A stretch of 64,000 bases of DNA, from the NCBI GenBank assembly GCA_947471505.1, contig CANIWM010000017.1, positions 1-64,000 on the forward strand. The letters run 5' to 3'. The position numbers and the translations under genes are program-made. The notes below the pieces were generated by a model, which saw nothing but the letters and a program-made list of their open reading frames with translations, was not told the origin of the DNA and searched no databases. Of the stretch, positions 1-64,000 are shown one piece after another. Numbering within the stretch: position 1 is the stretch's first letter; every line of letters begins with the position of its first letter. The DNA is from Chthoniobacteraceae bacterium. Its GTDB lineage: Bacteria > Verrucomicrobiota > Verrucomicrobiia > Chthoniobacterales > Chthoniobacteraceae.

Positions 1-62
1 TCGTCCTGGCCAATTATTGCTTTGAGTTCACTCACGGTCTTCTTATTCTTTTTATGGGTCAT
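1..62 (-). CDS. Possible transposase N-terminal fragment, runs off the left edge
   Basis: An ATG on the minus strand at 62-60 opens a frame that stays open to the window edge and reads MTHKKNKKTVSELKAIIGQD. A basic start followed by an ELKAIIGQD-like helix resembles, from memory, the first residues of IS256/mutator-type transposases, but 20 residues are not enough to prove the family. The context supports it: base composition is clearly lower in GC than the neighbouring host DNA until about 145, and the plus-strand gene beyond has lost its N terminus. The alternative is an ordinary small host gene. Confidence 0.4.
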   Translation of the reverse strand, partial: MTHKKNKKTVSELKAIIGQD

Positions 63-148
63 GGTTGTTTTTTAGGTTTGGGTTGCTTGATCGCTCCCTT
101 CCTTACCATGACCCGCTTTCTTTTTGCTGAACTCTTCGCACTCTACCC
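1..148. mobile_element. Putative end of an insertion sequence
   Basis: This is the right-hand end of an element most of which would lie to the left of the window. It holds the putative transposase start (minus strand, 62) and about 85 bases of AT-richer DNA. A 10-bp perfect inverted repeat, GGGTCATGGT at 56-65 and ACCATGACCC at 105-114, lies inside it. Coding DNA of a PEP-CTERM protein begins abruptly around 149. The exact terminus, terminal repeat and target duplication cannot be set without the other end. Confidence 0.35.
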
Positions 149-172
149 ACCGCGAGCACCGCCAATGCGGGC

Positions 173-1237
173 GTGGATACCCTCAGCCATATCTACACCG
201 GCACCACCGCCACCGGAGGCTCCTCCTATTTCTACGGAAATGGAGCCCAGCTCGGCAGCGGCACCGGAGCGCTCCAAGGGCCTAACGGCCTTTCCCTCGG
301 CGGCGCTTCGACCGAAAACTCCAACGGCGACATCGGCGAACTCCTCGTCTTCACCAGCGTGCTCACCTCGCAGGAACGCGGAGAAGTCGAAGCCTACCTG
401 AACCGCAAATGGAAAGGCGGCAACGCCAACATCCTGCCCACCACCACCGCACTTTCCCTCACCACATCCGGCGCGACGCTCGACTTAAACGGCGTCACCC
501 AAACCGTCGCATCTCTCAGCGGCGTCGCAGGAACCAGCATCGCGCTCAACGGAGGCGCACTCACCGTAGGCGGTGCGACCAGCACCGTCTTCGCGGGCGA
601 CATCAGCGGCAGCGGAGCACTCACCAAAGTCGGAAGCGGCACCTTGGAACTCAGCGGCACCAGCACACCCACCGGTGGCCCCATCCTCGTCCAAGGGGGC
701 ACATTACTTCTCACAGGCAGCCTCAGCGGCAGCCTCGTAGAAGTCCAAAGCGGCGGCACGCTCGGCGGAACCGGCACCATCGGCGGCGATCTCTACATCA
801 CTGGAACCGGCAAACTCTCGCCCGGCACCAGCCCCGGCACGCTGACCGTCACCGGCAGCACGCTCGATTTTAGCGACGCCGTCTTCGCCACAAATACGCA
901 CGCACTCGTCTTCGAACTAGGCAGCACGAGCGACCGAGTGAACGTCACCACCGGGCAACTCGGCATCGGCACCGGGGTGCTGGAGTTTGACGACTTCACG
1001 TTCACCGAAAGTGCGGGATTTGGCCCCGGCACCTACACGCTATTCGATAGCACTCAAGACCTCTTCGGTGCCCTCGGTGCAAACCTCAGCGGCACCATTG
1101 TCGGCGACCTCGTCGGCACTCTCAGCCTTGCGGACACGAATAACGACATCGTACTCACCGTCATTCCCGAGCCTGGCAGCGCCATCTTCTTCCTCGGCGG
1201 GCTCTCATTACTTGCAAGTCGTCGTCGTCGGAGCTAG
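173..1237 (+). CDS. PEP-CTERM sorted surface protein, N terminus missing
   Basis: Secreted protein with a C-terminal PEP-CTERM signal: VIPEPGS, a hydrophobic stretch, then SRRRRS at the very end. This signal is normally cleaved by an exosortase, none of which is encoded here. The first 90 residues look like the tail of a LamG/concanavalin-type domain (IGELLVFTSVLTSQERGEVE). Residues about 140-180 contain an autotransporter-associated beta-strand repeat (ALTKVGSGTLELSG). There is no signal peptide. The frame is open upstream only to 131, after a TGA at 128-130, and sensible coding seems to begin near 149, so the GTG at 173 is only a nominal start. I infer a 5' truncation by the mobile element on its left. 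It ends with TAG. Confidence 0.75.
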   Translation: MDTLSHIYTGTTATGGSSYFYGNGAQLGSGTGALQGPNGLSLGGASTENSNGDIGELLVFTSVLTSQERGEVEAYLNRKWKGGNANILPTTTALSLTTSGATLDLNGVTQTVASLSGVAGTSIALNGGALTVGGATSTVFAGDISGSGALTKVGSGTLELSGTSTPTGGPILVQGGTLLLTGSLSGSLVEVQSGGTLGGTGTIGGDLYITGTGKLSPGTSPGTLTVTGSTLDFSDAVFATNTHALVFELGSTSDRVNVTTGQLGIGTGVLEFDDFTFTESAGFGPGTYTLFDSTQDLFGALGANLSGTIVGDLVGTLSLADTNNDIVLTVIPEPGSAIFFLGGLSLLASRRRRS

Positions 1238-1275
1238 TAGTTCGGCGCATTCCCGGCAGGTCGTGCGCTCTTTCC

Positions 1276-4200
1276 ATGAAATCACTCAGACATATTGCGG
1301 CTGCGCTTTTTGCGGCGGCTTCGCTTCTTCACGGGGAAGTGATTATCTCGGAATTTGTCGCGGAAAACGATGGACACCTTCTGGATGTGGATGGCGAGAG
1401 TTCGGACTGGATCGAGCTGTATAATAACGGCGTGGCAGCGGTGAGTCTGGCGGGGTGGTTTTTGACTGATGATGACCAGCAGCCGTTCCGCTGGCCGCTG
1501 CCGAGTATGACGCTGGCTGCTGGCGAGCGGCGCGTCATTTTCGCCTCGGAGAAAGATCGGCGCAACCCGGCGGCGGAGTTGCACACGAACTTCGCGCTGT
1601 CGAATGCGGCGGGCGGTTACTTGGCGCTGCGCAAGCCGGATGGGACGAATCCCTCGGTCTTTAATGGCTACCCGGCGCAGCGCGCGGACATTAGTTTTGG
1701 CGAGGGGACGGTGGTGGATTCGCAGGACTTGGTGGTGGCGACTTCGGCGGGGAAGTTTTTTGTTCCGACGAGCGGGACACTCGGGGCGACTTGGACGGCG
1801 CAGGCGTTTAATGATGCGAGCTGGACGGCGGCGACGGCGCGCATCGGCTATCAGGTGAATGGGACGGGCGCGGGGCTGCCGATTGCGTATTGGACGTTCG
1901 ATGATACGGCGGCGAACAGCATCGCGACGGGGCCGGTGGCGTCCATCATCGGAGCAACCTACAACACGTCGTTCCCAGGCGCGATTGGGGAGGGGAAGTC
2001 GCTGCACTTTACGCGCGCTTCGAATACGTATGTCTCGGCGGACCTCGATGTGTCGGAAAGCGCCTACTCTTGCTCGTTCTGGTTTCGCACGACGCAGGCG
2101 ACGACGGGGCTTTTTGCAGTGGTAGATGGCGACTTGGGCGCGGGTGGGCACGACCGACATGTGTATCTCACGGCTGGGAATATCGTTGTGCGCACTTGGA
2201 ACACGGAGACGATTGCTTCGACGGGGAAGAACTATGCGGACAACCAATGGCACCATGTGGTTCACACGTTCGGCGCGTCGATCAGCGGACAGCGCATCTA
2301 TGTGGACGGACTGCAAGTGGCGTCGGGGACCAAGGCGCAGTCGGATTTTAACTGGCAGAAGAAGATCAACATCGGGTTTTCCAACGATGCGGGAGCTTCG
2401 CAATACCACGAGGGGGAAATTGACGACGTCTCGGTCTGGAGCGAGACGCTGAGCGCGGCGGCTATCGCGACGCTCGCAAGCGGAACCGCGCCGGACACGC
2501 TCGCGGGGTTCGTGCCGTTCATCACCACAAACACGCAGACCGCGATGCGGAATGTGAACGCTTCGGCGTATCTGCGCGTGCCCTTTACGGTGAACCGGCC
2601 CACGCCTTTTAACCAAGCGACGCTGAAGGTGCGCTACGACGATGGCTTTGTGGCCTACATTGACGGCGTGGAAGTCGCCCGCCGCAACGCGCCCGCATCG
2701 CCGACGTGGAATTCCACTGCTACCAGCGACCGATCGATGGGCGACGCACAGACCTTGGAGACCATAGACATCACGGCGAATGTCGGACTGCTCGCGAACG
2801 GCAACCATGTGCTCGCCATCCATGCGATGAACGACACCGTAGGGAGCACGGAGTTCTTGCTGAATGCGGAACTGAGTGGTGCGACGCTCTCGTATGGCAC
2901 GGGTATTTACATGGACCCGCCGACGCCCGGAACGGCGAACAACACTGGTTTTCTCGGCTTTGTCGGAGATACGAATTTCCTGCCGAAGCGCGGCCTGTAC
3001 ACCACGGCCCAAAACGTGGCGCTTTCCTGCACGACGCTCGGCGCGACCATCGCCTACACCCTCGACGGCACCGACCCTTCCCCGACCAATGGCACACAAG
3101 TTCCAGCACCAAATGCGACGACCGCACCGTCGGTGACGATCCCAGTTTCGAGCACGAAATACATCCGTGCGATGGCTTACAAAACAGCGTCGGGTCTGCG
3201 CTCCACCAATGTCGATTCGCACACCTACATTTTCACGCCGCAAGTCCTCACACAGTCGAACACACAGGCGGGTTATCCGGTGAGCTGGGCAGGGCGCACG
3301 GCTGACTACGGGATGGATGCGAGCGTTGTAAATTCGACGCTGCCCGGCTACAGCGTGACCGAAGGATTGGTATCGCTGCCGACGATCAGCATGATCTCGC
3401 CCATCGCGTCGCTCTTCAGCAGCACGGCACCGCTCGGGATTTATTACGATACGTCACAACGCGGCACTGCCGCCGAACGAAAGGTGAGCATCGAGTGGAT
3501 CAATGCGGACGGCTCTCCCGGCTGGCACGCGCAAGCAGGGGTGAAGCCTCACGGCAACTCCAGCCGCGGCCACGGCTTCACTCCGAAGCACCCGCTACGG
3601 CTCAGCTTTCGTGGCGACTACGGCTATCCGCGGCTGAAAGAGAACGTCTTTGGCGGGGGCGTGAAGTCCTTTGACCAACTGCTCCTCCGAGCCTGCTCCA
3701 CGGACTCGATGCCCGTGGTGGACGGTGATATTTCCGATGGCGAGCAGCGGTGGAATAACGACAAGGCGACCTACATGCGCGACCAGTATATGCGCGATGT
3801 AATGAACGACCTTGGGCATCCGAATTGCCGGGGAGTTTACGCGCAGCTCTACATCAATGGACTTTACTGGGGTCTCTACAATTTATCCGAGCGCCCCAAC
3901 GCCGCATTCTTCGCCAGCACCTATGGCGGTGATGAATCGGAGTGGGATGTTCTCAAAGACTTTCAGGAGGTGAACGACGGGGACGCGACGGCGTGGAACG
4001 CAATGGTCGCTATCGTGAACGACACAGGCATCACCGACGCCGTCCGCTGCCAGAAACTGATCGGCAATAATCCTGATGGCACTCGCAACCTCGCCTACCC
4101 GATCTACATCCACTGGCCGTCGTTCCGAGATTACATGATCGCCCACATCGCCGCAGGCGCGGAAGACTGGCCGGACCACAACTACTGGGTGGGCCGACGG

Positions 4201-6405
4201 CGCGGTGCGTTGAGCGACGGCTTTCACTTCGTCGCTTGGGATCAGGAAATCTCGAACGACTCGCTGACACGTCTCAGCGGGCGAGGGAGCAATGCGCCGT
4301 TTTCGTCGGTGGGCGACCCATCGTTGGATAGCGGCTACACATTTGGTCCGGCAAAAATCTACGACAAGTTCCGCCGAGCCGAGCCGTTCAAGACACAGTT
4401 CCGTGAGCGGATTCACGCGCTCCTTTTTAACAACGGCCCACTCTCGCCCACGGGGCAGAAAGCACGCTGGGCCGCGATCCAGACGCGCATTGATAAGGCC
4501 ATCGTCGCCGAGAGCGCGCGCTGGGGTGACGCGAACGGCGAGGGCGCGAAAAAGCGCGAGACGACGTGGCTGAACAACATGAATTACATGAACACGGCGG
4601 GCACTGGATACTGGGATGCGATCCATCCCATAGACGTCACCCGTTTTCGCAATGTGTCGCTCTACCCGAGCATCAACCAAGCGACGTTCAGCCAAAACGG
4701 CGGCATAGTCCCGGCGGGCTACCAGCTTACGTTCAACAGCACCGAGTCGCTCATCTACTACACGCTCGACGGCACCGACCCGATGAGCGCGACCGGCACG
4801 CCATCCGCCAGCGCACTGATTTATAATAGCGGGGCGACCCCCGAGAATCCCATCACCGCCAATTCGACCTGGAAGTATCTCGTATCCACCAGCGCCCCTG
4901 CTTCCACATGGAAAAATACTGGCTTCAACGACACGAGCTGGGCCAGCGGGGCGGGCCAGCTCGGCTACGGCGACGGCGACGAAGCGACCGTCGTGCCTTT
5001 CGTCGATGCGGACACCATCACTGCAGGCGTGCAGAAAAATACGACGACGTATTTCCGGAAGACGTTCACCGTCACGAACAAGACTTCATTACTCTCTGCG
5101 AAAGTCTTCGTCCTTCGCGACGATGGCGCAGTCATCCACGTCAACGGCGCAGAAATCGGGCGCAGCAACATGCCCACGACCCCCATCAGCTACGGCACGC
5201 TCGCTCTAAACGACGTAACTGGTGCGGACGAGAGCACGCTTTTCTATGAAATGAACCTCCCGCTCGCGAACCTCGTCGAAGGCACCAACACACTTGCCAT
5301 CGAGGTCCACAAATCGTCCGTGACCGAAGACGACCTCAGCTTCGACGCCCGAGTGGAGCTGCTGAGATCAAACTCCGCCACCGGCGTCACGCTGAATAAC
5401 TCGGGCGCTGTGAATATCCGGGCCCGCACCTCTGGCGGGGAATGGAGCGGAATGAATAGCGCATACTTTACCGTCGGCTCACAACCGGCGAGCGCCGCGA
5501 ATGTCGTCTTTAGTGAGTTGCACTATCATCCTGCTCCGCCGACTCGCGCGAGCGAACTCGCGATAAGCTCGGACCCCGATGATTTCGAATTTATCGAGCT
5601 GATGAACGTCGGCCCGACGACGGTAGATTTCACCGGCGCGCACCTTGCTGACGGCGTGCTTTTCGATTTCCCCACCGGCTACACGCTCGCAGTCGGCGCG
5701 CGTTGCATTGTGGTGAAAAACATCGCCGCATTTGAGGCGCGCTACGGCACTGGCCGCGCAGTCGCCGGGACCTTCGCGCTCGGCACGGGCCTCGGCAACG
5801 GCGGAGAAACTATCGCTCTCACGCTCACCGCAAACAACCTTACGACGACGCTCTTTACCATGCTCTATGACGACGCCACGCCTTGGCCTGGATCCCCAGA
5901 CGGCAATGGCCCTTCGCTCGTTTTGAGAACTCCGACGCCCAATACCAATCACAGCGATTCAACCAACTGGATCGCCAGCGCAGACAACGGCGGCAGCCCC
6001 GGACGAACCGCCGCACAAATGACCTTCTCCCAATGGCGTAATGCCTACGGCGATACGCTCGCCGCCAGCGGCGACGACGATGGCGACGGCATCCCCAACG
6101 CCCTCGAATACGCCCTCTCGCTCAACCCACTCGCGCGCAACACCAACGCGCTCCCCGCAGGCCAGCTCATTACGGACGGTGGGCAGACCTATCTCGCCAT
6201 TTCATTCCGCCAACGCCCCGCCGCCGATCTCGCGACCATCGTCGAAACCAGTGAAACCCTCGGCGTGTGGGGCACGACTCCGAGCGTCGTCCTCGTTGGC
6301 AGCATAGACAACGGCGACGGCACACTCACACAGACATGGCGGGCCGCGTCGCCTTATAGCGCAGGCAAGCAGTTCCTTCGCATCAAGGCGACGGTGAACC
6401 CGTGA
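1276..6405 (+). CDS. Large secreted CotH-kinase / lamin-tail domain protein
   Basis: 1709-aa protein with a signal peptide (MKSLRHIAAALFAAASLLHG) and a modular build. A lamin-tail domain (about 20-130) is followed by a LamG-type lectin domain (about 200-410), a beta-sandwich module (about 412-545), and a chitobiase-C/FN3-associated repeat with YTLDGTDPS (about 567-650). Then come a CotH-like kinase domain (about 735-1100), a second YTLDGTDP repeat, a second beta-sandwich and a second lamin-tail domain (about 1410-1530). A calcium-binding type stretch, DDDGDGIPNALEYAL, lies near the end. CotH is an atypical protein kinase of spore coats; in this multi-domain form it is common in secreted verrucomicrobial and planctomycetal proteins of unknown role. 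No C-terminal sorting signal is visible. The ATG at 1276 was chosen because it gives the signal peptide. Confidence 0.85.
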   Translation: MKSLRHIAAALFAAASLLHGEVIISEFVAENDGHLLDVDGESSDWIELYNNGVAAVSLAGWFLTDDDQQPFRWPLPSMTLAAGERRVIFASEKDRRNPAAELHTNFALSNAAGGYLALRKPDGTNPSVFNGYPAQRADISFGEGTVVDSQDLVVATSAGKFFVPTSGTLGATWTAQAFNDASWTAATARIGYQVNGTGAGLPIAYWTFDDTAANSIATGPVASIIGATYNTSFPGAIGEGKSLHFTRASNTYVSADLDVSESAYSCSFWFRTTQATTGLFAVVDGDLGAGGHDRHVYLTAGNIVVRTWNTETIASTGKNYADNQWHHVVHTFGASISGQRIYVDGLQVASGTKAQSDFNWQKKINIGFSNDAGASQYHEGEIDDVSVWSETLSAAAIATLASGTAPDTLAGFVPFITTNTQTAMRNVNASAYLRVPFTVNRPTPFNQATLKVRYDDGFVAYIDGVEVARRNAPASPTWNSTATSDRSMGDAQTLETIDITANVGLLANGNHVLAIHAMNDTVGSTEFLLNAELSGATLSYGTGIYMDPPTPGTANNTGFLGFVGDTNFLPKRGLYTTAQNVALSCTTLGATIAYTLDGTDPSPTNGTQVPAPNATTAPSVTIPVSSTKYIRAMAYKTASGLRSTNVDSHTYIFTPQVLTQSNTQAGYPVSWAGRTADYGMDASVVNSTLPGYSVTEGLVSLPTISMISPIASLFSSTAPLGIYYDTSQRGTAAERKVSIEWINADGSPGWHAQAGVKPHGNSSRGHGFTPKHPLRLSFRGDYGYPRLKENVFGGGVKSFDQLLLRACSTDSMPVVDGDISDGEQRWNNDKATYMRDQYMRDVMNDLGHPNCRGVYAQLYINGLYWGLYNLSERPNAAFFASTYGGDESEWDVLKDFQEVNDGDATAWNAMVAIVNDTGITDAVRCQKLIGNNPDGTRNLAYPIYIHWPSFRDYMIAHIAAGAEDWPDHNYWVGRRRGALSDGFHFVAWDQEISNDSLTRLSGRGSNAPFSSVGDPSLDSGYTFGPAKIYDKFRRAEPFKTQFRERIHALLFNNGPLSPTGQKARWAAIQTRIDKAIVAESARWGDANGEGAKKRETTWLNNMNYMNTAGTGYWDAIHPIDVTRFRNVSLYPSINQATFSQNGGIVPAGYQLTFNSTESLIYYTLDGTDPMSATGTPSASALIYNSGATPENPITANSTWKYLVSTSAPASTWKNTGFNDTSWASGAGQLGYGDGDEATVVPFVDADTITAGVQKNTTTYFRKTFTVTNKTSLLSAKVFVLRDDGAVIHVNGAEIGRSNMPTTPISYGTLALNDVTGADESTLFYEMNLPLANLVEGTNTLAIEVHKSSVTEDDLSFDARVELLRSNSATGVTLNNSGAVNIRARTSGGEWSGMNSAYFTVGSQPASAANVVFSELHYHPAPPTRASELAISSDPDDFEFIELMNVGPTTVDFTGAHLADGVLFDFPTGYTLAVGARCIVVKNIAAFEARYGTGRAVAGTFALGTGLGNGGETIALTLTANNLTTTLFTMLYDDATPWPGSPDGNGPSLVLRTPTPNTNHSDSTNWIASADNGGSPGRTAAQMTFSQWRNAYGDTLAASGDDDGDGIPNALEYALSLNPLARNTNALPAGQLITDGGQTYLAISFRQRPAADLATIVETSETLGVWGTTPSVVLVGSIDNGDGTLTQTWRAASPYSAGKQFLRIKATVNP

Positions 6406-6480
6406 AGATTCTCACCGTCCCGTTTGCCTAGCGCTTTGTGGGCTTGCCCCGAGGCCTGCACACAGCCAGCGTGCGCCCTC

Positions 6481-6960
6481 ATGTCGCTCGCAAAATTAAA
6501 AACGGCAGCGCAGCTCTCCGCTATTCGCGAGCAGCTTGGCGCAACTGGAAAGTCTCTCGTGTTCACCAACGGCTGCTTCGACCTGCTCCACGTAGGCCAC
6601 GTCCGCTACTTGCGCGAAGCGCGGGCGCTGGGGGATGCGCTGGTGGTGGCGGTGAATGGCGACGCCAGCGTGCGCGCGCTGAAGGGGCCGACGCGGCCCA
6701 TCAATAGCGAAGACGACCGCGCGGAGGTGTTGGCTGCGCTGGAGTGTGTGGATTTCGTCGTCCTCTTTCACACCGAACGAGTGACCGAGGTCGTCCGCGA
6801 GATTCGCCCGCACATTTATGCAAAAGGGGGCGACTACACCGTCGCCAGCCTCGACCCCGGCGAACGCAGTGCACTGGAGGAGGTAGGCGCAGCCATCCGC
6901 ATCCTGCCGCTTGTGCCGGGGAAAAGCACGACGGCCACGCTGGCGAGAGCGGCTACGTAA
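6481..6960 (+). CDS. rfaE2: D-glycero-beta-D-manno-heptose 1-phosphate adenylyltransferase
   Basis: 159-aa nucleotidyltransferase matching the C-terminal half of HldE/RfaE. It transfers AMP to heptose-1-phosphate to make the ADP-heptose used in LPS inner core. TNGCFDLLHVGH (29-40) carries the HxGH catalytic motif; ALECVDFVVLF, KGGDYT and GKSTT complete the family pattern. The sugar-kinase domain is absent, so this is the stand-alone form and needs a separate kinase that is not in this window. The ATG at 6481 is preferred over a start 19 codons upstream because the family begins near this point. The stop at 6958-6960 abuts the stop of the convergent gene with no spacer. Confidence 0.88.
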   Translation: MSLAKLKTAAQLSAIREQLGATGKSLVFTNGCFDLLHVGHVRYLREARALGDALVVAVNGDASVRALKGPTRPINSEDDRAEVLAALECVDFVVLFHTERVTEVVREIRPHIYAKGGDYTVASLDPGERSALEEVGAAIRILPLVPGKSTTATLARAAT

Positions 6961-7617
6961 TTACGCAGCAGCCTTGTCTCTCCCCTTGTGGTGCAGCCAC
7001 GCGTTGCGCGCGGACATGAGGACGGAGACGATGGTGGGGATGAGCAGGGGCATTTTCCAAATGTGGATGGCGTAGAACATCCGCACGGTGCCGCCGGCAA
7101 GGCTGAGATACCAGAAGTAGCCGGGGACGGTGATTGTGCCTTTTTTCTCCGAGGCGATCCACTGCATGAGGAAGCGGGAAGAAAAGAGAATCTCGCCCGC
7201 GTAGCCAAACGTCTCCCAGCTCCAGGCGTCGTGCCAGAGCTGCCGGGCGACGCAGACGGCGAAGAACACGGGCACCAGATAGGGCGCGATCTTCCAGAAC
7301 GGCGCACGCGGTTTGCCTTGGTGAAGCGCCAGCTCAAGATTCCCTGTTGCGACGACGAGCGAAACAATGGCTCCCACGATCAGCGGCTCGCGCCAAAGGT
7401 GAATGCAGTAGGGCAAATTCAGCAGCGCGCCGACGAGGCTGAAGCGCCAGAAGGAGACGGGCATGACGACGCGCTTGGCCTTCTCCGATTTCCACCACTG
7501 GAGCGCAAAGCGCGCGAAGAAAAGCGCTGTGGCAGACCACCCGAGCAGGGACCACCCGAGCGAGTCCTCACGGAGCCAATCCAGGAAACTGTCGAGCGTG
7601 GTTGCGAAAACGAACAT
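6961..7617 (-). CDS. Inner-membrane protein with two LAB_N (lipid A biosynthesis N-terminal) domains
   Basis: Small polytopic membrane protein. Two copies of the same unit are visible: FFARFALQWWKSEKAKRVVM followed by SFWRFSLVGALL, and FSSRFLMQWIASEKKGTITV followed by YFWYLSLAGGTV. This pattern (RFxxQWxxSEK, then W.xSLxG) is the LAB_N domain found with lipid A and glycosyltransferase genes, whose biochemical role is unclear. The ATG at 7617 follows a purine-rich GATAGGGAA; an in-frame ATG at 7659 would add 14 residues. The neighbouring heptose adenylyltransferase, also an LPS gene, is convergent with no gap, so co-transcription is excluded. Confidence 0.8.
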   Translation of the reverse strand: MFVFATTLDSFLDWLREDSLGWSLLGWSATALFFARFALQWWKSEKAKRVVMPVSFWRFSLVGALLNLPYCIHLWREPLIVGAIVSLVVATGNLELALHQGKPRAPFWKIAPYLVPVFFAVCVARQLWHDAWSWETFGYAGEILFSSRFLMQWIASEKKGTITVPGYFWYLSLAGGTVRMFYAIHIWKMPLLIPTIVSVLMSARNAWLHHKGRDKAAA

Positions 7618-7717
7618 CCATTCCCTATCCCAGTCCAGCCGCGCTCCGGCAAGCGGCATCGCGCATTGTTTCCCCGATCTTGCCGGGTCGATGAGCGGCG
7701 TCTATACGACCCGCGTC

Positions 7718-8935
7718 ATGCACTTCTCAAGACTCTTCCTTCTCGCTCTCACCGTCGCCGCGACTGCTGCCGATTGGCCGCAATGGCGAGGGCCGGCGCT
7801 TGATGGGCGCAGCACAGAGACGACGTTCCCGACGAAGTGGAGCCAGACGGAAAACGTCCTCTGGCGCACGGAGCTACCGGGCGAAGGGCACGCCTCCGTC
7901 GTCGTGCAAAAGGGGAGGCTCTTCACGGTCGCGGCCATTGCCGAGAAGAACGAGCGCGTGCTCATTTGTATGGACCGCACCTCCGGGAAAATCCTCTGGC
8001 AGCAAGTCGTGCTCACGTCGCCCTTCGAGCGGCTGCACCGCGAGAACAGCCACGCCAGCAGCACTCCCGCGTGCGATGGCGAGCGGGTGTTTTGCACGTT
8101 TCTCGATGGCGATAAGGCTGTCGTGGCGGCGTATGATTTCGACGGCAAGAAGCTGTGGGAAAAGCGCCCCGGCGTCTTCACCAGCGTGCATGGCTTTTGC
8201 GCCACGCCGGTCCTTTTCAAAGACAAGGTGATCGTGAATTGCGACCACGATGGGGATGGCTACATCGTCGCTCTGGCGCGGGACGATGGGCGTGAGCTGT
8301 GGCGCATCGAGCGGCCCAATAAGACGCGGAGCTACTGCGCGCCGCTCATCCGCGAGACGGCGGGGCGCACGCAGATGGTGCTCTCCGGCAGCAAGTGTTT
8401 CACAAGCTACAACCCGGATACCGGCAAGCTGCTGTGGAACTACGACGGGCCGACGGAGCAGTTCGTGGCGTCGCCCGTTTATAGCGAAAAGACGGCGCAC
8501 TTTTACCTCACGGCGGGCTTCCCCACGTACCACACGCTGGCGATCCCGGCGTCGGTGAACGGGCAGGTGCAGGAGGGGCAACTCGCGTGGCACCACAAGC
8601 AAAAGAAAGGCGCGGCGTATGTGCCCTCGCCCATCATCGAGGGCGACTGGCTCTTACTGAACGACGACCTCGGCTTCGCCCACGCATTCGACGCGAAGAC
8701 GGGCGACATCGTGTGGAACGAGCGGTTTGGCCGCACGCACGCCTCGCTCGTGAGCGCGGGCGGGCTCGTCTATTTTCTCAACGACGACGGCATGTGCCGC
8801 GTGGTGAAGCCAGCGGAGAACTTCGCCGTGGTGGCGACGAGTGAGCTCGGCGAGCCCACCTACGCCTCGCCTGCACTGAGCGACGGAAAGATTTTCCTGC
8901 GCAGCAGCAAGGCCGTTTATTGCATCGGGAAGTGA
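7718..8935 (+). CDS. Secreted PQQ-type beta-propeller protein (BamB-like fold)
   Basis: 405-aa protein with signal peptide MHFSRLFLLALTVAATAA, followed by DWPQWRGPALDGRS, the typical opening of planctomycete/verrucomicrobial PQQ-binding-like beta-propellers. Repeated blades carry GxxLW or GxxxW signatures (TSGKILWQQ, DGRELWRIE, TGKLLWNYD, TGDIVWNER). The family is usually called outer membrane protein assembly factor BamB-like or quinoprotein, but no dehydrogenase active site is evident, so a binding or scaffold role is more likely than catalysis. The ATG at 7718 is chosen for the signal peptide; upstream in-frame sequence is antisense to the LAB_N gene. Confidence 0.85.
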   Translation: MHFSRLFLLALTVAATAADWPQWRGPALDGRSTETTFPTKWSQTENVLWRTELPGEGHASVVVQKGRLFTVAAIAEKNERVLICMDRTSGKILWQQVVLTSPFERLHRENSHASSTPACDGERVFCTFLDGDKAVVAAYDFDGKKLWEKRPGVFTSVHGFCATPVLFKDKVIVNCDHDGDGYIVALARDDGRELWRIERPNKTRSYCAPLIRETAGRTQMVLSGSKCFTSYNPDTGKLLWNYDGPTEQFVASPVYSEKTAHFYLTAGFPTYHTLAIPASVNGQVQEGQLAWHHKQKKGAAYVPSPIIEGDWLLLNDDLGFAHAFDAKTGDIVWNERFGRTHASLVSAGGLVYFLNDDGMCRVVKPAENFAVVATSELGEPTYASPALSDGKIFLRSSKAVYCIGK

Positions 8936-8940
8936 CCCGA

Positions 8941-11900
8941 TTACTCAGGGGCGGGCGAGGGTGAAGTTGTCGAATTGGGCGGGGATGGTCGAGGCGATCG
9001 TGTCGCCGGTTCCGGCGCTGAGTTCGACGCGGAGGGCGGTGATGGGGAAGGTGCCGTCGTCGTGCTTTGGTCGTTGATATAAAGGATGTCGTCCGCCTGC
9101 GGACCGCCGCTGTTCACGATGATCGTGCCTGCAAAATTATCGAGCGTCCCCGCCGTCAGCGCGCCTTCCACAGTGCCGAGATACGTCTTGTCGAATCCAT
9201 CGCCCGTCAGGATTTGCACCGTCAGCCCCGCCGCCGTGGATGGCACAAAGAACGTGTCGTTCCCGACCCCGAGGATCACATTGATGTCGTCCGGCGCGTC
9301 AAAAATAATGCCGCCCGTCGTGGGCATGTTCAGCCCGCGCACTTCGTTGCCCACGTAAGAGCCGACGATGCCCGTCCCGATGCCGCCGGTATCCACGGTG
9401 ATCGTATCCGCGCCGCCCTGACCATCGAGGTGCAACTTGCCAGCGACAAACTCCACGCGCCGGATCGTCGTGCGATGCAGCCCGTCCGCCGTGGAGCCCA
9501 CGGTGATCGTATCCGCGCCATCGCCGCCAAGGATCGTCACTTTAGAAAAGTCGTTCGTTCCATCCACCGCAAACACGTCGTTCCCCGTGCCGAGTTGGAC
9601 GTTCACATTCTCCACCGTGCTCGTCGTCACACCCGTGAGCAGGTTCCGCTTCGCGTAATAGATCGCGCCGGGGAAACTCGGGGCCGTCACCGTGTAGTCC
9701 GCGCCAAATTCCGTGTTGTGAATGGCGACCTGCTGGTTCGTGCCCATGCCCAGTCCAGTCACATTGACCTCCGTCAAAAGCCCCGCCGCCGCCGCAACTC
9801 CGTTGCCGCGCACGAGCAGCGTATCCACGCCACCTTGTCCCTCGAAACTCACGATGCCGCTGATGCCCGTGACCGCGTTCGTGTCGTTGCCCGCGCTGAG
9901 CGTATCCGCGCCGTCGCCGCCGTAGATATTCGCCCAGATATTTGCCGCGAGGTCTTTCACCACCAGCGTGTCGTCGCCGCGCCCGAGCTTCACAAAAAGC
10001 ACCGCACCCGTCGCGCCGGGAGCCGCCGTGTAGGTGATGGCTCCGGTGATGCCGAGGCCGACAATCGTATTACCCACAAGCGCGCCCGTGAGGTTCGCCG
10101 TGCTGGCGTCCGAGCTAAAATAAACGCCGTCCTGCGTATTGGCCGTACCCGCGCCAGTTTCGATGCTCAGTCCGCCGAGCTTTGTGAGCGTGCCGGTGAG
10201 CACGTCGTAAGGCTTCACTGCATCGTCGTCATACACGCCGTTGAGCGTGAAGAGCGCCTTGTTTGCGCCGCTCGATGTGTAGAAGCGGTCCGCGCCGTCG
10301 CCGCCTTTCAGCGTCGTCGTGCCCGCAACCGCGTTCACGAAAAAGCGGTCGTCCGCGCCAAGCCCGAAGACCTCCGTCACGCCCGTCGCATTGATGCCGT
10401 TCGGGTTCGTGAGCTGGAGGAAGTCAATGCCCGCGCCGCCCTCAATCGTCACCAGCGGCGCGATCACATCGCCCGCGATATTCAGCGTTCCGCCGTCGGC
10501 AATATCCGGGTCCATTTCCAAAGGATTCACTCGCGCATCCACGCGGATCAGCACCGTCGCCGCGCTGCTAATCTGCGCATCCGGAGCGACATAAACGCCG
10601 TCGCCAGCAATCACCGTCACGCCCGCCGGCGCAGAGACGCGGCTCGTCGTGATGAAGTTCACGTCTTCATTATTCACAACGACTTGCTGGCCACCCACGA
10701 TCACGCTGCGCCCCGCAGAGTCATTCGCCGAAAGCCGGATCGAGCCCGAGGTCGTCGTTGCCTGAAGCACATTCATCCCGCCGATCACTTCAGCGATAAA
10801 CATGCTGCTATCCGCAGTCGCCACGAGCCGCCCGAGCGCCGGGATGTTTGCACTGAGCTGGAGCAGCGCATCCTGCACTTGCCCGGTTCCCGCACCGTTG
10901 ATTTCGACGCTGTTCGCCGTCGTGCCGATGGGTCCACCAAACACGATCAGGTCAATGTTCCGCCCCTGCACATCCGCCCGCGCGTCGTTCTGCGCGTCGA
11001 GGATGCCTCCGTTCACCGTCCGCAAACTCACATCCGCGAGCCGCGAAACCACGCCGCCGAGATTCAGCGTGCCCGCCGTTTCCTTCAGGTAAATAGAGAG
11101 GTCCGCCGAGGCATCCACAAGCGTCGTGGAATTGATCTCCAGCATGTTCGTCCCGGTGCCGATGCCGCCTGTTCCCGCCGTGAGTGTGATTTTTTTCCCG
11201 GTGACATACGGCGTCGTTCCATCCACGCCGTTCTTATCGAAAATGCCCACCGCCGCCGAAGCCGTCACGTCGCCCGCCGTGGAAGTCAGCGAGCCGATGC
11301 GCAAGTCGCCCGACGTTTCGTTAATGATGATGGCTCCATTCGTCAGCGCGCTCGCGCCGCCCATTCCCGCGTCGGTCAAATTAGTCGCCGCCGTAATATT
11401 CACCACCGTCGCCGCGACCGTAGAATCCGCCGCCGCAAGCGTGATGCTGCCGCTGCTAATCGCGCCAAAACTATAAGTCGCCGCAAACGGCGTCGCCGGT
11501 GCCGCAGTCGGGACGATTCCGCCGCCGACAGTCGTGGCTACCGCCGCGTCGGGCCGGAAGTGGGACGTAAAACTTTGCGCCGCGCCGCCCGCGAGACTCA
11601 CCGACAGCGCGCCCGCCGTCCAAGTCGTCGTCGCCTCTTTCTTCGCCGCCTCCAGCTTCACATCCACCGTCCCGAGCGCCGTGATGGAGTCGAGCGTGAA
11701 CGTGGCATTCCCCGCCGTCGCTTCGCTCAAATCGCGCAGCCGTCCCGTGACATCGAGATACACATCGCCCGCCGATTTCAGAACCGCGCCGGGCGTGAGA
11801 TTCGTGGTCCGCACGAGTTCGAGATTTAGCCGATTCGTCGCCGAGCCGATGTTCAGTGCGTCCGAGTTAAAGGTCGCCGTCCGCACGATTCCCGTCGTGC

Positions 11901-12405
11901 TCAGCACGCTGCCGCCAACCGCATTGATCGTCGTCGCACCGACTGGATTATTGACGAGCCCGGTCAGCGTCACGTTGCCCGTCCCGCCTTCGTTCAGGAT
12001 CGAAATCCCCATGCTGCCGAGCGCGTGGTCTATGTTGAAAGTGAGCGCAGGATTCGCGAGGTCTATGTTCACCGTCGCCGTCGCCGCCGCCGTGCCGCTC
12101 ACCGAGCCAAGCACGCCGTGGCTTGCTGTCACGATGAGATTTCCGCCCGCCGCAATCACCGCATTTGCCTCCACAGAAGTCGCCACCGCCGGAGCGATGA
12201 GCGCAGTCGCGTTCAGCGTGCTGACATTTACCGCACCGCCGCCGCCGCTGCTCGATGCCCCATCCGCGCCGCTGCCCGAGAGCGCTTGGATCGTGATATT
12301 TCCCGTCGCCTTCATCACGCCGCCGCCCACTGCCGTAATCGTCGGACGCGCGTTCGCGTCCACATCGGAAACGCCAATCGCAATGATGCCGACGCCCACA
12401 GAATC
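8941..12405 (-). CDS. Giant LEPR-XLL surface protein, segment C (C-terminal, RTX-like repeats)
   Basis: This is the in-frame continuation after the second TAG, beginning DSVGVGIIAIGV. The first third continues the beta-helical repeats. From about 10340 downward it carries glycine/aspartate-rich nonapeptide-like units (GADDRF, KGGDGADRF, GRGDDTL, GGDGADTL, GTGNDVF), typical of calcium-binding RTX repeats near the C terminus of type I-secreted proteins. Near 9062 the frame appears to be lost by one base, and the corrected frame ends at 8945. The uncorrected end (to TAA 8941) is a Ser/Pro-rich tail that does not resemble the rest. The stop lies a few bases from the convergent propeller gene. Confidence 0.7.
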   Translation of the reverse strand, partial: DSVGVGIIAIGVSDVDANARPTITAVGGGVMKATGNITIQALSGSGADGASSSGGGGAVNVSTLNATALIAPAVATSVEANAVIAAGGNLIVTASHGVLGSVSGTAAATATVNIDLANPALTFNIDHALGSMGISILNEGGTGNVTLTGLVNNPVGATTINAVGGSVLSTTGIVRTATFNSDALNIGSATNRLNLELVRTTNLTPGAVLKSAGDVYLDVTGRLRDLSEATAGNATFTLDSITALGTVDVKLEAAKKEATTTWTAGALSVSLAGGAAQSFTSHFRPDAAVATTVGGGIVPTAAPATPFAATYSFGAISSGSITLAAADSTVAATVVNITAATNLTDAGMGGASALTNGAIIINETSGDLRIGSLTSTAGDVTASAAVGIFDKNGVDGTTPYVTGKKITLTAGTGGIGTGTNMLEINSTTLVDASADLSIYLKETAGTLNLGGVVSRLADVSLRTVNGGILDAQNDARADVQGRNIDLIVFGGPIGTTANSVEINGAGTGQVQDALLQLSANIPALGRLVATADSSMFIAEVIGGMNVLQATTTSGSIRLSANDSAGRSVIVGGQQVVVNNEDVNFITTSRVSAPAGVTVIAGDGVYVAPDAQISSAATVLIRVDARVNPLEMDPDIADGGTLNIAGDVIAPLVTIEGGAGIDFLQLTNPNGINATGVTEVFGLGADDRFFVNAVAGTTTLKGGDGADRFYTSSGANKALFTLNGVYDDDAVKPYDVLTGTLTKLGGLSIETGAGTANTQDGVYFSSDASTANLTGALVGNTIVGLGITGAITYTAAPGATGAVLFVKLGRGDDTLVVKDLAANIWANIYGGDGADTLSAGNDTNAVTGISGIVSFEGQGGVDTLLVRGNGVAAAAGLLTEVNVTGLGMGTNQQVAIHNTEFGADYTVTAPSFPGAIYYAKRNLLTGVTTSTVENVNVQLGTGNDVFAVDGTNDFSKVTILGGDGADTITVGSTADGLHRTTIRRVEFVAGKLHLDGQGGADTITVDTGGIGTGIVGSYVGNEVRGLNMPTTGGIIFDAPDDINVILGVGNDTFFVPSTAAGLTVQILTGDGFDKTYLGTVEGALTAGTLDNFAGTIIVNSGGPQADDILYINDQSTTTAPSPSPPSASNSAPEPATRSPRPSPPNSTTSPSPAPE

Positions 12406-15400
12406 CTAGCCCGCTGTGCTCACGCTCGTCCCGCGCGCATTCACCAAAATCGTGCCGCCAGCGGTCACTTCGCCGAGCGATTGCGCCTTCGTGATACCGT
12501 TCGCATCCGCCTGCAATTTGCTCACGCTCACGTTCAGCGCTGAGCCGCCGTCATTGCTGCTGCGCGCCGTCGCCGTGTTTGTGGAGAGTGCCTCCACGGT
12601 CGCCAGCCCAGCCGTCGAAGTAAGCGTCGCCTGATAGCCCAGAAATGCCTGCGTCTCCGGCGCACTGAGCGCCGTGGCATTCGTCGAACTCACCGTCGCC
12701 GCGAGGCCGAGATTCAGCGCATCCACATTCGAGGAAACCGTGGAAACCGTCGTCGCCCGAATCACCGCGTTGCCCGTCGCCAGGGTGACTTGCGCCGCCG
12801 TCGCCGTGCCGCCCACGTGAATCTCTGGCCCGATGTTTGCCAGCGTCTTGCTCAAGTCCTTCGCCGTCGCCTTCACGCCCGAGCCTGTCGCCAAACCGAG
12901 GCCGAAAACCGTCGCCGGAGTGGACACGGTATTTGTGGCTGTCGCCAAAACAGAAAGCTCGCCCGCCGCGATGTGCGCCGCGTCGCCGACGAAGGCGCGC
13001 GTCGTTCCGTTCACCGTCGAATCAATGATGAGCGCCGAAACTGCGACGCCCGCGACCGAAGCGCCAAGTGTCTCGCCTTTCACCGTCGAGGTGGAAGTCG
13101 CCGAGAGGCTCACGGGCTTGAGTCCCGCCACGATATTCGCGCCATTCGCGATGTAGGCTTCCGTCGTGCGCGAGGCGGTGCTCTTCGCGCTGATGCCCGC
13201 GCCCGTCACGCCACCGACACCGACCACGGTGGTCTTAGGATTGGTCACGCTGATGTCCGTAGCCGTGATGGAAAGTCCCATCGCGCCGCCCGCCGTAATC
13301 GTCGTCGCGCCGCCCGCGTAAGCCCGCGTCGTGCCCCGGATATTTGCGTCGGAATCCATGACAGCGACCGCCGCCAATCCGCCCGCCAATCCCTTTGTCT
13401 GCGGGTTCGCCGTGGCGATGCCCTGCGCGCCAATCGTTACATTTCCCGTCGCCGTAAGTGTGCCGCCGCTCACGTTGGCGTCCACGATTCCATCAATGAG
13501 CACGTTCGATTTTGCCCCAGCGCCCGCCGCGCCGATGCTGGCGGAAAGTGCGGACACAAACGTCTCGCTGGTGATGTTCGTATTTGCGTTCGCATTCACT
13601 GCGATGTCGCCGCTCTGCGCGGTGACAGTCGAGCCGACGATGGACGCGGTGACGGTGTCGTTCACCGTATTATTCGTCACGGCGACGCCGATGGCGATGC
13701 CGACAAGCCCGCCCGCCAGCGAATTGCCGTCAATGGTCGCGCTCATCGTGGCCGTATTGCTCGCCGCGAGGCTCACGCCAGTCTTCGAGTTCACGAGGGC
13801 GGAGCCTTCGATGGACGCCGTGGTGGAGCCGGAGATCGTGTTGTTCGCCGTAGCCGCACCGCCGCTCAACGCGAGGCCCGCGAGCGAAAAGGAACCCGCA
13901 GCCGCAGCGGCTACGGACTTCGCCGTGATGGTCGCTTCTTCTTTCGCCGTAAGCGTGATGGCTCCGAGCGAAGTGCTTAAATTTGCCGCGTTTTTGATCG
14001 ATGCCGCGATTTGGTCCGCGATGCTGTTTTCCGAAAGTGCGACGCCGATAGCGAGCGACACGCTGGCGTCCGGCGCGAATGAAACGGCAATCGCTGCCGC
14101 GCGCACATCCGACGTGATTTGCGCCGTGTCTTTCGCAGAAATCGTGAGGCTCTTCGCGTGGACATCGGCTGCTCCCGTGCCGTCCACGTAAGCGCGAGTC
14201 TGCCCCGCGATTTTGTTCACCGCGCTAGAGCCAGAGCCCGCGCCCGCCGCACCGCCGCTGCCGCCGCCGGCCACGGCGACTGCGCCCGCGACGACCTTGG
14301 TGTTGATTCGCTGATCGGCCAGCGCCGTCAGCGCGAGCGCGCCAGTGGTGCCCAGGCTGGAGTGGAAAAGGTAGGCGTCTGTCTCGGAAGTTTCCGCCGA
14401 GCCGTCGGACTTGTAACCGATATAGTTTCTCGCCACCGATGCGCCAATCGCCGCGCCGCCCGCGCCAGTGCCGCCCTCCGCGAGCGCGACGGCGAGCGTG
14501 TCGAGCGTGGCCTCGATGCGCGATTTGCTCTTCGCCGAAAGCGCGATGTCGTCCGTCGCGGAAATCGTGCTGTTTGAGAAATAGGAATGCGTGTCGGAGA
14601 GGATGACGTTGTGCGCGACTGCACCGCCGCCGCTGAGTGCCACACCGTTATTCCCGCCGCCCGCCGCCGCGATAGTCGCCGCTCGCGCTTTCGCGGCGAT
14701 GCTGGCGATTGCTTCTTCGCCGACGGCTGGTGACGCGCCGACTTCCGCAGCCAGCGTGAGTTTTCCCGTCGCGCCGGTGACGGTGAAAGTCGAGCCGTCC
14801 ACGCCCGCGTTCACTTCGTTGTCGATCGTGTTGTACGATGCCGAGACGCCAATCGCAAGCGAGGCTCCGTTTTGCGCTACCGCCGCTGCGACCGCTATCG
14901 CGCCGGAGCTGGTGTTGATGGTGGAATCGTCCAGCGCGTTCACGACTGCGCCCGTGCCGCCCGCCGTCACGGTGCTGCCGCTTTTCACGAGTCCCTCGAT
15001 GGTGCCGTGGATGAAATTCGTCGAAGCCGCGCCCGCGCCGGAGAGCGCGAAACCGCCGTTCGAGCCGCCCGCCAGCGAGCCAGCGAGGCCGAATGTCGCC
15101 GACTCGATGCGCGAGGTGGAGCGCCCGGAAACGAGAAGCCCGGCGTCGGCATTCACGGTCGCAAAATCCACCATCGCACGCGCCGTATTCGCGATGTCGT
15201 TAAAAGCCAGCGACGCACCGATAGCGCCCGCCAAGCTCGTGCCCGCCGAGGCCGCGAAGGAAAGCGCGACTGCGCCGCCGTCCGTATTGATCTTCGTATT
15301 GTCCAGCGCGGTGACGCTCAAAAGTCCGCCGCGAGCCCGGGCATTACTGCCCGCGCGAACGGCTGCGATGACTTCGTCGGTGATGCTATTGACCGCGACT

Positions 15401-15843
15401 GCGCCCGCGCCGCTGAGGTTCACGGAAGGGCCAGATGCAAGGCCCGCGCTGACTGCGCCGGTAATCGTAACCGCGCGAATCGAGGAATGTGCCTCGGCTG
15501 CGACCGTGAGCGCCTGATTGGCATCAATGGTCGAACTTGCCACGTCGGCATAGACGTTCGCGCGGATCGAGTTCACGGAAAACGACGCGCCAATCGAAAG
15601 CGAAAAACTCCCGCCGCCTGCCGACTCCGCCGCTGCGATTGCGAAGCCGCCGGAGTCCGCCACGATGGTCGCGGAATCTGTCGCGGCCACGCTGATACTG
15701 CCCGTCGTCGTGCTGACGGTGCTGACGGTATCAATCGCCGCGCGCACCGTTGCGCGCACGACGTTCAGCGAGCCCGCGCCGCCGCCCGCGCCTGCCAGAC
15801 CGCCGCCGCCGAGCCCGCTGCTGCCCGAAACTGCGCCCGCCAG
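12406..15843 (-). CDS. Giant LEPR-XLL surface protein, segment B (central repeats, 1145 codons)
   Basis: This is the in-frame continuation of segment A between the two TAG codons. It consists almost entirely of degenerate units of about 75-100 residues: a strand of the type VxAxxxxxI, an Ala/Gly-rich stretch (AVAVAGGGSGGAAGAG), then SxxxNxIxxxTxAxI. These are predicted beta-helix repeats like those in haemagglutinin-type adhesins. There is no credible independent start: the first start-like codon is a GTG at 15759 within a repeat, and there is no leader or ribosome site. It would be translated only by read-through or not at all. It ends STAG then TAG 12408-12406. Confidence 0.7.
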   Translation of the reverse strand: MAGAVSGSSGLGGGGLAGAGGGAGSLNVVRATVRAAIDTVSTVSTTTGSISVAATDSATIVADSGGFAIAAAESAGGGSFSLSIGASFSVNSIRANVYADVASSTIDANQALTVAAEAHSSIRAVTITGAVSAGLASGPSVNLSGAGAVAVNSITDEVIAAVRAGSNARARGGLLSVTALDNTKINTDGGAVALSFAASAGTSLAGAIGASLAFNDIANTARAMVDFATVNADAGLLVSGRSTSRIESATFGLAGSLAGGSNGGFALSGAGAASTNFIHGTIEGLVKSGSTVTAGGTGAVVNALDDSTINTSSGAIAVAAAVAQNGASLAIGVSASYNTIDNEVNAGVDGSTFTVTGATGKLTLAAEVGASPAVGEEAIASIAAKARAATIAAAGGGNNGVALSGGGAVAHNVILSDTHSYFSNSTISATDDIALSAKSKSRIEATLDTLAVALAEGGTGAGGAAIGASVARNYIGYKSDGSAETSETDAYLFHSSLGTTGALALTALADQRINTKVVAGAVAVAGGGSGGAAGAGSGSSAVNKIAGQTRAYVDGTGAADVHAKSLTISAKDTAQITSDVRAAAIAVSFAPDASVSLAIGVALSENSIADQIAASIKNAANLSTSLGAITLTAKEEATITAKSVAAAAAGSFSLAGLALSGGAATANNTISGSTTASIEGSALVNSKTGVSLAASNTATMSATIDGNSLAGGLVGIAIGVAVTNNTVNDTVTASIVGSTVTAQSGDIAVNANANTNITSETFVSALSASIGAAGAGAKSNVLIDGIVDANVSGGTLTATGNVTIGAQGIATANPQTKGLAGGLAAVAVMDSDANIRGTTRAYAGGATTITAGGAMGLSITATDISVTNPKTTVVGVGGVTGAGISAKSTASRTTEAYIANGANIVAGLKPVSLSATSTSTVKGETLGASVAGVAVSALIIDSTVNGTTRAFVGDAAHIAAGELSVLATATNTVSTPATVFGLGLATGSGVKATAKDLSKTLANIGPEIHVGGTATAAQVTLATGNAVIRATTVSTVSSNVDALNLGLAATVSSTNATALSAPETQAFLGYQATLTSTAGLATVEALSTNTATARSSNDGGSALNVSVSKLQADANGITKAQSLGEVTAGGTILVNARGTSVSTAG

Positions 15844-18800
15844 CTAATACGCGTTGATCTTCTCCGAGCCGACTGCGGCGACCGAAACATCGCCCGTTCC
15901 CTGCACCCGCGAGCCCGAGATGCGCGCCTCTATAGTAGAGGTGATATAATTCACCGCGCCCGCAACGCCTGCGGAAATTGCCGTCGCCGCGCCGGTATTG
16001 CCGCGCGCAAACGACAGCGCAAATCCGCCACCGATGGACGTGATGACAGAGCTATCGCTGGCCGAAATATCCGTGCCGCCGTTGGCCGTCGCCAGCGTGT
16101 TTTCCACGGAGGTTTCGGTCGCGCCGGTCATCTTATTCACCGACACCGAGCCCGCGACGGAGATTCCGCTCTGCGCGTCGTTCGCCACGGCTCCTCCGGC
16201 GCCTGCGGCGAGGGAGAAAAGATTACCCGTGCGCTTGGCGCTCACGGTCAGGGCTTTGCCGCTGGCCGCGTTTAGCGTCAGCGTCGAGTCGTGGACAAAT
16301 GCGAACGTCTTTGCGTCCAGATTGCTGAGGCTGAACGCTCCGGCGAGGCCGATGGCGTTTTCCGCTTCGATCTTGAGGCTGTTCGCCGTGATGGTCGCGT
16401 TCACCGCAGCGGCGCGAACGTCGTCGGTGATAAAGCTGAATCCCACGGCGGCGGCGATGCCCACGCCTGTCGTGGCGTTTTTTGCCGGAGGCTGACCAGC
16501 GGGCGGCGGCGGCGCGTAGTCGTCGTCGAACATCAGGCCGATGTTGTTGCTGTTCGATTTCAGCGCATCGTCCTGCCGCGCCTCGCGCTCGGCGTTTGCG
16601 CGCTCTTCTTCCGGCGTCGGCGTTTGCGGTGCGCTGCTCACCACGGCTCCCGCGACGCCAAATGCCCACAGCGAACCTTTGTTCCCGGCCTTCACGGATA
16701 CGTCGCCGTTGATGGTGAAATTCACCTTCGGCGCAGTCGGGACGAGCAGCGGGTTCAGCGCCGCGTCAAAGTCGCCGACGATAGCGCGGGTGTTGCGACC
16801 GATTTTGTTGATCGCGACGGACGCACCGACGCCGATGGCCTTGCCTTTTACGATGCCGCCGACCCAGTTGATCTGCGTCTCGGAGCCGTTCGCCTCCACT
16901 TGCACTTCGCCGCCCGTGATGCCCGCGCCGGAGTTGATGAGCGCCAGCGTGTCGCTGCTCTGCTGCATGTAGGCGAAGCTGCCACCCACCGCGAGTTTCC
17001 CCGCGCTTCCGCCTGCTTGCGTGCCGCTAAACTCGAAGATCAGCTCTTCCGCTTTGACGACGAGTTTGCCGCCATCCGACGTTTGAATGAGCACGCCGCT
17101 CTCGACGGTCGCGTGCGTTTTATTGTCGAGAAGGCTGATGAAAAGCGCGCCGCCAAAACCGCCCCGCTCGCCCGATGAGCCGACTGGCGAAACGGTCGCT
17201 GAGAACTTTTTCCCGAGCACATCTTCCACCGTCGGGAAGCCAAACTCGAACACGCCCGTGACGTTCAAAATCTGGAGCTGCGTCACCGCTTCGATGTCCA
17301 CGGCTTGCCGGTTCCCCGCGCTTTGGAACGCCGCGTCTTGGTTTAGCCGCGCGCCGGATTTCACGGTCGTCTCGGAGATGTTGTCGAGCTTGGTGAAGTT
17401 CACCGAACCCGCGACGGAGACTTGGTCGGACTTCGCCGTGCTCCGCGCCCATGTATTAAAGAGCTTCGTTTTAAGCCCGAGCGAGCCGTCGAGATAATCG
17501 GTCACGGCGCTGGGGCCGTCTTTCACGAGTCGGTCTGTGATTTCGCCGATGGAAGTCGGGAGAAATTCGTCGGGCCGCGTGACAAATGGATACGTCACTT
17601 CGGACGTGATGCGCATCGTGCGCAGCGCGTCGAGCTTCGCGCCGGATTCCACGACGGTCTGCGCCGTATTTTCGTAGAGCCCCACGAGGGCGGCGACGCT
17701 GACGCTGTTCGGCGGGCCACCCGGTGTGGGCTGTGTCACGCTCTCGGCGTTGAGCTGGAAGACCTCGGTGATCGTCGCCGCCACATCCATGTCGGCGTTC
17801 GATTTCAGCACGGCAGTGCTGCCGATGTTCGTGTGAACGTCGTGGTCCGCAAACGTGAACGACAGTGCGCCAGCCACGGTGAGCCCGCCCGCCTCGCTGC
17901 CGCTGCTGCTCGCGTTGTCGGCGTATTTTTTCGTCAGCCCGGTGAGCAGCCGGTCAAAGAGCGTGGACTGGAAATCAAACGTAGAATCCGCGTCTTCGTT
18001 CGGGACGTGATCCGTCCCCATGCCCGCGCCGGATTCCGCGTTGTCGGTGGCAGAAAGCGCGGAGGTGATTCCGAAGTTCGAGAACCCAGACTCCAGAACG
18101 TGATTCGCCGTGAAGCGATAGTTCTGGCCCGACGTGGACGAGAGGCCGCCGATGTCCACAGCGATGCCCGCTTTCGCCTGAGCGGGCGTGAGCGCCAGCT
18201 TGAAGGTCTGGCTGCGGACAAAATTGCTGTTCCCGTCGAGATTCGTCTCACTCGTCTCGGGAATGACGTAATAGGTCTGCCCGTCCACGAGCCCCGGAAT
18301 CTCAGGGTCCACCAGCTCGTTCGGCGTGTTCTGGTGGTAAGTCACCGACTGCGCTTCGCCGAACGCTCTGCCGATCCCATGGATGGTAAATTCGCCCTTC
18401 GCCGCATCCACATCCGTCCCTTTGAAGCCTGTCGTCTCGATGGAAGTCGCGGGCAGCCCCGGATGCAGACTCAGCGCGCTTTTTTGAATCGCTTCCTTCT
18501 CCGTCGTGGCGAGCTGGATGTAGCCGCTCGACTCGTCCACGTTGAGCGTGGCGAGGTTGTCCTCCGGCTTGATGATGAAATACGTCACGCCGTCCGTCAG
18601 CCCGCCGATGCTGTTGCCGCCGCGATTGTGATAAACGACCGTGTCCTCGGATTCGAGCGCGTTTTGCCCGACGAAAATCAGGTTGTTTGCGAAATCAATG
18701 TAGCCCGGTTTCGTCGGGTCCGTTTCCGTCGGGTCGAACTCCAAATCTACTACATTCCCGCTGCCGCCCGCCGTGCCGATGCCCGCCGTGCCGATGCCCG

Positions 18801-20682
18801 TCTGCGTACCCGTCACGCTGCCGTTCACCGTCGTCACGATGTCCGCTTTGGAAAACTCCGCGCTAAACGAAAGGCCCGCCTTGCCGCTCGTGAACATGCC
18901 CGCCGACGAACTCGCCGCAGACTCCACCTCGCCCAGCGCGCGGATATTCACAATCGTCCCCGCCGTCACGCTCGCCCCCGCAGCCACCGTCGTATGCGAT
19001 ACCGATTCCGCCCGCGTCACCGCCAGCGAGACGGCAAACTCCGCCACGCCCGGCAGCGGCAGCGGCAAGTCGCGCGCCGTCTCTGTTTCCAGCTCCGCCT
19101 TCGCGTTTGCCTCGGACGTGATATTCACCGAAGTCCCCGCCGTGATGATGACATTTGCGCCCACATCCACCGTCGAAGTCGCCAGCGCCTGTGCGTAGCC
19201 GATGCTAAAAAGGATGCTCGCCGCCTTGCCCGTGCTATCCGAGATCGCGGACGACGTAATTCCCACCGAGCCCGCCTCGCGAATCTCCGCGCCCGCCTTG
19301 ATATCAATGGACGACTGCGAACCCTTCACCAGCACCTTCACCGGCAGCGCGAGAATGTCCGCGATGTAGCTCTGCACTGGCCCGAGCGCGAACTGGTTTA
19401 TCACCCGATTCAGCCCCAAAATATCCGAAAGCGGACGATCTTCCGCCTGCGAGTTCAGCGAAATATCGCCGCCAATCAGCTTCGCTCCCGCACCGATCAA
19501 AATGGACGTGGACTGACGCGGATCAATGACGATGGGTGAGTAAGTCTGAAGGTCTGAAATCGTCACCGTCCGCGCCCGGAAATCAATGTCGCCTTTCTTC
19601 GCCGTCGGCGTCGCGCCCTCCGTCGAAATCGTCACGCCCGGCTTCACCTCAATGTTGTGCGCCAGCACTGTCAAATTCCCACCTTTCGTCGCGATGTCGC
19701 CGCTAAAAATCACCGTGTCCGAGTTAAACAAATCCGACAGCGTCACCAATGAATTGGCCTCCTCGCCATACACCGAAAGTTTCCCGCTAAACGCCGGGTC
19801 CAGCGACGCAATCGTGATCGTGTCATTGCCCAGCAGCCCTTTGACAATCAGCTCCTTCGTCGGATTTGGGAAATTGATGCTCTCGATATTTCCCTCCAAG
19901 ATCATCCGCCCCGAAGTGTCCTTCCGCAGCGTCAGTTGGTCCGCCAGCGCCGTCCCCTCGACAGTCACTTCAGGCGTCACATTCGTAATCGTAATCGGCT
20001 CCATCCCCGCAAACGCCACGCGCTGCGCATCCAATCGCAAATTCCCCGATTGCGCCCCCGTCGCCTCGTAGCCCACTTTGCTATAAAAGCCATTCAGCAC
20101 TACGGTATCGTAGCCCCCTGAGCCGCCCGAAACCGTCCCCGCCAACGACCCCGTCTGCTCAAAAACAAACCGGTCCTGATTATCCGCCGCACCCGTCGCA
20201 TTTTCCACTTGCAGAAAATGGATATTTGCCCCCGCCGAGCCCGCGTTTTCGCCATCAATCACCCAAGTCGTATCTCCCGCCGGCCCCACAATCGTATCCA
20301 GCCCATCTCCGCCCGCAAACGTCACTTGCGACGAAAGACTGCCCGACGAAAAATCCAGCAAATCATCCCCCGCGCCACCATCCGCGAGGATCGATTTTAC
20401 CCCGCTAAACGTTTGCTCTAGCCCGCTGGCAAGGTTCTTCACTTTCACCACTTCCCCGCCGATGCCGGCGCCTACATGGACGACTTGAAAAGCATCTGCA
20501 TCCCCCGTCAAAGCCAGCGCCAACACCCCGGCAGCCGACAAAGAGCCGAGGCCGATGTCCGTGGAGAAAGTGATGCGCGGCTCCAGAGATTCTGGGCCCA
20601 CTGCGGGGCGAATCTGAGCGGAGAGAATGGCAGGCTTTGCCGAAGCGGTTGAGCATTTCGCCCGAAGAATGTTCATTGCCAT
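15844..20682 (-). CDS. Giant LEPR-XLL surface protein, segment A (N-terminal, 1612 aa)
   Basis: This segment starts at ATG 20682 (MAMNILRAK; the ATG at 20676 is also possible) and ends at TAG 15846-15844. Residues 33-36 are LEPR in the context ESLEPRITFSTD, the LEPR-XLL motif near the N terminus of very large exported verrucomicrobial and planctomycetal proteins. It continues with DLLDFSSG and GGDGLDTIVG calcium-repeat-like stretches, then alternating-hydrophobic repeats (AxSAxxxxxI / GxxxAxNxI) expected to fold as a beta-helix. Paired DGVTYFII / DGQTYYVI modules occur at about 760-900. There is no classical signal peptide, as is common in this family. After the TAG the same frame continues with LAGAVSGSSGLGGGG, without loss of repeat pattern. 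Confidence 0.75.
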   Translation of the reverse strand: MAMNILRAKCSTASAKPAILSAQIRPAVGPESLEPRITFSTDIGLGSLSAAGVLALALTGDADAFQVVHVGAGIGGEVVKVKNLASGLEQTFSGVKSILADGGAGDDLLDFSSGSLSSQVTFAGGDGLDTIVGPAGDTTWVIDGENAGSAGANIHFLQVENATGAADNQDRFVFEQTGSLAGTVSGGSGGYDTVVLNGFYSKVGYEATGAQSGNLRLDAQRVAFAGMEPITITNVTPEVTVEGTALADQLTLRKDTSGRMILEGNIESINFPNPTKELIVKGLLGNDTITIASLDPAFSGKLSVYGEEANSLVTLSDLFNSDTVIFSGDIATKGGNLTVLAHNIEVKPGVTISTEGATPTAKKGDIDFRARTVTISDLQTYSPIVIDPRQSTSILIGAGAKLIGGDISLNSQAEDRPLSDILGLNRVINQFALGPVQSYIADILALPVKVLVKGSQSSIDIKAGAEIREAGSVGITSSAISDSTGKAASILFSIGYAQALATSTVDVGANVIITAGTSVNITSEANAKAELETETARDLPLPLPGVAEFAVSLAVTRAESVSHTTVAAGASVTAGTIVNIRALGEVESAASSSAGMFTSGKAGLSFSAEFSKADIVTTVNGSVTGTQTGIGTAGIGTAGGSGNVVDLEFDPTETDPTKPGYIDFANNLIFVGQNALESEDTVVYHNRGGNSIGGLTDGVTYFIIKPEDNLATLNVDESSGYIQLATTEKEAIQKSALSLHPGLPATSIETTGFKGTDVDAAKGEFTIHGIGRAFGEAQSVTYHQNTPNELVDPEIPGLVDGQTYYVIPETSETNLDGNSNFVRSQTFKLALTPAQAKAGIAVDIGGLSSTSGQNYRFTANHVLESGFSNFGITSALSATDNAESGAGMGTDHVPNEDADSTFDFQSTLFDRLLTGLTKKYADNASSSGSEAGGLTVAGALSFTFADHDVHTNIGSTAVLKSNADMDVAATITEVFQLNAESVTQPTPGGPPNSVSVAALVGLYENTAQTVVESGAKLDALRTMRITSEVTYPFVTRPDEFLPTSIGEITDRLVKDGPSAVTDYLDGSLGLKTKLFNTWARSTAKSDQVSVAGSVNFTKLDNISETTVKSGARLNQDAAFQSAGNRQAVDIEAVTQLQILNVTGVFEFGFPTVEDVLGKKFSATVSPVGSSGERGGFGGALFISLLDNKTHATVESGVLIQTSDGGKLVVKAEELIFEFSGTQAGGSAGKLAVGGSFAYMQQSSDTLALINSGAGITGGEVQVEANGSETQINWVGGIVKGKAIGVGASVAINKIGRNTRAIVGDFDAALNPLLVPTAPKVNFTINGDVSVKAGNKGSLWAFGVAGAVVSSAPQTPTPEEERANAEREARQDDALKSNSNNIGLMFDDDYAPPPPAGQPPAKNATTGVGIAAAVGFSFITDDVRAAAVNATITANSLKIEAENAIGLAGAFSLSNLDAKTFAFVHDSTLTLNAASGKALTVSAKRTGNLFSLAAGAGGAVANDAQSGISVAGSVSVNKMTGATETSVENTLATANGGTDISASDSSVITSIGGGFALSFARGNTGAATAISAGVAGAVNYITSTIEARISGSRVQGTGDVSVAAVGSEKINAY

Positions 20683-20820
20683 AATCGTATAAAGTATTTG
20701 CTGAATCGCATTGGCGAACTCAGTTGAGATGAAGGTCCATTTGAAGCGGAAATGGGACCAGATTCCCAAGTATGCAAAAATTGTTATATTTTCCCCAGCG
20801 AAATAACATCTTACGAATAT

Positions 20821-20849
20821 AAAATATCGATTAAATGTCTCCACGTCAA
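20821..20849 (-). promoter_or_regulatory. Sigma70-type promoter of the giant LEPR-XLL gene
   Basis: Read on the minus strand, TTGACG (20849-20844) is followed by a 17-base spacer and TATTTT (20826-20821), close to the sigma70 consensus, in an AT-rich island within GC-rich DNA. It predicts a start near 20814 and a leader of about 130 bases before the ATG at 20682. Confidence 0.5.
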
Positions 20850-20853
20850 GCGT

Positions 20854-20881
20854 TTGCAATTTGCTTCAATTTAGTTACATT
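20854..20881 (+). promoter_or_regulatory. Possible promoter of the rhodanese gene
   Basis: TTGCAA (20854-20859), a 16-base spacer and TACATT (20876-20881) lie about 100 bases before the rhodanese start, back to back with the minus-strand promoter. The match to consensus is only moderate. The 298-base gap between the two divergent genes (20683-20980) holds nothing else that I recognise. Confidence 0.3.
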
Positions 20882-20980
20882 TCGGGGAGTAGCGCTGGCC
20901 GCGCCACTCGATTCGCGGGCAGCCTAGTCCTCGGATAAATGCCTATTTCCACGCAGCGACTCGGCTGCCATACTTCCGGC

Positions 20981-21535
20981 ATGAGTAATACTATTTCCGC
21001 CGCCGACTTCGGCCTACTGATTCGAGACCGCAAAGCGCCACACGTTGTGGATGTCCGCACGCCTGCCGAGTTCGCGGCCGTCCATGTTGAAAGCGCACGC
21101 CTTTGCCCGTTGGATGACCTCGACCCTACGAAAGTCGCCGCAGACCTCAACTTGCAAGCCGACCACACGATTTATATCCTCTGCAAAAGTGGAATGCGTG
21201 CTGGCAAAGCGGCGGAAAAATTCCGCGCGAAGGGCATCGCGAATGTCTGCGTAGTCGAAGGCGGCACAGATGCTTGCGTCGCCGCCGGGCTGGCCGTCTC
21301 GGGCGGCGGGAAGCCGGGGATACCGCTCGAGCGCCAAGTGCGTATCACCATCGGGAGCGTGGTGCTCGGAGCATGGGTGCTATCGCATTGGGTCCCTCTC
21401 GTTCGCTTCCTCATACCGGTCGCCGGGGCTGGGCTCATTTTTTCTGGCGTCACTGGGTTTTGCGGGCTGGCGATGATTTTGGCAAAGGCGCCCTGGAACT
21501 CTGCGCAAGTCGCGGCTTGCAAGCGCGTGGGGTGA
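20981..21535 (+). CDS. Rhodanese with C-terminal membrane domain (YgaP-like)
   Basis: 184-aa sulfurtransferase. The rhodanese domain (1-105) has VVDVRTPAEF and the active-site loop CKSGMRA with the persulfide-carrying Cys68. The C-terminal part (about 110-180) has two hydrophobic helices (GSVVLGAWVLSHW and FLIPVAGAGLIFSGVTGFC) preceded by IPLERQVRI, the DUF2892-type inner-membrane domain seen in E. coli YgaP. The enzyme would face the cytoplasm and move sulfane sulfur, possibly linked to thiosulfate or cyanide handling. ATG 20981 is preferred over the in-frame ATG at 20939 because it starts directly at the rhodanese fold. The sulfatase gene follows 19 bases downstream and may be co-transcribed. 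Confidence 0.85.
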   Translation: MSNTISAADFGLLIRDRKAPHVVDVRTPAEFAAVHVESARLCPLDDLDPTKVAADLNLQADHTIYILCKSGMRAGKAAEKFRAKGIANVCVVEGGTDACVAAGLAVSGGGKPGIPLERQVRITIGSVVLGAWVLSHWVPLVRFLIPVAGAGLIFSGVTGFCGLAMILAKAPWNSAQVAACKRVG

Positions 21536-21554
21536 GGGCTTTATCGCTGACGCT

Positions 21555-22859
21555 GTGCGCTATTTACTCGCTCTCCTGACATTCCTTTCCGTTTCGCTGG
21601 CTGCCGACAAGCCGAACTTCGTCGTCTTTTTGATTGACGATCTCGGGGCGACGGACATCGGCTGCTACGGCTCGAAATTTTACGAAACTCCGCATATCGA
21701 CCAGCTCGCGAAGGACGGCCTGCGCTTCCGCACGGCGTATAGCGCATGCACCGTCTGCTCGCCTACGCGCGCGGCGATGCTCACGGGAAAGTATCCCGCG
21801 CGACTGCACATCACGGATTGGATCGCCGGGCACGTCCGGCCGAATGCTCCGCTCCAGATTCCTGACTGGGTAAAGGCACTGCCGACGGACGAGTGGACGG
21901 TGGCCAGCGGGCTGCGGGGCGCGGGCTATGCGACTTGCGCCATCGGGAAATGGCACCTCTCGCCCGGTGGCCCAGCGGCACACGGCTTCGACGTAGCAAT
22001 CGCCGACAATCACAAGGGCCAGCCAGACTCCTATTTGTCGCCTTACAAAAACCCGAATCTCCCCGATGGCCCCGTGGGCGAGGAGCTCACGGAGCGATGC
22101 ACTTCGGAGGCGATAAAATTTATTTCCACGAATGCCGATAAACCGTTCTTTGTTTACCTCCCGCACTTCGCCGTCCACACGCCGCTGGGTGGAAAAAAAG
22201 AGGACATTGCGCGATTTGCTCTGAAGGAAAATCCGCAGGGCAAACCCGCCTACGCCGCGATGATCAAGGCCGTGGACGACAGCGTGGGGCGCATCCGTGC
22301 GGAGCTGGAAAAACTCGGGTTGTCGGAAAAAACGGTGCTCATTTTCACCGGCGATAATGGCGGGCTGGAGCTGGGGAAAGTGACGGACAATCTCGGCGTC
22401 CGAGCGGGGAAAGGCAGCGCCTACGAAGGCGGCGTGCGCGTGCCGCTGATCGTCCGCTGGCCCGGCGTCACGAAAGCGGGCACGGAGACGGACATCCCGG
22501 CCATCACCCCTGACATCCCGGCGACGCTGGCTGAGGCTGCGGGGCTGGAAAAACGGGCATTTGACGGGGTTTCGCTGATGCCTGTGCTGGGCGGCGGCAA
22601 GTTCGCCGAGCGTCCGTTGTTCTGGCATTATCCGCACTATCATCCCGGCGGTGCGACGCCTTATTCGGCGATTCGGGAAGGTGACTTCCGGTTGGTCCAC
22701 TTTTACGAGGACGAGCGAGACGAAGTGTACAACCTCGCCTCTGACCCAGAGGAAAAGGAAGATCTCGCGACGAAGAACGTGGGAAAGGCGAAAGACCTCC
22801 GCGCAAAACTCGACCGATGGCTGAAGGAAACCGGTGCGCAATTTCCGACACGGAAGTAG
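21555..22859 (+). CDS. Secreted arylsulfatase (sulfatase family S1)
   Basis: 434-aa type I sulfatase. The GTG start gives signal peptide MRYLLALLTFLSVSLAA. DKPNFVVFLIDDLGATDIGCYG supplies the metal-binding Asp28-Asp29 pair, and CSPTR (68-72) is the signature whose Cys is converted to formylglycine by an FGE/SUMF1-type enzyme not present here. LTGKYPARLHITDW and the later IFTGDNGG and GKGSAYEGGVRVPLIVRWPG are typical of the arylsulfatase A-like group that removes sulfate from polysaccharides. It probably acts in the periplasm or outside. It ends with TAG. The substrate cannot be told from sequence; sulfated algal or animal glycans are the usual targets. Confidence 0.92.
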   Translation: MRYLLALLTFLSVSLAADKPNFVVFLIDDLGATDIGCYGSKFYETPHIDQLAKDGLRFRTAYSACTVCSPTRAAMLTGKYPARLHITDWIAGHVRPNAPLQIPDWVKALPTDEWTVASGLRGAGYATCAIGKWHLSPGGPAAHGFDVAIADNHKGQPDSYLSPYKNPNLPDGPVGEELTERCTSEAIKFISTNADKPFFVYLPHFAVHTPLGGKKEDIARFALKENPQGKPAYAAMIKAVDDSVGRIRAELEKLGLSEKTVLIFTGDNGGLELGKVTDNLGVRAGKGSAYEGGVRVPLIVRWPGVTKAGTETDIPAITPDIPATLAEAAGLEKRAFDGVSLMPVLGGGKFAERPLFWHYPHYHPGGATPYSAIREGDFRLVHFYEDERDEVYNLASDPEEKEDLATKNVGKAKDLRAKLDRWLKETGAQFPTRK

Positions 22860-22963
22860 TTCGCGGTTTGTGGCTCCTTGCCGGTATGTCACAAAAATAT
22901 GACAACTCAAACTCGACATAACAGCCCCGTTCGTGTAGGCTTGCTTACTTTATTATCACTCTA

Positions 22964-25900
22964 ATGCGCACACGTTTCACCCTTACTCGTCTCATTCTCG
23001 CCACTTCAGTCTCGGCTTTGACGGCTCTCACGAGCCCGTCTGTTCAAGCTGCCAGCTTTTCATGGGGCGGGACGACCAATTTCTGGAGCGTCAACAGCGC
23101 GTGGGTGGGCGGGACTGCGCCGACAGGGACAAACCCGACAGATATCCTGTCGTTCGCGGGCGATGTCGGGTTCAGCCTCTACACGACCACCAATAACATC
23201 GCGGCGACTCCGTTTCAGGTAAACCGGATCAATCTAACCGCAACGAATTTAGCATCGGTTTCGGGCAACGCGCACACGATTAAGGGCACTGCGCTGGCAT
23301 TCGTCGGCAGTGCGCCGGAGTTGGTGCAAAGTGGCGCAGGCGCTGTGGCGTTTACGACGCCATTTGAACTGGACGGAACGTTCACCGTCTCGGGGAGCGG
23401 GGCTGGCCTGAACACCGCGAACGGAAAAGTGACCGGCATCGCTAACATCGTGAAGAATGGGACGAGTACGTTCCGTTTCGGCACGCCTTTTACTGCGGTG
23501 GATCCGATTCTCGGCCCGTCGGATAATACGTGGCTGGGGACCCTGGAAATCAACGCGGGAACCGTCCGCTTTAACAACAATGAGCAATCGGGGCGCACGG
23601 CGATCCGCTCTAACCCCATCGTTATGAACGGTGCGAGCGCGGTGTTCTCGTGCGCGAGCGAGATTCGGTGCGGCACGATCAGCGGCTCGTTTGGCGATAT
23701 TCGGACCGTCCTCTCCACGGTGAACACAAACAATCCCGACAGCGAGAGCCTCATCATTACAGCGTTCACCGACGGTGACTACGCGGGCTCGTTGAGGCTT
23801 AGCCCACCGATCGGGACGGGCTCGCACAACGGCGAACTCATCGTCCGCGGCACGGCGACGCAGACGCTCTCCGGCCTCATCAGTATTGATGAAGACGTGT
23901 TGATCGGGCGTGGTTCGACGCTCATTTTGGACAACAACGCATCGCTCGGCACCCAGACCATCGGCTCGGTGACTCTGAACGGCGGGACGATTCGCCTAGA
24001 GAACGAATTCACCAACAACGACAACCGCATCCGCAACGCCACGGGCGACCTACCGGGCGCGAGCACGACACTCCAGCCCGTCGGCGGCGGCACATTCATC
24101 CTCTCTGGTAACAGTGCTGGCACGAACGAACTCACCGGGCGTCTTCAGCTTGGCGCTGCTGGGACGACGCAGTCCAACCCGCGCTCAGGGCACCTCAATC
24201 TCCAAATCATTCACCGAGCGGGCGGCAGTGCCGATACCGCGCTGACGTTCCAAAACTACTCCCGCGAACAGAATGTGATCTCGCAGTTTGCGACGGTCAA
24301 TTTCTCCGCCACGAATGATAATTCGACCCCTCAATACGTCCTGCTCGGGCAGGGTGGTTTTGGACCGAAGTTTTTGCTGAACGGCACGACCCCCGTCCCG
24401 CTTCGTAATGAGCTACTGAATACGACCGTCGGGACGGCATCCGTCGGCTGGGCGACGGTCACGGGCCCTGCAAGCGGGACCGCCAGCGTGACCCCGACGG
24501 TGGACTTTGCGACACATACGGTGGACGGCATAGCTCCCGTGAGCACTGTCGCGTGGAGTGCCGCGCTCACTGCGGTGGACAACGCCCGCGTGACTAGCAC
24601 CCAAGCCACTCCCAGCGGCGCTGCGTCATTCGACGTGAACTCGGTGAAGCTCGCGCCCACCGCATCCGGGCAGTCGCTAAACATCGCTGGCAGCGGCCAC
24701 CTCAACACCACGGCCATCCTGCTTTCCGGCAATAATGACTTCACTATTCGCTCCACGGGCGGCGGCGGGATTAGCGGCACAGCGACGCGCTTTTTCCACG
24801 TGGAAAAAGCGACGCTCAGCGTGGAAGCCAGCGTCGCTGCCAGCACGCAAGCGCTCGTAAAATCTGGCCAAGGCGTGCTCGTCCTTAGCAATGCCGCTAA
24901 CGTCGGCCTCACCGCGACCACCTCGATCAACGGCGGCACCCTGCGCGCGACGCCCGGCAGCAGTTTGCCCGGTGGCGAAATCCGCTTCCGGGGCGGCGTC
25001 CTCGAAATCCAAGGCGGCGGCACATTCGCAAGAAACACCGGAGCCGGCGCTGGCAAAGTGAACTGGAGCGGCACCATCTTACCTGCAACTTCCGACCCCG
25101 ATGACCGTGGCAGCGGCGGCTTCGCTGCCCTCGGGGCCAACGTCACCGTCACGCTCAACAGCGGCAGTGCGATCTTCTGGGAAGACCTCGGATTCGTCCG
25201 CTCCGGCCATTCCCTTACCCTGAACTCGCCGACTGGCACAGCAATGGTTGATTTTACCAACCCGATCAACCTCACCTCGCTGGCGAATACGAATGACATC
25301 TCGTCGCTCAACTACAACGCTCGCGAAATCCATGTGCTGGAAAATACGAATTCCAGCACCGACTGGGCGCGCATCTCCGGCGTCATCTCCGGCACCGTCC
25401 AAAACGACCTGCTAAAATCCGGTGCAGGCACTCTCGAACTGACCGCTACGAACACCTTCCTCGGCCACACACAAATCATGGAAGGCCGCCTCCTCGTCAC
25501 CGGCAGCACGCCGTCTGGCGGCACTTCGATCGTCAGCGGCAACGCCACGCTGGCAGGCGCAGGGTCGGTCGGCACCATCCTCCTCAATGGCGGCAGCGTA
25601 GAGCCCGGAAATAACGGCGTCGGCACGCTAACAGCCGCCGCGCTTTACTGGCGCACCGGCAACATGCGTATGGACCTCGGCACGGGCAACCAGTCCGACA
25701 CGCTCGCGCTCGGCAGCGGCAAATTTCATAAAGACCCGCAAGGTGGAGCGCCTTACGAGTTCGACTTCGGCGGCACTGGTGAAGGCGGGCGCACCTACAC
25801 CTTCGCGAACTTCGGCAGCACGTCCTTCGTCGCGGGCGACTTCTCTTTTATCAACCTCCGTAGTGGCCTCGATGGGACGTTCGCCATGACGGGCACCGCG

Positions 25901-28228
25901 CTCACTTTCACCACGAATCTCCCCACCGCGACCATTCCCACGCCGCTGGCCGATCAGCGCATCAATATCGGCGGCACCGCCGCCTTCACGGTCGTTACGG
26001 GCATCCCCGGCGCATACACTTACCAGTGGTTCAAAAACGACGCGCCTATTGATGGCGAGACCGCCGCGACGCTTTCATTTGCCACCCTTAACGCGGGCAA
26101 TTCTGGCAGCTACTATGTCGTCGTCTCCAACGGCACCACGCCCGTCACCAGCAATGTCGCCACTCTGACCGTGAACGAAGCCCCCGTCGCCACGCCACAA
26201 ACCGTCGAAGCCACAGAAGACATCGCCAAAGCCATCGTCCTCGCGGGCACCGATGTGAACTCCGGCGACACGCTCACCTACACCATCGTCACTTCGCCCA
26301 GCCACGGCACGCTGTCTGGCACGCCGCCGAACATCACCTACACCCCCTTGCGGAACTATAACGGCACCGACTCGTTCACCTTCAAATCGCGCGACGGTCT
26401 CCTCGACTCCACGCCGGCCACCGTATCCATCAACCTCGCCGCCGTGAACGACGACCCCGTCGCCGTCACCGATATCGTCGTCGCCGGAGTCGAGACGAAT
26501 ATTGTCAGCAACGACACCGACCCGGACGGCAACACCCTCAGCCTCACCAGTGTGCAGAACGGCGCATACGGCACCGTGACCCAAAACGGTAACAGCGTCA
26601 CCTACACCATCGGCGCAGGATTCACTCTCTCCGACACATTCACCTACACCATCTCGGATGGTAACGGCGGCACCGTCAACGGCACCGCCACCGTCCGCCT
26701 CGCTCACCCCATCTCCTTCGGCCTTGCGGCGAAAAATGGCACCGTCAGCGGCGAGCCCGATGGCACCCTCCTCTCCACCGCAAGTCAGCCCGGCGTCAGC
26801 GCCGATGGCCGTGTCGCATTTATCGGGACGGAAACCACGCCCGACCGTAAAAAGGTCAGCGCCCTCTTCTTTGGCAACCCGCCAGTGCCCGTCGTCCGCC
26901 TCGGAGTCACCACCGCACCGGGAAGCACGCTCACCTTTGGAAAAATCAGCGCTCCCGTGGTCAATGCAGGTGGCGACGTCGGCTTCAAGGGCAGCCTCAA
27001 CAAAGCGCCCGCTGGCACTGCGGACGGCATCTGGGTGCGTTCCAGCAGTGGCGATATTCGGCGCGTTGCGCAGGGCAAAATGGCCGTCGCCCCGCTTCTG
27101 TTCCCCAACCTCCAGAGCCCCGTCAGCGGCATCACTTTTGTATCGTTCGGAGACATCGCGCTTCCCGATGATGGACGGCTCATTTTCGTCGCAAAATTCA
27201 AAGGTGCCCCAAGCGGATTCGACTCCGGCATCTGGCGCGAGACCGCTATGGGCGACATCGAGCCTGTAACTTACGAGGGTGCCACCATCGCAAACACGAC
27301 ACCCAACATCGGCGGCGTCAGTCGCGTCGTCAAAACCCTCGCCATCTTCGGCCCGTCGGAGAAGACGACACTCGGCCAGCGCCGCGGCTTTAACAACGGT
27401 GGTGCGGTCGTCGCACGAGTCGGATTTGTAGATAAGTCCTCGGCGATCATGCGCTTCAACAGCGATGGGTCGAAGACCGTGCTTCTCCGCACCGGCTTCA
27501 GCCTTTCTCAGCTTGCAGGCTCGCAGATCAAATCCTTCGGACTCCCTGTCCTCGCTGACGATGGTGGCGTCAGCGTCCTCGCTCAACTCATCCCGAACAC
27601 CGGCAACGCATCCGCAACCAGCGACATCGTCCTTATTCGCGTCAGCGCCGCAGGAACGATCTCCAGAGTCATGCAAGAATCCAACCCTGCCCCGAACATC
27701 GCGAACTCCTACTTCACCAAGTTCTCCGACCCCGTGAGCGGCGACGCCAACCGCGTCGGCTTCATCGGCACTCTCAAGGCGAATCTCGGCGGAGTCGCTG
27801 CCGCAAACGACATAGGCATCTGGCGTCACAACGCCGCCGGGACCGTCATCGAGCCGCTTGCCCGCGAAGGCTCTCTCGCGCCCGATGTAGCCAACGCGAA
27901 CTTCGCAACCTTCAAGTCCCTCGCGTGGGCCAACGACGGAGCCGCATTTGTCGCCACCCTCAAAGGCACCGTAAAAGGAGCAATCTCCAAAGCCAACGAC
28001 ACCGGCCTCTGGGTCGAAGACTCCACCGGCCTTCTGCAACTCGCGTTCCGCAACGGCCAAAGCGTCTCCTTCGCGGGCGGCGATAAAACTGTGAAGACCT
28101 TCACCGTCCTCGGCCCCGTCCTCGGAGCCATCGGCCAAGGTGGCTCCACGAACTTCATCGGCGGCTTCGCGATTCTCGCGACCTTCACCGACAAAACGAC
28201 CGGAGTCGTAACCACGTGGGTGCCGTAA
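22964..28228 (+). CDS. Very large secreted beta-strand-repeat protein with Ig-like, cadherin-like and propeller-like modules
   Basis: 1754 aa with signal peptide MRTRFTLTRLILATSVSALT...VQA. Residues about 30-1000 are a beta-helix-like region with autotransporter-associated repeats (LLKSGAGTLELTATNTFLGH near 810-840). An Ig-like domain (YQWFKNDAPIDG ... AGNSGSYYVVVSNG) lies at about 1010-1070. A cadherin-like/Big domain (SPSHGTLSGTPPNITYTP, NYNGTDSFTF) and a second similar one follow at about 1080-1250. The last 500 residues hold repeats of the form GDVGFKGSLN...GIWV, found in choice-of-anchor proteins with a propeller-like fold. There is no autotransporter barrel and no PEP-CTERM motif, so export and anchoring are unexplained. 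A two-component system follows downstream. Confidence 0.8.
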   Translation: MRTRFTLTRLILATSVSALTALTSPSVQAASFSWGGTTNFWSVNSAWVGGTAPTGTNPTDILSFAGDVGFSLYTTTNNIAATPFQVNRINLTATNLASVSGNAHTIKGTALAFVGSAPELVQSGAGAVAFTTPFELDGTFTVSGSGAGLNTANGKVTGIANIVKNGTSTFRFGTPFTAVDPILGPSDNTWLGTLEINAGTVRFNNNEQSGRTAIRSNPIVMNGASAVFSCASEIRCGTISGSFGDIRTVLSTVNTNNPDSESLIITAFTDGDYAGSLRLSPPIGTGSHNGELIVRGTATQTLSGLISIDEDVLIGRGSTLILDNNASLGTQTIGSVTLNGGTIRLENEFTNNDNRIRNATGDLPGASTTLQPVGGGTFILSGNSAGTNELTGRLQLGAAGTTQSNPRSGHLNLQIIHRAGGSADTALTFQNYSREQNVISQFATVNFSATNDNSTPQYVLLGQGGFGPKFLLNGTTPVPLRNELLNTTVGTASVGWATVTGPASGTASVTPTVDFATHTVDGIAPVSTVAWSAALTAVDNARVTSTQATPSGAASFDVNSVKLAPTASGQSLNIAGSGHLNTTAILLSGNNDFTIRSTGGGGISGTATRFFHVEKATLSVEASVAASTQALVKSGQGVLVLSNAANVGLTATTSINGGTLRATPGSSLPGGEIRFRGGVLEIQGGGTFARNTGAGAGKVNWSGTILPATSDPDDRGSGGFAALGANVTVTLNSGSAIFWEDLGFVRSGHSLTLNSPTGTAMVDFTNPINLTSLANTNDISSLNYNAREIHVLENTNSSTDWARISGVISGTVQNDLLKSGAGTLELTATNTFLGHTQIMEGRLLVTGSTPSGGTSIVSGNATLAGAGSVGTILLNGGSVEPGNNGVGTLTAAALYWRTGNMRMDLGTGNQSDTLALGSGKFHKDPQGGAPYEFDFGGTGEGGRTYTFANFGSTSFVAGDFSFINLRSGLDGTFAMTGTALTFTTNLPTATIPTPLADQRINIGGTAAFTVVTGIPGAYTYQWFKNDAPIDGETAATLSFATLNAGNSGSYYVVVSNGTTPVTSNVATLTVNEAPVATPQTVEATEDIAKAIVLAGTDVNSGDTLTYTIVTSPSHGTLSGTPPNITYTPLRNYNGTDSFTFKSRDGLLDSTPATVSINLAAVNDDPVAVTDIVVAGVETNIVSNDTDPDGNTLSLTSVQNGAYGTVTQNGNSVTYTIGAGFTLSDTFTYTISDGNGGTVNGTATVRLAHPISFGLAAKNGTVSGEPDGTLLSTASQPGVSADGRVAFIGTETTPDRKKVSALFFGNPPVPVVRLGVTTAPGSTLTFGKISAPVVNAGGDVGFKGSLNKAPAGTADGIWVRSSSGDIRRVAQGKMAVAPLLFPNLQSPVSGITFVSFGDIALPDDGRLIFVAKFKGAPSGFDSGIWRETAMGDIEPVTYEGATIANTTPNIGGVSRVVKTLAIFGPSEKTTLGQRRGFNNGGAVVARVGFVDKSSAIMRFNSDGSKTVLLRTGFSLSQLAGSQIKSFGLPVLADDGGVSVLAQLIPNTGNASATSDIVLIRVSAAGTISRVMQESNPAPNIANSYFTKFSDPVSGDANRVGFIGTLKANLGGVAAANDIGIWRHNAAGTVIEPLAREGSLAPDVANANFATFKSLAWANDGAAFVATLKGTVKGAISKANDTGLWVEDSTGLLQLAFRNGQSVSFAGGDKTVKTFTVLGPVLGAIGQGGSTNFIGGFAILATFTDKTTGVVTTWVP

Positions 28229-28250
28229 AAAAGCGACAAGCGCAAAAAGT

Positions 28251-28274
28251 CCCGAGTCAATTGCGCCGCTCGGG
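28251..28274 (+). terminator. Weak hairpin terminator
   Basis: CCCGAG (28251-28256) pairs with CTCGGG (28269-28274) and is followed by TTAATTTGTT, 23 bases after the stop of the repeat-protein gene. The stem is only 6 bp with a 12-base loop, so it is a modest candidate. Confidence 0.4.
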
Positions 28275-28370
28275 TTAATTTGTTGTGAATTGGGTGAACA
28301 GTTCCCTTCTTCTCTCGTCAAACTCACTGCGCCATGCCAGCTTGCACTTGTCACAACTGATCAACCGCCC

Positions 28371-29072
28371 ATGAACATCCTACTCATCGAAGACGAAAAG
28401 AAGATCGCACAGTTCGTAACCAAAGCTCTCACCGAGGTCGGCCACGAGGTCGTATCCATCCTCCGTGGGGACGAAGGGCTCACCGCTGCGACCACAAAAC
28501 CGTACGACATCATCATCCTCGATCTCGCGCTTCCTGGCGTCGATGGCATCGAGATTCTCCGAGCCGTCCGGGAACGCAGCATTTCCACGCCCGTGCTCAT
28601 TTTAACGGCGCGCGGCAGCAAGGATGACCGCATCCAAGGGCTCGACGAGGGCGCAGACGACTACCTGCCAAAGCCCTTCGCCATGGAAGAACTCATCGCC
28701 CGCGTCCACGCACTCACACGCCGCGCTGGCGCGCAAAAGTCGCCCATTCTCCGCATGGCGGACCTCGTCTTAAACGAGACCACGCGCGACGTTTTCCGCG
28801 GTGGCACGAAGCTTTACCTCTCCATCCGCGAATACGGACTGCTCAACTTCCTCATGCACAATCCGGGGCGTGCGTTCACTCGTGCGGAGCTTTGCGAACA
28901 CGTCTGGAAGAGCGCCCTCGATGACGAGACAAACGCCGTGGACGTCTATATCCAGCGCCTCCGGCGGAAAGTGGACGAGGACTTCCCCGTGAAGCTCATT
29001 CAGACGATCCGCAACATCGGCTACATGATGCAGGAAGCATCCGTTGACGCCGCTGTTGCCACGGCGGCATGA
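28371..29072 (+). CDS. OmpR-family response regulator
   Basis: 233-aa two-component regulator. The receiver domain (1-115) has LLIEDE, the phospho-acceptor Asp51 in IIILDLALPG, the switch threonine in ILTARG and the conserved lysine in LPKPF. The winged-helix DNA-binding domain (about 130-225) has SIREYGLLNFLM, RAFTRAELCEHVW and VDVYIQRLRRKVD. The ATG at 28371 starts the receiver fold directly. The gene overlaps the sensor kinase by four bases (ATGA), so the two are translationally coupled and cognate. The CusR/QseB-like build suggests control of envelope or stress genes; the target is unknown. Confidence 0.92.
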   Translation: MNILLIEDEKKIAQFVTKALTEVGHEVVSILRGDEGLTAATTKPYDIIILDLALPGVDGIEILRAVRERSISTPVLILTARGSKDDRIQGLDEGADDYLPKPFAMEELIARVHALTRRAGAQKSPILRMADLVLNETTRDVFRGGTKLYLSIREYGLLNFLMHNPGRAFTRAELCEHVWKSALDDETNAVDVYIQRLRRKVDEDFPVKLIQTIRNIGYMMQEASVDAAVATAA

Positions 29073-30514
29073 AGTTGGCCCGGCTGCGGTGGCGCTATTG
29101 GCCACTCCGGGCAAAGGTCGCCCTCGCTTGTGCCCTCGTCGCTGGCGGCACTATCGCCGTCGCATTCGTCAGCATGTTCCTTTTTCTTCAGGCGGAAATG
29201 CTCGACGTCGTCCATCAGCGCATGGACCGCGAAGGCCGCGAGACGCTCTGGGAGCTCGAACGCAAAGCCCTCCGGCGAAGCGACGGCGGTATCACCGTCA
29301 CCGCCGAGATGCTCCCCGACTCCGTGGCTAATCGCCTCATCGAAGTGTTCGACGCCGAAGGCCACCTCGCCTACCGCTCCGCCCAACTCCACGAATACTC
29401 GCTCGACGCCGTCGCCCCCGTAGAAGGCCGGTTTGCCGACTTTACGCTGAACGGGCGCAACCTCCGCCTCGGCCACTACAGAAGCCCCCGCATGAAGCTC
29501 ATCATCGCCACGCCACTTGGAACCTACGATGCCACCATGAAGCGCATCTTCTGGTCCGCCGCCATCGCTCTCCCCAGCATCATCCTCCTCAGCCTCGCAG
29601 GCGGCATCTGGGTCGCCCGCCGCGCCCTCGCGCCCGTCCAAGAAATCATCGACGCCGCCCAAAGCATCACCGCCGAAGAATTCGAGCGCCGCATCCCCAT
29701 CCCCATCCCCGAGGACGAACTCCGCGCCCTCACCGAAGTCCTCAACCGCACATTCGACCGCCTCGAATCCGCCTACAAACTCGCCATCCGTTTCTCCGCA
29801 GACGCCTCCCACCAGCTCAAAACCCCCGTCACCGTCATGCGGATGACCATCGAAGACCTCCTTAAAACCCAAGGCCTCACCGAAGCCCACAGCACTGGAC
29901 TCAACGACCTCCTCCACCAAACCCGCCGCCTCTCGTCCCTCGCCGAGGGCCTCATGCTCCTCGCTCGCGCCGACGCTGGAGCCCTCGAAATCCGCACCAT
30001 CGAGACCGACATCCGCAGCCTCATCGAAGGCTGCGTCGAAGACGGCGAACTCCTCGCAGAACGCCGAGGCGTCACCGTCCAATTCGAGTGCCCTGAGACC
30101 CTGCTCGCCATCGCAGACCCCTCCCGCGTCGAGCAAGTCCTCCTCAACCTCATCGAGAACGCAGTAAAGTACAACTACAATGGCGGCATGATCTACATCC
30201 GCGCATTTCGCTACGGCAAATGGGCGCGCATCATCGTCTCCAACACCGGCAACCCCATCCACCCCGACCGCCAGCCCTTCATCTTCGACCGCTTCTCTCG
30301 CGGCGACGGCAACGAGGATGTCGCCGGCCACGGCCTGGGCCTCGCCATCGCCCGCGAACTTGCCGTCGCCATGTTTGGCGACCTCGCCCTTCTTCGTTCC
30401 GACGAAGAATGGACCGAGTTTGAATTCATCCTCCCAGCCGTCCGAGGCGCTGGCGCCCTTCAGAAAAAGCGCACCATGCCGCTCAATTTCCTCGCCCCAC
30501 CACCCCGGCGTTGA
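29069..30514 (+). CDS. Sensor histidine kinase, HAMP-type
   Basis: 481-aa membrane kinase. TM1 lies at about 15-40 (VALACALVAGGTIAVAFVSM), a periplasmic sensing region follows to about 155, and TM2 lies at about 155-180 (SAAIALPSIILLSLAGGIWV). HAMP leads into a HisKA domain with SADASHQLKTPV, phospho-acceptor His248. The ATPase domain has NLIENAVKYN, SNTGNPIHP, FDRFSRG and GHGLGLAIA. It autophosphorylates and passes the phosphate to the regulator encoded just upstream, overlapping by four bases. The last 30 residues (AGALQKKRTMPLNFLAPPPRR) extend beyond the kinase fold. pyrE follows after 35 bases, probably by chance. Confidence 0.92.
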   Translation: MKLARLRWRYWPLRAKVALACALVAGGTIAVAFVSMFLFLQAEMLDVVHQRMDREGRETLWELERKALRRSDGGITVTAEMLPDSVANRLIEVFDAEGHLAYRSAQLHEYSLDAVAPVEGRFADFTLNGRNLRLGHYRSPRMKLIIATPLGTYDATMKRIFWSAAIALPSIILLSLAGGIWVARRALAPVQEIIDAAQSITAEEFERRIPIPIPEDELRALTEVLNRTFDRLESAYKLAIRFSADASHQLKTPVTVMRMTIEDLLKTQGLTEAHSTGLNDLLHQTRRLSSLAEGLMLLARADAGALEIRTIETDIRSLIEGCVEDGELLAERRGVTVQFECPETLLAIADPSRVEQVLLNLIENAVKYNYNGGMIYIRAFRYGKWARIIVSNTGNPIHPDRQPFIFDRFSRGDGNEDVAGHGLGLAIARELAVAMFGDLALLRSDEEWTEFEFILPAVRGAGALQKKRTMPLNFLAPPPRR

Positions 30515-30549
30515 CACCTCCGCGTTCCCCGCAGATACCCACCGGCCAC

Positions 30550-31122
30550 ATGAGCGACACCGATACAGCCCGCAACCGCCTCCTCGAACTCCTAAAACGC
30601 GACTCCGTCTTCCACGGCGACTTCACCCTCGCCTCCGGCGCAAAAAGCAACATCTACGTGGACTGCCGCATCACCACCATGAACCCCGAAGCCGCCGCCC
30701 TCCTCGGCCAACTCCTCTACGCCCAAATCCGCACCGCCCTCGGCCCCCTCAAGCCCACCGCCGTCGGCGGCCTCACCATGGGCGCAGACCCCGTCGCCAT
30801 GGCCATCGGCATCGCATCGTGGAAAGTGGACGGCCCCGCCGGGCTCAAAGTTTTCTGCGTCCGCAAACAAGCCAAAGACCACGGCCAAGGCCGCCGCGTG
30901 GAAGGCAACTTCCAAAAAGGCGACCACGTCGTCGTCGTCGATGACGTCATCACCAGCGGAAAATCCACCCTCCAAGCCATCGAAGCCATCCAAGCCGAAG
31001 GCGGCATCATAGACCTCGTCGCATGCCTCGTGGACCGCGAATCCGGTGGACGCGAAAAATTTACCGCTCTCGGCTTCCCCTTCATCTCCCTCTTCTCAAA
31101 AGCCGAAGTCTTCGGCAGCTAA
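30550..31122 (+). CDS. pyrE: Orotate phosphoribosyltransferase
   Basis: 190-aa enzyme that joins orotate to PRPP to give orotidine 5'-phosphate in pyrimidine synthesis. The PRPP-binding signature is VVVVDDVITSGKST, preceded by the catalytic loop KQAKDHGQGRRVEG. The N-terminal SGAKSNIYVDCR and GGLTMGADPVA are the substrate-binding elements of this family. The length is normal. ATG 30550 is chosen because it starts immediately before the first helix. A repeat-rich intergenic region follows. Confidence 0.93.
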   Translation: MSDTDTARNRLLELLKRDSVFHGDFTLASGAKSNIYVDCRITTMNPEAAALLGQLLYAQIRTALGPLKPTAVGGLTMGADPVAMAIGIASWKVDGPAGLKVFCVRKQAKDHGQGRRVEGNFQKGDHVVVVDDVITSGKSTLQAIEAIQAEGGIIDLVACLVDRESGGREKFTALGFPFISLFSKAEVFGS

Positions 31123-31165
31123 ACCCGAACGGCGCATTTGAGCGCTCAAGGTGCGAGCTGAGGTG

Positions 31166-31231
31166 CGAAAGTAGTGGGGCCGTCCCGGCCCCAAGCGTCG
31201 CGCAGTGACCGGGACGGCCCCGCTACTTTCG
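31166..31231. repeat. Imperfect inverted repeat, GTAG-GGGGCCGTCCCGG family
   Basis: The left arm at 31166-31188 (CGAAAGTAGTGGGGCCG...) pairs with the right arm at 31208-31231 (...CGGCCCCGCTACTTTCG), with a 19-base centre. A related element lies at 48661-48750, so this is a dispersed family. Its position 43 bases after pyrE also makes it a possible transcription terminator. Confidence 0.75.
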
Positions 31232-31326
31232 TGCTTTCTGGCGGTTGGGTTGCGCCGGGTGGTGAAAAGATGGCTATTTTTGACCATGTCTCTCAAGAAT
31301 GAGTGAGCAATAGTCCTCATTGTGTC

Positions 31327-31452
31327 ACCTTGGACGGACAAGGTAACGCAACGAACGCTCGTCATGCTACCTTGGACGGACAAGGTGACGCAACGAACGC
31401 TCGTCATGCCACCTTGGACGAACAAGGTAACGGAACGAACGCTCGTGGTGCT
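31327..31452. repeat. Three tandem 42-bp repeats, each with a small hairpin
   Basis: Units start at 31327, 31369 and 31411. Each begins ACCTTGGACGGACAAGGT, an inverted pair ACCTTG/CAAGGT around a 6-base loop, followed by a conserved spacer ending in ACGAACGCTCGT. Changes between units keep the stem. The rest of the 373-base gap between pyrE and galE (31123-31495) holds only the inverted repeat upstream and no convincing gene. Confidence 0.85.
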
Positions 31453-31495
31453 CGTATGAGTCCGGGTCGTTCGCCCGCAATCGCGGCGTTCGGGA

Positions 31496-32467
31496 TTAGT
31501 CCCCGTAGCCGTGCGGGTGCTTAAGGTGCCAAGCCCAAGCGGGAGCGATGATTTTGTCGATGGCTTGGTATTGGGGTGCCCAGCCGAGTTCGGCGCGGAC
31601 TTTGTCGCTGCCTGCGATGAGGCGCGGCGGGTCGCCGGGGCGGCGCGGTTTTTCGATGACGGGAATTTTTTTGCCGGTGATGGCTTCGCAGGTGGCGATC
31701 ACCTCGCGGACGCTGGTGCCCCCGCCTGTGCCGAGGTTGTATTTCGCGCTGACGGGGGCGGCGAGGGCGAGCATGTGGGCTTGGGCGAGGTCGAGGATGT
31801 GGATGTAGTCGCGGATGCAGGTGCCGTCGGGCGTGGGGTAGTCGGTGCCGTAGATCTCGACGTGCTCTTTTTGCCCGAGGGCGACTTTCAGCACGTTCGG
31901 GATGAGGTGGGTCTCGATGCGGTGGTCTTCGCCGTAGGTGGCGCTGGCACCGGCGGCGTTGAAGTAGCGGAGGGCGACGTATTTCAGCTCGTGGATTTCG
32001 CTGTACCAGCGGAGGACTTGCTCGAACATGAGCTTGCTCTCTCCGTAAGGATTGATGGGCTTTTGCGGGAGTGTCTCATCGATCGGCATCCGCTCGGGGA
32101 TGCCGAAGGTGGCGCATGTGCTGGAGAAGACGAAGCGCTTGCAGCCGACGGCGTGCATGGCGTCGAGGAGGTTGATGCCGCCATAGACGTTGTTGCGGAA
32201 ATACTTCGAGGGGTTCGTCATGCTTTCGCCGACGAGGGCGTTGGCGGCGAAGTGCATGACGGCTTCGGGGCGTGTCTTTTCGAGAGCGTCCTCAATGTCG
32301 CACCGCTGCTGGAGGTCGCCGACGATGAGCGTGGCGCGTGGGTCCACGGCGAGACGGTGGCCTTCGGTGAGGTTGTCGAAGACGGTCACGGTGTGGCCGA
32401 CGTTGATGAGTTGTTCGACGCAGATGCTGCCGATGTATCCGGCTCCGCCGGTGACTAGGATTTTCAT
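31496..32467 (-). CDS. galE: UDP-glucose 4-epimerase
   Basis: 323-aa extended short-chain dehydrogenase that interconverts UDP-glucose and UDP-galactose. The NAD-binding motif is GGAGYIGS (7-14). The catalytic YxxxK is YGESK (Tyr141, Lys145), with SST at 115-117. Typical GalE sequences include NALVGESM, RYFNAAGA, DGTCIRDYIHI and YNLGTGGGTSV. It starts 40 bases after the stop of the nuclease gene on the same strand and is probably the last gene of an operon with it and the CHASE2 protein. It supplies sugar nucleotides for envelope polysaccharides. Confidence 0.93.
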   Translation of the reverse strand: MKILVTGGAGYIGSICVEQLINVGHTVTVFDNLTEGHRLAVDPRATLIVGDLQQRCDIEDALEKTRPEAVMHFAANALVGESMTNPSKYFRNNVYGGINLLDAMHAVGCKRFVFSSTCATFGIPERMPIDETLPQKPINPYGESKLMFEQVLRWYSEIHELKYVALRYFNAAGASATYGEDHRIETHLIPNVLKVALGQKEHVEIYGTDYPTPDGTCIRDYIHILDLAQAHMLALAAPVSAKYNLGTGGGTSVREVIATCEAITGKKIPVIEKPRRPGDPPRLIAGSDKVRAELGWAPQYQAIDKIIAPAWAWHLKHPHGYGD

Positions 32468-32507
32468 TGTTCGGGCGATGTAGCGAACGGCGTGCCGGAG
32501 GCAAGCG

Positions 32508-33893
32508 CTAGAGTTCGAAGGATGCGCCGGGGATGGGGAGGACGATTTCTGTCTCGGGCAGTTCGGCGCGGATGGTGCCGGTGAGCCAGCCGATCGCGCC
32601 GGGGTCGCCGTGGACGAGGATGAGCTTCTTGGGTTTCACCTTTTTGATGTAGTCCACGATGGTCTCGCGGGCGGCGTGGGCGCTGAAAGTGAAGGTGCCG
32701 ACTTCGCATTGGATGGGCTCCGGGGCATGCTCCGGGGCGAGGGAGATGATGTCACCGGTCTTGGCGGCGCGGAGTTTGCCCGCGGGCGATTCCGGGTCGG
32801 CGTAGCCGATGAAGAAGATGGCGTTTTCCGGCTGGCTGAAGAATTTGCGGGCGACGGTGTTGGAGAGAGTTTTCTCCATCATCATGCCGCTGCTGAGTGC
32901 GAAGATGCGGCGTGGACGGACTTGGATCTCGTGGGCGTTTGCCCCGCCGATGACGAATGGCGCGAGGTCGTCCATGAGGCAGAGGTCGGGGACTTGGCGC
33001 GGGGTTCTGCTGGCGAGTTTGTCGTAGGCTTCGGTGAGTTTCGCCCCGAGGCCGCCGATGTAGATGGGGCAGTTGGGGAGCTTCCCGGCGCGGCGGAGGG
33101 CGTGGACCATCGCGAGAAACTCCTGCGTTTTGCCGAGGGCAAAAAGCGGGACGAGGACGCAGCCGCCGCGCTCAAAGACGCGGCGAATGTCGGCGGCGAG
33201 GCGGTCCATTTCTCCCTCGCGGGTGAAGCCTGCGGGCGAGGGACTGTCGCCGCGCGTGCTCTCCATGATCATGACGTCGCAGGGCTCGTCGGCAAAGTCG
33301 GGGAAGCTGGCGGCGCGGGAGATGTTCTGGTCGGTAAACTGCACGTCGCCGCTGTAAAAGATCGTTTTCCCTTCGGCGCGAATGACGGTGCCGACGGAGC
33401 CGAGGATGTGGCCGGCGTCGAAGAACTCCATGGTGAAGGGGCAGTTTTCAGTCGGGCTCACACGCTCGCCCGCAACATCGAACCGGGTGTGGAGCGGGAG
33501 GGTTTTCCAGCGGCGCATTCCGCCGTCGATTTCGCGATGAGTGAAGAGCGGGTAGCCGGGGGTGTCGTGTTCGTTTTTCTCGGCGAGCATGACGTTGACG
33601 GAGTTGTGCAGCATTGTCTCGCCGATGTTGCGCGTGGCCTCGGTCATGAGCACGGGGGCGTCGGGGTGGCGGCGCATGGCGACGGGGAGGGAGCCGATGT
33701 GGTCTTGGTGGGCGTGGGACATGAGGATGGCGTCCACGGTGCCGTCTTTCACGAGTTCAAAGCGTGGGAGCCCTTCGGTGCCTTCGCGTTTTGGGTGGTA
33801 GCCGGTGTCGAGGAGGAGGCGTTTGCCGGCGGCTTCGAGGAGGTAGCAGTTGGCGCCGATTTCGATGGCTCCGGTGAGATTGGTAAGTTTCAT
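32508..33893 (-). CDS. MBL-fold / beta-CASP metallo-hydrolase, predicted RNase
   Basis: 461-aa member of the metallo-beta-lactamase exonuclease group. The zinc motif HxHxDH is HAHQDH (60-65), with further ligands in DAGHILGS. A beta-CASP domain (about 210-330) is followed by the RMMBL domain with FSAHAARETIVDYI and LVHGDPGA. Relatives include YSH1/CPSF73-like nucleases that process RNA. ATG 33893 was chosen because the fold begins at once (MKLTNLTGAIEIGANCYLLE). It starts 7 bases after the stop of the CHASE2 gene, so the two are almost certainly one transcript. Confidence 0.88.
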   Translation of the reverse strand: MKLTNLTGAIEIGANCYLLEAAGKRLLLDTGYHPKREGTEGLPRFELVKDGTVDAILMSHAHQDHIGSLPVAMRRHPDAPVLMTEATRNIGETMLHNSVNVMLAEKNEHDTPGYPLFTHREIDGGMRRWKTLPLHTRFDVAGERVSPTENCPFTMEFFDAGHILGSVGTVIRAEGKTIFYSGDVQFTDQNISRAASFPDFADEPCDVMIMESTRGDSPSPAGFTREGEMDRLAADIRRVFERGGCVLVPLFALGKTQEFLAMVHALRRAGKLPNCPIYIGGLGAKLTEAYDKLASRTPRQVPDLCLMDDLAPFVIGGANAHEIQVRPRRIFALSSGMMMEKTLSNTVARKFFSQPENAIFFIGYADPESPAGKLRAAKTGDIISLAPEHAPEPIQCEVGTFTFSAHAARETIVDYIKKVKPKKLILVHGDPGAIGWLTGTIRAELPETEIVLPIPGASFEL

Positions 33894-33900
33894 GTGTTTT

Positions 33901-35142
33901 TTAAGATAGGATGGCGCGCAGTTTTTTGGGGATGGCAAAGCGGAGGAGCAGGAGAAGGTCGGCGAGGCCGAAGGCGAGGATGCCGGGCAGCAGGGTGAGC
34001 TTTGAGCCCACGCACCAGACCGCGATGCCGAGGTAGATGCCGAGGAAGCCGAGGCACGCGAGCAGGGCCATCCACCAGTTCAGCCGCTGGAACCACATGC
34101 TCGCGACGGCGATGGAGATGACGAGCGCCCAGTCGAACCACGCGCCGACGCGGTGGACCCACGCCTTCGCATTCACGGTGGCGAGGGCGGCGGCGAAGAC
34201 TTCGCCTGCGGGGACTTTCACTCCGTTTTGCAAGGCGAGGCCCGGTGCGCCGGGGTCGGTGCGGGCGAGGAAGAGAGCCTTGTTTTTGAACATGCCGGGA
34301 GAAAGTTGCGGCTCGGCCCCGGAGTCGAGTTGTTGCCGGGTGAGGATGAAATCGTCGAACGCAGCGCGCCGAAAAGGGGCGCGGAGATTGACGGCCATGC
34401 GACCGCTGTCGTCGATGGGGATGCGGACATTTTCGCCCACGGCGATGTGCGACCCGAGGACGACTTCGACTTCATCGGGCGTGATCTTTTCCCACAAGAT
34501 GAGCGTCTGCAAAACGAGCGTCGGGACGACTTGCCCGCGATAGCGCAGGACGAGCGGGCACCGGGCACCGGGCGGCGTGACTTCGGGGAGATTCACCCAG
34601 CCGGGCGAAGACGAGAGGCGGTATTCTTCGCGCGCCCACGCCTCTACGACGGTAAACTCGGGCACGGCGCTGATGTCGCCCTTTACCCGTCGCACGGTCG
34701 TCGTGGCCTGCACGTCGGGCATGGACTGCGCGTCTTGCGACCAGCCGAGCCGCCCGCCGAGGACGAGCTTTGGCGCGCGGTGGATGTGATCCAGGAGCAT
34801 CTTTTCGTAGAGCGGCTGTCGCTCGCGTCCTGAGAAAGCACCGCGCTCGAAATCCAGTGCCGAGTCCACAATAATGACTGGCGGCTCGAAAGCCATCCCT
34901 GCGTGGAAGAACAGGGAGAAATCATCCGGTCCCCACGGCCACGGGTGCTTTTGCAAAGTGTCGCTGTTGATTTCCACAAGTGTCACCGGCCCAGGCGTAG
35001 TGGAGGGCGTCACATGCTGCTGGAGCCACTCGTGCCACACGCGCTCCCACCGCGCGAACGGGCCTACCGCAGCTTCACGAATGAGCGTGAGCCCTGCGAG
35101 GATGACGAAGATGGAATAGACGGGCGCCAGTCGGCGAAACAT
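33901..35142 (-). CDS. CHASE2-domain membrane protein with no output domain
   Basis: 413 aa. An N-terminal TM helix (YSIFVILAGLTLI) is followed by an extracytoplasmic CHASE2 domain (about 50-330: VTLVEINSDTLQKHPWPWGPDD, VIIVDSALDF, GRMAVNLRAPF, KNKALFLARTDPG). Then come three hydrophobic helices near 340-405 and only a short basic tail (AIPKKLRAILS). CHASE2 normally senses an unknown external signal for a kinase, cyclase or other attached enzyme; here no such domain is fused. The signal may pass to a partner protein, or this may be a stand-alone envelope protein. It is the first gene of the nuclease-galE operon and is divergent from the pectate lyase gene. Confidence 0.82.
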   Translation of the reverse strand: MFRRLAPVYSIFVILAGLTLIREAAVGPFARWERVWHEWLQQHVTPSTTPGPVTLVEINSDTLQKHPWPWGPDDFSLFFHAGMAFEPPVIIVDSALDFERGAFSGRERQPLYEKMLLDHIHRAPKLVLGGRLGWSQDAQSMPDVQATTTVRRVKGDISAVPEFTVVEAWAREEYRLSSSPGWVNLPEVTPPGARCPLVLRYRGQVVPTLVLQTLILWEKITPDEVEVVLGSHIAVGENVRIPIDDSGRMAVNLRAPFRRAAFDDFILTRQQLDSGAEPQLSPGMFKNKALFLARTDPGAPGLALQNGVKVPAGEVFAAALATVNAKAWVHRVGAWFDWALVISIAVASMWFQRLNWWMALLACLGFLGIYLGIAVWCVGSKLTLLPGILAFGLADLLLLLRFAIPKKLRAILS

Positions 35143-35230
35143 GCGCGTGCAGCGTTACGGAAGCCGCGTGTGGAACACAATGCCGATTTGCCCGGTGACA
35201 ACCACGCTGTATCCGGCTGGAGTCGTCTCC

Positions 35231-37048
35231 ATGGCTCGCTTCCTTTCCATCATTCTCTTCCTCTTCTGCACGTCTGCATTTGCCGAGGGTCTATTACCGG
35301 TGCCCGAAAAGACAGTCGTGCTCACGTTCGACGACGGGGTGCTTTCCCACTCCACAGTCGTCGCGCCGCTGCTGAAAAAGTATGGCTTTCCCGCGACGTT
35401 CTTCGTCTGCGAGTTCCAGCCGGACTTCGACGACAAGTCGAAATACATGAGCTGGGAGCAGATGGCGCAGTTGCACGCGGATGGCTTCGAGGTGGCGAGC
35501 CACACGCGCTCGCACAAGCATGTGAATGGCATGGCTCCCGGCGAGCTGGACCAAGAACTCGCCTACGTGGAGCGCAAGTGCGCTGAGCTCAGCGTGCCGA
35601 AGCCCACGACGTTTGCATATCCGGCCTATGCCCACACACCGGTGGCGCTGCGGACACTCCGCGAGCGCGGCTATAAATTTGCGCGCGGCGGCGATTCGCG
35701 TCCTTATGACCCAGCAGTGGACGACCCACTTTTGATCCCCAGTTTCTCCACCACGGGAACGAATGAAAATGCGGCCCAGCGCGTCTTGGCAGCACTGCGG
35801 CAAGCAACCGGCGGGAAGATCGTCGTGCTAACGATTCACGGCGTCCCAGACGACGCGCATCCGCAGGTGACGACTTCGCCGGAGCTCTTCGAGCGCTATT
35901 TGAAATTTCTCGCGGAGGAAAAATACACCGTCCTCGCGATGCGCGACCTCGCTAAGTATGCGCGCCCCGCTCCCCGAACCGCGAATACGGCCATGGAGCG
36001 TTACGCACCGCAGTTGGAGAGAGTGGCGGATGCTGACGCATGGCGTGCCTATTTCACCCGCTCGGACGCATGGCGCGCTCGCCACGTCGCGGCGTTGGAG
36101 GCGGAGGTGAAGGCTGCCGGCCTCGAACTGCCAACGCGCGCACCCTCGGGCGCGGCGCGTTACGTCACCCCGGAGAAAACTCGGCTCGCGAAGAGCATGA
36201 TGAGCTTCCAGCTCCCGTGCGGTGGATGGTCGAAATCCGTCAACTTCGACAAGGGGCCGCGCGAGCCTGGGATGCAGTGGACCTCGCAAGAGAGCCCGTG
36301 GCATTACGCGGGGACTTTCGACAATCGTGGGACGACGGACGAGCTCCAGTTCCTCTCCAGCGCCTACAACGCGGAGCCCTCGCAGGAGATTCTAAGCGCC
36401 ATTGAGCGTGGCGTGGATTACTTGCTGGAGGCGCAGTATCCCAATGGCGGCTGGCCGCAAAACTATCCGCTCGAAGGCGGCTACCACGACTTCATCACCC
36501 TCAACGATTCCGCGATGCTCCATGTGCTTGAGTTGCTCGACCGCGTTGTGCAGGGCAACGACGGGTTTGGGTTCTTTAAGGACGAAGCGCGCCGCGAACG
36601 TGCCCGCGCTGCCATCGAGCGCGGCAACGAGTGCCTGCTGCGGATGCAAGTCCGCTCGACCGTGTGGTGTGCGCAGCACGAGCCGTTGTCCCTAGCACCA
36701 GCTCACGCCCGGCTTTTTGAGCCCGCGTCGCTGAGCGGCGGCGAGAGCGTGGAAGTGGTGCGCTATTTAATGCGCCTGCCGAAGACGCCAGAACGCAGCA
36801 AAGCCATCGAGGCCGCAGTCGCATGGTTTGCGGGGGCGAAGACTTTCCAAGCGGAGGAACAGCGCCAGTGGGCGCGGTTCTACGATCTGAAGACGCAGCG
36901 ACCCATCTTCGTCGGCAAGACCGATGGTCGCACTTACGAGACGTACGAAGCGATGCGCGCACACAATCCCGGCGGCTATGATTACCTCGTGACGCGCCCC
37001 GAAGACCTCATTGGCAAATGGGCTGGCCGTTGGCGACTGGGGAGGTGA
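35231..37048 (+). CDS. Polysaccharide deacetylase fused to family 10 pectate lyase
   Basis: 605-aa secreted two-domain enzyme. The signal peptide is MARFLSIILFLFCTSAFA. The NodB-type deacetylase (about 25-265) has TFDDG (32-36) and the metal motif HTRSH (91-95), plus FAYPAYAHTP and LTIHGVP. The second half (about 330-600) is PL10/PelA-like pectate lyase: GGWSKSVNFDK, DNRGTTDELQFLSSAYN, NGGWPQNYPLEGGYHDFITLND and WARFYDLKTQRPIFVGKTDG. The pairing suggests removal of acetyl groups from, and cleavage of, pectin in one protein. ATG 35231 is chosen for the signal peptide; an in-frame start at 35141 adds 30 residues without a leader. It is convergent with the PSD1 gene, with one base between stops. 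Confidence 0.87.
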   Translation: MARFLSIILFLFCTSAFAEGLLPVPEKTVVLTFDDGVLSHSTVVAPLLKKYGFPATFFVCEFQPDFDDKSKYMSWEQMAQLHADGFEVASHTRSHKHVNGMAPGELDQELAYVERKCAELSVPKPTTFAYPAYAHTPVALRTLRERGYKFARGGDSRPYDPAVDDPLLIPSFSTTGTNENAAQRVLAALRQATGGKIVVLTIHGVPDDAHPQVTTSPELFERYLKFLAEEKYTVLAMRDLAKYARPAPRTANTAMERYAPQLERVADADAWRAYFTRSDAWRARHVAALEAEVKAAGLELPTRAPSGAARYVTPEKTRLAKSMMSFQLPCGGWSKSVNFDKGPREPGMQWTSQESPWHYAGTFDNRGTTDELQFLSSAYNAEPSQEILSAIERGVDYLLEAQYPNGGWPQNYPLEGGYHDFITLNDSAMLHVLELLDRVVQGNDGFGFFKDEARRERARAAIERGNECLLRMQVRSTVWCAQHEPLSLAPAHARLFEPASLSGGESVEVVRYLMRLPKTPERSKAIEAAVAWFAGAKTFQAEEQRQWARFYDLKTQRPIFVGKTDGRTYETYEAMRAHNPGGYDYLVTRPEDLIGKWAGRWRLGR

Positions 37049-37049
37049 A

Positions 37050-39410
37050 TCAGTCGAGGTAGATAAATTCGTTCGCCCCGAGCAATGCGCGGCTGAGGCT
37101 TTGCCACGCTTTTTCCCTCGCCGGGAAACGAGCGAGGTAGTCGGCTGCGATTTGCAGTTCATCAGGCTGCGGCGGGCGGGCGTAAAGAGTCTGAAACGCG
37201 GCGGTGATGCGCTGCGGCTCGTCGCTGGAGATGGCGGCGATGCGCCCGCCAAACTCGGCAGCGCGTTCGTGGATGAAGGCGTCGTTCATGATGAACAGCG
37301 ACTGGAGCGGCGTGGTGCTCTCTTGGCGGACAGCGGTGCTGCTATTCGGGTCTGCGCCGTCGAACAGCGCGAGGAACGGGTGCTTTCGGAGGCGCTGCTG
37401 CATTTGATACACGGTGCGCTTCTTCGTGTCGTAGTTCGCGAAAAATTGGACGTGCTGCGTGAAGCCCCATGTATGGACGGGCGGGAACGGATGCGCGCCG
37501 CCGGGCGAAAGATCGAGCGTGCCGCTGACAAAGAGGAGCGAATCGCGGATGGCCTCGGCGTCGAGTCTGCGACGCTCGGCGCGGCTCCAGAGCTTGTTCT
37601 CCGGGTCGGTGGTGTCGGGGTTGTGCGCGGCGAGTTGCCAAGTGCGGGAGAGAAGGATGGTGCGGTGCATGGCTTTGATGGACCAGCCGCTCGTGATAAA
37701 TTTGCGGGCGAGAAAATCGAGTAGCTCGGGGTGTGTGGGCGCTTGCCCGCGTGTGCCAAACTCGTTGGGCGTCCCCACGAGGCCGCGCCCGAAGTGATGC
37801 TGCCAAAGTCGGTTCACTAGCACACGAGCGGTGAGGGGATTGCTCGCATCGGCCAGCGCGTTGGCGAGGGCGAGCCGCCCGCTGCCTTGCTCTGCGAGCG
37901 ATGAACCGCCGAGGATGGTGGGGAAGCGGCGGGGCACTGGATCGCCGAGCCGCTTCGGGTCGCCACGCACTTGGAGGCGTGCGTCTGCGGGCGTGCCTTC
38001 GCCGACGGCGTAGGCGGTTTCGTAGGGCGGCGTGTCCTTGAGAATACGGCGCTGCTCGCGCAATGCACCGGCGGCTTTCGCTGCGGCATCCACTTTGACT
38101 TTTCGCTCGGGTGACTCCGGCTCTTTCTCGGCGGCGACCTTCGCTGCGTCGTGAGTCTTTGCTTCGGCTTCCAGCGCGGCGATTTTCTGCTGCCACGCTT
38201 TGTTGGCAGCTTCGAGTTCCGCCTTCGGGAGGAGCGGCACGAGGTTCTCCGGGCGCGCTCGCCCTTCGCCGCCGGGGAACGAAAACACGCTGCTGCTGAA
38301 GACGCCGTAGAGCGCGTAATAGTCGGTGTTCGCGATGGGGTCGAACTTGTGGTCGTGGCACCGCGCGCAGCTCAGCGACAGGCCGAGGAAGGCGCGGCCT
38401 GTGTTCTCGATGGCATCCTCGATAGTCAGATGCGGTTCGCCCGGCCCGCCGGAAAAATGCCGCGCGCTGGCGATGAATCCCGTCGCGATGACCTGCGGCT
38501 CCGGCATCAAGTCCCCCGCGATCTGCTCCCTTACAAATCGGTCGAACGGCTTGTCGTCATTGAACGCCGCGATGACGTAGTCGCGGTATTTGTAAACCTG
38601 CGGAACGGGATAGTCCGACGCATTGCCGCACGTATCCGCATAGCGCGCCACGTCCAGCCAGTGCCGCCCCCACCGCTCACCGTAGCGCGGCGAAGCGAGC
38701 AGCCGCTCCACCACATTTGCGAACGCATCCGGCGAGGAGTCAGCGAGGAAAGCGGATACCTCTTCCTGCGTCGGCGGCAGGCCTGTTAAATCGAATGTCG
38801 CGCGGCGAATCAGCGTCCTCCGGTCGGCATCCGGCGCGGGCTTCACGCCCGCAGCGTCCATTTTCGCCAGCGTGAAAGCGTCCACTTCATTGCGTGGCCA
38901 CGCGGCATCGCGCACCGCCGGCACCGCCTGTTCGCGCACGGGCTGAAACGCCCAATGCTGCCGCCCTTTCTCGAAATCAATCCCGCTCTTTTTCACCGCT
39001 GCCACTTGCGCTCCAGCGCGTGGGTCCGGCGCACCGAGTTTGACCCACTCGATGAGGTCGTTCACCTCCTCGGGCTTGAGCTGCACTTTTGGCGGCATCT
39101 GCAAATCCTTGTTCCAATACCGCACCGCCGTGATGAGTAAGCTATCGTCCGGCTTCCCCGGCACAATGGCAGTCCCCGATTCTCCGCCCTTCACCCAGCC
39201 TTCGCGGAGCGCGAGATTGAGCCCGCCCTTTGTCTTTCCCTCATCGGGGTTGTGGCACTCATAGCAGTGCTCGGCGAAGATGGGCCGGATCCTTTTCTCG
39301 AAAAAAGCCAGCCCCTCCTCCGGGGTCGCGGCGTGAGAGACCAGCGGTAGGGATATACCGATTGCAGCGACTGAGATTGAGCGAAATGAAAACACTGCCG
39401 GGATAACCAA
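37050..39410 (-). CDS. Secreted PSCyt1-PSCyt2-PSD1 (DUF1549/DUF1553) protein
   Basis: 786-aa protein of the planctomycete/verrucomicrobial cytochrome-like family. The signal peptide is FSFRSISVAAIGISLPLVSHA. A c-type haem site CYECH (49-53) lies in the PSCyt1 domain. PSCyt2 (DUF1549, about 165-375) has ATFDLTGLPPTQEEVSAFL, GERWGRHWLDVARYADTCG and SCARCHDHKFDPI. An Ala/Glu/Lys-rich coiled stretch follows at about 395-450, then PSD1 (DUF1553, to the end) with RVLVNRLWQHHFGRGLV. Homologues are abundant in polysaccharide-degrading members of the PVC group, often near sulfatases; the reaction is unknown. It is 36 bases downstream of the small secreted protein on the same strand. Confidence 0.9.
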   Translation of the reverse strand: MVIPAVFSFRSISVAAIGISLPLVSHAATPEEGLAFFEKRIRPIFAEHCYECHNPDEGKTKGGLNLALREGWVKGGESGTAIVPGKPDDSLLITAVRYWNKDLQMPPKVQLKPEEVNDLIEWVKLGAPDPRAGAQVAAVKKSGIDFEKGRQHWAFQPVREQAVPAVRDAAWPRNEVDAFTLAKMDAAGVKPAPDADRRTLIRRATFDLTGLPPTQEEVSAFLADSSPDAFANVVERLLASPRYGERWGRHWLDVARYADTCGNASDYPVPQVYKYRDYVIAAFNDDKPFDRFVREQIAGDLMPEPQVIATGFIASARHFSGGPGEPHLTIEDAIENTGRAFLGLSLSCARCHDHKFDPIANTDYYALYGVFSSSVFSFPGGEGRARPENLVPLLPKAELEAANKAWQQKIAALEAEAKTHDAAKVAAEKEPESPERKVKVDAAAKAAGALREQRRILKDTPPYETAYAVGEGTPADARLQVRGDPKRLGDPVPRRFPTILGGSSLAEQGSGRLALANALADASNPLTARVLVNRLWQHHFGRGLVGTPNEFGTRGQAPTHPELLDFLARKFITSGWSIKAMHRTILLSRTWQLAAHNPDTTDPENKLWSRAERRRLDAEAIRDSLLFVSGTLDLSPGGAHPFPPVHTWGFTQHVQFFANYDTKKRTVYQMQQRLRKHPFLALFDGADPNSSTAVRQESTTPLQSLFIMNDAFIHERAAEFGGRIAAISSDEPQRITAAFQTLYARPPQPDELQIAADYLARFPAREKAWQSLSRALLGANEFIYLD

Positions 39411-39446
39411 TCCCGCCGTGGTTTGTTTGCGGCGATCCGCCGCGCA

Positions 39447-40130
39447 CTATTTGCCGCCGAGATTGAAGAAATCCACCGGCGGGCGCACGGCCGGGGCGGG
39501 TTCAACTGGAGGAACGACTTTTTTCGTTTCAGGAGTTGGCAGCGTCGCCTTCTTCTCGGGCTCGGTGACTTTCTTGGGCTCCATGGGCATTTTCTTCGGA
39601 TCCACTTCCGCCAGCTTTGGCGGAGCCTCGTCCTCTTCGCCGCGTTGCCGTTTTCCTAGCGTAGATTCTTTTACCAGAGCTGCGAAATTCGGCGCCGTGG
39701 CAAACCGATAGGTTTCTTTCCCTTGGTGGAGAATGACGAGTTGATACTCGAGTTTATCCTTGGCGATTCCCTCGTAGCCGCGGATGCCGAGGGAGTTGAA
39801 ATCTCCAAACATCACCTCGGTCGTTTCTGAATTCTTGAGTGCCTTGAGCGGCTCAGAGCCTTGGTATCTCATCATCTCGTCTGAGTGTCTGCGAACGAGG
39901 ATCGTCCAGCGCACCTCACCGGCCGGCAGTGGCCTCAAACGAACGTTTTTCACCTCTGCTTTAAGCCCCTGTACGACCTTGGTCGTCTCCGCGCGAGGAC
40001 CGCGTGACGAGTTACGATCCACGGTCTTTCGCGTGATTGAAACCGAGAGGCCGTTTTGCTCTTCCGCGTGCGCACAGGTGATCGTGCAAATAAGGAGGAT
40101 CGCTAGTAGGCAGTAGTACGGTGCTTTCAT
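39447..40130 (-). CDS. Secreted protein of unknown function
   Basis: 227 aa from ATG 40130, which yields signal peptide MKAPYYCLLAILLICTITCAHA; in-frame ATGs 5 and 11 codons further upstream exist. A beta-rich middle (LSVSITRKTVDR, VRWTILVRRHSDEMM, EVMFGDFNSLGIRGYEGI, KDKLEYQLVILHQGKE) looks like one immunoglobulin-like or similar small domain. The C-terminal third is a Pro/Lys/Glu-rich low-complexity tail (KKVTEPEKKATLPTPETKK) ending DFFNLGGK. I do not recognise a family. It is probably co-transcribed with the PSD1 gene 36 bases downstream. Confidence 0.7.
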   Translation of the reverse strand: MKAPYYCLLAILLICTITCAHAEEQNGLSVSITRKTVDRNSSRGPRAETTKVVQGLKAEVKNVRLRPLPAGEVRWTILVRRHSDEMMRYQGSEPLKALKNSETTEVMFGDFNSLGIRGYEGIAKDKLEYQLVILHQGKETYRFATAPNFAALVKESTLGKRQRGEEDEAPPKLAEVDPKKMPMEPKKVTEPEKKATLPTPETKKVVPPVEPAPAVRPPVDFFNLGGK

Positions 40131-40209
40131 AATTCGTTGATACCCCATTTTGAAGAAATCCATAGCAACGGGCTAGCAACTTCTGTGCTTCCCTCATAGA
40201 ACGGGGACC

Positions 40210-40701
40210 GTGAGAATCTTTGTCCACGTTCCAAGTCAAACACTCGACCTCATCGACGCCGCCGGGGCTCTCCTGCGGCGCTACGCATGTTCTACGTCGA
40301 GCTTCGGTTTGGGCTCGGAGCCCGGCTCGAACAAGACCCCAACCGGCGATTTCCGCATCGCGGAAAAGCACGGCGACTCTGCCCCGGCGGGCATGATCTT
40401 TAAGAGCCGTGTGCCCACCGGAAAGTTTGGCAGCGACAAAGACGACGCTGACCACGTTCAGACCCGTATCCTTTGGCTGGATGGGCTCGATCCCGAGAAT
40501 GTGAACACGAAATCGCGCTACATATATATCCATGGCACGAATGCCGAATCCCTGCTCGGCACTCCTGCCAGCCACGGTTGCGTGCGTATGGGAAATGACG
40601 ACATCATCGAACTCTATGAAGCTGTCCCGGCCGGCACGCTCGTCGAGATTTCCGCCGACGCTGAGCCCAAGCGTACACGGAGGGCAAAGCGGCGTTCGTG
40701 A
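40210..40701 (+). CDS. L,D-transpeptidase (YkuD fold)
   Basis: 163-aa YkuD-domain protein. The active-site signature is IHGT (His108) ... SHGCVRM (121-127) with catalytic Cys124 and Arg126. L,D-transpeptidases crosslink peptidoglycan 3-3 or attach lipoproteins to it. The GTG start leads straight into the fold (MRIFVHVPSQTLDLID), and no signal peptide or TM helix is visible although the substrate is outside the cytoplasm. No better upstream start is evident in the 79-base gap to the divergent gene. The basic tail PKRTRRAKRRS is unusual. Confidence 0.85.
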   Translation: MRIFVHVPSQTLDLIDAAGALLRRYACSTSSFGLGSEPGSNKTPTGDFRIAEKHGDSAPAGMIFKSRVPTGKFGSDKDDADHVQTRILWLDGLDPENVNTKSRYIYIHGTNAESLLGTPASHGCVRMGNDDIIELYEAVPAGTLVEISADAEPKRTRRAKRRS

Positions 40702-40711
40702 TGCACTGGCG

Positions 40712-40731
40712 AATACCACTTTAGTGGTATT
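40712..40731. promoter_or_regulatory. Near-perfect palindrome just before a sensor kinase gene
   Basis: AATACCACT (40712-40720) and AGTGGTATT (40723-40731) form a 9-bp inverted repeat around TT. It lies three bases before the kinase start codon and 10 bases after the L,D-transpeptidase stop. The symmetry and AT-rich arms suggest a dimeric repressor site. As a terminator it would lack a T-run, and it would block the ribosome site if formed in mRNA. Confidence 0.5.
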
Positions 40732-40734
40732 GGC

Positions 40735-42288
40735 ATGGTGCGAAAGGTGTATAGAATGGAGCCCATGAGATGGTGCCGCTGGATTGCGCAACCCCGCTTG
40801 CTCGCTGGGTTGACGCTCCTAGTCGCGTTAGTCCCGGCGTGGCTCGCCGTGGTCACGTATCGCGATGCGCGTCAGAAGGACGAGCGGGTGTTTGAGACTA
40901 CGGCAGACGTGCTAGGGAGGCATCTGCGGGATATGTTCGAGAGGGACGCTTACATCCCCAGAGAGGTCCGAATCAGGGCGGCTGCGCTTGACGATGACTC
41001 GTTGCGAAAAGGGAAAATGAATCCCACATTCCCGTGGATGGAAAAGATGCCGCCTTTACTGGCGATGGGCTACGCGGAGTGGGTGGATGGCAAATTGATC
41101 GTCCGCTGGAAGAGCGCGGAGCGTGTGCCGGTAGTCCAAATCGGCGACGACCTCACGGCGATTCCGGGTGTAGTCGCTGCGCTGAAAGTCCCGCAGACCG
41201 ACAGAAGTCCCGTGGCCGGCTGTGTGACGGCGCAGCGATGGATGATCCTGTTACTCCCTTTGTCCGGCATTGAGAAGGAGAGCGCGCCGCGTGGCTGCAT
41301 TGTAGCTTGGATCGATCTCAATTTGTCGTGCCGCGACATTTCTGCGCAGCTAATTCGGGATGAGGTTCTCCGCGCCACGCCACTTGTCGGGGACGAACCA
41401 GTGCGCGCGGAAACGCGTCGTGTAGAGGTCCGCATCCTCGGTGCTGCGTGGACAGCGGAAATCGCTCGGGGTGCCCGCTTTAGCCTGCAATATGGTGCGC
41501 CGCCACCCTGGTTCACGTTCATCGCGGTCGGGCTTAGCGCGGTCCCGCTGTTGGTGCTGGCGTCGCTCGCAGGGCGCTCGGCAAAATTGCGTGCCGCACT
41601 TGCGGCGGAGCAGGAAGTGGCGAGCCAGCAGCGGTTTTTCACGCAGAGTGTGTCGCACGAATTTCGCACGCCGCTCGGGATCATCCTCTCCGGTGCCGAG
41701 CTACTAGATCGCTATGCCGATCGCCTCACGCCGGAGCGCCGGAGCGAGGTGCTCGCAGAGATCAAAGATAACACGCGGCTGATGACGGAGATGGTGGAGG
41801 GCGTGTTGCTGCTCGGGCGAATCGAGTCCGGCAAGTTCGCTTGCACTCGGCACTCGGTGGACCTCGTGGAGTTCTGCCACGGCGTCGTGCGCAAGGTCTC
41901 GGCGACGGCTGCGGGTGCGGCGATCTCGGTCTCGGCACCGGCGGGCGAGGCGACGGTGGACGCAGCGGTGCTCGGTAGTATTTTGGAAAATCTCCTCTCC
42001 AACGCTGTGAAGTATTCGCCGCGAGGCAAGGCCGTTTCGCTCAGTGTCGTGGCGGAAAAGGAGCGTCTCATTTTCACCGTTCGCGATGAGGGCATTGGAA
42101 TGCCGGCGACGGAAATCCCGCGAGTCTGCGATCCCTTTCACCGCTGCAAAAATGTCGGCGATATTCCTGGCACTGGTCTCGGTCTCGCCATCGCGCGCCG
42201 CTGTGCGGAGCTGCACGGCGGCGCGCTGCACATCGAGAGCGCTGAGGGCCGAGGCACGACGGTAGAAGTGACCATTTCCACGCAATGA
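40735..42288 (+). CDS. Sensor histidine kinase with unrecognised periplasmic sensor
   Basis: 517-aa two-TM kinase. TM1 lies at about 20-42 (LLAGLTLLVALVPAWLAVVTY) and TM2 at about 258-282 (FTFIAVGLSAVPLLVLASLAG). The 215-residue region between them faces the periplasm and matches no sensor fold that I know. HisKA contains SVSHEFRTPLG with His308. HATPase contains ILENLLSNAVKYSP, VRDEGIGMP and IPGTGLGLAIARR. There is no HAMP or PAS between TM2 and HisKA. ATG 40735 or a nearby ATG at 40756 could be the start; both precede TM1. It overlaps its regulator by four bases. Confidence 0.88.
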   Translation: MVRKVYRMEPMRWCRWIAQPRLLAGLTLLVALVPAWLAVVTYRDARQKDERVFETTADVLGRHLRDMFERDAYIPREVRIRAAALDDDSLRKGKMNPTFPWMEKMPPLLAMGYAEWVDGKLIVRWKSAERVPVVQIGDDLTAIPGVVAALKVPQTDRSPVAGCVTAQRWMILLLPLSGIEKESAPRGCIVAWIDLNLSCRDISAQLIRDEVLRATPLVGDEPVRAETRRVEVRILGAAWTAEIARGARFSLQYGAPPPWFTFIAVGLSAVPLLVLASLAGRSAKLRAALAAEQEVASQQRFFTQSVSHEFRTPLGIILSGAELLDRYADRLTPERRSEVLAEIKDNTRLMTEMVEGVLLLGRIESGKFACTRHSVDLVEFCHGVVRKVSATAAGAAISVSAPAGEATVDAAVLGSILENLLSNAVKYSPRGKAVSLSVVAEKERLIFTVRDEGIGMPATEIPRVCDPFHRCKNVGDIPGTGLGLAIARRCAELHGGALHIESAEGRGTTVEVTISTQ

Positions 42289-42899
42289 CCACCATTTTAC
42301 TCATCGAAGATAACGCCAGTCTGCGGCGAAACATCGCGCAGATTCTCACGCTCGAAGGCTACCGGGTGCTCGTAGCCGAGGACGGGATCGCGGGCCTCCA
42401 GCAAGCGCGGGGAGAAAAACCGGACCTCGTCCTCTGCGACATCATGATGCCCGGAATCGATGGCTACGAAGTGCTCGCCCAAATTCGCGCAGATGCCGCT
42501 ATGGCGTCGCTGCCCTTCATCTTCCTCACGGCGAAAGGCGGCATGCCCGACCTTCGCGTTGGCATGGCGCTCGGGGCCGACGACTACTTGCCAAAGCCCG
42601 TCGAGCGGGAGGATCTGCTCGACGCCGTCCAAGCTCGGTTGCAGCGGCATGTTCAGCAACAGACGTTTCAGCCACGCTTCGACGATGCGGCTCCGCTGGA
42701 GAGGCTTGGCATCTCGCCGCGAGAGGCGGAAGTGCTGCTCTGGATGGCGCAGGGAAAAAGTAACGGCGACATCGCCACCATCTGCGGCATCAGCCTCGGC
42801 ACGGTGAAAAAGCACACGAACCATATCTTCGAGAAGATCGGCGTCGAAGGCCGCACAGCCGCCACGCTTCGGGCGCTGGAGGTTTTATCGGAGCGTTAG
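42285..42899 (+). CDS. Response regulator, NarL/LuxR family
   Basis: 204 aa. The receiver domain (1-120) has LLIEDN, Asp52 in LVLCDIMMPG, FLTAKG and LPKPV. The C-terminal LuxR-type helix-turn-helix (about 140-200) has ISPREAEVLLWMAQGKSNGD and GTVKKHTNHIFEKIGV. Phosphorylation by the overlapping kinase gene product would promote DNA binding; the palindrome at 40712-40731 is a candidate site. The targets are not known. Confidence 0.9.
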   Translation: MTTILLIEDNASLRRNIAQILTLEGYRVLVAEDGIAGLQQARGEKPDLVLCDIMMPGIDGYEVLAQIRADAAMASLPFIFLTAKGGMPDLRVGMALGADDYLPKPVEREDLLDAVQARLQRHVQQQTFQPRFDDAAPLERLGISPREAEVLLWMAQGKSNGDIATICGISLGTVKKHTNHIFEKIGVEGRTAATLRALEVLSER

Positions 42900-42952
42900 C
42901 GCGCCGTGAACGGGATTGGATCGCTCAGGCCCATCCGCTAACGACTCGGGCC

Positions 42953-43840
42953 ATGCGAATCCTGATCCTATTGTTCTGCGCGCTCTTCACCGGGTGTTCC
43001 GTCGTCGAGCGCGTCGGCGTAAAAGCCCTCTACCGTCGCGCCCCGCTACCCGAAGCTCAGATCGCCCAGGACCTCCCCTACGTGTCCGGCTCTCACGACC
43101 CGAAGCACCGCCTTGATCTCTTCCGCCCGGCGGGCAAAGGCTGGCCCGTTTTCATTTTCATCCACGGCGGCAGTTGGGACTCGGGCGATAAATCGCTCAC
43201 GGCTGGTGGCGAAGACCTCTACGGCAACATCGGGCGCTTCTACGCCGCCCGCGGCATCGGCGTTGCCGTCATCAATTACCGGCTCCTCCCCGGCGTCACT
43301 TGGCGCGAACAACTCCGCGACGCCACCCGCGCCCTCGCGTGGGTGCAGAAATCGATCGCCGCATACGGAGGCGACCCTGCGCGAGTTTTCATCGGCGGGC
43401 ATTCCGCCGGGGCCCAGCTCGCCGCAAACGTCGCGCTCCGCCCCCGCTCTGGACTCCCGCTCGCAGGAGCCATCTGCATCAGCGGTGCTGGCTACGATAT
43501 GACCGATGCTGAGACCTATCGCCTCGGCAACCTCCCCGCTTTCTACGCCCAGCGCTTCGCGGAAAACGGAGCGAACCCTGACTGGCGACGCACCGCCTCA
43601 CCGGCCACCTACGCCACCCGACACGCGCCGCCCTTTCTCCTCCTCTACGCCGAAGGCGACAGCGCTCCCCTCCGCAGGCAGTCCCAGCATTTCCACGCAC
43701 TCCTCGACGCTCGCAGCGTCGAAAACCGCATCGTCACCGTCCCCGGCGAAAGCCACATCCGCATCGTCCTCGCCCTCACCCGCCCCGACAAATTGCCCGC
43801 TGCGGAGATTGTCCGCTTCATCCGAAGCAAAGCCCACTGA
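42953..43840 (+). CDS. Lipoprotein alpha/beta-hydrolase (esterase, BD-FAE type)
   Basis: 295 aa. The signal peptide with lipobox LFTGC puts the lipidated cysteine at residue 15, so the enzyme is membrane-anchored. The oxyanion-hole motif HGGSW is at 71-75 and the nucleophile Ser151 in GGHSAGAQ. The likely acid Asp is in YAEGDSAP and the His in GESHIRI, completing the triad. It resembles the carboxylesterase/feruloyl esterase-like hydrolases that deacylate polysaccharides or small esters. The start is supported by the lipobox spacing. The next gene, der, lies 59 bases downstream. Confidence 0.86.
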   Translation: MRILILLFCALFTGCSVVERVGVKALYRRAPLPEAQIAQDLPYVSGSHDPKHRLDLFRPAGKGWPVFIFIHGGSWDSGDKSLTAGGEDLYGNIGRFYAARGIGVAVINYRLLPGVTWREQLRDATRALAWVQKSIAAYGGDPARVFIGGHSAGAQLAANVALRPRSGLPLAGAICISGAGYDMTDAETYRLGNLPAFYAQRFAENGANPDWRRTASPATYATRHAPPFLLLYAEGDSAPLRRQSQHFHALLDARSVENRIVTVPGESHIRIVLALTRPDKLPAAEIVRFIRSKAH

Positions 43841-43899
43841 CCCGCCACGTCGGAGGGAATCTCTCGACACCCTCTCTCCCCGCCCCGACACTCTGCGGA

Positions 43900-45252
43900 A
43901 TGTCACGCACTGTAGCCATCGTTGGACGCCCAAATGTCGGGAAGTCCGCTCTTTTTAACCGCCTCGCCGGGCGCAAAATCGCCATCGTCCACGATCAACC
44001 CGGCGTCACCCGCGACCGCATCCGTGCGGAATGCCGCCTCGGTAAAGCGCCTTTCGCCATTTTCGATACGGGCGGTATCGGGGCGGATGTTGACGCTTCT
44101 TTCAAAGAGCAGGTGCAGACCGAGGCGGACATCGCCATCGCGACGAGCGATGTGCTGTTGCTCGTCGTGGATGGGCAGGATGGCTTGACCGCTGTGGATG
44201 AGATGCTCGCGAAGCAACTTCGCAAAGCGCGTAAGCCGATCGTCATCGCGGTGAATAAAATCGACCACGCGAAGCACGGGTCGCTGGCCGGTGAGTTCGA
44301 GGAGTTGGGCTTCGAGTGCATCCTCAGCATCAGCGCCGAGCACAACCACGGCATCGGCCAGCTCATCGAGGAGCTGGAGAGCCGGTTGCCGGAATTTGTC
44401 GATACCCCGAAGGAAGAACCGCCCTTGAAGATCACCATCATCGGCAGGCCAAACGTCGGCAAATCTTCGCTCACCAATGCCATCCTCGGCGCGGACCGCA
44501 CGATGGTCTCGCCTATCAGCGGAACGACGCGGGATGCCGTGGACGTGGAGTACACCCGCCGGGGAAAGAACTACGTCCTCATCGACACCGCCGGCATCCG
44601 CTCGCGCGGAAAGGTGAACAATTCGGTGGAAGTTTTCAGCGTCATGCGCAGCGAGACGAGCGTGAAGCGCGCGGACCTTTGCTGCATCGTGATCGACGCT
44701 GAGATGGGCGTGACTTCGCAGGACAAGAAGATCGCGAGCTTGATCCAGCAGGCGGGGAAGCCATGCGTCATCGCCGTGAACAAGATGGACCTCATCAAGG
44801 ACCGACTCGACGGGAAGGACAAAGTGGAGCAGTTCATCCAGACCATCACGAGCGAGCTATTCTTCTTGCCCTACGCGCCCACCGTCTTGCTGAGCGCGAA
44901 GACCGGCGAGGACATCCGCCGCCTTTTCACGATGTTCGATAAAGTGCAAGAAGCCTCCCGCCAGCGCGTCGCCACGGGGCCGCTCAATCGCCTCATGGAA
45001 GCCGCATTTACCCAGCAGCCTGCCGCGATCCGGAAAGGCAAACGCTTTAAAATCATCTACGCGACCATGCCGGAGAAGCCGCAGACTTGCGCCATCCCGG
45101 TGCCAGAGTTCGTCTTCTTCGTGAACAACTCCGCACTGCTCGACGAGAGCTACCGCCGCTTTTTGGAGGCGAAGATTCGCGAGGTCGCGCCGTTCACTGG
45201 GCTGCCGATTTTCTTCCGCTTCCGGGGCCGGGAGAAGCGCGGGGCGAAGTAG
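43900..45252 (+). CDS. der: Ribosome-assembly GTPase Der (EngA)
   Basis: 450-aa double GTPase needed for 50S subunit maturation. The first G domain has GRPNVGKS (9-16), DTGG and NKID; the second (about 175-345) has GRPNVGKS, DTAGIRSRGKVNNSVE and NKMD. The C-terminal KH-like domain is at about 355-445 (RFKIIYATMPEKPQTCAIPV, FVFFVNNSALLDESYRRFLEA). The length is normal and all G motifs are intact. It ends with TAG, which shows that TAG works as a stop in this genome. Confidence 0.96.
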   Translation: MSRTVAIVGRPNVGKSALFNRLAGRKIAIVHDQPGVTRDRIRAECRLGKAPFAIFDTGGIGADVDASFKEQVQTEADIAIATSDVLLLVVDGQDGLTAVDEMLAKQLRKARKPIVIAVNKIDHAKHGSLAGEFEELGFECILSISAEHNHGIGQLIEELESRLPEFVDTPKEEPPLKITIIGRPNVGKSSLTNAILGADRTMVSPISGTTRDAVDVEYTRRGKNYVLIDTAGIRSRGKVNNSVEVFSVMRSETSVKRADLCCIVIDAEMGVTSQDKKIASLIQQAGKPCVIAVNKMDLIKDRLDGKDKVEQFIQTITSELFFLPYAPTVLLSAKTGEDIRRLFTMFDKVQEASRQRVATGPLNRLMEAAFTQQPAAIRKGKRFKIIYATMPEKPQTCAIPVPEFVFFVNNSALLDESYRRFLEAKIREVAPFTGLPIFFRFRGREKRGAK

Positions 45253-45293
45253 GGCGTAGGTGCCCGGCTGCGCGTTTGCTCGGACTGATTCTC

Positions 45294-46412
45294 ATGAAAG
45301 CCAAACAAACAAAACACGCCGAAATCGCCCGCGAGCTCCGCGCTGAAATTGCATCGGGGAAATACGGAGCGGAAGGGCGATTGCCGAGCGAGGCTCAGCT
45401 TGTGAAGCGGTTCGGTGTATCGCGCCCGACCGTCGGGCAGGCGTTCCGCGCGCTGGAGACGGAGGGGCTCATCACGAGGCGGGCGGGCTCGGGGACCTAC
45501 GCGCGACCTGCGACTAATGCGACGGGCCGATTGCTTGCGCTCCTCATCCCAGACCTCGGCAACACCGAGATTTTTCAGCTCATCTGCGGCGAAATCGCGG
45601 GCCTCGCTCGGGTGAACGACTACAGCCTCGTTTGGGGTGGCTCGGGCCAGCCGCGCCTTGATGCCGACGGGAGCCTTCAGCACGCGCGCGAACTTTGCCG
45701 CCACTATATTGAGCGGCGGGTGAGTGGTGTTTTCTTCGCACCCTACGAGTTGCTGCCGGAGCAGGAGGCTGCGAACCGCGACATGGCCGTCATGCTGCGG
45801 GATGCAGGCATTCAGGTCATCCTGCTCGACCGCGATTTCGCGGCGTTCCCTCGGCGACACGACTTCGATGTCGTCGGGGTGGATAACATCGCCGCTGGCT
45901 GGCAACTCGCCGAACACCTCATCAAGCTCGGATGCCGCCGTCTTCAATTTGTCAGTCGCCCGCTTTCAGCACCGACCGTGCAAGCCCGTATCGCCGGAGC
46001 GCGCGAGGCGCTTGCGCAGCACCGGATCGCCTGCCCGGACGACTGGGTGCGCGAAGGCGATCCGGGTGACGTGAAATTCGTCCGCAGCCTCCTAGTGCCC
46101 AATCGCCCCGACGCATTCATCTGCGCGAACGACCACACTGCTGCTTTGCTGTTGCGTTCTTTGGCGCAGCTAAAAGTGAACGTCCCGAACGAGGTTCGCG
46201 TGGTCGGGCTGGACGATGTGAAGTTCGCGCAGCTTGTCTCCCCCGCGTTGACGACGATGCAGCAGCCCTGTCGCGAAATCGCCATCGCCGCCTTCCTCGC
46301 CATGACGGAGCGTCTCGCCGACCCGACCATCCCAGCCCGCCAAATCACGCTCGCCCCGCGCCTGATCGTCCGCGACTCGTGTGGCGCGTATCTGCCGCGC
46401 CCGAGGAACTGA
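45294..46412 (+). CDS. Transcriptional regulator with GntR head and LacI-type sugar-binding body
   Basis: 372 aa. The N-terminal winged helix of GntR type (about 5-72) has GRLPSEAQLVKRFGVSRPTV and ITRRAGSGTYA. The rest is a periplasmic-binding-protein-like effector domain of the LacI group (VVGVDNIAAGWQLAEHLIKLG, DAFICANDHTAALLLRSL, VRVVGLDDVKFAQLVSPALT). This AraR-like architecture is frequent in Verrucomicrobiota and usually represses sugar-use genes until a sugar binds. The genes on either side (der, cbiX) are not sugar genes, so its target is probably elsewhere. ATG 45294 starts the winged helix. Confidence 0.9.
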   Translation: MKAKQTKHAEIARELRAEIASGKYGAEGRLPSEAQLVKRFGVSRPTVGQAFRALETEGLITRRAGSGTYARPATNATGRLLALLIPDLGNTEIFQLICGEIAGLARVNDYSLVWGGSGQPRLDADGSLQHARELCRHYIERRVSGVFFAPYELLPEQEAANRDMAVMLRDAGIQVILLDRDFAAFPRRHDFDVVGVDNIAAGWQLAEHLIKLGCRRLQFVSRPLSAPTVQARIAGAREALAQHRIACPDDWVREGDPGDVKFVRSLLVPNRPDAFICANDHTAALLLRSLAQLKVNVPNEVRVVGLDDVKFAQLVSPALTTMQQPCREIAIAAFLAMTERLADPTIPARQITLAPRLIVRDSCGAYLPRPRN

Positions 46413-46475
46413 TGTGGCCTCAACTTTCTTCCCTCATCGACACGGCAGCCCTGACCGCGTAGCGAATCGGGCCTC

Positions 46476-47282
46476 ATGATCAGCAAACCGGACAGCGCAC
46501 TTATCATCGTCGGCCACGGCTCAACGCTCAACCCAGACTCCAGCGCGCCCACGTTTGACCACGCGGAGTCCATCATCCAGCGAGGCATCTTCGGCGAGGT
46601 GCATTGCGCGTTTTGGAAGGAGGAGCCGAGCCTCCGGCAAGTGCTCGACTGCGTGGAAAGTGAGGACGTTTACGTCGTGCCGAACTTCATCAGCGAAGGC
46701 TACTTCACCCGCACCGTCATCCCCCGCGAACTCGGGCTCGATGGCCCAGTGACGCGCATCGGCAGGCACACGGTGAAATACTGCGAGCCCGTCGGCAGCC
46801 ACGGGAAAATGACCGAGCTGCTGCTCGCTCGCGCCGCCGCTATTGCGCCCGGCGTGCCGCCGGAAAAGACGACGCTTTTCATCGTAGGACACGGCACGAA
46901 CTTGAACGACAACTCCGCCCTCGCCGCCAAGCGCGAAGTCGAGCGCATCGCCGCGATGGGGCTCTACGGCGAAGTGCAGAGCGCGTATATGGAAGAGCCG
47001 CCGCTCATCGCCGATTGGGCCACGCTGGCGTCGCAGCCCAACGTCGTCGTCGTCCCGTTTTTCATCGCCGATGGGCTGCACAGCTACGAGGACATCCCCG
47101 TGCTGCTCGGCATCGCCAGCGAGTCGCCGGGAGCGGCCAGCGCGGGCGGCGTGAGCGTCTTCGCGGGCAATCCGTATTCGCTCCGAGGGCGCACGCTTTT
47201 CTACGCCAGCTCCATCGGCACGGAGCACGGCTTTGCGGAAGTGATCCTCGACCAAGTCGCCGCGTTCGATTCCGTAAAATGA
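46476..47282 (+). CDS. cbiX: CbiX-type sirohydrochlorin cobalt/ferrochelatase
   Basis: 268-aa chelatase built as two similar halves. The first has IIVGHGST with His14, the second FIVGHGTNLND near residue 138; these histidines bind the incoming metal in the CbiX/CbiK/SirB family. Other family stretches are VYVVPNFISEGYFTRTVIP and VVVVPFFIADGLHSYEDIPV. It would insert Co2+ into sirohydrochlorin for cobalamin or Fe2+ for sirohaem. The stop overlaps the next start (ATGA at 47279-47282), so the DR2241-like protein is made with it. No cobalamin riboswitch is seen in the 63 bases upstream. Confidence 0.85.
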   Translation: MISKPDSALIIVGHGSTLNPDSSAPTFDHAESIIQRGIFGEVHCAFWKEEPSLRQVLDCVESEDVYVVPNFISEGYFTRTVIPRELGLDGPVTRIGRHTVKYCEPVGSHGKMTELLLARAAAIAPGVPPEKTTLFIVGHGTNLNDNSALAAKREVERIAAMGLYGEVQSAYMEEPPLIADWATLASQPNVVVVPFFIADGLHSYEDIPVLLGIASESPGAASAGGVSVFAGNPYSLRGRTLFYASSIGTEHGFAEVILDQVAAFDSVK

Positions 47283-47908
47283 ACACCCTCACAGCATTCA
47301 CCCGCTGGCTGGAAAACGGCGGACGCACCATCGGGCAAATCGCCATCACCCGCAGCGGCGAAGGCTGGGAACTCCGCCACGCCGACGACGCGGGCGAGCT
47401 ACAAACCTTCACCCGCTGGCAAGACGCGCGCACCCTCGCAACCCTCGACGACGCGGGCGCGTTCCGGCCCATCAAGACCACGAACGACCTTCGCCACGGC
47501 TGGCGGATCGTCCTTTCCACCGTCGCCGAAGTCGTCCGTGCGCTCGACTACTTTTACCCCGCGATGCTCGGCCTGTGGACTGCGGACGCGCGCGGCGAAC
47601 TCACGCCCACCGACCTCCGCGACACGCTCGCACGGCAGACGGGCATGTATCGCATCACGCAAAAACTCACCGACGAGCAAGCGCAGGCGCTCATCGGGCG
47701 GCAGTGCTCACGCTGCTTAAAGACGATGCTGTGGCGCATCGCGCCCGCCCAACCCATCACCAGCCTCCCGCCGGAAAAACACCAGCGCGCCGCATTCCCC
47801 CTGCTCTGCCGCGAAGCGTGCAATTTGCTCGTCGGGCTGGCGCGCGGCGTGGTGAAAGAGGCTACATCGCCAGAAAGTTCGACAGCAGCCGCTTCCCCTC
47901 CAGCGTGA
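47279..47908 (+). CDS. DR2241-like protein, probable Fe-S cluster binding
   Basis: 209 aa, coupled to cbiX by a 4-base overlap. The C-terminal half has two cysteine pairs, [13 protein letters not shown] and [12 protein letters not shown], compatible with a 4Fe-4S cluster. In Deinococcus DR2241 a similar region is fused to a CbiX domain (known to me as the DR2241 stabilising/4Fe-4S domains). Here the two parts are separate genes, supporting a functional complex, perhaps for electron supply or cluster-assisted metal insertion. The last 47 bases overlap the convergent amidotransferase gene, and the tail [16 protein letters not shown] looks disordered. Confidence 0.72.
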
Positions 47909-48425
47909 GGATGCTCTCCGGGTGGAACTGCACGCCGTGGATCGGCAGCTCGCGGTGCCGCAAGCCCATGATCTCGCCCTCCTTCGTCTCGGCGGTGATC
48001 TCCAAGCACGCGGGGAACGTCTCCCTTTTCACCAAGAGCGAGTGATACCGCGTGGCCTCAAACGGCGACGGCAGACCGGCGAAAATACCCGTCCCGTTGT
48101 GCAAAATGGGCGACGTCTTCCCGTGCATCAGTCGCCCCGCGCGCAAGACCTCGCCGCCGAACACATGGCCGATGCTTTGATGCCCCAGACACACGCCCAG
48201 CAGCGGAACCGACGGCCCAAACCGGCGAATCACATCGCACGAAATGCCCGCCTCGTTCGGCGTGCAGGGGCCGGGCGAAATGCAGATGCGCTCGGGCTTG
48301 AGCGTGGCGATTGCGTCGAGCGTGATCTCGTCGTTCCGCTTCACGAGCACCTCGGCCCCCAGCTCGCCGAAGTATTGGACGAGGTTGTAGGTGAAAGAGT
48401 CGTAGTTATCTATGACGAGCAGCAT
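47862..48425 (-). CDS. trpG: Anthranilate / aminodeoxychorismate synthase glutamine amidotransferase
   Basis: 187-aa class I glutaminase. The nucleophile Cys79 lies in GVCLGHQ and the His168-Glu170 pair in [26 protein letters not shown] and [12 protein letters not shown] are typical of TrpG/PabA. It releases ammonia from glutamine for anthranilate (tryptophan) or aminodeoxychorismate (folate) synthesis; in many bacteria one protein serves both. ATG 48425 starts directly at the fold ([11 protein letters not shown]). No trpE or pabB is adjacent, so the symbol is tentative (it could be pabA). The 3' ends of this gene and the DR2241-like gene overlap by 47 bases. Confidence 0.9.
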
Positions 48426-48486
48426 GGCGGGGAGTTGATTCCAGCGCCGCGAGAAAGGCAACGCTTCGGTTTTGCGGGGTGTGAGT

Positions 48487-48640
48487 AAAAGTGGAATGCA
48501 AAGGGATCGGCACCAAAAGGGCGAAAGCCCACAAGGAGGGGGAACGTCCCGTTCCCCTGCGGCGCGAAGCGCCGCTCATAAACTGCGAGCCGCTCGGGAA
48601 CCACTTCGTGGTTCAGGGGAACGGGACGTTCCCCCTCCTT
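48487..48640 (+). repeat. Long hairpin repeat, copy 1
   Basis: It starts AAAAGTGGAATGCA (48487-48500). A 27-bp perfect inverted repeat follows (arms 48533-48559 and 48614-48640, containing GGGAACGTCCCGTTCCCC), around a centre with two smaller hairpins (GGCGCGAAGCGCC and GAACCACTTCGTGGTTC). A second copy in reverse orientation is at 55464-55617. No open frame of note is inside it. Together with the next element it fills the 378-base gap between trpG and the small secreted protein (48426-48803). Confidence 0.88.
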
Positions 48641-48660
48641 GTGATAGCCCATACGCGATA

Positions 48661-48750
48661 GTAGAGGGGCCGTCCCGGCCCCATCGCGACGCGCAGTATC
48701 GCAGTACCGCAAGCGCCTTTGGCGCTCGGGGCCGAGACGGCCCCGCTACG
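48661..48750. repeat. Second member of the GGGGCCGTCCCGG inverted-repeat family
   Basis: GTAG-GGGGCCGTCCCGGCC at 48661 is answered by GAGACGGCCCCGCTAC ending near 48750, with an inner GCGCCTTTGGCGC hairpin. It matches the element at 31166-31231, whose inner part differs. Confidence 0.7.
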
Positions 48751-48803
48751 ATTGCGCTTCACTCGCTGTTCCTCATTTAGTCACTCCCGTTGTAGTGGGC
48801 GGC

Positions 48804-49319
48804 TCACTTTTTCTTACGCGCTGGCTCGTCCTCGTCTGATTGACCCAACCATCGGACTTTTTTCTGGAGTGATGCCAAAGTGTTGTGGTGACCAAACGGC
48901 AGCTTGAGTTCTTCACAAATCTTCCCGAGTGCCACGAAATCGGGGTCGGACTTTTCGTCGGCGGGGTTGGAGCGGTTGCCGAGACAATCGAAACAGATTT
49001 CCAGAAAGGCGACCGGCTTTTTCTCCGCGTTGTAGAAGACGAATGCGTTATGGGGGCTGTAACATGCCGCGAATGACCGTTCCTTGTAACGCCGCGCCTG
49101 CGCTGTGAGGAGGCGCTTGATTTGGTTGGCACTGAGCACGGCTCCTTCTTTGTCGATGACGCCCTCAACAAACGTGAAGTCGTCCCCAATGAGTCGCTGC
49201 GTTTCGATCTTCCCATCCCACGCAAATGCGCGGACCTCCGTGTATGGGACACCGGGCCACGGTTCGCCAGCGAAGAGCGAGGCTGCGGCGAGGAGGATTG
49301 CGAGAAGTGTGTGTTTCAT
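48804..49319 (-). CDS. Small secreted protein of unknown function
   Basis: 171 aa with signal peptide MKHTLLAILLAAASLFAG. Mixed alpha/beta sequence follows, with IKRLLTAQARRYKERSFAAC, NAFVFYNAEKKPVAFLEICF and FDCLGNRS, ending in a charged tail DEDEPARKKK. Three cysteines (AACYS, ICFDC) could form a disulfide. I do not recognise a family. It is divergent from aspS with a 155-base gap (49320-49474) that includes an AT-rich stretch at 49355-49415, probably the promoter region. Confidence 0.7.
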   Translation of the reverse strand: MKHTLLAILLAAASLFAGEPWPGVPYTEVRAFAWDGKIETQRLIGDDFTFVEGVIDKEGAVLSANQIKRLLTAQARRYKERSFAACYSPHNAFVFYNAEKKPVAFLEICFDCLGNRSNPADEKSDPDFVALGKICEELKLPFGHHNTLASLQKKVRWLGQSDEDEPARKKK

Positions 49320-49474
49320 AAACTACGGCGTGGGTGCGGACTGGCGGTGATTGTTTGCATTTCAAAAGCTGACATCCTTCTGCCTGATTGCAGTTCTATT
49401 TTAATGCAAAATTTCCTCACACTCCGCTCTAGCCAAGCGGCCTTCCGTGAATATCCTCCGCGCCCTTTCTTTTT

Positions 49475-51259
49475 ATGTATCGCACTACTTCTTGCCACAG
49501 CCTGCGCGCTGAATCTGTCGGACAAACCGTGACCCTCGCTGGCTGGGTAAATACCAAGCGGGATCAAGGCGGTGTGATCTTTGTGGATTTGCGCGACCGC
49601 GAGGGAGTGACGCAAATTGTGTTCCGCTCGGAGGACGGGCAGGCGGGCCTCGATGCCAGCCACAAGCTGCGGGCGGAGGATGTGATTCAGGTGACGGGCA
49701 CGGTGGCGGCGCGGTTGCCAGGGACGGAGAATGCGAAGCTGGCGACGGGGGCTGTGGAGCTGATTGCTACGGAGCTGCGGGTGCTGAATAAGGCGGAGGT
49801 GCCGCCGTTCCCGCTGGATGACCCGAAGGTGAATGAGGATTTGCGCATGGAGTATCGGTATCTCGACCTGCGCACGGCGCACATGCAGCGCAATCTGAAG
49901 CTGCGGCATCGTGTGGTGAAGGCGACGCGGGACTTTCTGGATGAGGGCGGGTTTTTGGAAATCGAGACGCCCATTTTGTCGAACCCGACGCCGGAAGGGG
50001 CGCGGGATTTCCTCGTGCCGTCGCGGTTGAATCCGGGGACGTTTTACGCGCTGCCGCAGGCTCCGCAGCAGTACAAGCAATTGCTGCAAGTGGCGGGGCT
50101 GGAGAAGTATTTTCAAATCGCGCGCTGCTTCCGCGATGAGGATTTGCGGGCGGACCGGCAGCCGGAGTTCACGCAGATCGACATCGAGGCGTCGTTTGTG
50201 GGGGAGGAGGATATTCAGACGCTGGTGGAGGGGTTGTTGACGCGCATTTTCAAGGAAAGTGTGGGCGTGGACATCCCGACCCCTTTTCCCCGGATGCCGT
50301 ATAGCGAGGCGATGACGCGCTTTGGCAGCGATAAGCCGGACACGCGGTTCGGCTTGGAGCTGACGGAGCTGACGGACATTTTCACGGCGTCGGCGTTCAA
50401 GGTTTTCGCATCGGTGGCGAGCGGCGGCGGGACGATTAAGGCAATCAATGCGAAGGGCGCGGCGGCGTTGCTGAGCAAGGAGCAGCTCAAGAAATGGGAG
50501 GAGTGGGTGAAGGTGGAGTGCGGCGCGAAAGGTCTGGCGTATGTGAAGTGGACGGTGGGCGGCGAATGGGAGTCGCCAATCGTGAAGTTCTTCAGCGACG
50601 CGGAGAAGGCGGCGCTCGCTCAACGGATGGATTTCCAAGCGGGCGACGTGCTCTTTTTCGGCGCAGATGCAAAGCTGGAGCCCGTCTGCGAAGTGCTGGG
50701 CCGGGTGCGGATGCGCTGTGCGGAGTTGCTCGGGCTCATCAAAGCAAACGCCGACAAGCTGAACTTTCTGTGGGTCGTGGATTTCCCGCTGCTGGCGTTT
50801 TCGCCGGAGGATAATCACTGGGTTGCTGTGCATCATCCGTTCACCCGCCCAAAGGCGGAAGACGTGCCCGCGATGGAAGCTGGGGACTACGCAAAGGTCC
50901 GCGCCGTCGCCTACGATGTCGTGCTGAATGGCGTGGAACTCGGCGGCGGGAGCATCCGTATTCACGAGCGTGATTTGCAGGCGAAGCTGTTCGAAGTGCT
51001 CGGCGTCAATGCCGAGCAGCAGCAAGTGAAGTTCGGCCACATATTGAAGGCGTTCAGTTTCGGCGCGCCGCCGCACGGCGGGCTGGCGCTCGGCTTGGAC
51101 CGCCTCGTGATGCTCATCGCGGGAGCCGACAGCATCCGTGACGTGATCGCATTTCCAAAGAACAACCGCGGCTGCGACCTCATGACGCAATCGCCCGTGG
51201 ATGTGGACTTCAAGCTCCTGCGCGAAGTGTATATCCAAAGCACCGCGAAGAAATCGTAA
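49475..51259 (+). CDS. aspS: Aspartyl-tRNA synthetase
   Basis: 594-aa class II synthetase of bacterial type. The N-terminal anticodon-binding OB fold has VTLAGWVNTKRDQGGVIFVD. Motif 2 is FQIARCFRDEDLRADRQPEF, and the bacterial GAD insertion lies at about 300-410. Motif 3 is GGLALGLDRLVMLIAGADSI, followed by RDVIAFPKN. It charges tRNA-Asp; whether it is also active on tRNA-Asn cannot be told by eye. The start is at ATG 49475. Homoserine dehydrogenase begins 3 bases after the stop, so the two aspartate-related genes form one operon. Confidence 0.97.
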   Translation: MYRTTSCHSLRAESVGQTVTLAGWVNTKRDQGGVIFVDLRDREGVTQIVFRSEDGQAGLDASHKLRAEDVIQVTGTVAARLPGTENAKLATGAVELIATELRVLNKAEVPPFPLDDPKVNEDLRMEYRYLDLRTAHMQRNLKLRHRVVKATRDFLDEGGFLEIETPILSNPTPEGARDFLVPSRLNPGTFYALPQAPQQYKQLLQVAGLEKYFQIARCFRDEDLRADRQPEFTQIDIEASFVGEEDIQTLVEGLLTRIFKESVGVDIPTPFPRMPYSEAMTRFGSDKPDTRFGLELTELTDIFTASAFKVFASVASGGGTIKAINAKGAAALLSKEQLKKWEEWVKVECGAKGLAYVKWTVGGEWESPIVKFFSDAEKAALAQRMDFQAGDVLFFGADAKLEPVCEVLGRVRMRCAELLGLIKANADKLNFLWVVDFPLLAFSPEDNHWVAVHHPFTRPKAEDVPAMEAGDYAKVRAVAYDVVLNGVELGGGSIRIHERDLQAKLFEVLGVNAEQQQVKFGHILKAFSFGAPPHGGLALGLDRLVMLIAGADSIRDVIAFPKNNRGCDLMTQSPVDVDFKLLREVYIQSTAKKS

Positions 51260-51262
51260 GCC

Positions 51263-52555
51263 ATGAAACAAATCGGCATCGGACTCGCGGGCTTCGGCAC
51301 CGTCGGCGCAGGCGTATTCAAGCACCTGGAGCGCAACCGCGCACTTCTCTCGGAGCGCCTCGGCGTGGAACTCGTGGTGAAACGCGCCGCCGTTCGCGAC
51401 CTCGGCAAAGACCGTGGCGTCGCAGCACCAGCGTCCCTTTTCACCACGCGCTGGCAAGACGTGGTGGAAGACCCCGCCGTGCAAATCGTCGTCGAGCTGA
51501 TGGGCGGAATCGACGAAGCGCGCGCGCTCATTCTCCGCGCAATCGAGCTGGGGAAAATCGTCGTCACCGGCAACAAAGCGCTGCTCGCTGAGCACGGAAA
51601 AGAGATCTTCGATTTAGCCCGCGAGAAGCAAATCCCCGTCTTCTTCGAGGCCGCGGTGGCGGGCGGAATCCCGATTATCAAAGCCGTGCGCGAGAGCTTC
51701 GTGGGCAACCACATCAAGAGCGTCCACGGCATCATCAACGGCACGACGAACTACATCCTCACGCGCATGACCGAGGCCGGGCTCGACTACGCCGCCGCCC
51801 TCGCTGAGGCGCAGGCGCAGGGTTACGCCGAGTCCGACCCGACGCTCGACGTGAACGGCTGGGACGCCGCGCACAAGGCCATCATCCTCGCCTCCCTCGC
51901 CTATGGGACTTGGATTTGCCCGAGCAAAGTCTTCGTCGAAGGCATCGAGCAAGTCACCGCCCGCGACATCTGCTTTGCCAAAAAACTCGGCTACCGCATC
52001 AAGCTCCTCGGCATCATCAAAGCCGACGCCGGCGCGGAAATCGAAGTCCGAGTCCACCCCACACTCGTCCCCGAGAAACACGTGCTCGCCAGCGTCAACG
52101 GCGTATTCAACGCCCTCTGCGTCCACGGCGACGTCGTCGGCGAAACGCTTTTCTACGGACGCGGCGCAGGCCAAGACGCCACCGCCAGCGCCGTCATCGC
52201 CGACCTCGCCGAAGCCGCCGCGGCGCTCGACGTAAAGCGGCGCGACTGCGGCTTCATGCCCCACGGCCTCTACGGCGACTGCAAGCCGCTCGACCAAATC
52301 ACCTGCCAGTATTACCTCCGCGTCCCCGTGGACGACAAACCCGGCGTCCTAGCCCAAGTCGCCGGCCTGCTGGGCACCGCGAACATCGGAATCAGCTCCA
52401 TGATCCAACCCGAGAGCGACGGCGAACAAGCCGAGCTTATCCTCATGCTCCACGACGCCACCCACTCCCAAGTCCGCGAAGCCATCACCCGAATCCAAGC
52501 CCTAGCCTGCGTCATCGGCGAGCCACGGTTGCTGCGGGTGGAACATTTCGGGTAG
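51263..52555 (+). CDS. hom: Homoserine dehydrogenase
   Basis: 430-aa NAD(P)-dependent enzyme that reduces aspartate semialdehyde to homoserine for threonine and methionine. The nucleotide site is GLAGFGTVGAGV. Family motifs are FFEAAVAGGIPIIK, GIINGTTNYILTRM and ESDPTLDVNGWDAAHK, with the catalytic lysine region. The C-terminal ACT domain (about 350-425: VPVDDKPGVLAQVAGLLGTA) implies feedback control by an amino acid, usually threonine. It lies 3 bases after aspS on the same strand and ends with TAG. Confidence 0.95.
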   Translation: MKQIGIGLAGFGTVGAGVFKHLERNRALLSERLGVELVVKRAAVRDLGKDRGVAAPASLFTTRWQDVVEDPAVQIVVELMGGIDEARALILRAIELGKIVVTGNKALLAEHGKEIFDLAREKQIPVFFEAAVAGGIPIIKAVRESFVGNHIKSVHGIINGTTNYILTRMTEAGLDYAAALAEAQAQGYAESDPTLDVNGWDAAHKAIILASLAYGTWICPSKVFVEGIEQVTARDICFAKKLGYRIKLLGIIKADAGAEIEVRVHPTLVPEKHVLASVNGVFNALCVHGDVVGETLFYGRGAGQDATASAVIADLAEAAAALDVKRRDCGFMPHGLYGDCKPLDQITCQYYLRVPVDDKPGVLAQVAGLLGTANIGISSMIQPESDGEQAELILMLHDATHSQVREAITRIQALACVIGEPRLLRVEHFG

Positions 52556-52558
52556 AAT

Positions 52559-54046
52559 CTACTTCGCAGGCGCAGGCTTTACATCAGCTGGCTTTACCTC
52601 AGCTGGCTTTACCTCAGCGGGCCTGGCCTCTTTCGGCGCTTCGTCGGGTTTGTCGGATTGGTCGGGCTTTAGGAAAATGCGGCCTTCTTTGTAGTTGATG
52701 ACGCCGTCGAGCTGCCGGAGGAAGTCGGCCCCGAAGATCGCATCGTGGTTGCTCTTGCCGCCGTAGGATGGACGGTCTTTTTCCAAGTCGGCGGCCATGA
52801 GGACGCGGTTGGTGATCACGGCGTCGCCCATTTTCATCATCGCCACTTTGGCGTCTGCTGCTGGGGCGTCGCCGCCGATGCCGGAGATGACGCGGTTCAT
52901 CGGGCCGATCTCGATTCCCGCGCTTTTCGCAAAGGGGATGTGGAAGACGCCGCCGTGCGCGCCGGTATCAATAAGGAAGGTGGCTTTGACCGTGTTCACC
53001 ATGCCGTCCACGAGGATGTGGTTGCCGTCGAGCCGGTATTCAAAGGACTGGTAACTGCGGAGTTCGAGCAGCTCTTTCGTGGTGAGCGTGCGCCATTCGG
53101 GGTTCTTGGAGAGCTGGTCGCGGAGCTTGTCCCACTTGGCGACGACATCTTTGTCGGCATCGGCGAGGCGCTCGATGGGGAGCGGAGTCACTTGCCCATT
53201 TTGCAGGCGGAAAAACGCCTGCGTCTCGTTCTTGTCGTGCAGCGCGGCGACGAACTGTTTGTTATCCGAAGTGGTCCATCGCTTGAACTCGGCCATCGCT
53301 GGGTTGGGCACCGGGCCGGCGGGTTTCACCACGGCGGACTTGATGTTCTCAGGCTTCAAAAACATGCGGCCTTCGCGGTAGCTGATGACGGCATCCAGCT
53401 CGCGGAGGTAGTCTGCGCCAAAGATCGCGTCGAACTGCTGCCCGCCGCCCACGCGGCTCATGTCGGTGGCGAGGACGCGGCGGTTTTCGATGATGGCGTC
53501 GCCGAGCTTGAGCTGAGTGAACTTGCTCACCGCCGCCATCGCCTTGCCACCCACGCCGAAGATTTCTTGGTCCATCGGCCCGATTTCGAGCCCCGCCGTC
53601 TTGGCTGCTTCGAGATGGATGAGCGACGTTTGCGCGCCCGTATCGACCATCATTTTCAGCTTCTTGCCGTTCATCTCGCCATCCACAAAAATGTGGTTGC
53701 CCTGAATCTCGAACTCGAACGACTGGTAGCCGCGAAGCTCCAGCAGCTCCTTCACCGTGAGCTTCGCGAAGGCCGCGTTGTTCAGCAGCTCGTCCTTAAA
53801 CTTCGTCCACTTCCGCACGAACTGCTGGTCCGGCGGGCTGAGGTCGCGGATGAGCAAATTCGCGGGCTGCCCGTTTTGCAGCCGCAGCGATACGCCCGCG
53901 TCCGTCTTCGCCGTCACCGCAGCATAAAACGTCTTCCCATCGCGAGTCTGGAATCTGCGAAATGCCGCCGCCTGCTGCGCCGCGGCTGGAGTGATCGTGA
54001 ATGCGCCGAATGCGAGCGCTGCGAGAATAGTGGCCTGGAGTTTCAT
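52559..54046 (-). CDS. Secreted protein with two SHD1 plus retropepsin-like aspartyl protease units
   Basis: 495 aa with signal peptide MKLQATILAALAFGAFTITPAAA. It is a clear internal duplication. Unit 1 has an SHD1-like domain (about 29-78: FRRFQTRDGKTFYAAV) and an aspartyl protease domain with VDTGAQTS (DTG at 135-137). Unit 2 has a second SHD1 (FKRWTTSDNKQFVAAL) and a protease domain with IDTGAHGG (Asp near 360). Shared stretches such as LTVKELLELRGYQSFE and LTTKELLELRSYQSFE prove the duplication. Single-domain retropepsins act as dimers, so the tandem could form an internal two-domain active site like pepsin. The C terminus is a PAEVKPAEVK repeat tail. The stop is 3 bases from that of the convergent hom gene. 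Confidence 0.85.
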   Translation of the reverse strand: MKLQATILAALAFGAFTITPAAAQQAAAFRRFQTRDGKTFYAAVTAKTDAGVSLRLQNGQPANLLIRDLSPPDQQFVRKWTKFKDELLNNAAFAKLTVKELLELRGYQSFEFEIQGNHIFVDGEMNGKKLKMMVDTGAQTSLIHLEAAKTAGLEIGPMDQEIFGVGGKAMAAVSKFTQLKLGDAIIENRRVLATDMSRVGGGQQFDAIFGADYLRELDAVISYREGRMFLKPENIKSAVVKPAGPVPNPAMAEFKRWTTSDNKQFVAALHDKNETQAFFRLQNGQVTPLPIERLADADKDVVAKWDKLRDQLSKNPEWRTLTTKELLELRSYQSFEYRLDGNHILVDGMVNTVKATFLIDTGAHGGVFHIPFAKSAGIEIGPMNRVISGIGGDAPAADAKVAMMKMGDAVITNRVLMAADLEKDRPSYGGKSNHDAIFGADFLRQLDGVINYKEGRIFLKPDQSDKPDEAPKEARPAEVKPAEVKPADVKPAPAK

Positions 54047-54148
54047 AGTTTGGATGGCGAATCGTGTAGTGACGCACGGCAGTCTGTGCAAGCACTCGGG
54101 GAAAAATGTTGGACAGCCGCCGAGCGCAGTCATTTACTCCGCCCACTT

Positions 54149-55417
54149 ATGAAAAAAGCTCCCGGACTGTTACTCGCACTCGTTTCCATTCTGAGCACCG
54201 CACACGCGCTTGAACCGCGAACGTGGGTCGTCATGGATGGTCGCACCATCGAAGGCACACTCGTCAAAACCGTCGGCAACGCCGTCGTCATCCTCGACAA
54301 AGATTCGCGCCAAGTGCAGCTCGACAAAACGTGGCTCAGTATCGGCGACAACGACTACGTCAAAGAATTCGCGCCCGACGCAAAAGCGGGTTTCGCCACC
54401 ACACAAGCCATCGCCCTCCCCGTCCCCGCCAAGCTCGCCAAAGTGGACCAGAAGACCTTCAAAAAAGCGGGCACCCTCGCCATTCCCGCTGCCACCTTCG
54501 ACATCCTCGAAACCGCCCACTTCAAAGTCATGTATATGAAAGGCGCCGCTGCCGACGACATGGGCGAACTCGCCGAGCGCATGTGGGTGGACGCCGCCTG
54601 CTTCCACGCAACCTTCATGCAGAAGTTCCGCACCGACAAAATGGGCATCTTCATCGCCCCCGACGACACCACCTACGACTCCATCGGTGCCTGGTACGCA
54701 GAACTCCTCGCCAAAGCGGGCAGCGACGAAAACGCAAACCGCGTCCGGGGCACATGGCCCAAAAGCGCTTCCGGGGCCATGACGCTCCCCGTAGAAATCG
54801 CCCGCGACAACGGCCTCCTCCAGCACGCCCGCGTCTTCCGCGGCTACCGCAAAACCTCCGCCGACGGCAAACGCACCGAAGCCATCAAAGGCGTCTGGGT
54901 ACCCTTCTTCGTCCACTGCCTCGCCGGCGACCTCCTCGACGTCCAAGCAGGTGGCGTCACCAGCTTCGGCGCAAAAGGCTGGTTCTCCGTCTCCACCGGC
55001 CACAGCTACTACAAAGAAATCGGCCTCACCGGAAAATCCGAGACCAACCTCATCAGCGCCCGCAGCATCTCCGGCAACGACGCAAGCACCGCCGGCGGCT
55101 TCAAAGACAGTCGCAACTGGGCCAGCGAACTCAAAAAACTCATCCGCAAAGGCGACGTGAAACCCACCCTCGAACTCCTCTACGGCATGGAAGCCGCCTC
55201 CGCCGACGAAAAAGGAATCGCCCTCACCTACGGCTTCTCCCGCTACCTCCAAAGCTCCCTCCCCCGCCTCTCCGCCTACAACAAACTCGCCCAACGCATC
55301 AGCACCTCCAACCAAATGCCCGACGCCGAAAGTCTCGCCAAAATCTACGGCTTCGACACCGCCGCCGCACTCGAAGCCGACTTGCTGAAATACCTGACGA
55401 GCGCAGAGTTTCACTAA
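54149..55417 (+). CDS. Secreted protein with N-terminal SHD1-like domain, unknown function
   Basis: 422 aa from ATG 54149 with signal peptide MKKAPGLLLALVSILSTAHA. Residues 21-75 (LEPRTWVVMDGRTIEGTLVK ... LSIGDNDYVKEF) resemble an SHD1 domain. The following part (HFKVMYMKGAAADDMGELAE, KMGIFIAPDD) recalls the N-terminal half of gluzincin/DUF1570-like peptidases, but I see no HExxH motif, so catalysis is doubtful. It is divergent from the SHD1-protease gene with a 102-base gap, which suggests linked functions. A longer in-frame start upstream is only antisense to that protease. Confidence 0.72.
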   Translation: MKKAPGLLLALVSILSTAHALEPRTWVVMDGRTIEGTLVKTVGNAVVILDKDSRQVQLDKTWLSIGDNDYVKEFAPDAKAGFATTQAIALPVPAKLAKVDQKTFKKAGTLAIPAATFDILETAHFKVMYMKGAAADDMGELAERMWVDAACFHATFMQKFRTDKMGIFIAPDDTTYDSIGAWYAELLAKAGSDENANRVRGTWPKSASGAMTLPVEIARDNGLLQHARVFRGYRKTSADGKRTEAIKGVWVPFFVHCLAGDLLDVQAGGVTSFGAKGWFSVSTGHSYYKEIGLTGKSETNLISARSISGNDASTAGGFKDSRNWASELKKLIRKGDVKPTLELLYGMEAASADEKGIALTYGFSRYLQSSLPRLSAYNKLAQRISTSNQMPDAESLAKIYGFDTAAALEADLLKYLTSAEFH

Positions 55418-55463
55418 CGTCCCAACTTCGACCCCCGTCCGCGTAAAGCACGAGCTCAGCGCC

Positions 55464-55617
55464 AAGGAGGGGGAACGTCCCGTTCCCCTGGACCACGAAG
55501 TGGTTCCCGAGTTGCTCACCGTTTAAGAGAGGCGCTTCGCGCATCAGGGGAACGGGACGTTCCCCCTCCTTGAGGGCTTTCGCCCTATGGGTGCCAATCC
55601 CATTGCATTCCACTTTT
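55464..55617 (-). repeat. Long hairpin repeat, copy 2 (inverted relative to copy 1)
   Basis: The arms at 55464-55490 and 55545-55571 are the same 27-bp sequence as in copy 1. The inner hairpins GACCACGAAGTGGT and GGCGCTTCGC appear in reverse order, and the outer flank TGCATTCCACTTTT ends at 55617. Copy 2 is therefore the same element in opposite orientation, about 7 kb away. It fills most of the 309-base gap 55418-55726. Confidence 0.88.
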
Positions 55618-55726
55618 AATCACATCCACCAACGCGGCACTCGTGCTCCGTCGAGAGGCTGCACAGTCTCTCAACCCTTAACGAACTGCGCTTGCCACCG
55701 CCCATACGCTCCCGCTTTATCGCGCG

Positions 55727-57499
55727 ATGCGATTCTTACCTGCTCTCGTGCTTTTTGCCGCCGTCGTTTCAGCCCACGCGGAGGTGCGTGTCGTGGAGAA
55801 AGCGGGGAAATTTTCCCTGCTCCGCGATGGGCAGCCTTACTTCGTAAAGGGCGGCGGCGGGGATGAAAAATCGCTGGCCTCGCTGGCGGCGGCGGGCGGT
55901 AATTCTGTGCGGCTGTGGGGCGACGACAATCTCGGCAAGACACTCGATGCGGCGCACAAGCTTGGGCTCACGGTGACGGCGGGCATTTGGCTCGGGCAGG
56001 TGCGCCAGGGCTTTGACTGGAGCGACGCGGCGAGCCTCGTGAAGCAGCGCGAGCACATCCGCGAGACCGTGCTGAAGCACAAGGACCACCCCGCGCTTCT
56101 ATGCTGGGCGCTCGGCAATGAGATGGAAGACGGCGAGGGAAAAAACGGCGCGGTGTGGACGGCAATCAACAGCCTCTCCGTCATGGTGCATCAGCTCGAC
56201 CCCGCGCACCCGACGATGACCGTCATCGCGGAAATCGGCGGCGACAAAGTGCAAAACATCCACAAGCTCTGCCCCGAGATCGACATCATCGGGCTGAACT
56301 CCTACGGCGGCGCACCCTCGCTCGGCGACCGCTACCGCAAGCTCGGCGGCACGAAGCCCTACCTCGTCACCGAGTATGGCCCGGCGGGGATTTGGGAGAT
56401 CAAAAAGAACGCCGTCGGTGCTTACAACGAGCAAACCAGCACGGAGAAAGCCGCCGTTTACAAGCGCGTGTATGAGGCTGCCGTGCTCGGCCAGCCGGGC
56501 GTCTGCCTCGGCTCCTACGCTTTCTTGTGGGGCCAAAAACAGGAAGTCACCGCGACGTGGTTCAGCATGGCGCTCGCCGACGGCACACGGCTCGGCGCGG
56601 TGGATGTGATGCACGAACTCTGGACGGGCAAGCCGCCCGCAAACCGTTGCCCAGAGCTGAACTCCCTCACCCTCGACGGCGTAGAAACTCCCGTCGAACC
56701 CGGCGCGACGCTCCACGCGAAGCTCGCCGCCACGGACCCCGAGCGCGACGCGCTGAAGGTCGAGTGGATGCTCCAGCGCGACCCCGGCGAATACGGCAGC
56801 GGCGGCGATAAAGAGTCCGCGCCGCCTGCTTTGCCCGAGGCCATCGTGAAGTCCGACGCGACTTCCGCCGACATCAAAGCACCAGCCGACGCCGGGCTCT
56901 ATCGGCTCTTCGCATTCGTGCGCGACACCCACGGCGGCGGCGCTGTGGCGAACGTCCCGCTCCGTGTGCGAGGCGAGGTAAAACTCGCGCCGGGCCGCAA
57001 AGCAGCGCTCCCACTCACCGTCTATGCCGAGCCCGAAGACGCGCCCACATTTGTCCCCGCAGGCTGGATGGGCGACGCAAAATCCATCCGCATCGACCCC
57101 GCGAGCACGACGCAGCCGCACACCGGGAAGACGGCGATGCGGTGCGAGTTTGCCAGCGACAAAGGCTGGGGCGGCGTCGTGTGGCAGAGCCCGGCGGGCG
57201 ACTGGGGCGACCAAGGCGGCGGCTACGATTTCACCGGCGCGAAGAAGATTTCTTTTTGGGCGCGCGGCGAGAGCGGCGGGGAGAAAGTGGCGTTCAAATT
57301 CGGCATCATCGCGAAGGAGAAAAAATTCTACGACACCGGCAAAGGCGCGATAGAAGCCGTGACGCTGAGCAAGGACTGGCAGCACTTTGAAATCCCCACG
57401 ACCGGCGACCTCACGCGCATCAAGACGGGCTTCGTCTGGACGCTCGCCGCATCCGGCCAGCCTATCATTTTCTACCTCGACGACATCCGCTGGGAGTGA
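55727..57499 (+). CDS. Secreted glycoside hydrolase (GH2/GH5-like TIM barrel) with C-terminal carbohydrate-binding domain
   Basis: 590 aa with signal peptide MRFLPALVLFAAVVSAHA. The barrel (about 25-310) begins FSLLRDGQPYFVKGGGGDEK. It carries the acid/base Glu in CWALGNEMED and the probable nucleophile Glu in PYLVTEYGPAG, the two positions expected of clan GH-A retaining enzymes. An Ig-like region (about 320-420) is followed by a jelly-roll carbohydrate-binding domain (about 430-590: FTGAKKISFWARGESGGEKV, WQHFEIP, IIFYLDDIRW). The substrate is unknown; beta-glucans or mannans are typical. The start was chosen for the signal peptide. Confidence 0.8.
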   Translation: MRFLPALVLFAAVVSAHAEVRVVEKAGKFSLLRDGQPYFVKGGGGDEKSLASLAAAGGNSVRLWGDDNLGKTLDAAHKLGLTVTAGIWLGQVRQGFDWSDAASLVKQREHIRETVLKHKDHPALLCWALGNEMEDGEGKNGAVWTAINSLSVMVHQLDPAHPTMTVIAEIGGDKVQNIHKLCPEIDIIGLNSYGGAPSLGDRYRKLGGTKPYLVTEYGPAGIWEIKKNAVGAYNEQTSTEKAAVYKRVYEAAVLGQPGVCLGSYAFLWGQKQEVTATWFSMALADGTRLGAVDVMHELWTGKPPANRCPELNSLTLDGVETPVEPGATLHAKLAATDPERDALKVEWMLQRDPGEYGSGGDKESAPPALPEAIVKSDATSADIKAPADAGLYRLFAFVRDTHGGGAVANVPLRVRGEVKLAPGRKAALPLTVYAEPEDAPTFVPAGWMGDAKSIRIDPASTTQPHTGKTAMRCEFASDKGWGGVVWQSPAGDWGDQGGGYDFTGAKKISFWARGESGGEKVAFKFGIIAKEKKFYDTGKGAIEAVTLSKDWQHFEIPTTGDLTRIKTGFVWTLAASGQPIIFYLDDIRWE

Positions 57500-57520
57500 G
57501 GCGGGTAAGAGGAAAATCAG

Positions 57521-60500
57521 CTACTTCGTCCGGTCTTGGTAGGTGGGCTTTTTCGGTGCTACGACGGGCGTTTTTTCGAGGATGGCTTTGATTTCGGTGA
57601 TGGAGCGTTCGAGCTGGGGGTCTGTGCCTTTTGCCAATAGTGCGGGGTCGTCTATTACGGCGATGTCGGGGTCCACGCCGTGGCCTTCGATGATCCATTT
57701 TCCGGCGTTGTCGTAGATGCTGAAGGTGGGGACGGTGACTGCGCCGCCGTCGATGAGGGGTGGGCAGCCGGTCATGCCGATGAGGCCGCCCCAGGTGCGG
57801 GTGCCGATGACGGGGCCGAGGTGTTTTTGCTGGAAGAGCCAGGGGAAGCAGTCGCCTCCGGAGCCGCTCCAGCGGTTTGCCATCATGACTTTGGCCTGTG
57901 GGACGGGGACGAAGGGGGTGGTCCAGTCTTGGCCGTCGCGGACGCCCCAGTGGGCGGTGGTGGGGCGGTTGAGGAGTTCGATGAAGCGGTCGGGGATTTG
58001 GCCGCCGGCGTTCCAGCGTTCGTCGATGATGAGGCCTTGTTTGTGGGTTTGTGCGCGCCATTGGCGGTAGAGCTCGGTCTGGCCGTCGATGCCGGTGTTT
58101 TTGACGTAGATGTAGCCGACTTTTCCGCCGGTGGCTTCTTCGACGCGGTGGCGGTTTTGCTCGATCCATGCGTAGTGGCGGAGGGGGGCTTCGGTGCCGA
58201 TGGTTTGGATGAGGAGTTCTTTCGCGCCTTCGAGTTTGGGTTTGTCGCTGATGCTGAGGATGACGGCTTTATCGGCGAGGCCTTGGAATGCGGCGTAGAG
58301 TTCTTGGGTGGGGTCTATTTTGCGCCCGTTGACGGCGAGGAGGTAGTCGCCTTCTTTGATGGTGATGCCGGGGCCGCGCAGGGGGGAGCGGACGCCGGTA
58401 TCCCACGGGGCGACGTCGAGGATTTTGCTGATGCGGTATGCGCCGTCTTTGAGTTCGTAGTCGCAGCCGAGGTAGCCGACGGAGCGGGAGAGGCCGCCGT
58501 CGATGTCGCCGCCGCTGCGGTAGGTGTGGGAGCTGTTGAGTTCGCCAAGGAGTTCGCCGAGGACGTAGTTGACGTCGTGGCGGGTGACGCAACTGGCGAT
58601 CATTTTGCCGTAGCGTTCGCGCATTTGCTGCCATGCGACCATGTGGAGGTGTGGGTCGTAGAAGAAGTCGCGCTCGATGCGCCATGCGTCGTCGAACATT
58701 TGCTTCCACTCGGTGATGGGATCGACGGTCATTTCGAGGGTGGCGGCGACGCCTTTGCCGACGCCTGCGCCTGCGCCTGTGCCGGTGATGCTCCATGCGC
58801 CGCCGCGTGCGACGAGGAGTTTTTTGCCGTCGCCGGAAATCTCGTAGCCGCCGATGTCGTCTATAATTTGTGCCTCGGAGCGGGAGTCGAGGTCATAGAC
58901 GCTGAGTGGGGCGGTGCGTCCGCTGCCGCCTTTGCGCGGTGGCCAGCGGAAGAGGACTTTGCCGGGGAGCGCGCCGAGTTGATCGATGCTGCCGCTGCCG
59001 ACGGGGAGGACGATGGCGCGGGCTTCGAAGCCATCGAGGTCAATTTTGAGGTCTTTGGATTCGGGCTTTTTCTCCTCGGGCTTTGCGGCGGCGATGACGA
59101 CGGCTTTTTCGCGGGTGGCTTTCCACGGGATGCTTTGGTCGCCGACTTTGGTGACGCCGGTGAGGGTGTCGCCGTCGAGGGTGGCTTCGAGTTGGACGGC
59201 GTCGCCCTTGTCGGGCTTGGCGGTGCCGGTGAGTGTTTTCTTCTCGGGGTCGAACGTGCCGGTGAAAATGCCGCTGAGTTTAGGGGCGGTGAAAGTGCCG
59301 GTGATGGTGTTGCCGTTGGCTTCGAGCTTGAGCGTGATGGGTCCTTCGCCGTCGGGTGATTTCACTGTGCCGGTCCATGTGCCAGCGATAGTGCTGTCCG
59401 CCTTTTTCTCGTCGGGCTTCTTTTCCTCGGGAGCGGCGACTTTCTTCGGCTCCTCGGGCTTTTTATCCGGGTCGGTGGACTTTGGTGCGTCCTTCTTGGG
59501 CTCGTCTTTTTTGAAGGGCTCTTCGTCGTTCTTCGGGGCGAGCGGGGAGGGCATGTCTTTGCGCAGGGGGACGCAGATGATGTTGTGTGAATTGACGTAC
59601 GCCCAAGTGTTGTCGAAGTCGCTGTAGTGCGCTTGGAAGGTGCGCTTGCTGCGGTAGAAGAGGTAGTTCCCGGCGGGGTCGAAGACGGGGAGATCGTCGT
59701 CGTAGAAGGCGCTCGTTACCACGTTGTTCTTCTTCGCTTTCACGTCGTAGAGGACGATGGCGGATTGCTGGCCTGCCGTGTCTCCGGCGTAGGCGACCCA
59801 GCGGCTATCGCTGCTCCAGCTCACGCGGAACCGGTCTAGGTCGCCGTGATACATCCACTTTTGCTGGGCGACTTGCGTGGTCGTCTGCGCGTCGATGTCG
59901 TGGAGCCAAATCTTCATGGCGCTGTCGATGAACACGAGCTTCTTGGAGTCCGGCGACCAATAGGGCTGGTAGCGCCAGCCGGGGCCGAGGGTGGTGATTT
60001 GCTTCTCCGCGCCCTTGCCGTCTGCGGGCAGGAGGGTGAGTTCGTATTCGCCGCTGCGGTCGGAGAAGTAGGCGATCCATTTCCCATCCGGCGACCACGC
60101 GGGATAGCGCTCGGCGATGCCCTGCGTCTCGGTGATGTTGCGAATGACGCCGTTCTCCGCCGGGGCCGAGAAAATGTCGCCGCGAGCCTCAAAGAGCACG
60201 CGCTTTCCCTGCGGGGAAATGGAGGCGTTGGCCACGCGAGTGCTGACGTTTTCGAGGCGCGGGCGGAGCGTGGCTTTGTCGGTGATGACGTCCACTTTCA
60301 CTTCGCGGGTCTTCTCGGTAGCGAGGTCGAGCAGGACGAGCGCGCCGCCGTTTTCAAAGACGATTTCCTTTGGCCCGATGCTCGGGAAGCGCACGTCGTA
60401 GTCTTTATAGGTGGTGACTTGGCGGAGCGTTTTCGCGGCGGTGTCGTAGCACCAGAGGTTCGCGCGCTTGGCGGCGTCGCGGTCGGAGAGGAAGTAGAGT

Positions 60501-61162
60501 TTCGTGGCGCTGGCCCACATGGGGGCGGAGTCGCAGGCGTCGTTGGCGGTGACGTTTTCGGCGGTGCTCGTCTCCAGGTTGAAGAGCCAAACATCCGGGG
60601 CCATGCCGCCGCGATACCGCTTCCACGAAGCGCGGTCGGTGTCGGTCATCGTGTAGGCGACGGTCTTGCCGTCGGGCGAAATCGCGGCGAGTTCACCATA
60701 CGGAATCGCGAGGCGCTCGGCCTTTCCGCCATGCGCGTCTATTTTGAAAAACTGCCCGACGCGCTCGGTGAAGCTCTCGCGGTGCGAGGCGAAGAGGAGC
60801 GACTTCCCATCCGGCCACCAAGCAATCATGCGCTCCGCCCCGCCATGATACGTCACGCGGCGCGGCTCGCCGCCGGAGATCGGCATGACGTAAATATCTT
60901 CGTTGCCCTCGTAGTTCCCCGAGAACGCCACCTCGCGCCCGCTCGGCGAAAAGCGCGGCCAAGACTCGGCACCTCGCGGAGACGAAAGCCGCTGCGCCGT
61001 CCCGCCTTCCTTCGGCGCGACCCAGATGTCGCCCGCATAAACGAAGGCGATATTCTTTTCCGAGACAGCGGGCATCCGCATCAACCCAGCATCGAGAGTA
61101 TCATCCGCGAGCGCGGAAAAAGCGGACGCAACAGCGAGAAAAAGGACCGGAAGAGATTTCAT
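57521..61162 (-). CDS. Tricorn-like protease (S41) with an extra inserted beta domain
   Basis: 1213 aa from ATG 61162 with signal peptide MKSLPVLFLAVASAFSALA. N-terminal beta-propeller blades (about 25-530) show WSPDGKWIAYFSD- and FSPSGREVAFSG-type repeats. A Lys/Glu/Pro-rich linker (about 534-592) is followed by a lipocalin- or fibronectin-like beta domain (about 593-690: AGTWTGTVKSPDGEGPITLK). Next come a core domain, a PDZ (about 950-1040) and the C-terminal S41 catalytic domain with IDERWNAGGQIPD, the nucleophile Ser in NRWSGSGGD near residue 1100, and TRTWGGLIGM. Tricorn proteases trim oligopeptides; with a signal peptide this one acts outside the cytoplasm. The inserted beta domain is not in archaeal tricorn. 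Confidence 0.88.
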   Translation of the reverse strand: MKSLPVLFLAVASAFSALADDTLDAGLMRMPAVSEKNIAFVYAGDIWVAPKEGGTAQRLSSPRGAESWPRFSPSGREVAFSGNYEGNEDIYVMPISGGEPRRVTYHGGAERMIAWWPDGKSLLFASHRESFTERVGQFFKIDAHGGKAERLAIPYGELAAISPDGKTVAYTMTDTDRASWKRYRGGMAPDVWLFNLETSTAENVTANDACDSAPMWASATKLYFLSDRDAAKRANLWCYDTAAKTLRQVTTYKDYDVRFPSIGPKEIVFENGGALVLLDLATEKTREVKVDVITDKATLRPRLENVSTRVANASISPQGKRVLFEARGDIFSAPAENGVIRNITETQGIAERYPAWSPDGKWIAYFSDRSGEYELTLLPADGKGAEKQITTLGPGWRYQPYWSPDSKKLVFIDSAMKIWLHDIDAQTTTQVAQQKWMYHGDLDRFRVSWSSDSRWVAYAGDTAGQQSAIVLYDVKAKKNNVVTSAFYDDDLPVFDPAGNYLFYRSKRTFQAHYSDFDNTWAYVNSHNIICVPLRKDMPSPLAPKNDEEPFKKDEPKKDAPKSTDPDKKPEEPKKVAAPEEKKPDEKKADSTIAGTWTGTVKSPDGEGPITLKLEANGNTITGTFTAPKLSGIFTGTFDPEKKTLTGTAKPDKGDAVQLEATLDGDTLTGVTKVGDQSIPWKATREKAVVIAAAKPEEKKPESKDLKIDLDGFEARAIVLPVGSGSIDQLGALPGKVLFRWPPRKGGSGRTAPLSVYDLDSRSEAQIIDDIGGYEISGDGKKLLVARGGAWSITGTGAGAGVGKGVAATLEMTVDPITEWKQMFDDAWRIERDFFYDPHLHMVAWQQMRERYGKMIASCVTRHDVNYVLGELLGELNSSHTYRSGGDIDGGLSRSVGYLGCDYELKDGAYRISKILDVAPWDTGVRSPLRGPGITIKEGDYLLAVNGRKIDPTQELYAAFQGLADKAVILSISDKPKLEGAKELLIQTIGTEAPLRHYAWIEQNRHRVEEATGGKVGYIYVKNTGIDGQTELYRQWRAQTHKQGLIIDERWNAGGQIPDRFIELLNRPTTAHWGVRDGQDWTTPFVPVPQAKVMMANRWSGSGGDCFPWLFQQKHLGPVIGTRTWGGLIGMTGCPPLIDGGAVTVPTFSIYDNAGKWIIEGHGVDPDIAVIDDPALLAKGTDPQLERSITEIKAILEKTPVVAPKKPTYQDRTK

Positions 61163-61298
61163 GCGCGCGGAGGGAACACGTTCTGTGTCAGTGCGGCAAC
61201 GGGAAAGCTGTGCGTCTGCGGCAAATCTCCACTTGCCAAAGTTGCTTTCATGAAGAGAGTTCCCGCCCTTTTCCCAAACCCAAATTACACTCAAAAAT

Positions 61299-62306
61299 AT
61301 GAACAAAGTCCTCGTCTGTGGTGCCGGTGGTTTTATCGGCGGACACCTTGTAGCTGACCTTCGCCGTCAAGGCGTGAAGTCGATCCGTGCGGTTGATATT
61401 AAGCCGTTCGACCAGTGGTACCAGAAGTTCGATGACGTGGAGAACTTCCACCTCGACCTCGGGGAAAAGGACGCGTGCGAGAAGGCGGTGGCCGGCTGCG
61501 ACTGGGTGTATAATCTCGCGGCAGACATGGGCGGGATGGGCTTTATCGAGCTGAACAAAGGGCTCTGTATGCTCAGCGTGCTGATCAATACGCACCTGCT
61601 CATGGCAGCGAAAAAGTGCGGCGGCGTGGAGCGGTTTTTCTACGCATCGTCGGCGTGTGTTTATAATGGCGATTTGCAGAAAGACCCGAACATCACGGCG
61701 CTGGCGGAAGGCGACGCTTACCCCGCGCTGCCGGAGGATGGCTATGGCTGGGAGAAACTGTTCAGCGAGCGGATGTGCCGCCATTTCCGCGAGGACTTCG
61801 GCATCCAATGCCGCGTGGCGCGCTACCACAATGTGTATGGGCCCAATGGGACTTACGACGGCGGGCGCGAGAAAGCTCCGGCGGCGATTTGCCGGAAGGT
61901 GATCGGTGCGAAGTTGAGCGGGAATCTGGACATCGAGATTTGGGGCGATGGGTCGCAGACGCGGTCGTTCATGTATATTGACGACTGTTTGCACGGGACA
62001 CAGATGCTCACGCGCAGCGATTTCATTGAGCCGATCAACATCGGCAGCTCGGAGAAAGTGAGCATCAATCAACTCGTGGATACGGTGGAAAGCATCGCCG
62101 GAATCCAGCTCAAGCGCCGCTACAAGCTGGACGCGCCGAAGGGCGTGAATGGCCGGAACTCGGACAACACGCTCATTCAAAAAGCATTCGGCTGGGAGCC
62201 AAACATCAAGCTGCGTGCGGGCTTGGAGAAGACGTATGCGTGGATTTACGACGAGGTGATGCACTGCCAAAAGACGGGCAAGGCGAGCATCGTGAACGTG
62301 GCGTAG
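61299..62306 (+). CDS. gme: GDP-mannose 3,5-epimerase
   Basis: 335-aa extended SDR. It matches plant GDP-mannose 3,5-epimerase closely in recalled motifs: NLAADMGGMGFIELN, RFFYASSACVY, GGREKAPAAICRK, DGSQTRSFMYIDD and NGRNSDNTLI. Key residues are present: Cys120, Tyr149 and Lys153 (YGWEK), and Lys192. The enzyme converts GDP-mannose to GDP-L-galactose and GDP-L-gulose, used in plants for ascorbate and in bacteria probably for surface polysaccharides. The NAD site is CGAGGFIG (7-14). The gene is divergent from the tricorn gene with a 136-base gap. Confidence 0.88.
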   Translation: MNKVLVCGAGGFIGGHLVADLRRQGVKSIRAVDIKPFDQWYQKFDDVENFHLDLGEKDACEKAVAGCDWVYNLAADMGGMGFIELNKGLCMLSVLINTHLLMAAKKCGGVERFFYASSACVYNGDLQKDPNITALAEGDAYPALPEDGYGWEKLFSERMCRHFREDFGIQCRVARYHNVYGPNGTYDGGREKAPAAICRKVIGAKLSGNLDIEIWGDGSQTRSFMYIDDCLHGTQMLTRSDFIEPINIGSSEKVSINQLVDTVESIAGIQLKRRYKLDAPKGVNGRNSDNTLIQKAFGWEPNIKLRAGLEKTYAWIYDEVMHCQKTGKASIVNVA

Positions 62307-62324
62307 CGCCGGAACATTACCGCC

Positions 62325-63329
62325 CTATTTCAGGCGGTAATGCCCGTGCTTCCGCGTGCCTTCTCGGACGACGACACCGGCTTCCATCAGCGGATTGAGG
62401 AGGTCCAGCGCGCCTTGCTTGGTGATGCGCAGTGCTTTCCACACTGCCGCCGGAATCATCGGCCCGCGCTCGCGCAGGAGTTGCAGGAGTTTTTCCTGCT
62501 TGGGGCGCAGAATCAACTTGTGGCCTTGCGATGCGGCGGCGAGGTCTTGGATGCGCAGCCACACGCGCTCCAGCGTGGCTAGGAGCCCTTCGGCGGAGTA
62601 TTCCAGCCAGGCAGTCAGCTCGCCGCCGGATTTCTCCACGGCAGCCAGCGAGGCGTAGTAACGTGGGCGATCTTCCCAGTAAAATTCATCCACCGAGAAG
62701 ATGTGATGCGAATCAAACCCGCTCCGATACAGCTCCCACAGCGCCAGTGCGCGACCGACCCGCCCGTTGCCATCGGCAAACGGATGAATCTCCTCGAAGC
62801 GATAGTGCAGGACCGCCGAAGTGAGCACCGGCGACAGGTCCGCCGCGCGTTCATTCCACCACTCCAGCAGCTCCCACATCAGCCCAGAGACATCCTCCGG
62901 GAGCGGCGGGACATGGTCGCCCACGCGCACGCGAATCGTCCGGTAGTGCCCGGCCTCGCCTTGGTCCATCACTTTGTCGGCCATGATTTTGTGGAGCTGG
63001 AAAAGATGCTCGTGCGTGACCTTTTTCACGCCCATCTGCTTTTCGATAAAACGGAGCGCGGCAAAGTAGTTCACCACCTCACGTTTCGAGCGCGTCTCGG
63101 AATCGGGAATCTCTCCGCCCTCCTCCACCGCCCGGACTTCGGCGAGCGTCAGGGGGTTCCCCTCGATGGCAGTCGAAGAGTGAGCATTCCGCGTCCGGCT
63201 GTCCTTTTGCAGAGCCGGAATCCAAGCCACCTCAATCGCCGCATCCATGATGCGGGTGCGCAGGCCAGCAATCCTCTCGACGCGATTGAGAAGCAGCGGC
63301 GTGATATTGAAAAATGGAAGCCAGCTCAT
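62325..63329 (-). CDS. Fic-domain AMP-transferase with N-terminal self-inhibitory motif
   Basis: 334 aa. The Fic active site HPFADGNGR is at 182-190 with catalytic His182. The inhibitory motif (S/T)xxxE(G/N) is STAIEG (52-57), placed N-terminal to the Fic core, so this is a class II protein kept inactive by its own Glu56. The C terminus has a winged-helix domain (about 270-334: LLQLLRERGPMIPAAVWKAL, VVVREGTRKHGHYRL) that may bind DNA and self-regulate. Fic proteins usually add AMP to a target protein. ATG 63329 is used. It is convergent with the epimerase gene, with 18 bases between stops. Confidence 0.9.
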   Translation of the reverse strand: MSWLPFFNITPLLLNRVERIAGLRTRIMDAAIEVAWIPALQKDSRTRNAHSSTAIEGNPLTLAEVRAVEEGGEIPDSETRSKREVVNYFAALRFIEKQMGVKKVTHEHLFQLHKIMADKVMDQGEAGHYRTIRVRVGDHVPPLPEDVSGLMWELLEWWNERAADLSPVLTSAVLHYRFEEIHPFADGNGRVGRALALWELYRSGFDSHHIFSVDEFYWEDRPRYYASLAAVEKSGGELTAWLEYSAEGLLATLERVWLRIQDLAAASQGHKLILRPKQEKLLQLLRERGPMIPAAVWKALRITKQGALDLLNPLMEAGVVVREGTRKHGHYRLK

Positions 63330-63360
63330 GCTCGCTAGACTGGATTGACGAAGAATTAAA

Positions 63361-63430
63361 GTCAAGTTTAAGTCTAAAATAAGTCAAGTTGCGCGGCGAT
63401 TGCAAGTCAATAATTGGTCAAGTTTAAGTC
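63361..63430. promoter_or_regulatory. Repeated GTCAAGTTTAAGTC elements upstream of the Fic gene
   Basis: The 14-mer GTCAAGTTTAAGTC occurs at 63361-63374 and again at 63417-63430, with a shorter AGTCAAGTT at 63382-63390. On the minus strand each carries a TTGAC. The first copy is 32 bases before the Fic ATG. Direct repeats in a promoter suggest binding sites, possibly for the Fic protein's own winged helix. Confidence 0.5.
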
Positions 63431-63468
63431 AGGAGATAGTCCACAAACGCATTTAGTGGGCGGGCACG

Positions 63469-63499
63469 ACAAAGGCCAAGCGGATTGCTTGGCCTTTGT
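63469..63499 (-). terminator. Strong hairpin downstream of the TolC-like gene
   Basis: A 13-bp perfect stem, ACAAAGGCCAAGC (63469-63481) with GCTTGGCCTTTGT (63487-63499) around a 5-base loop, lies 27 bases past the stop of the minus-strand gene. It has no clear T-run on that strand, so it may work as an mRNA 3' stabiliser or as a terminator with factors. Confidence 0.6.
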
Positions 63500-63525
63500 T
63501 TCGTGGCGGGCGGCGGGGTTGTGCC

Positions 63526-64000
63526 TTACTCGCTGGTGATGATCTTTTTCGACTCTTTGCTGCCGCTCATTCCTTTTTGGAGATAGAGGAGTGGCAGGCC
63601 GTTTTCTTGGTCGCGGACGACTTGGATGCCTTCAAAGCGGAGGAGTTTTCCTTTGGCGCGCTGCATGTTGACGAGGGAGACTTGGTAGTTGGCGGCGGAG
63701 CGGATGAACTCTTCTTCGGCGTTGGCGCGGCGATCTTGAGCGTCGAGCATCCGGTCAATGTAGTCGGTCGTTTGGGTGGCTTGGGCCGTCTTGGTGGCTT
63801 CGGGGCCCATGATGGCGGCGATGGCGGGGTCGGAGAATGGCTGGATGGTGCGGCGGGCTTCGAGGGTGGCGATGTCTTCGGCGTAGGCTTTTACGGCAGA
63901 ATACTTTGCGAGGGCTTCGCGGTAGCTGGTGCCGACTTCGCGGGCGCTGATTTGGACTTCGAGCATGACGCTGTCCACGGTAGTTTTGAGCTGGTTAATC
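63526..64000 (-). CDS. C-terminal part of a probable TolC-family outer membrane efflux protein
   Basis: The frame is open through the right edge, so the gene begins outside; 158 codons before the TAA at 63526 are visible. The sequence is strongly helical and heptad-like (VDSVMLEVQISAREVGTSYR, EALAKYSAVKAYAEDIATLE, EEEFIRSAANYQVSLVNMQRAKGKLLR). The stretch NYQVSLVNMQRAKGKLL matches the pattern near the end of TolC/OEP proteins, where alternating coiled helices form the periplasmic tunnel. A C-terminal tail follows. Other long coiled-coil proteins cannot be excluded without the N terminus. Confidence 0.6.
   Translation of the reverse strand, partial: INQLKTTVDSVMLEVQISAREVGTSYREALAKYSAVKAYAEDIATLEARRTIQPFSDPAIAAIMGPEATKTAQATQTTDYIDRMLDAQDRRANAEEEFIRSAANYQVSLVNMQRAKGKLLRFEGIQVVRDQENGLPLLYLQKGMSGSKESKKIITSE

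Follow-up and report, generated by a model that had tools for sequence, protein, structure and literature searches.

The window analysed here, a stretch of 64,000 nucleotides, comprises bases 1-64000 of contig C17 (86,114 bases) in the 6.07 Mb, 153-contig assembly of a Chthoniobacteraceae bacterium. The contig begins inside a copy of an insertion sequence, the remainder of which lies beyond the contig end, and the element is directly followed by the 3′ part of a surface-protein gene. The features of this junction are as follows.

1..147, minus strand: left (transposase-start) end of a multi-copy insertion sequence of the IS256 type; seen in 13 contig-end copies, whose 13 flanks set the boundary.
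1..62, minus strand: opening 20 codons of the gene for the transposase, by translation; the relatives' copies run on into a Transposase_mut / IS256-family transposase.
109..147, minus strand: left terminal inverted repeat, imperfect, from the alignment of left and right ends.
148..155, no strand: the 8-bp target duplication CACCGCGA, first of two copies; its counterpart lies on contig C92, next to the right end of the element.
149..1237, plus strand: C-terminal part of a PEP-CTERM autotransporter-repeat surface protein, 362 codons and a stop; an open frame that joins C92 in frame.
149..418, plus strand: C-terminal part of a split, possibly LamG-like domain; uninterrupted homologous domains occur in genomes G001 and G008 and on the host's own contig C122.
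620..709, plus strand: PATR (autotransporter-associated beta-strand repeat), PF12951 at E 2.2e-5 and 24.8 bits against a cut-off of 27.
1163..1231, plus strand: PEP-CTERM sorting signal PEPGSAIFFLGGLSLLASRRRR, PF07589 at 18.2 bits against a cut-off of 20.7.

The minus-strand translation of positions 62 to 1 reads MTHKKNKKTVSELKAIIGQD. An earlier note, drawn from the letters of this stretch, had recognized a transposase-like start at 62, and the longer copies in two relatives, G007 and G008, do continue from it into a Mutator-family transposase. Related sequence occurs in four of the nine other genomes of the genus, G006 and G009 holding short stretches only, and the copies seen in these relatives are imperfect. 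A 298-residue part of the G007 copy (locus L038) matches PF00872 (Transposase_mut) at E 2e-108 and NF033543, the NCBIfam model for IS256-family transposases, at 305.5 bits, against a cut-off of 150, while the 128-residue N-terminal part from G008 matches PF00872 at E 1e-40 and scores 93.8 bits with NF033543, below that cut-off. Judged by these profile matches, the element is of the IS256 type, with a Mutator-type transposase that is readable only in the relatives' copies. The IS256/mutator transposase anticipated by the note was in this way recovered from other genomes; a search of the host's own contigs with the G007 copy did not find the element's central part.

The two ends are, by contrast, abundant in the host. 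Counting the window itself, positions 1-147 have 14 matches in their own genome, of which 13 lie at contig ends and the last is an internal remnant on contig C128. Over the part that aligns, twelve of the 13 contig-end left copies show 100% identity, and the remaining one, on C103, shows 99%, or 100% when 1-147 alone is used. The search for identical copies of 1-148 proposed earlier thus returned many copies of 1-147. The right end, located with the G007 copy, lies at 14 further contig ends, and contig C102 carries the last 40 transposase residues, which agree at every position with the C-terminus of the L038 protein. From the counts of ends and their pairing (below), the copy number is estimated at 14 to 19, and from the G007 copy the element would be about 1.3-1.4 kb long. 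Because these copies are near-identical, the assembly is broken at the element. Two partial copies lie away from contig ends. The left-end remnant on C128 (47 bp, 98% identical, L043 2500-2546) contributes to the final codons of a reading frame for a putative molybdenum-cofactor guanylyltransferase, and a solo 36-bp right end, perhaps a deletion scar, sits inside contig C13 (86091-86126; L058 1501-1536).

Comparison of the flanks places the element boundary exactly at 147/148, where the sequence outside 147 differs among the 13 contig-end copies; the note had put the insertion point near 148. The drop in GC that it described from 1 to about 145 is equally real, at 0.442 for 1-147 versus 0.632 for 148-1237 and 0.619 for the whole window, and a GC content as low recurs in just 13 of 3186 overlapping 147-bp stretches of the window taken in 20-bp steps. 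Terminal repeats had been suggested as a further mark of the element, and aligning the left and right ends reveals imperfect inverted repeats at both (left GGTAGAGTGCGAAGAGTTCAGCAAAAAGAAAGCGGGTCA, right GGTAGTGTCCGTCAAGATTCAGCAAAAGGCGCGGGTCA) with an outermost GGTAG in common. The IS256 family offers the closest likeness: the transposase family, the imperfect terminal inverted repeats, an 8-bp target duplication, a transposase gene that reads inward from near one end, and many near-identical copies. The present element differs in being represented in this assembly by its two ends alone. IS256 of Staphylococcus aureus OC8, as described in PMC5065196, has 19 copies, a 26-bp imperfect terminal repeat, direct repeats of 8 or 9 bp and diverse target sites. 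Multi-copy occurrence, an imperfect terminal repeat, duplication length and diverse targets are shared with the element described here, whereas host, host genes and element sequence differ (PMC5065196).

The target duplications permit left and right ends to be matched. When the 8 bases outside each left end were compared with those outside each right end (13 × 14 = 182 combinations), exact agreement was found in eight combinations, with no end used twice. When 8-mers were instead picked at random from these flanks, the mean over 2000 draws was 0.0065 pairs, with at least one pair in 13 of the 2000 and never more than one. Taking 7, 9 or 10 flanking bases yielded no left-right pair, and near-miss duplications (7 of 8 bases) added no further pairs. 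Five of the 13 left ends (C11, C33, C74, C103, C139) and six of the 14 right ends (C101, C87, C75, C120, C73, C7) stay unpaired; on C101 the outermost terminal-repeat bases are gone and the flank is thus ill-defined. Among the eight pairs is the window, whose CACCGCGA recurs next to the element copy that terminates contig C92, an exact 8-bp duplication of the 8-9 bp class that the note had proposed to look for. It could be argued that a repeat was wrongly joined to the start of C17 and that the gene is in truth uninterrupted: the first base of the window is also the first of its contig, and the assembly is split into 153 contigs. Such an assembly artefact would nonetheless have to produce exact 8-bp duplications on both sides of eight copies, and C92 is, of 14 right-end flanks, the only one that codes for the missing part of the gene; the artefact is accordingly scarcely credible.

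What the window retains of this gene is its C-terminal end. The frame is open to 1237, and the protein closes with VIPEPGSAIFFLGGLSLLASRRRRS, in which a PEP motif, a hydrophobic stretch and a basic cluster are present, in keeping with the PF07589 score just under its cut-off. No signal peptide is seen by eye in the window piece, which bears out the description of a PEP-CTERM fragment devoid of one. The partner contig supplies what is missing. Its part of the gene begins with an N-terminus holding MKTPHILRNSIATLICLAAASHA, which by eye resembles a signal peptide, and carries nine PATR / TIGR02601 repeats in two open stretches of six and three. If the C92 flank is fused to the window so that the repeat is kept once, a frame of 1285 codons stays open through the join to 1237; the gene reconstructed from its ATG would count 2092 codons, with a TGA at codon 806 and the join at codon 1732. 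Setting each of the 14 right-end flanks before the window in frame, only C92 yields a protein that matches intact homologues; the flank on C7 is also open throughout its 499 codons and matches none of them. The start of the gene had been said to be cut off by the element, and it is indeed beside the element's other end that the N-terminal part lies, in frame. Known PEP-CTERM proteins with PATR / TIGR02601 share with the present gene the repeats and the C-terminal PEP-CTERM signal; unlike them, the present gene is broken by an insertion and contains an in-frame TGA.

The first in-frame start in the window piece is a GTG at 173, and one might therefore read an ordinary short PEP-CTERM gene from there, the element being merely its neighbour. 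Against this stand the want of a signal peptide by eye, a frame without stops from 173 back to the break, a start codon that would fall within a domain shared by the homologues, and the presence of the gene's upstream part in frame on C92, which together leave the short gene a negligible chance.

The domain that spans the join, 211 residues long, exists in four uninterrupted copies in three of the ten genomes of the genus, the host's own included. Identity across the break is 49% and 43% for the two copies in G001, 46% for the host's own C122 and 45% for G008. In G001 the alignment passes the break ungapped, and in C122 and G008 gaps of 1 to 3 residues occur close to it; conserved residues around NNWLLG immediately precede the join, and the homologue alignment runs on past it. 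The three intact homologous proteins have stop-free frames of 2369, 2371 and 2629 codons. These intact homologues uphold the part of the note's claim that has the window piece start in the middle of a domain; the identity of that domain as LamG stands on less firm ground. The window piece has no LamG match in Pfam at E 0.01, Laminin_G_3 is found in one of the four intact copies at E 0.0019 and 18.8 bits against a cut-off of 27.6, and a low-confidence fold model of the domain (pLDDT 51.6) resembles lectin/LamG-type folds. Sequence and model would weakly suggest a LamG-like domain, the poor model being taken to indicate no more than a lectin-like type of fold.

Downstream, positions 1276-6405 encode a 1709-residue protein in which lamin-tail, LamG, CotH and chitobiase-C domains are recognized. 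Its 88 matching stretches in the host genome point to a large paralogous group, and orthologues of this CotH/lamin-tail gene occur in G008 (80%) and G001 (78%). In G001 (C174; L067 2-10289) a PEP-CTERM homologue adjoins the CotH orthologue in divergent orientation, as against tandem in the window, and in G008 the CotH orthologue has other upstream neighbours. For the regulator gene that lies upstream on C92, a search of the nine other genomes of the genus gave nothing closer than 32% identity. Synteny was considered as independent proof of the join and dropped: the relatives do not have the C92-C17 order, which neither proves nor excludes it.

The C92 part bears a possible second lesion, an in-frame TGA at C92 20521-20523 (L059 7076-7078). 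The intact homologues from C122, G001 and G008 do not align convincingly at this site, which was compared through a separate search. A 111-residue stretch around the TGA found its own place and ten matches, spread over five further genomes of this genus, and the search reported no stop codons inside those ten. Nine of them, those with a locus, were realigned, and in all nine the TGA position is an amino acid (glycine in seven, serine in one, threonine in one). The realigned part is stop-free in eight of the nine; L104 shows two stops in the realignment and none in the search match. By this comparison the TGA looks either private to this gene or an assembly error, and the surface-protein gene may have been hit twice, by element and TGA alike.

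This TGA bears on whether the insertion could serve as a reversible on/off switch, in which the element moves precisely in and out of the gene, as IS256 does in staphylococcal biofilm genes, the protein is made by some cells of the population, and the TGA is an error or is read through. PMC5649170 describes IS256-family elements as able to switch biofilm genes reversibly, and the present case has the transposon type in common with them as well as an exact 8-bp duplication. The switch is nevertheless disfavoured here because of the in-frame TGA, since excision alone would be insufficient unless the TGA were an assembly error; nor was an empty-site allele present among the assembled sequences that match the flanks. 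It is, in sum, a very improbable reading.

Almost certainly, then, an IS256-type element inserted into a secreted-protein gene whose halves now lie on C92 and C17. The host gene, some 2092 codons long, would have coded for a secreted autotransporter-repeat/PEP-CTERM protein; the element would have entered it near codon 1732, in the presumed LamG-like domain, duplicating the 8 target bases. Near-identical copies would then have broken the assembly, such that the 5′ part ends C92 and the 3′ part begins C17. The element ends, the target duplication, the in-frame continuity and the homologues spanning the break are direct observations; the physical link C92-element-C17 in one cell is what we infer from sequence, and the flanks could since have been swapped by recombination between copies. 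With the element present, the C92 part ends in GWITAR-stop, at a TAG five bases into the terminal repeat. Loss of the product is probable because the 5′ part stops at this TAG, short of the PEP-CTERM anchor, and a signal peptide is missing from the 3′ part.

Other genes have been hit by the same element. Seven other joined sites were read, and four proteins from joined sites were scanned with profiles. The pair C118-C113 (L009, L047; duplication GAAGGAAG) splits a gene for a type II restriction endonuclease, whose protein scores 333 bits with NF052465 against a cut-off of 290 and has no Pfam match, and the pair C67-C130 (L004, L052; duplication GGTGGGGA) interrupts a CHASE2/adenylate-guanylate cyclase gene. 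At C6-C85 the element lies near the last codons of a DUF1186/SEC-C gene; at C62-C44 the frame is open through the join, with no Pfam match. The three remaining pairs show no convincing gene at the joined site. A PEP-CTERM gene occupies one of the eight re-joined sites, and there is therefore no visible preference for such genes.

Knock-out of a surface protein by an insertion sequence is commonplace, and the event at this locus is an ordinary one. The insertion accounts for an apparently truncated surface-protein gene and changes no general view. Beyond the locus, target duplications at contig ends can re-join a fragmented genome, here at eight joins, and the assembled evidence points to a recent spread of the element, with gene disruption, in this bacterium.
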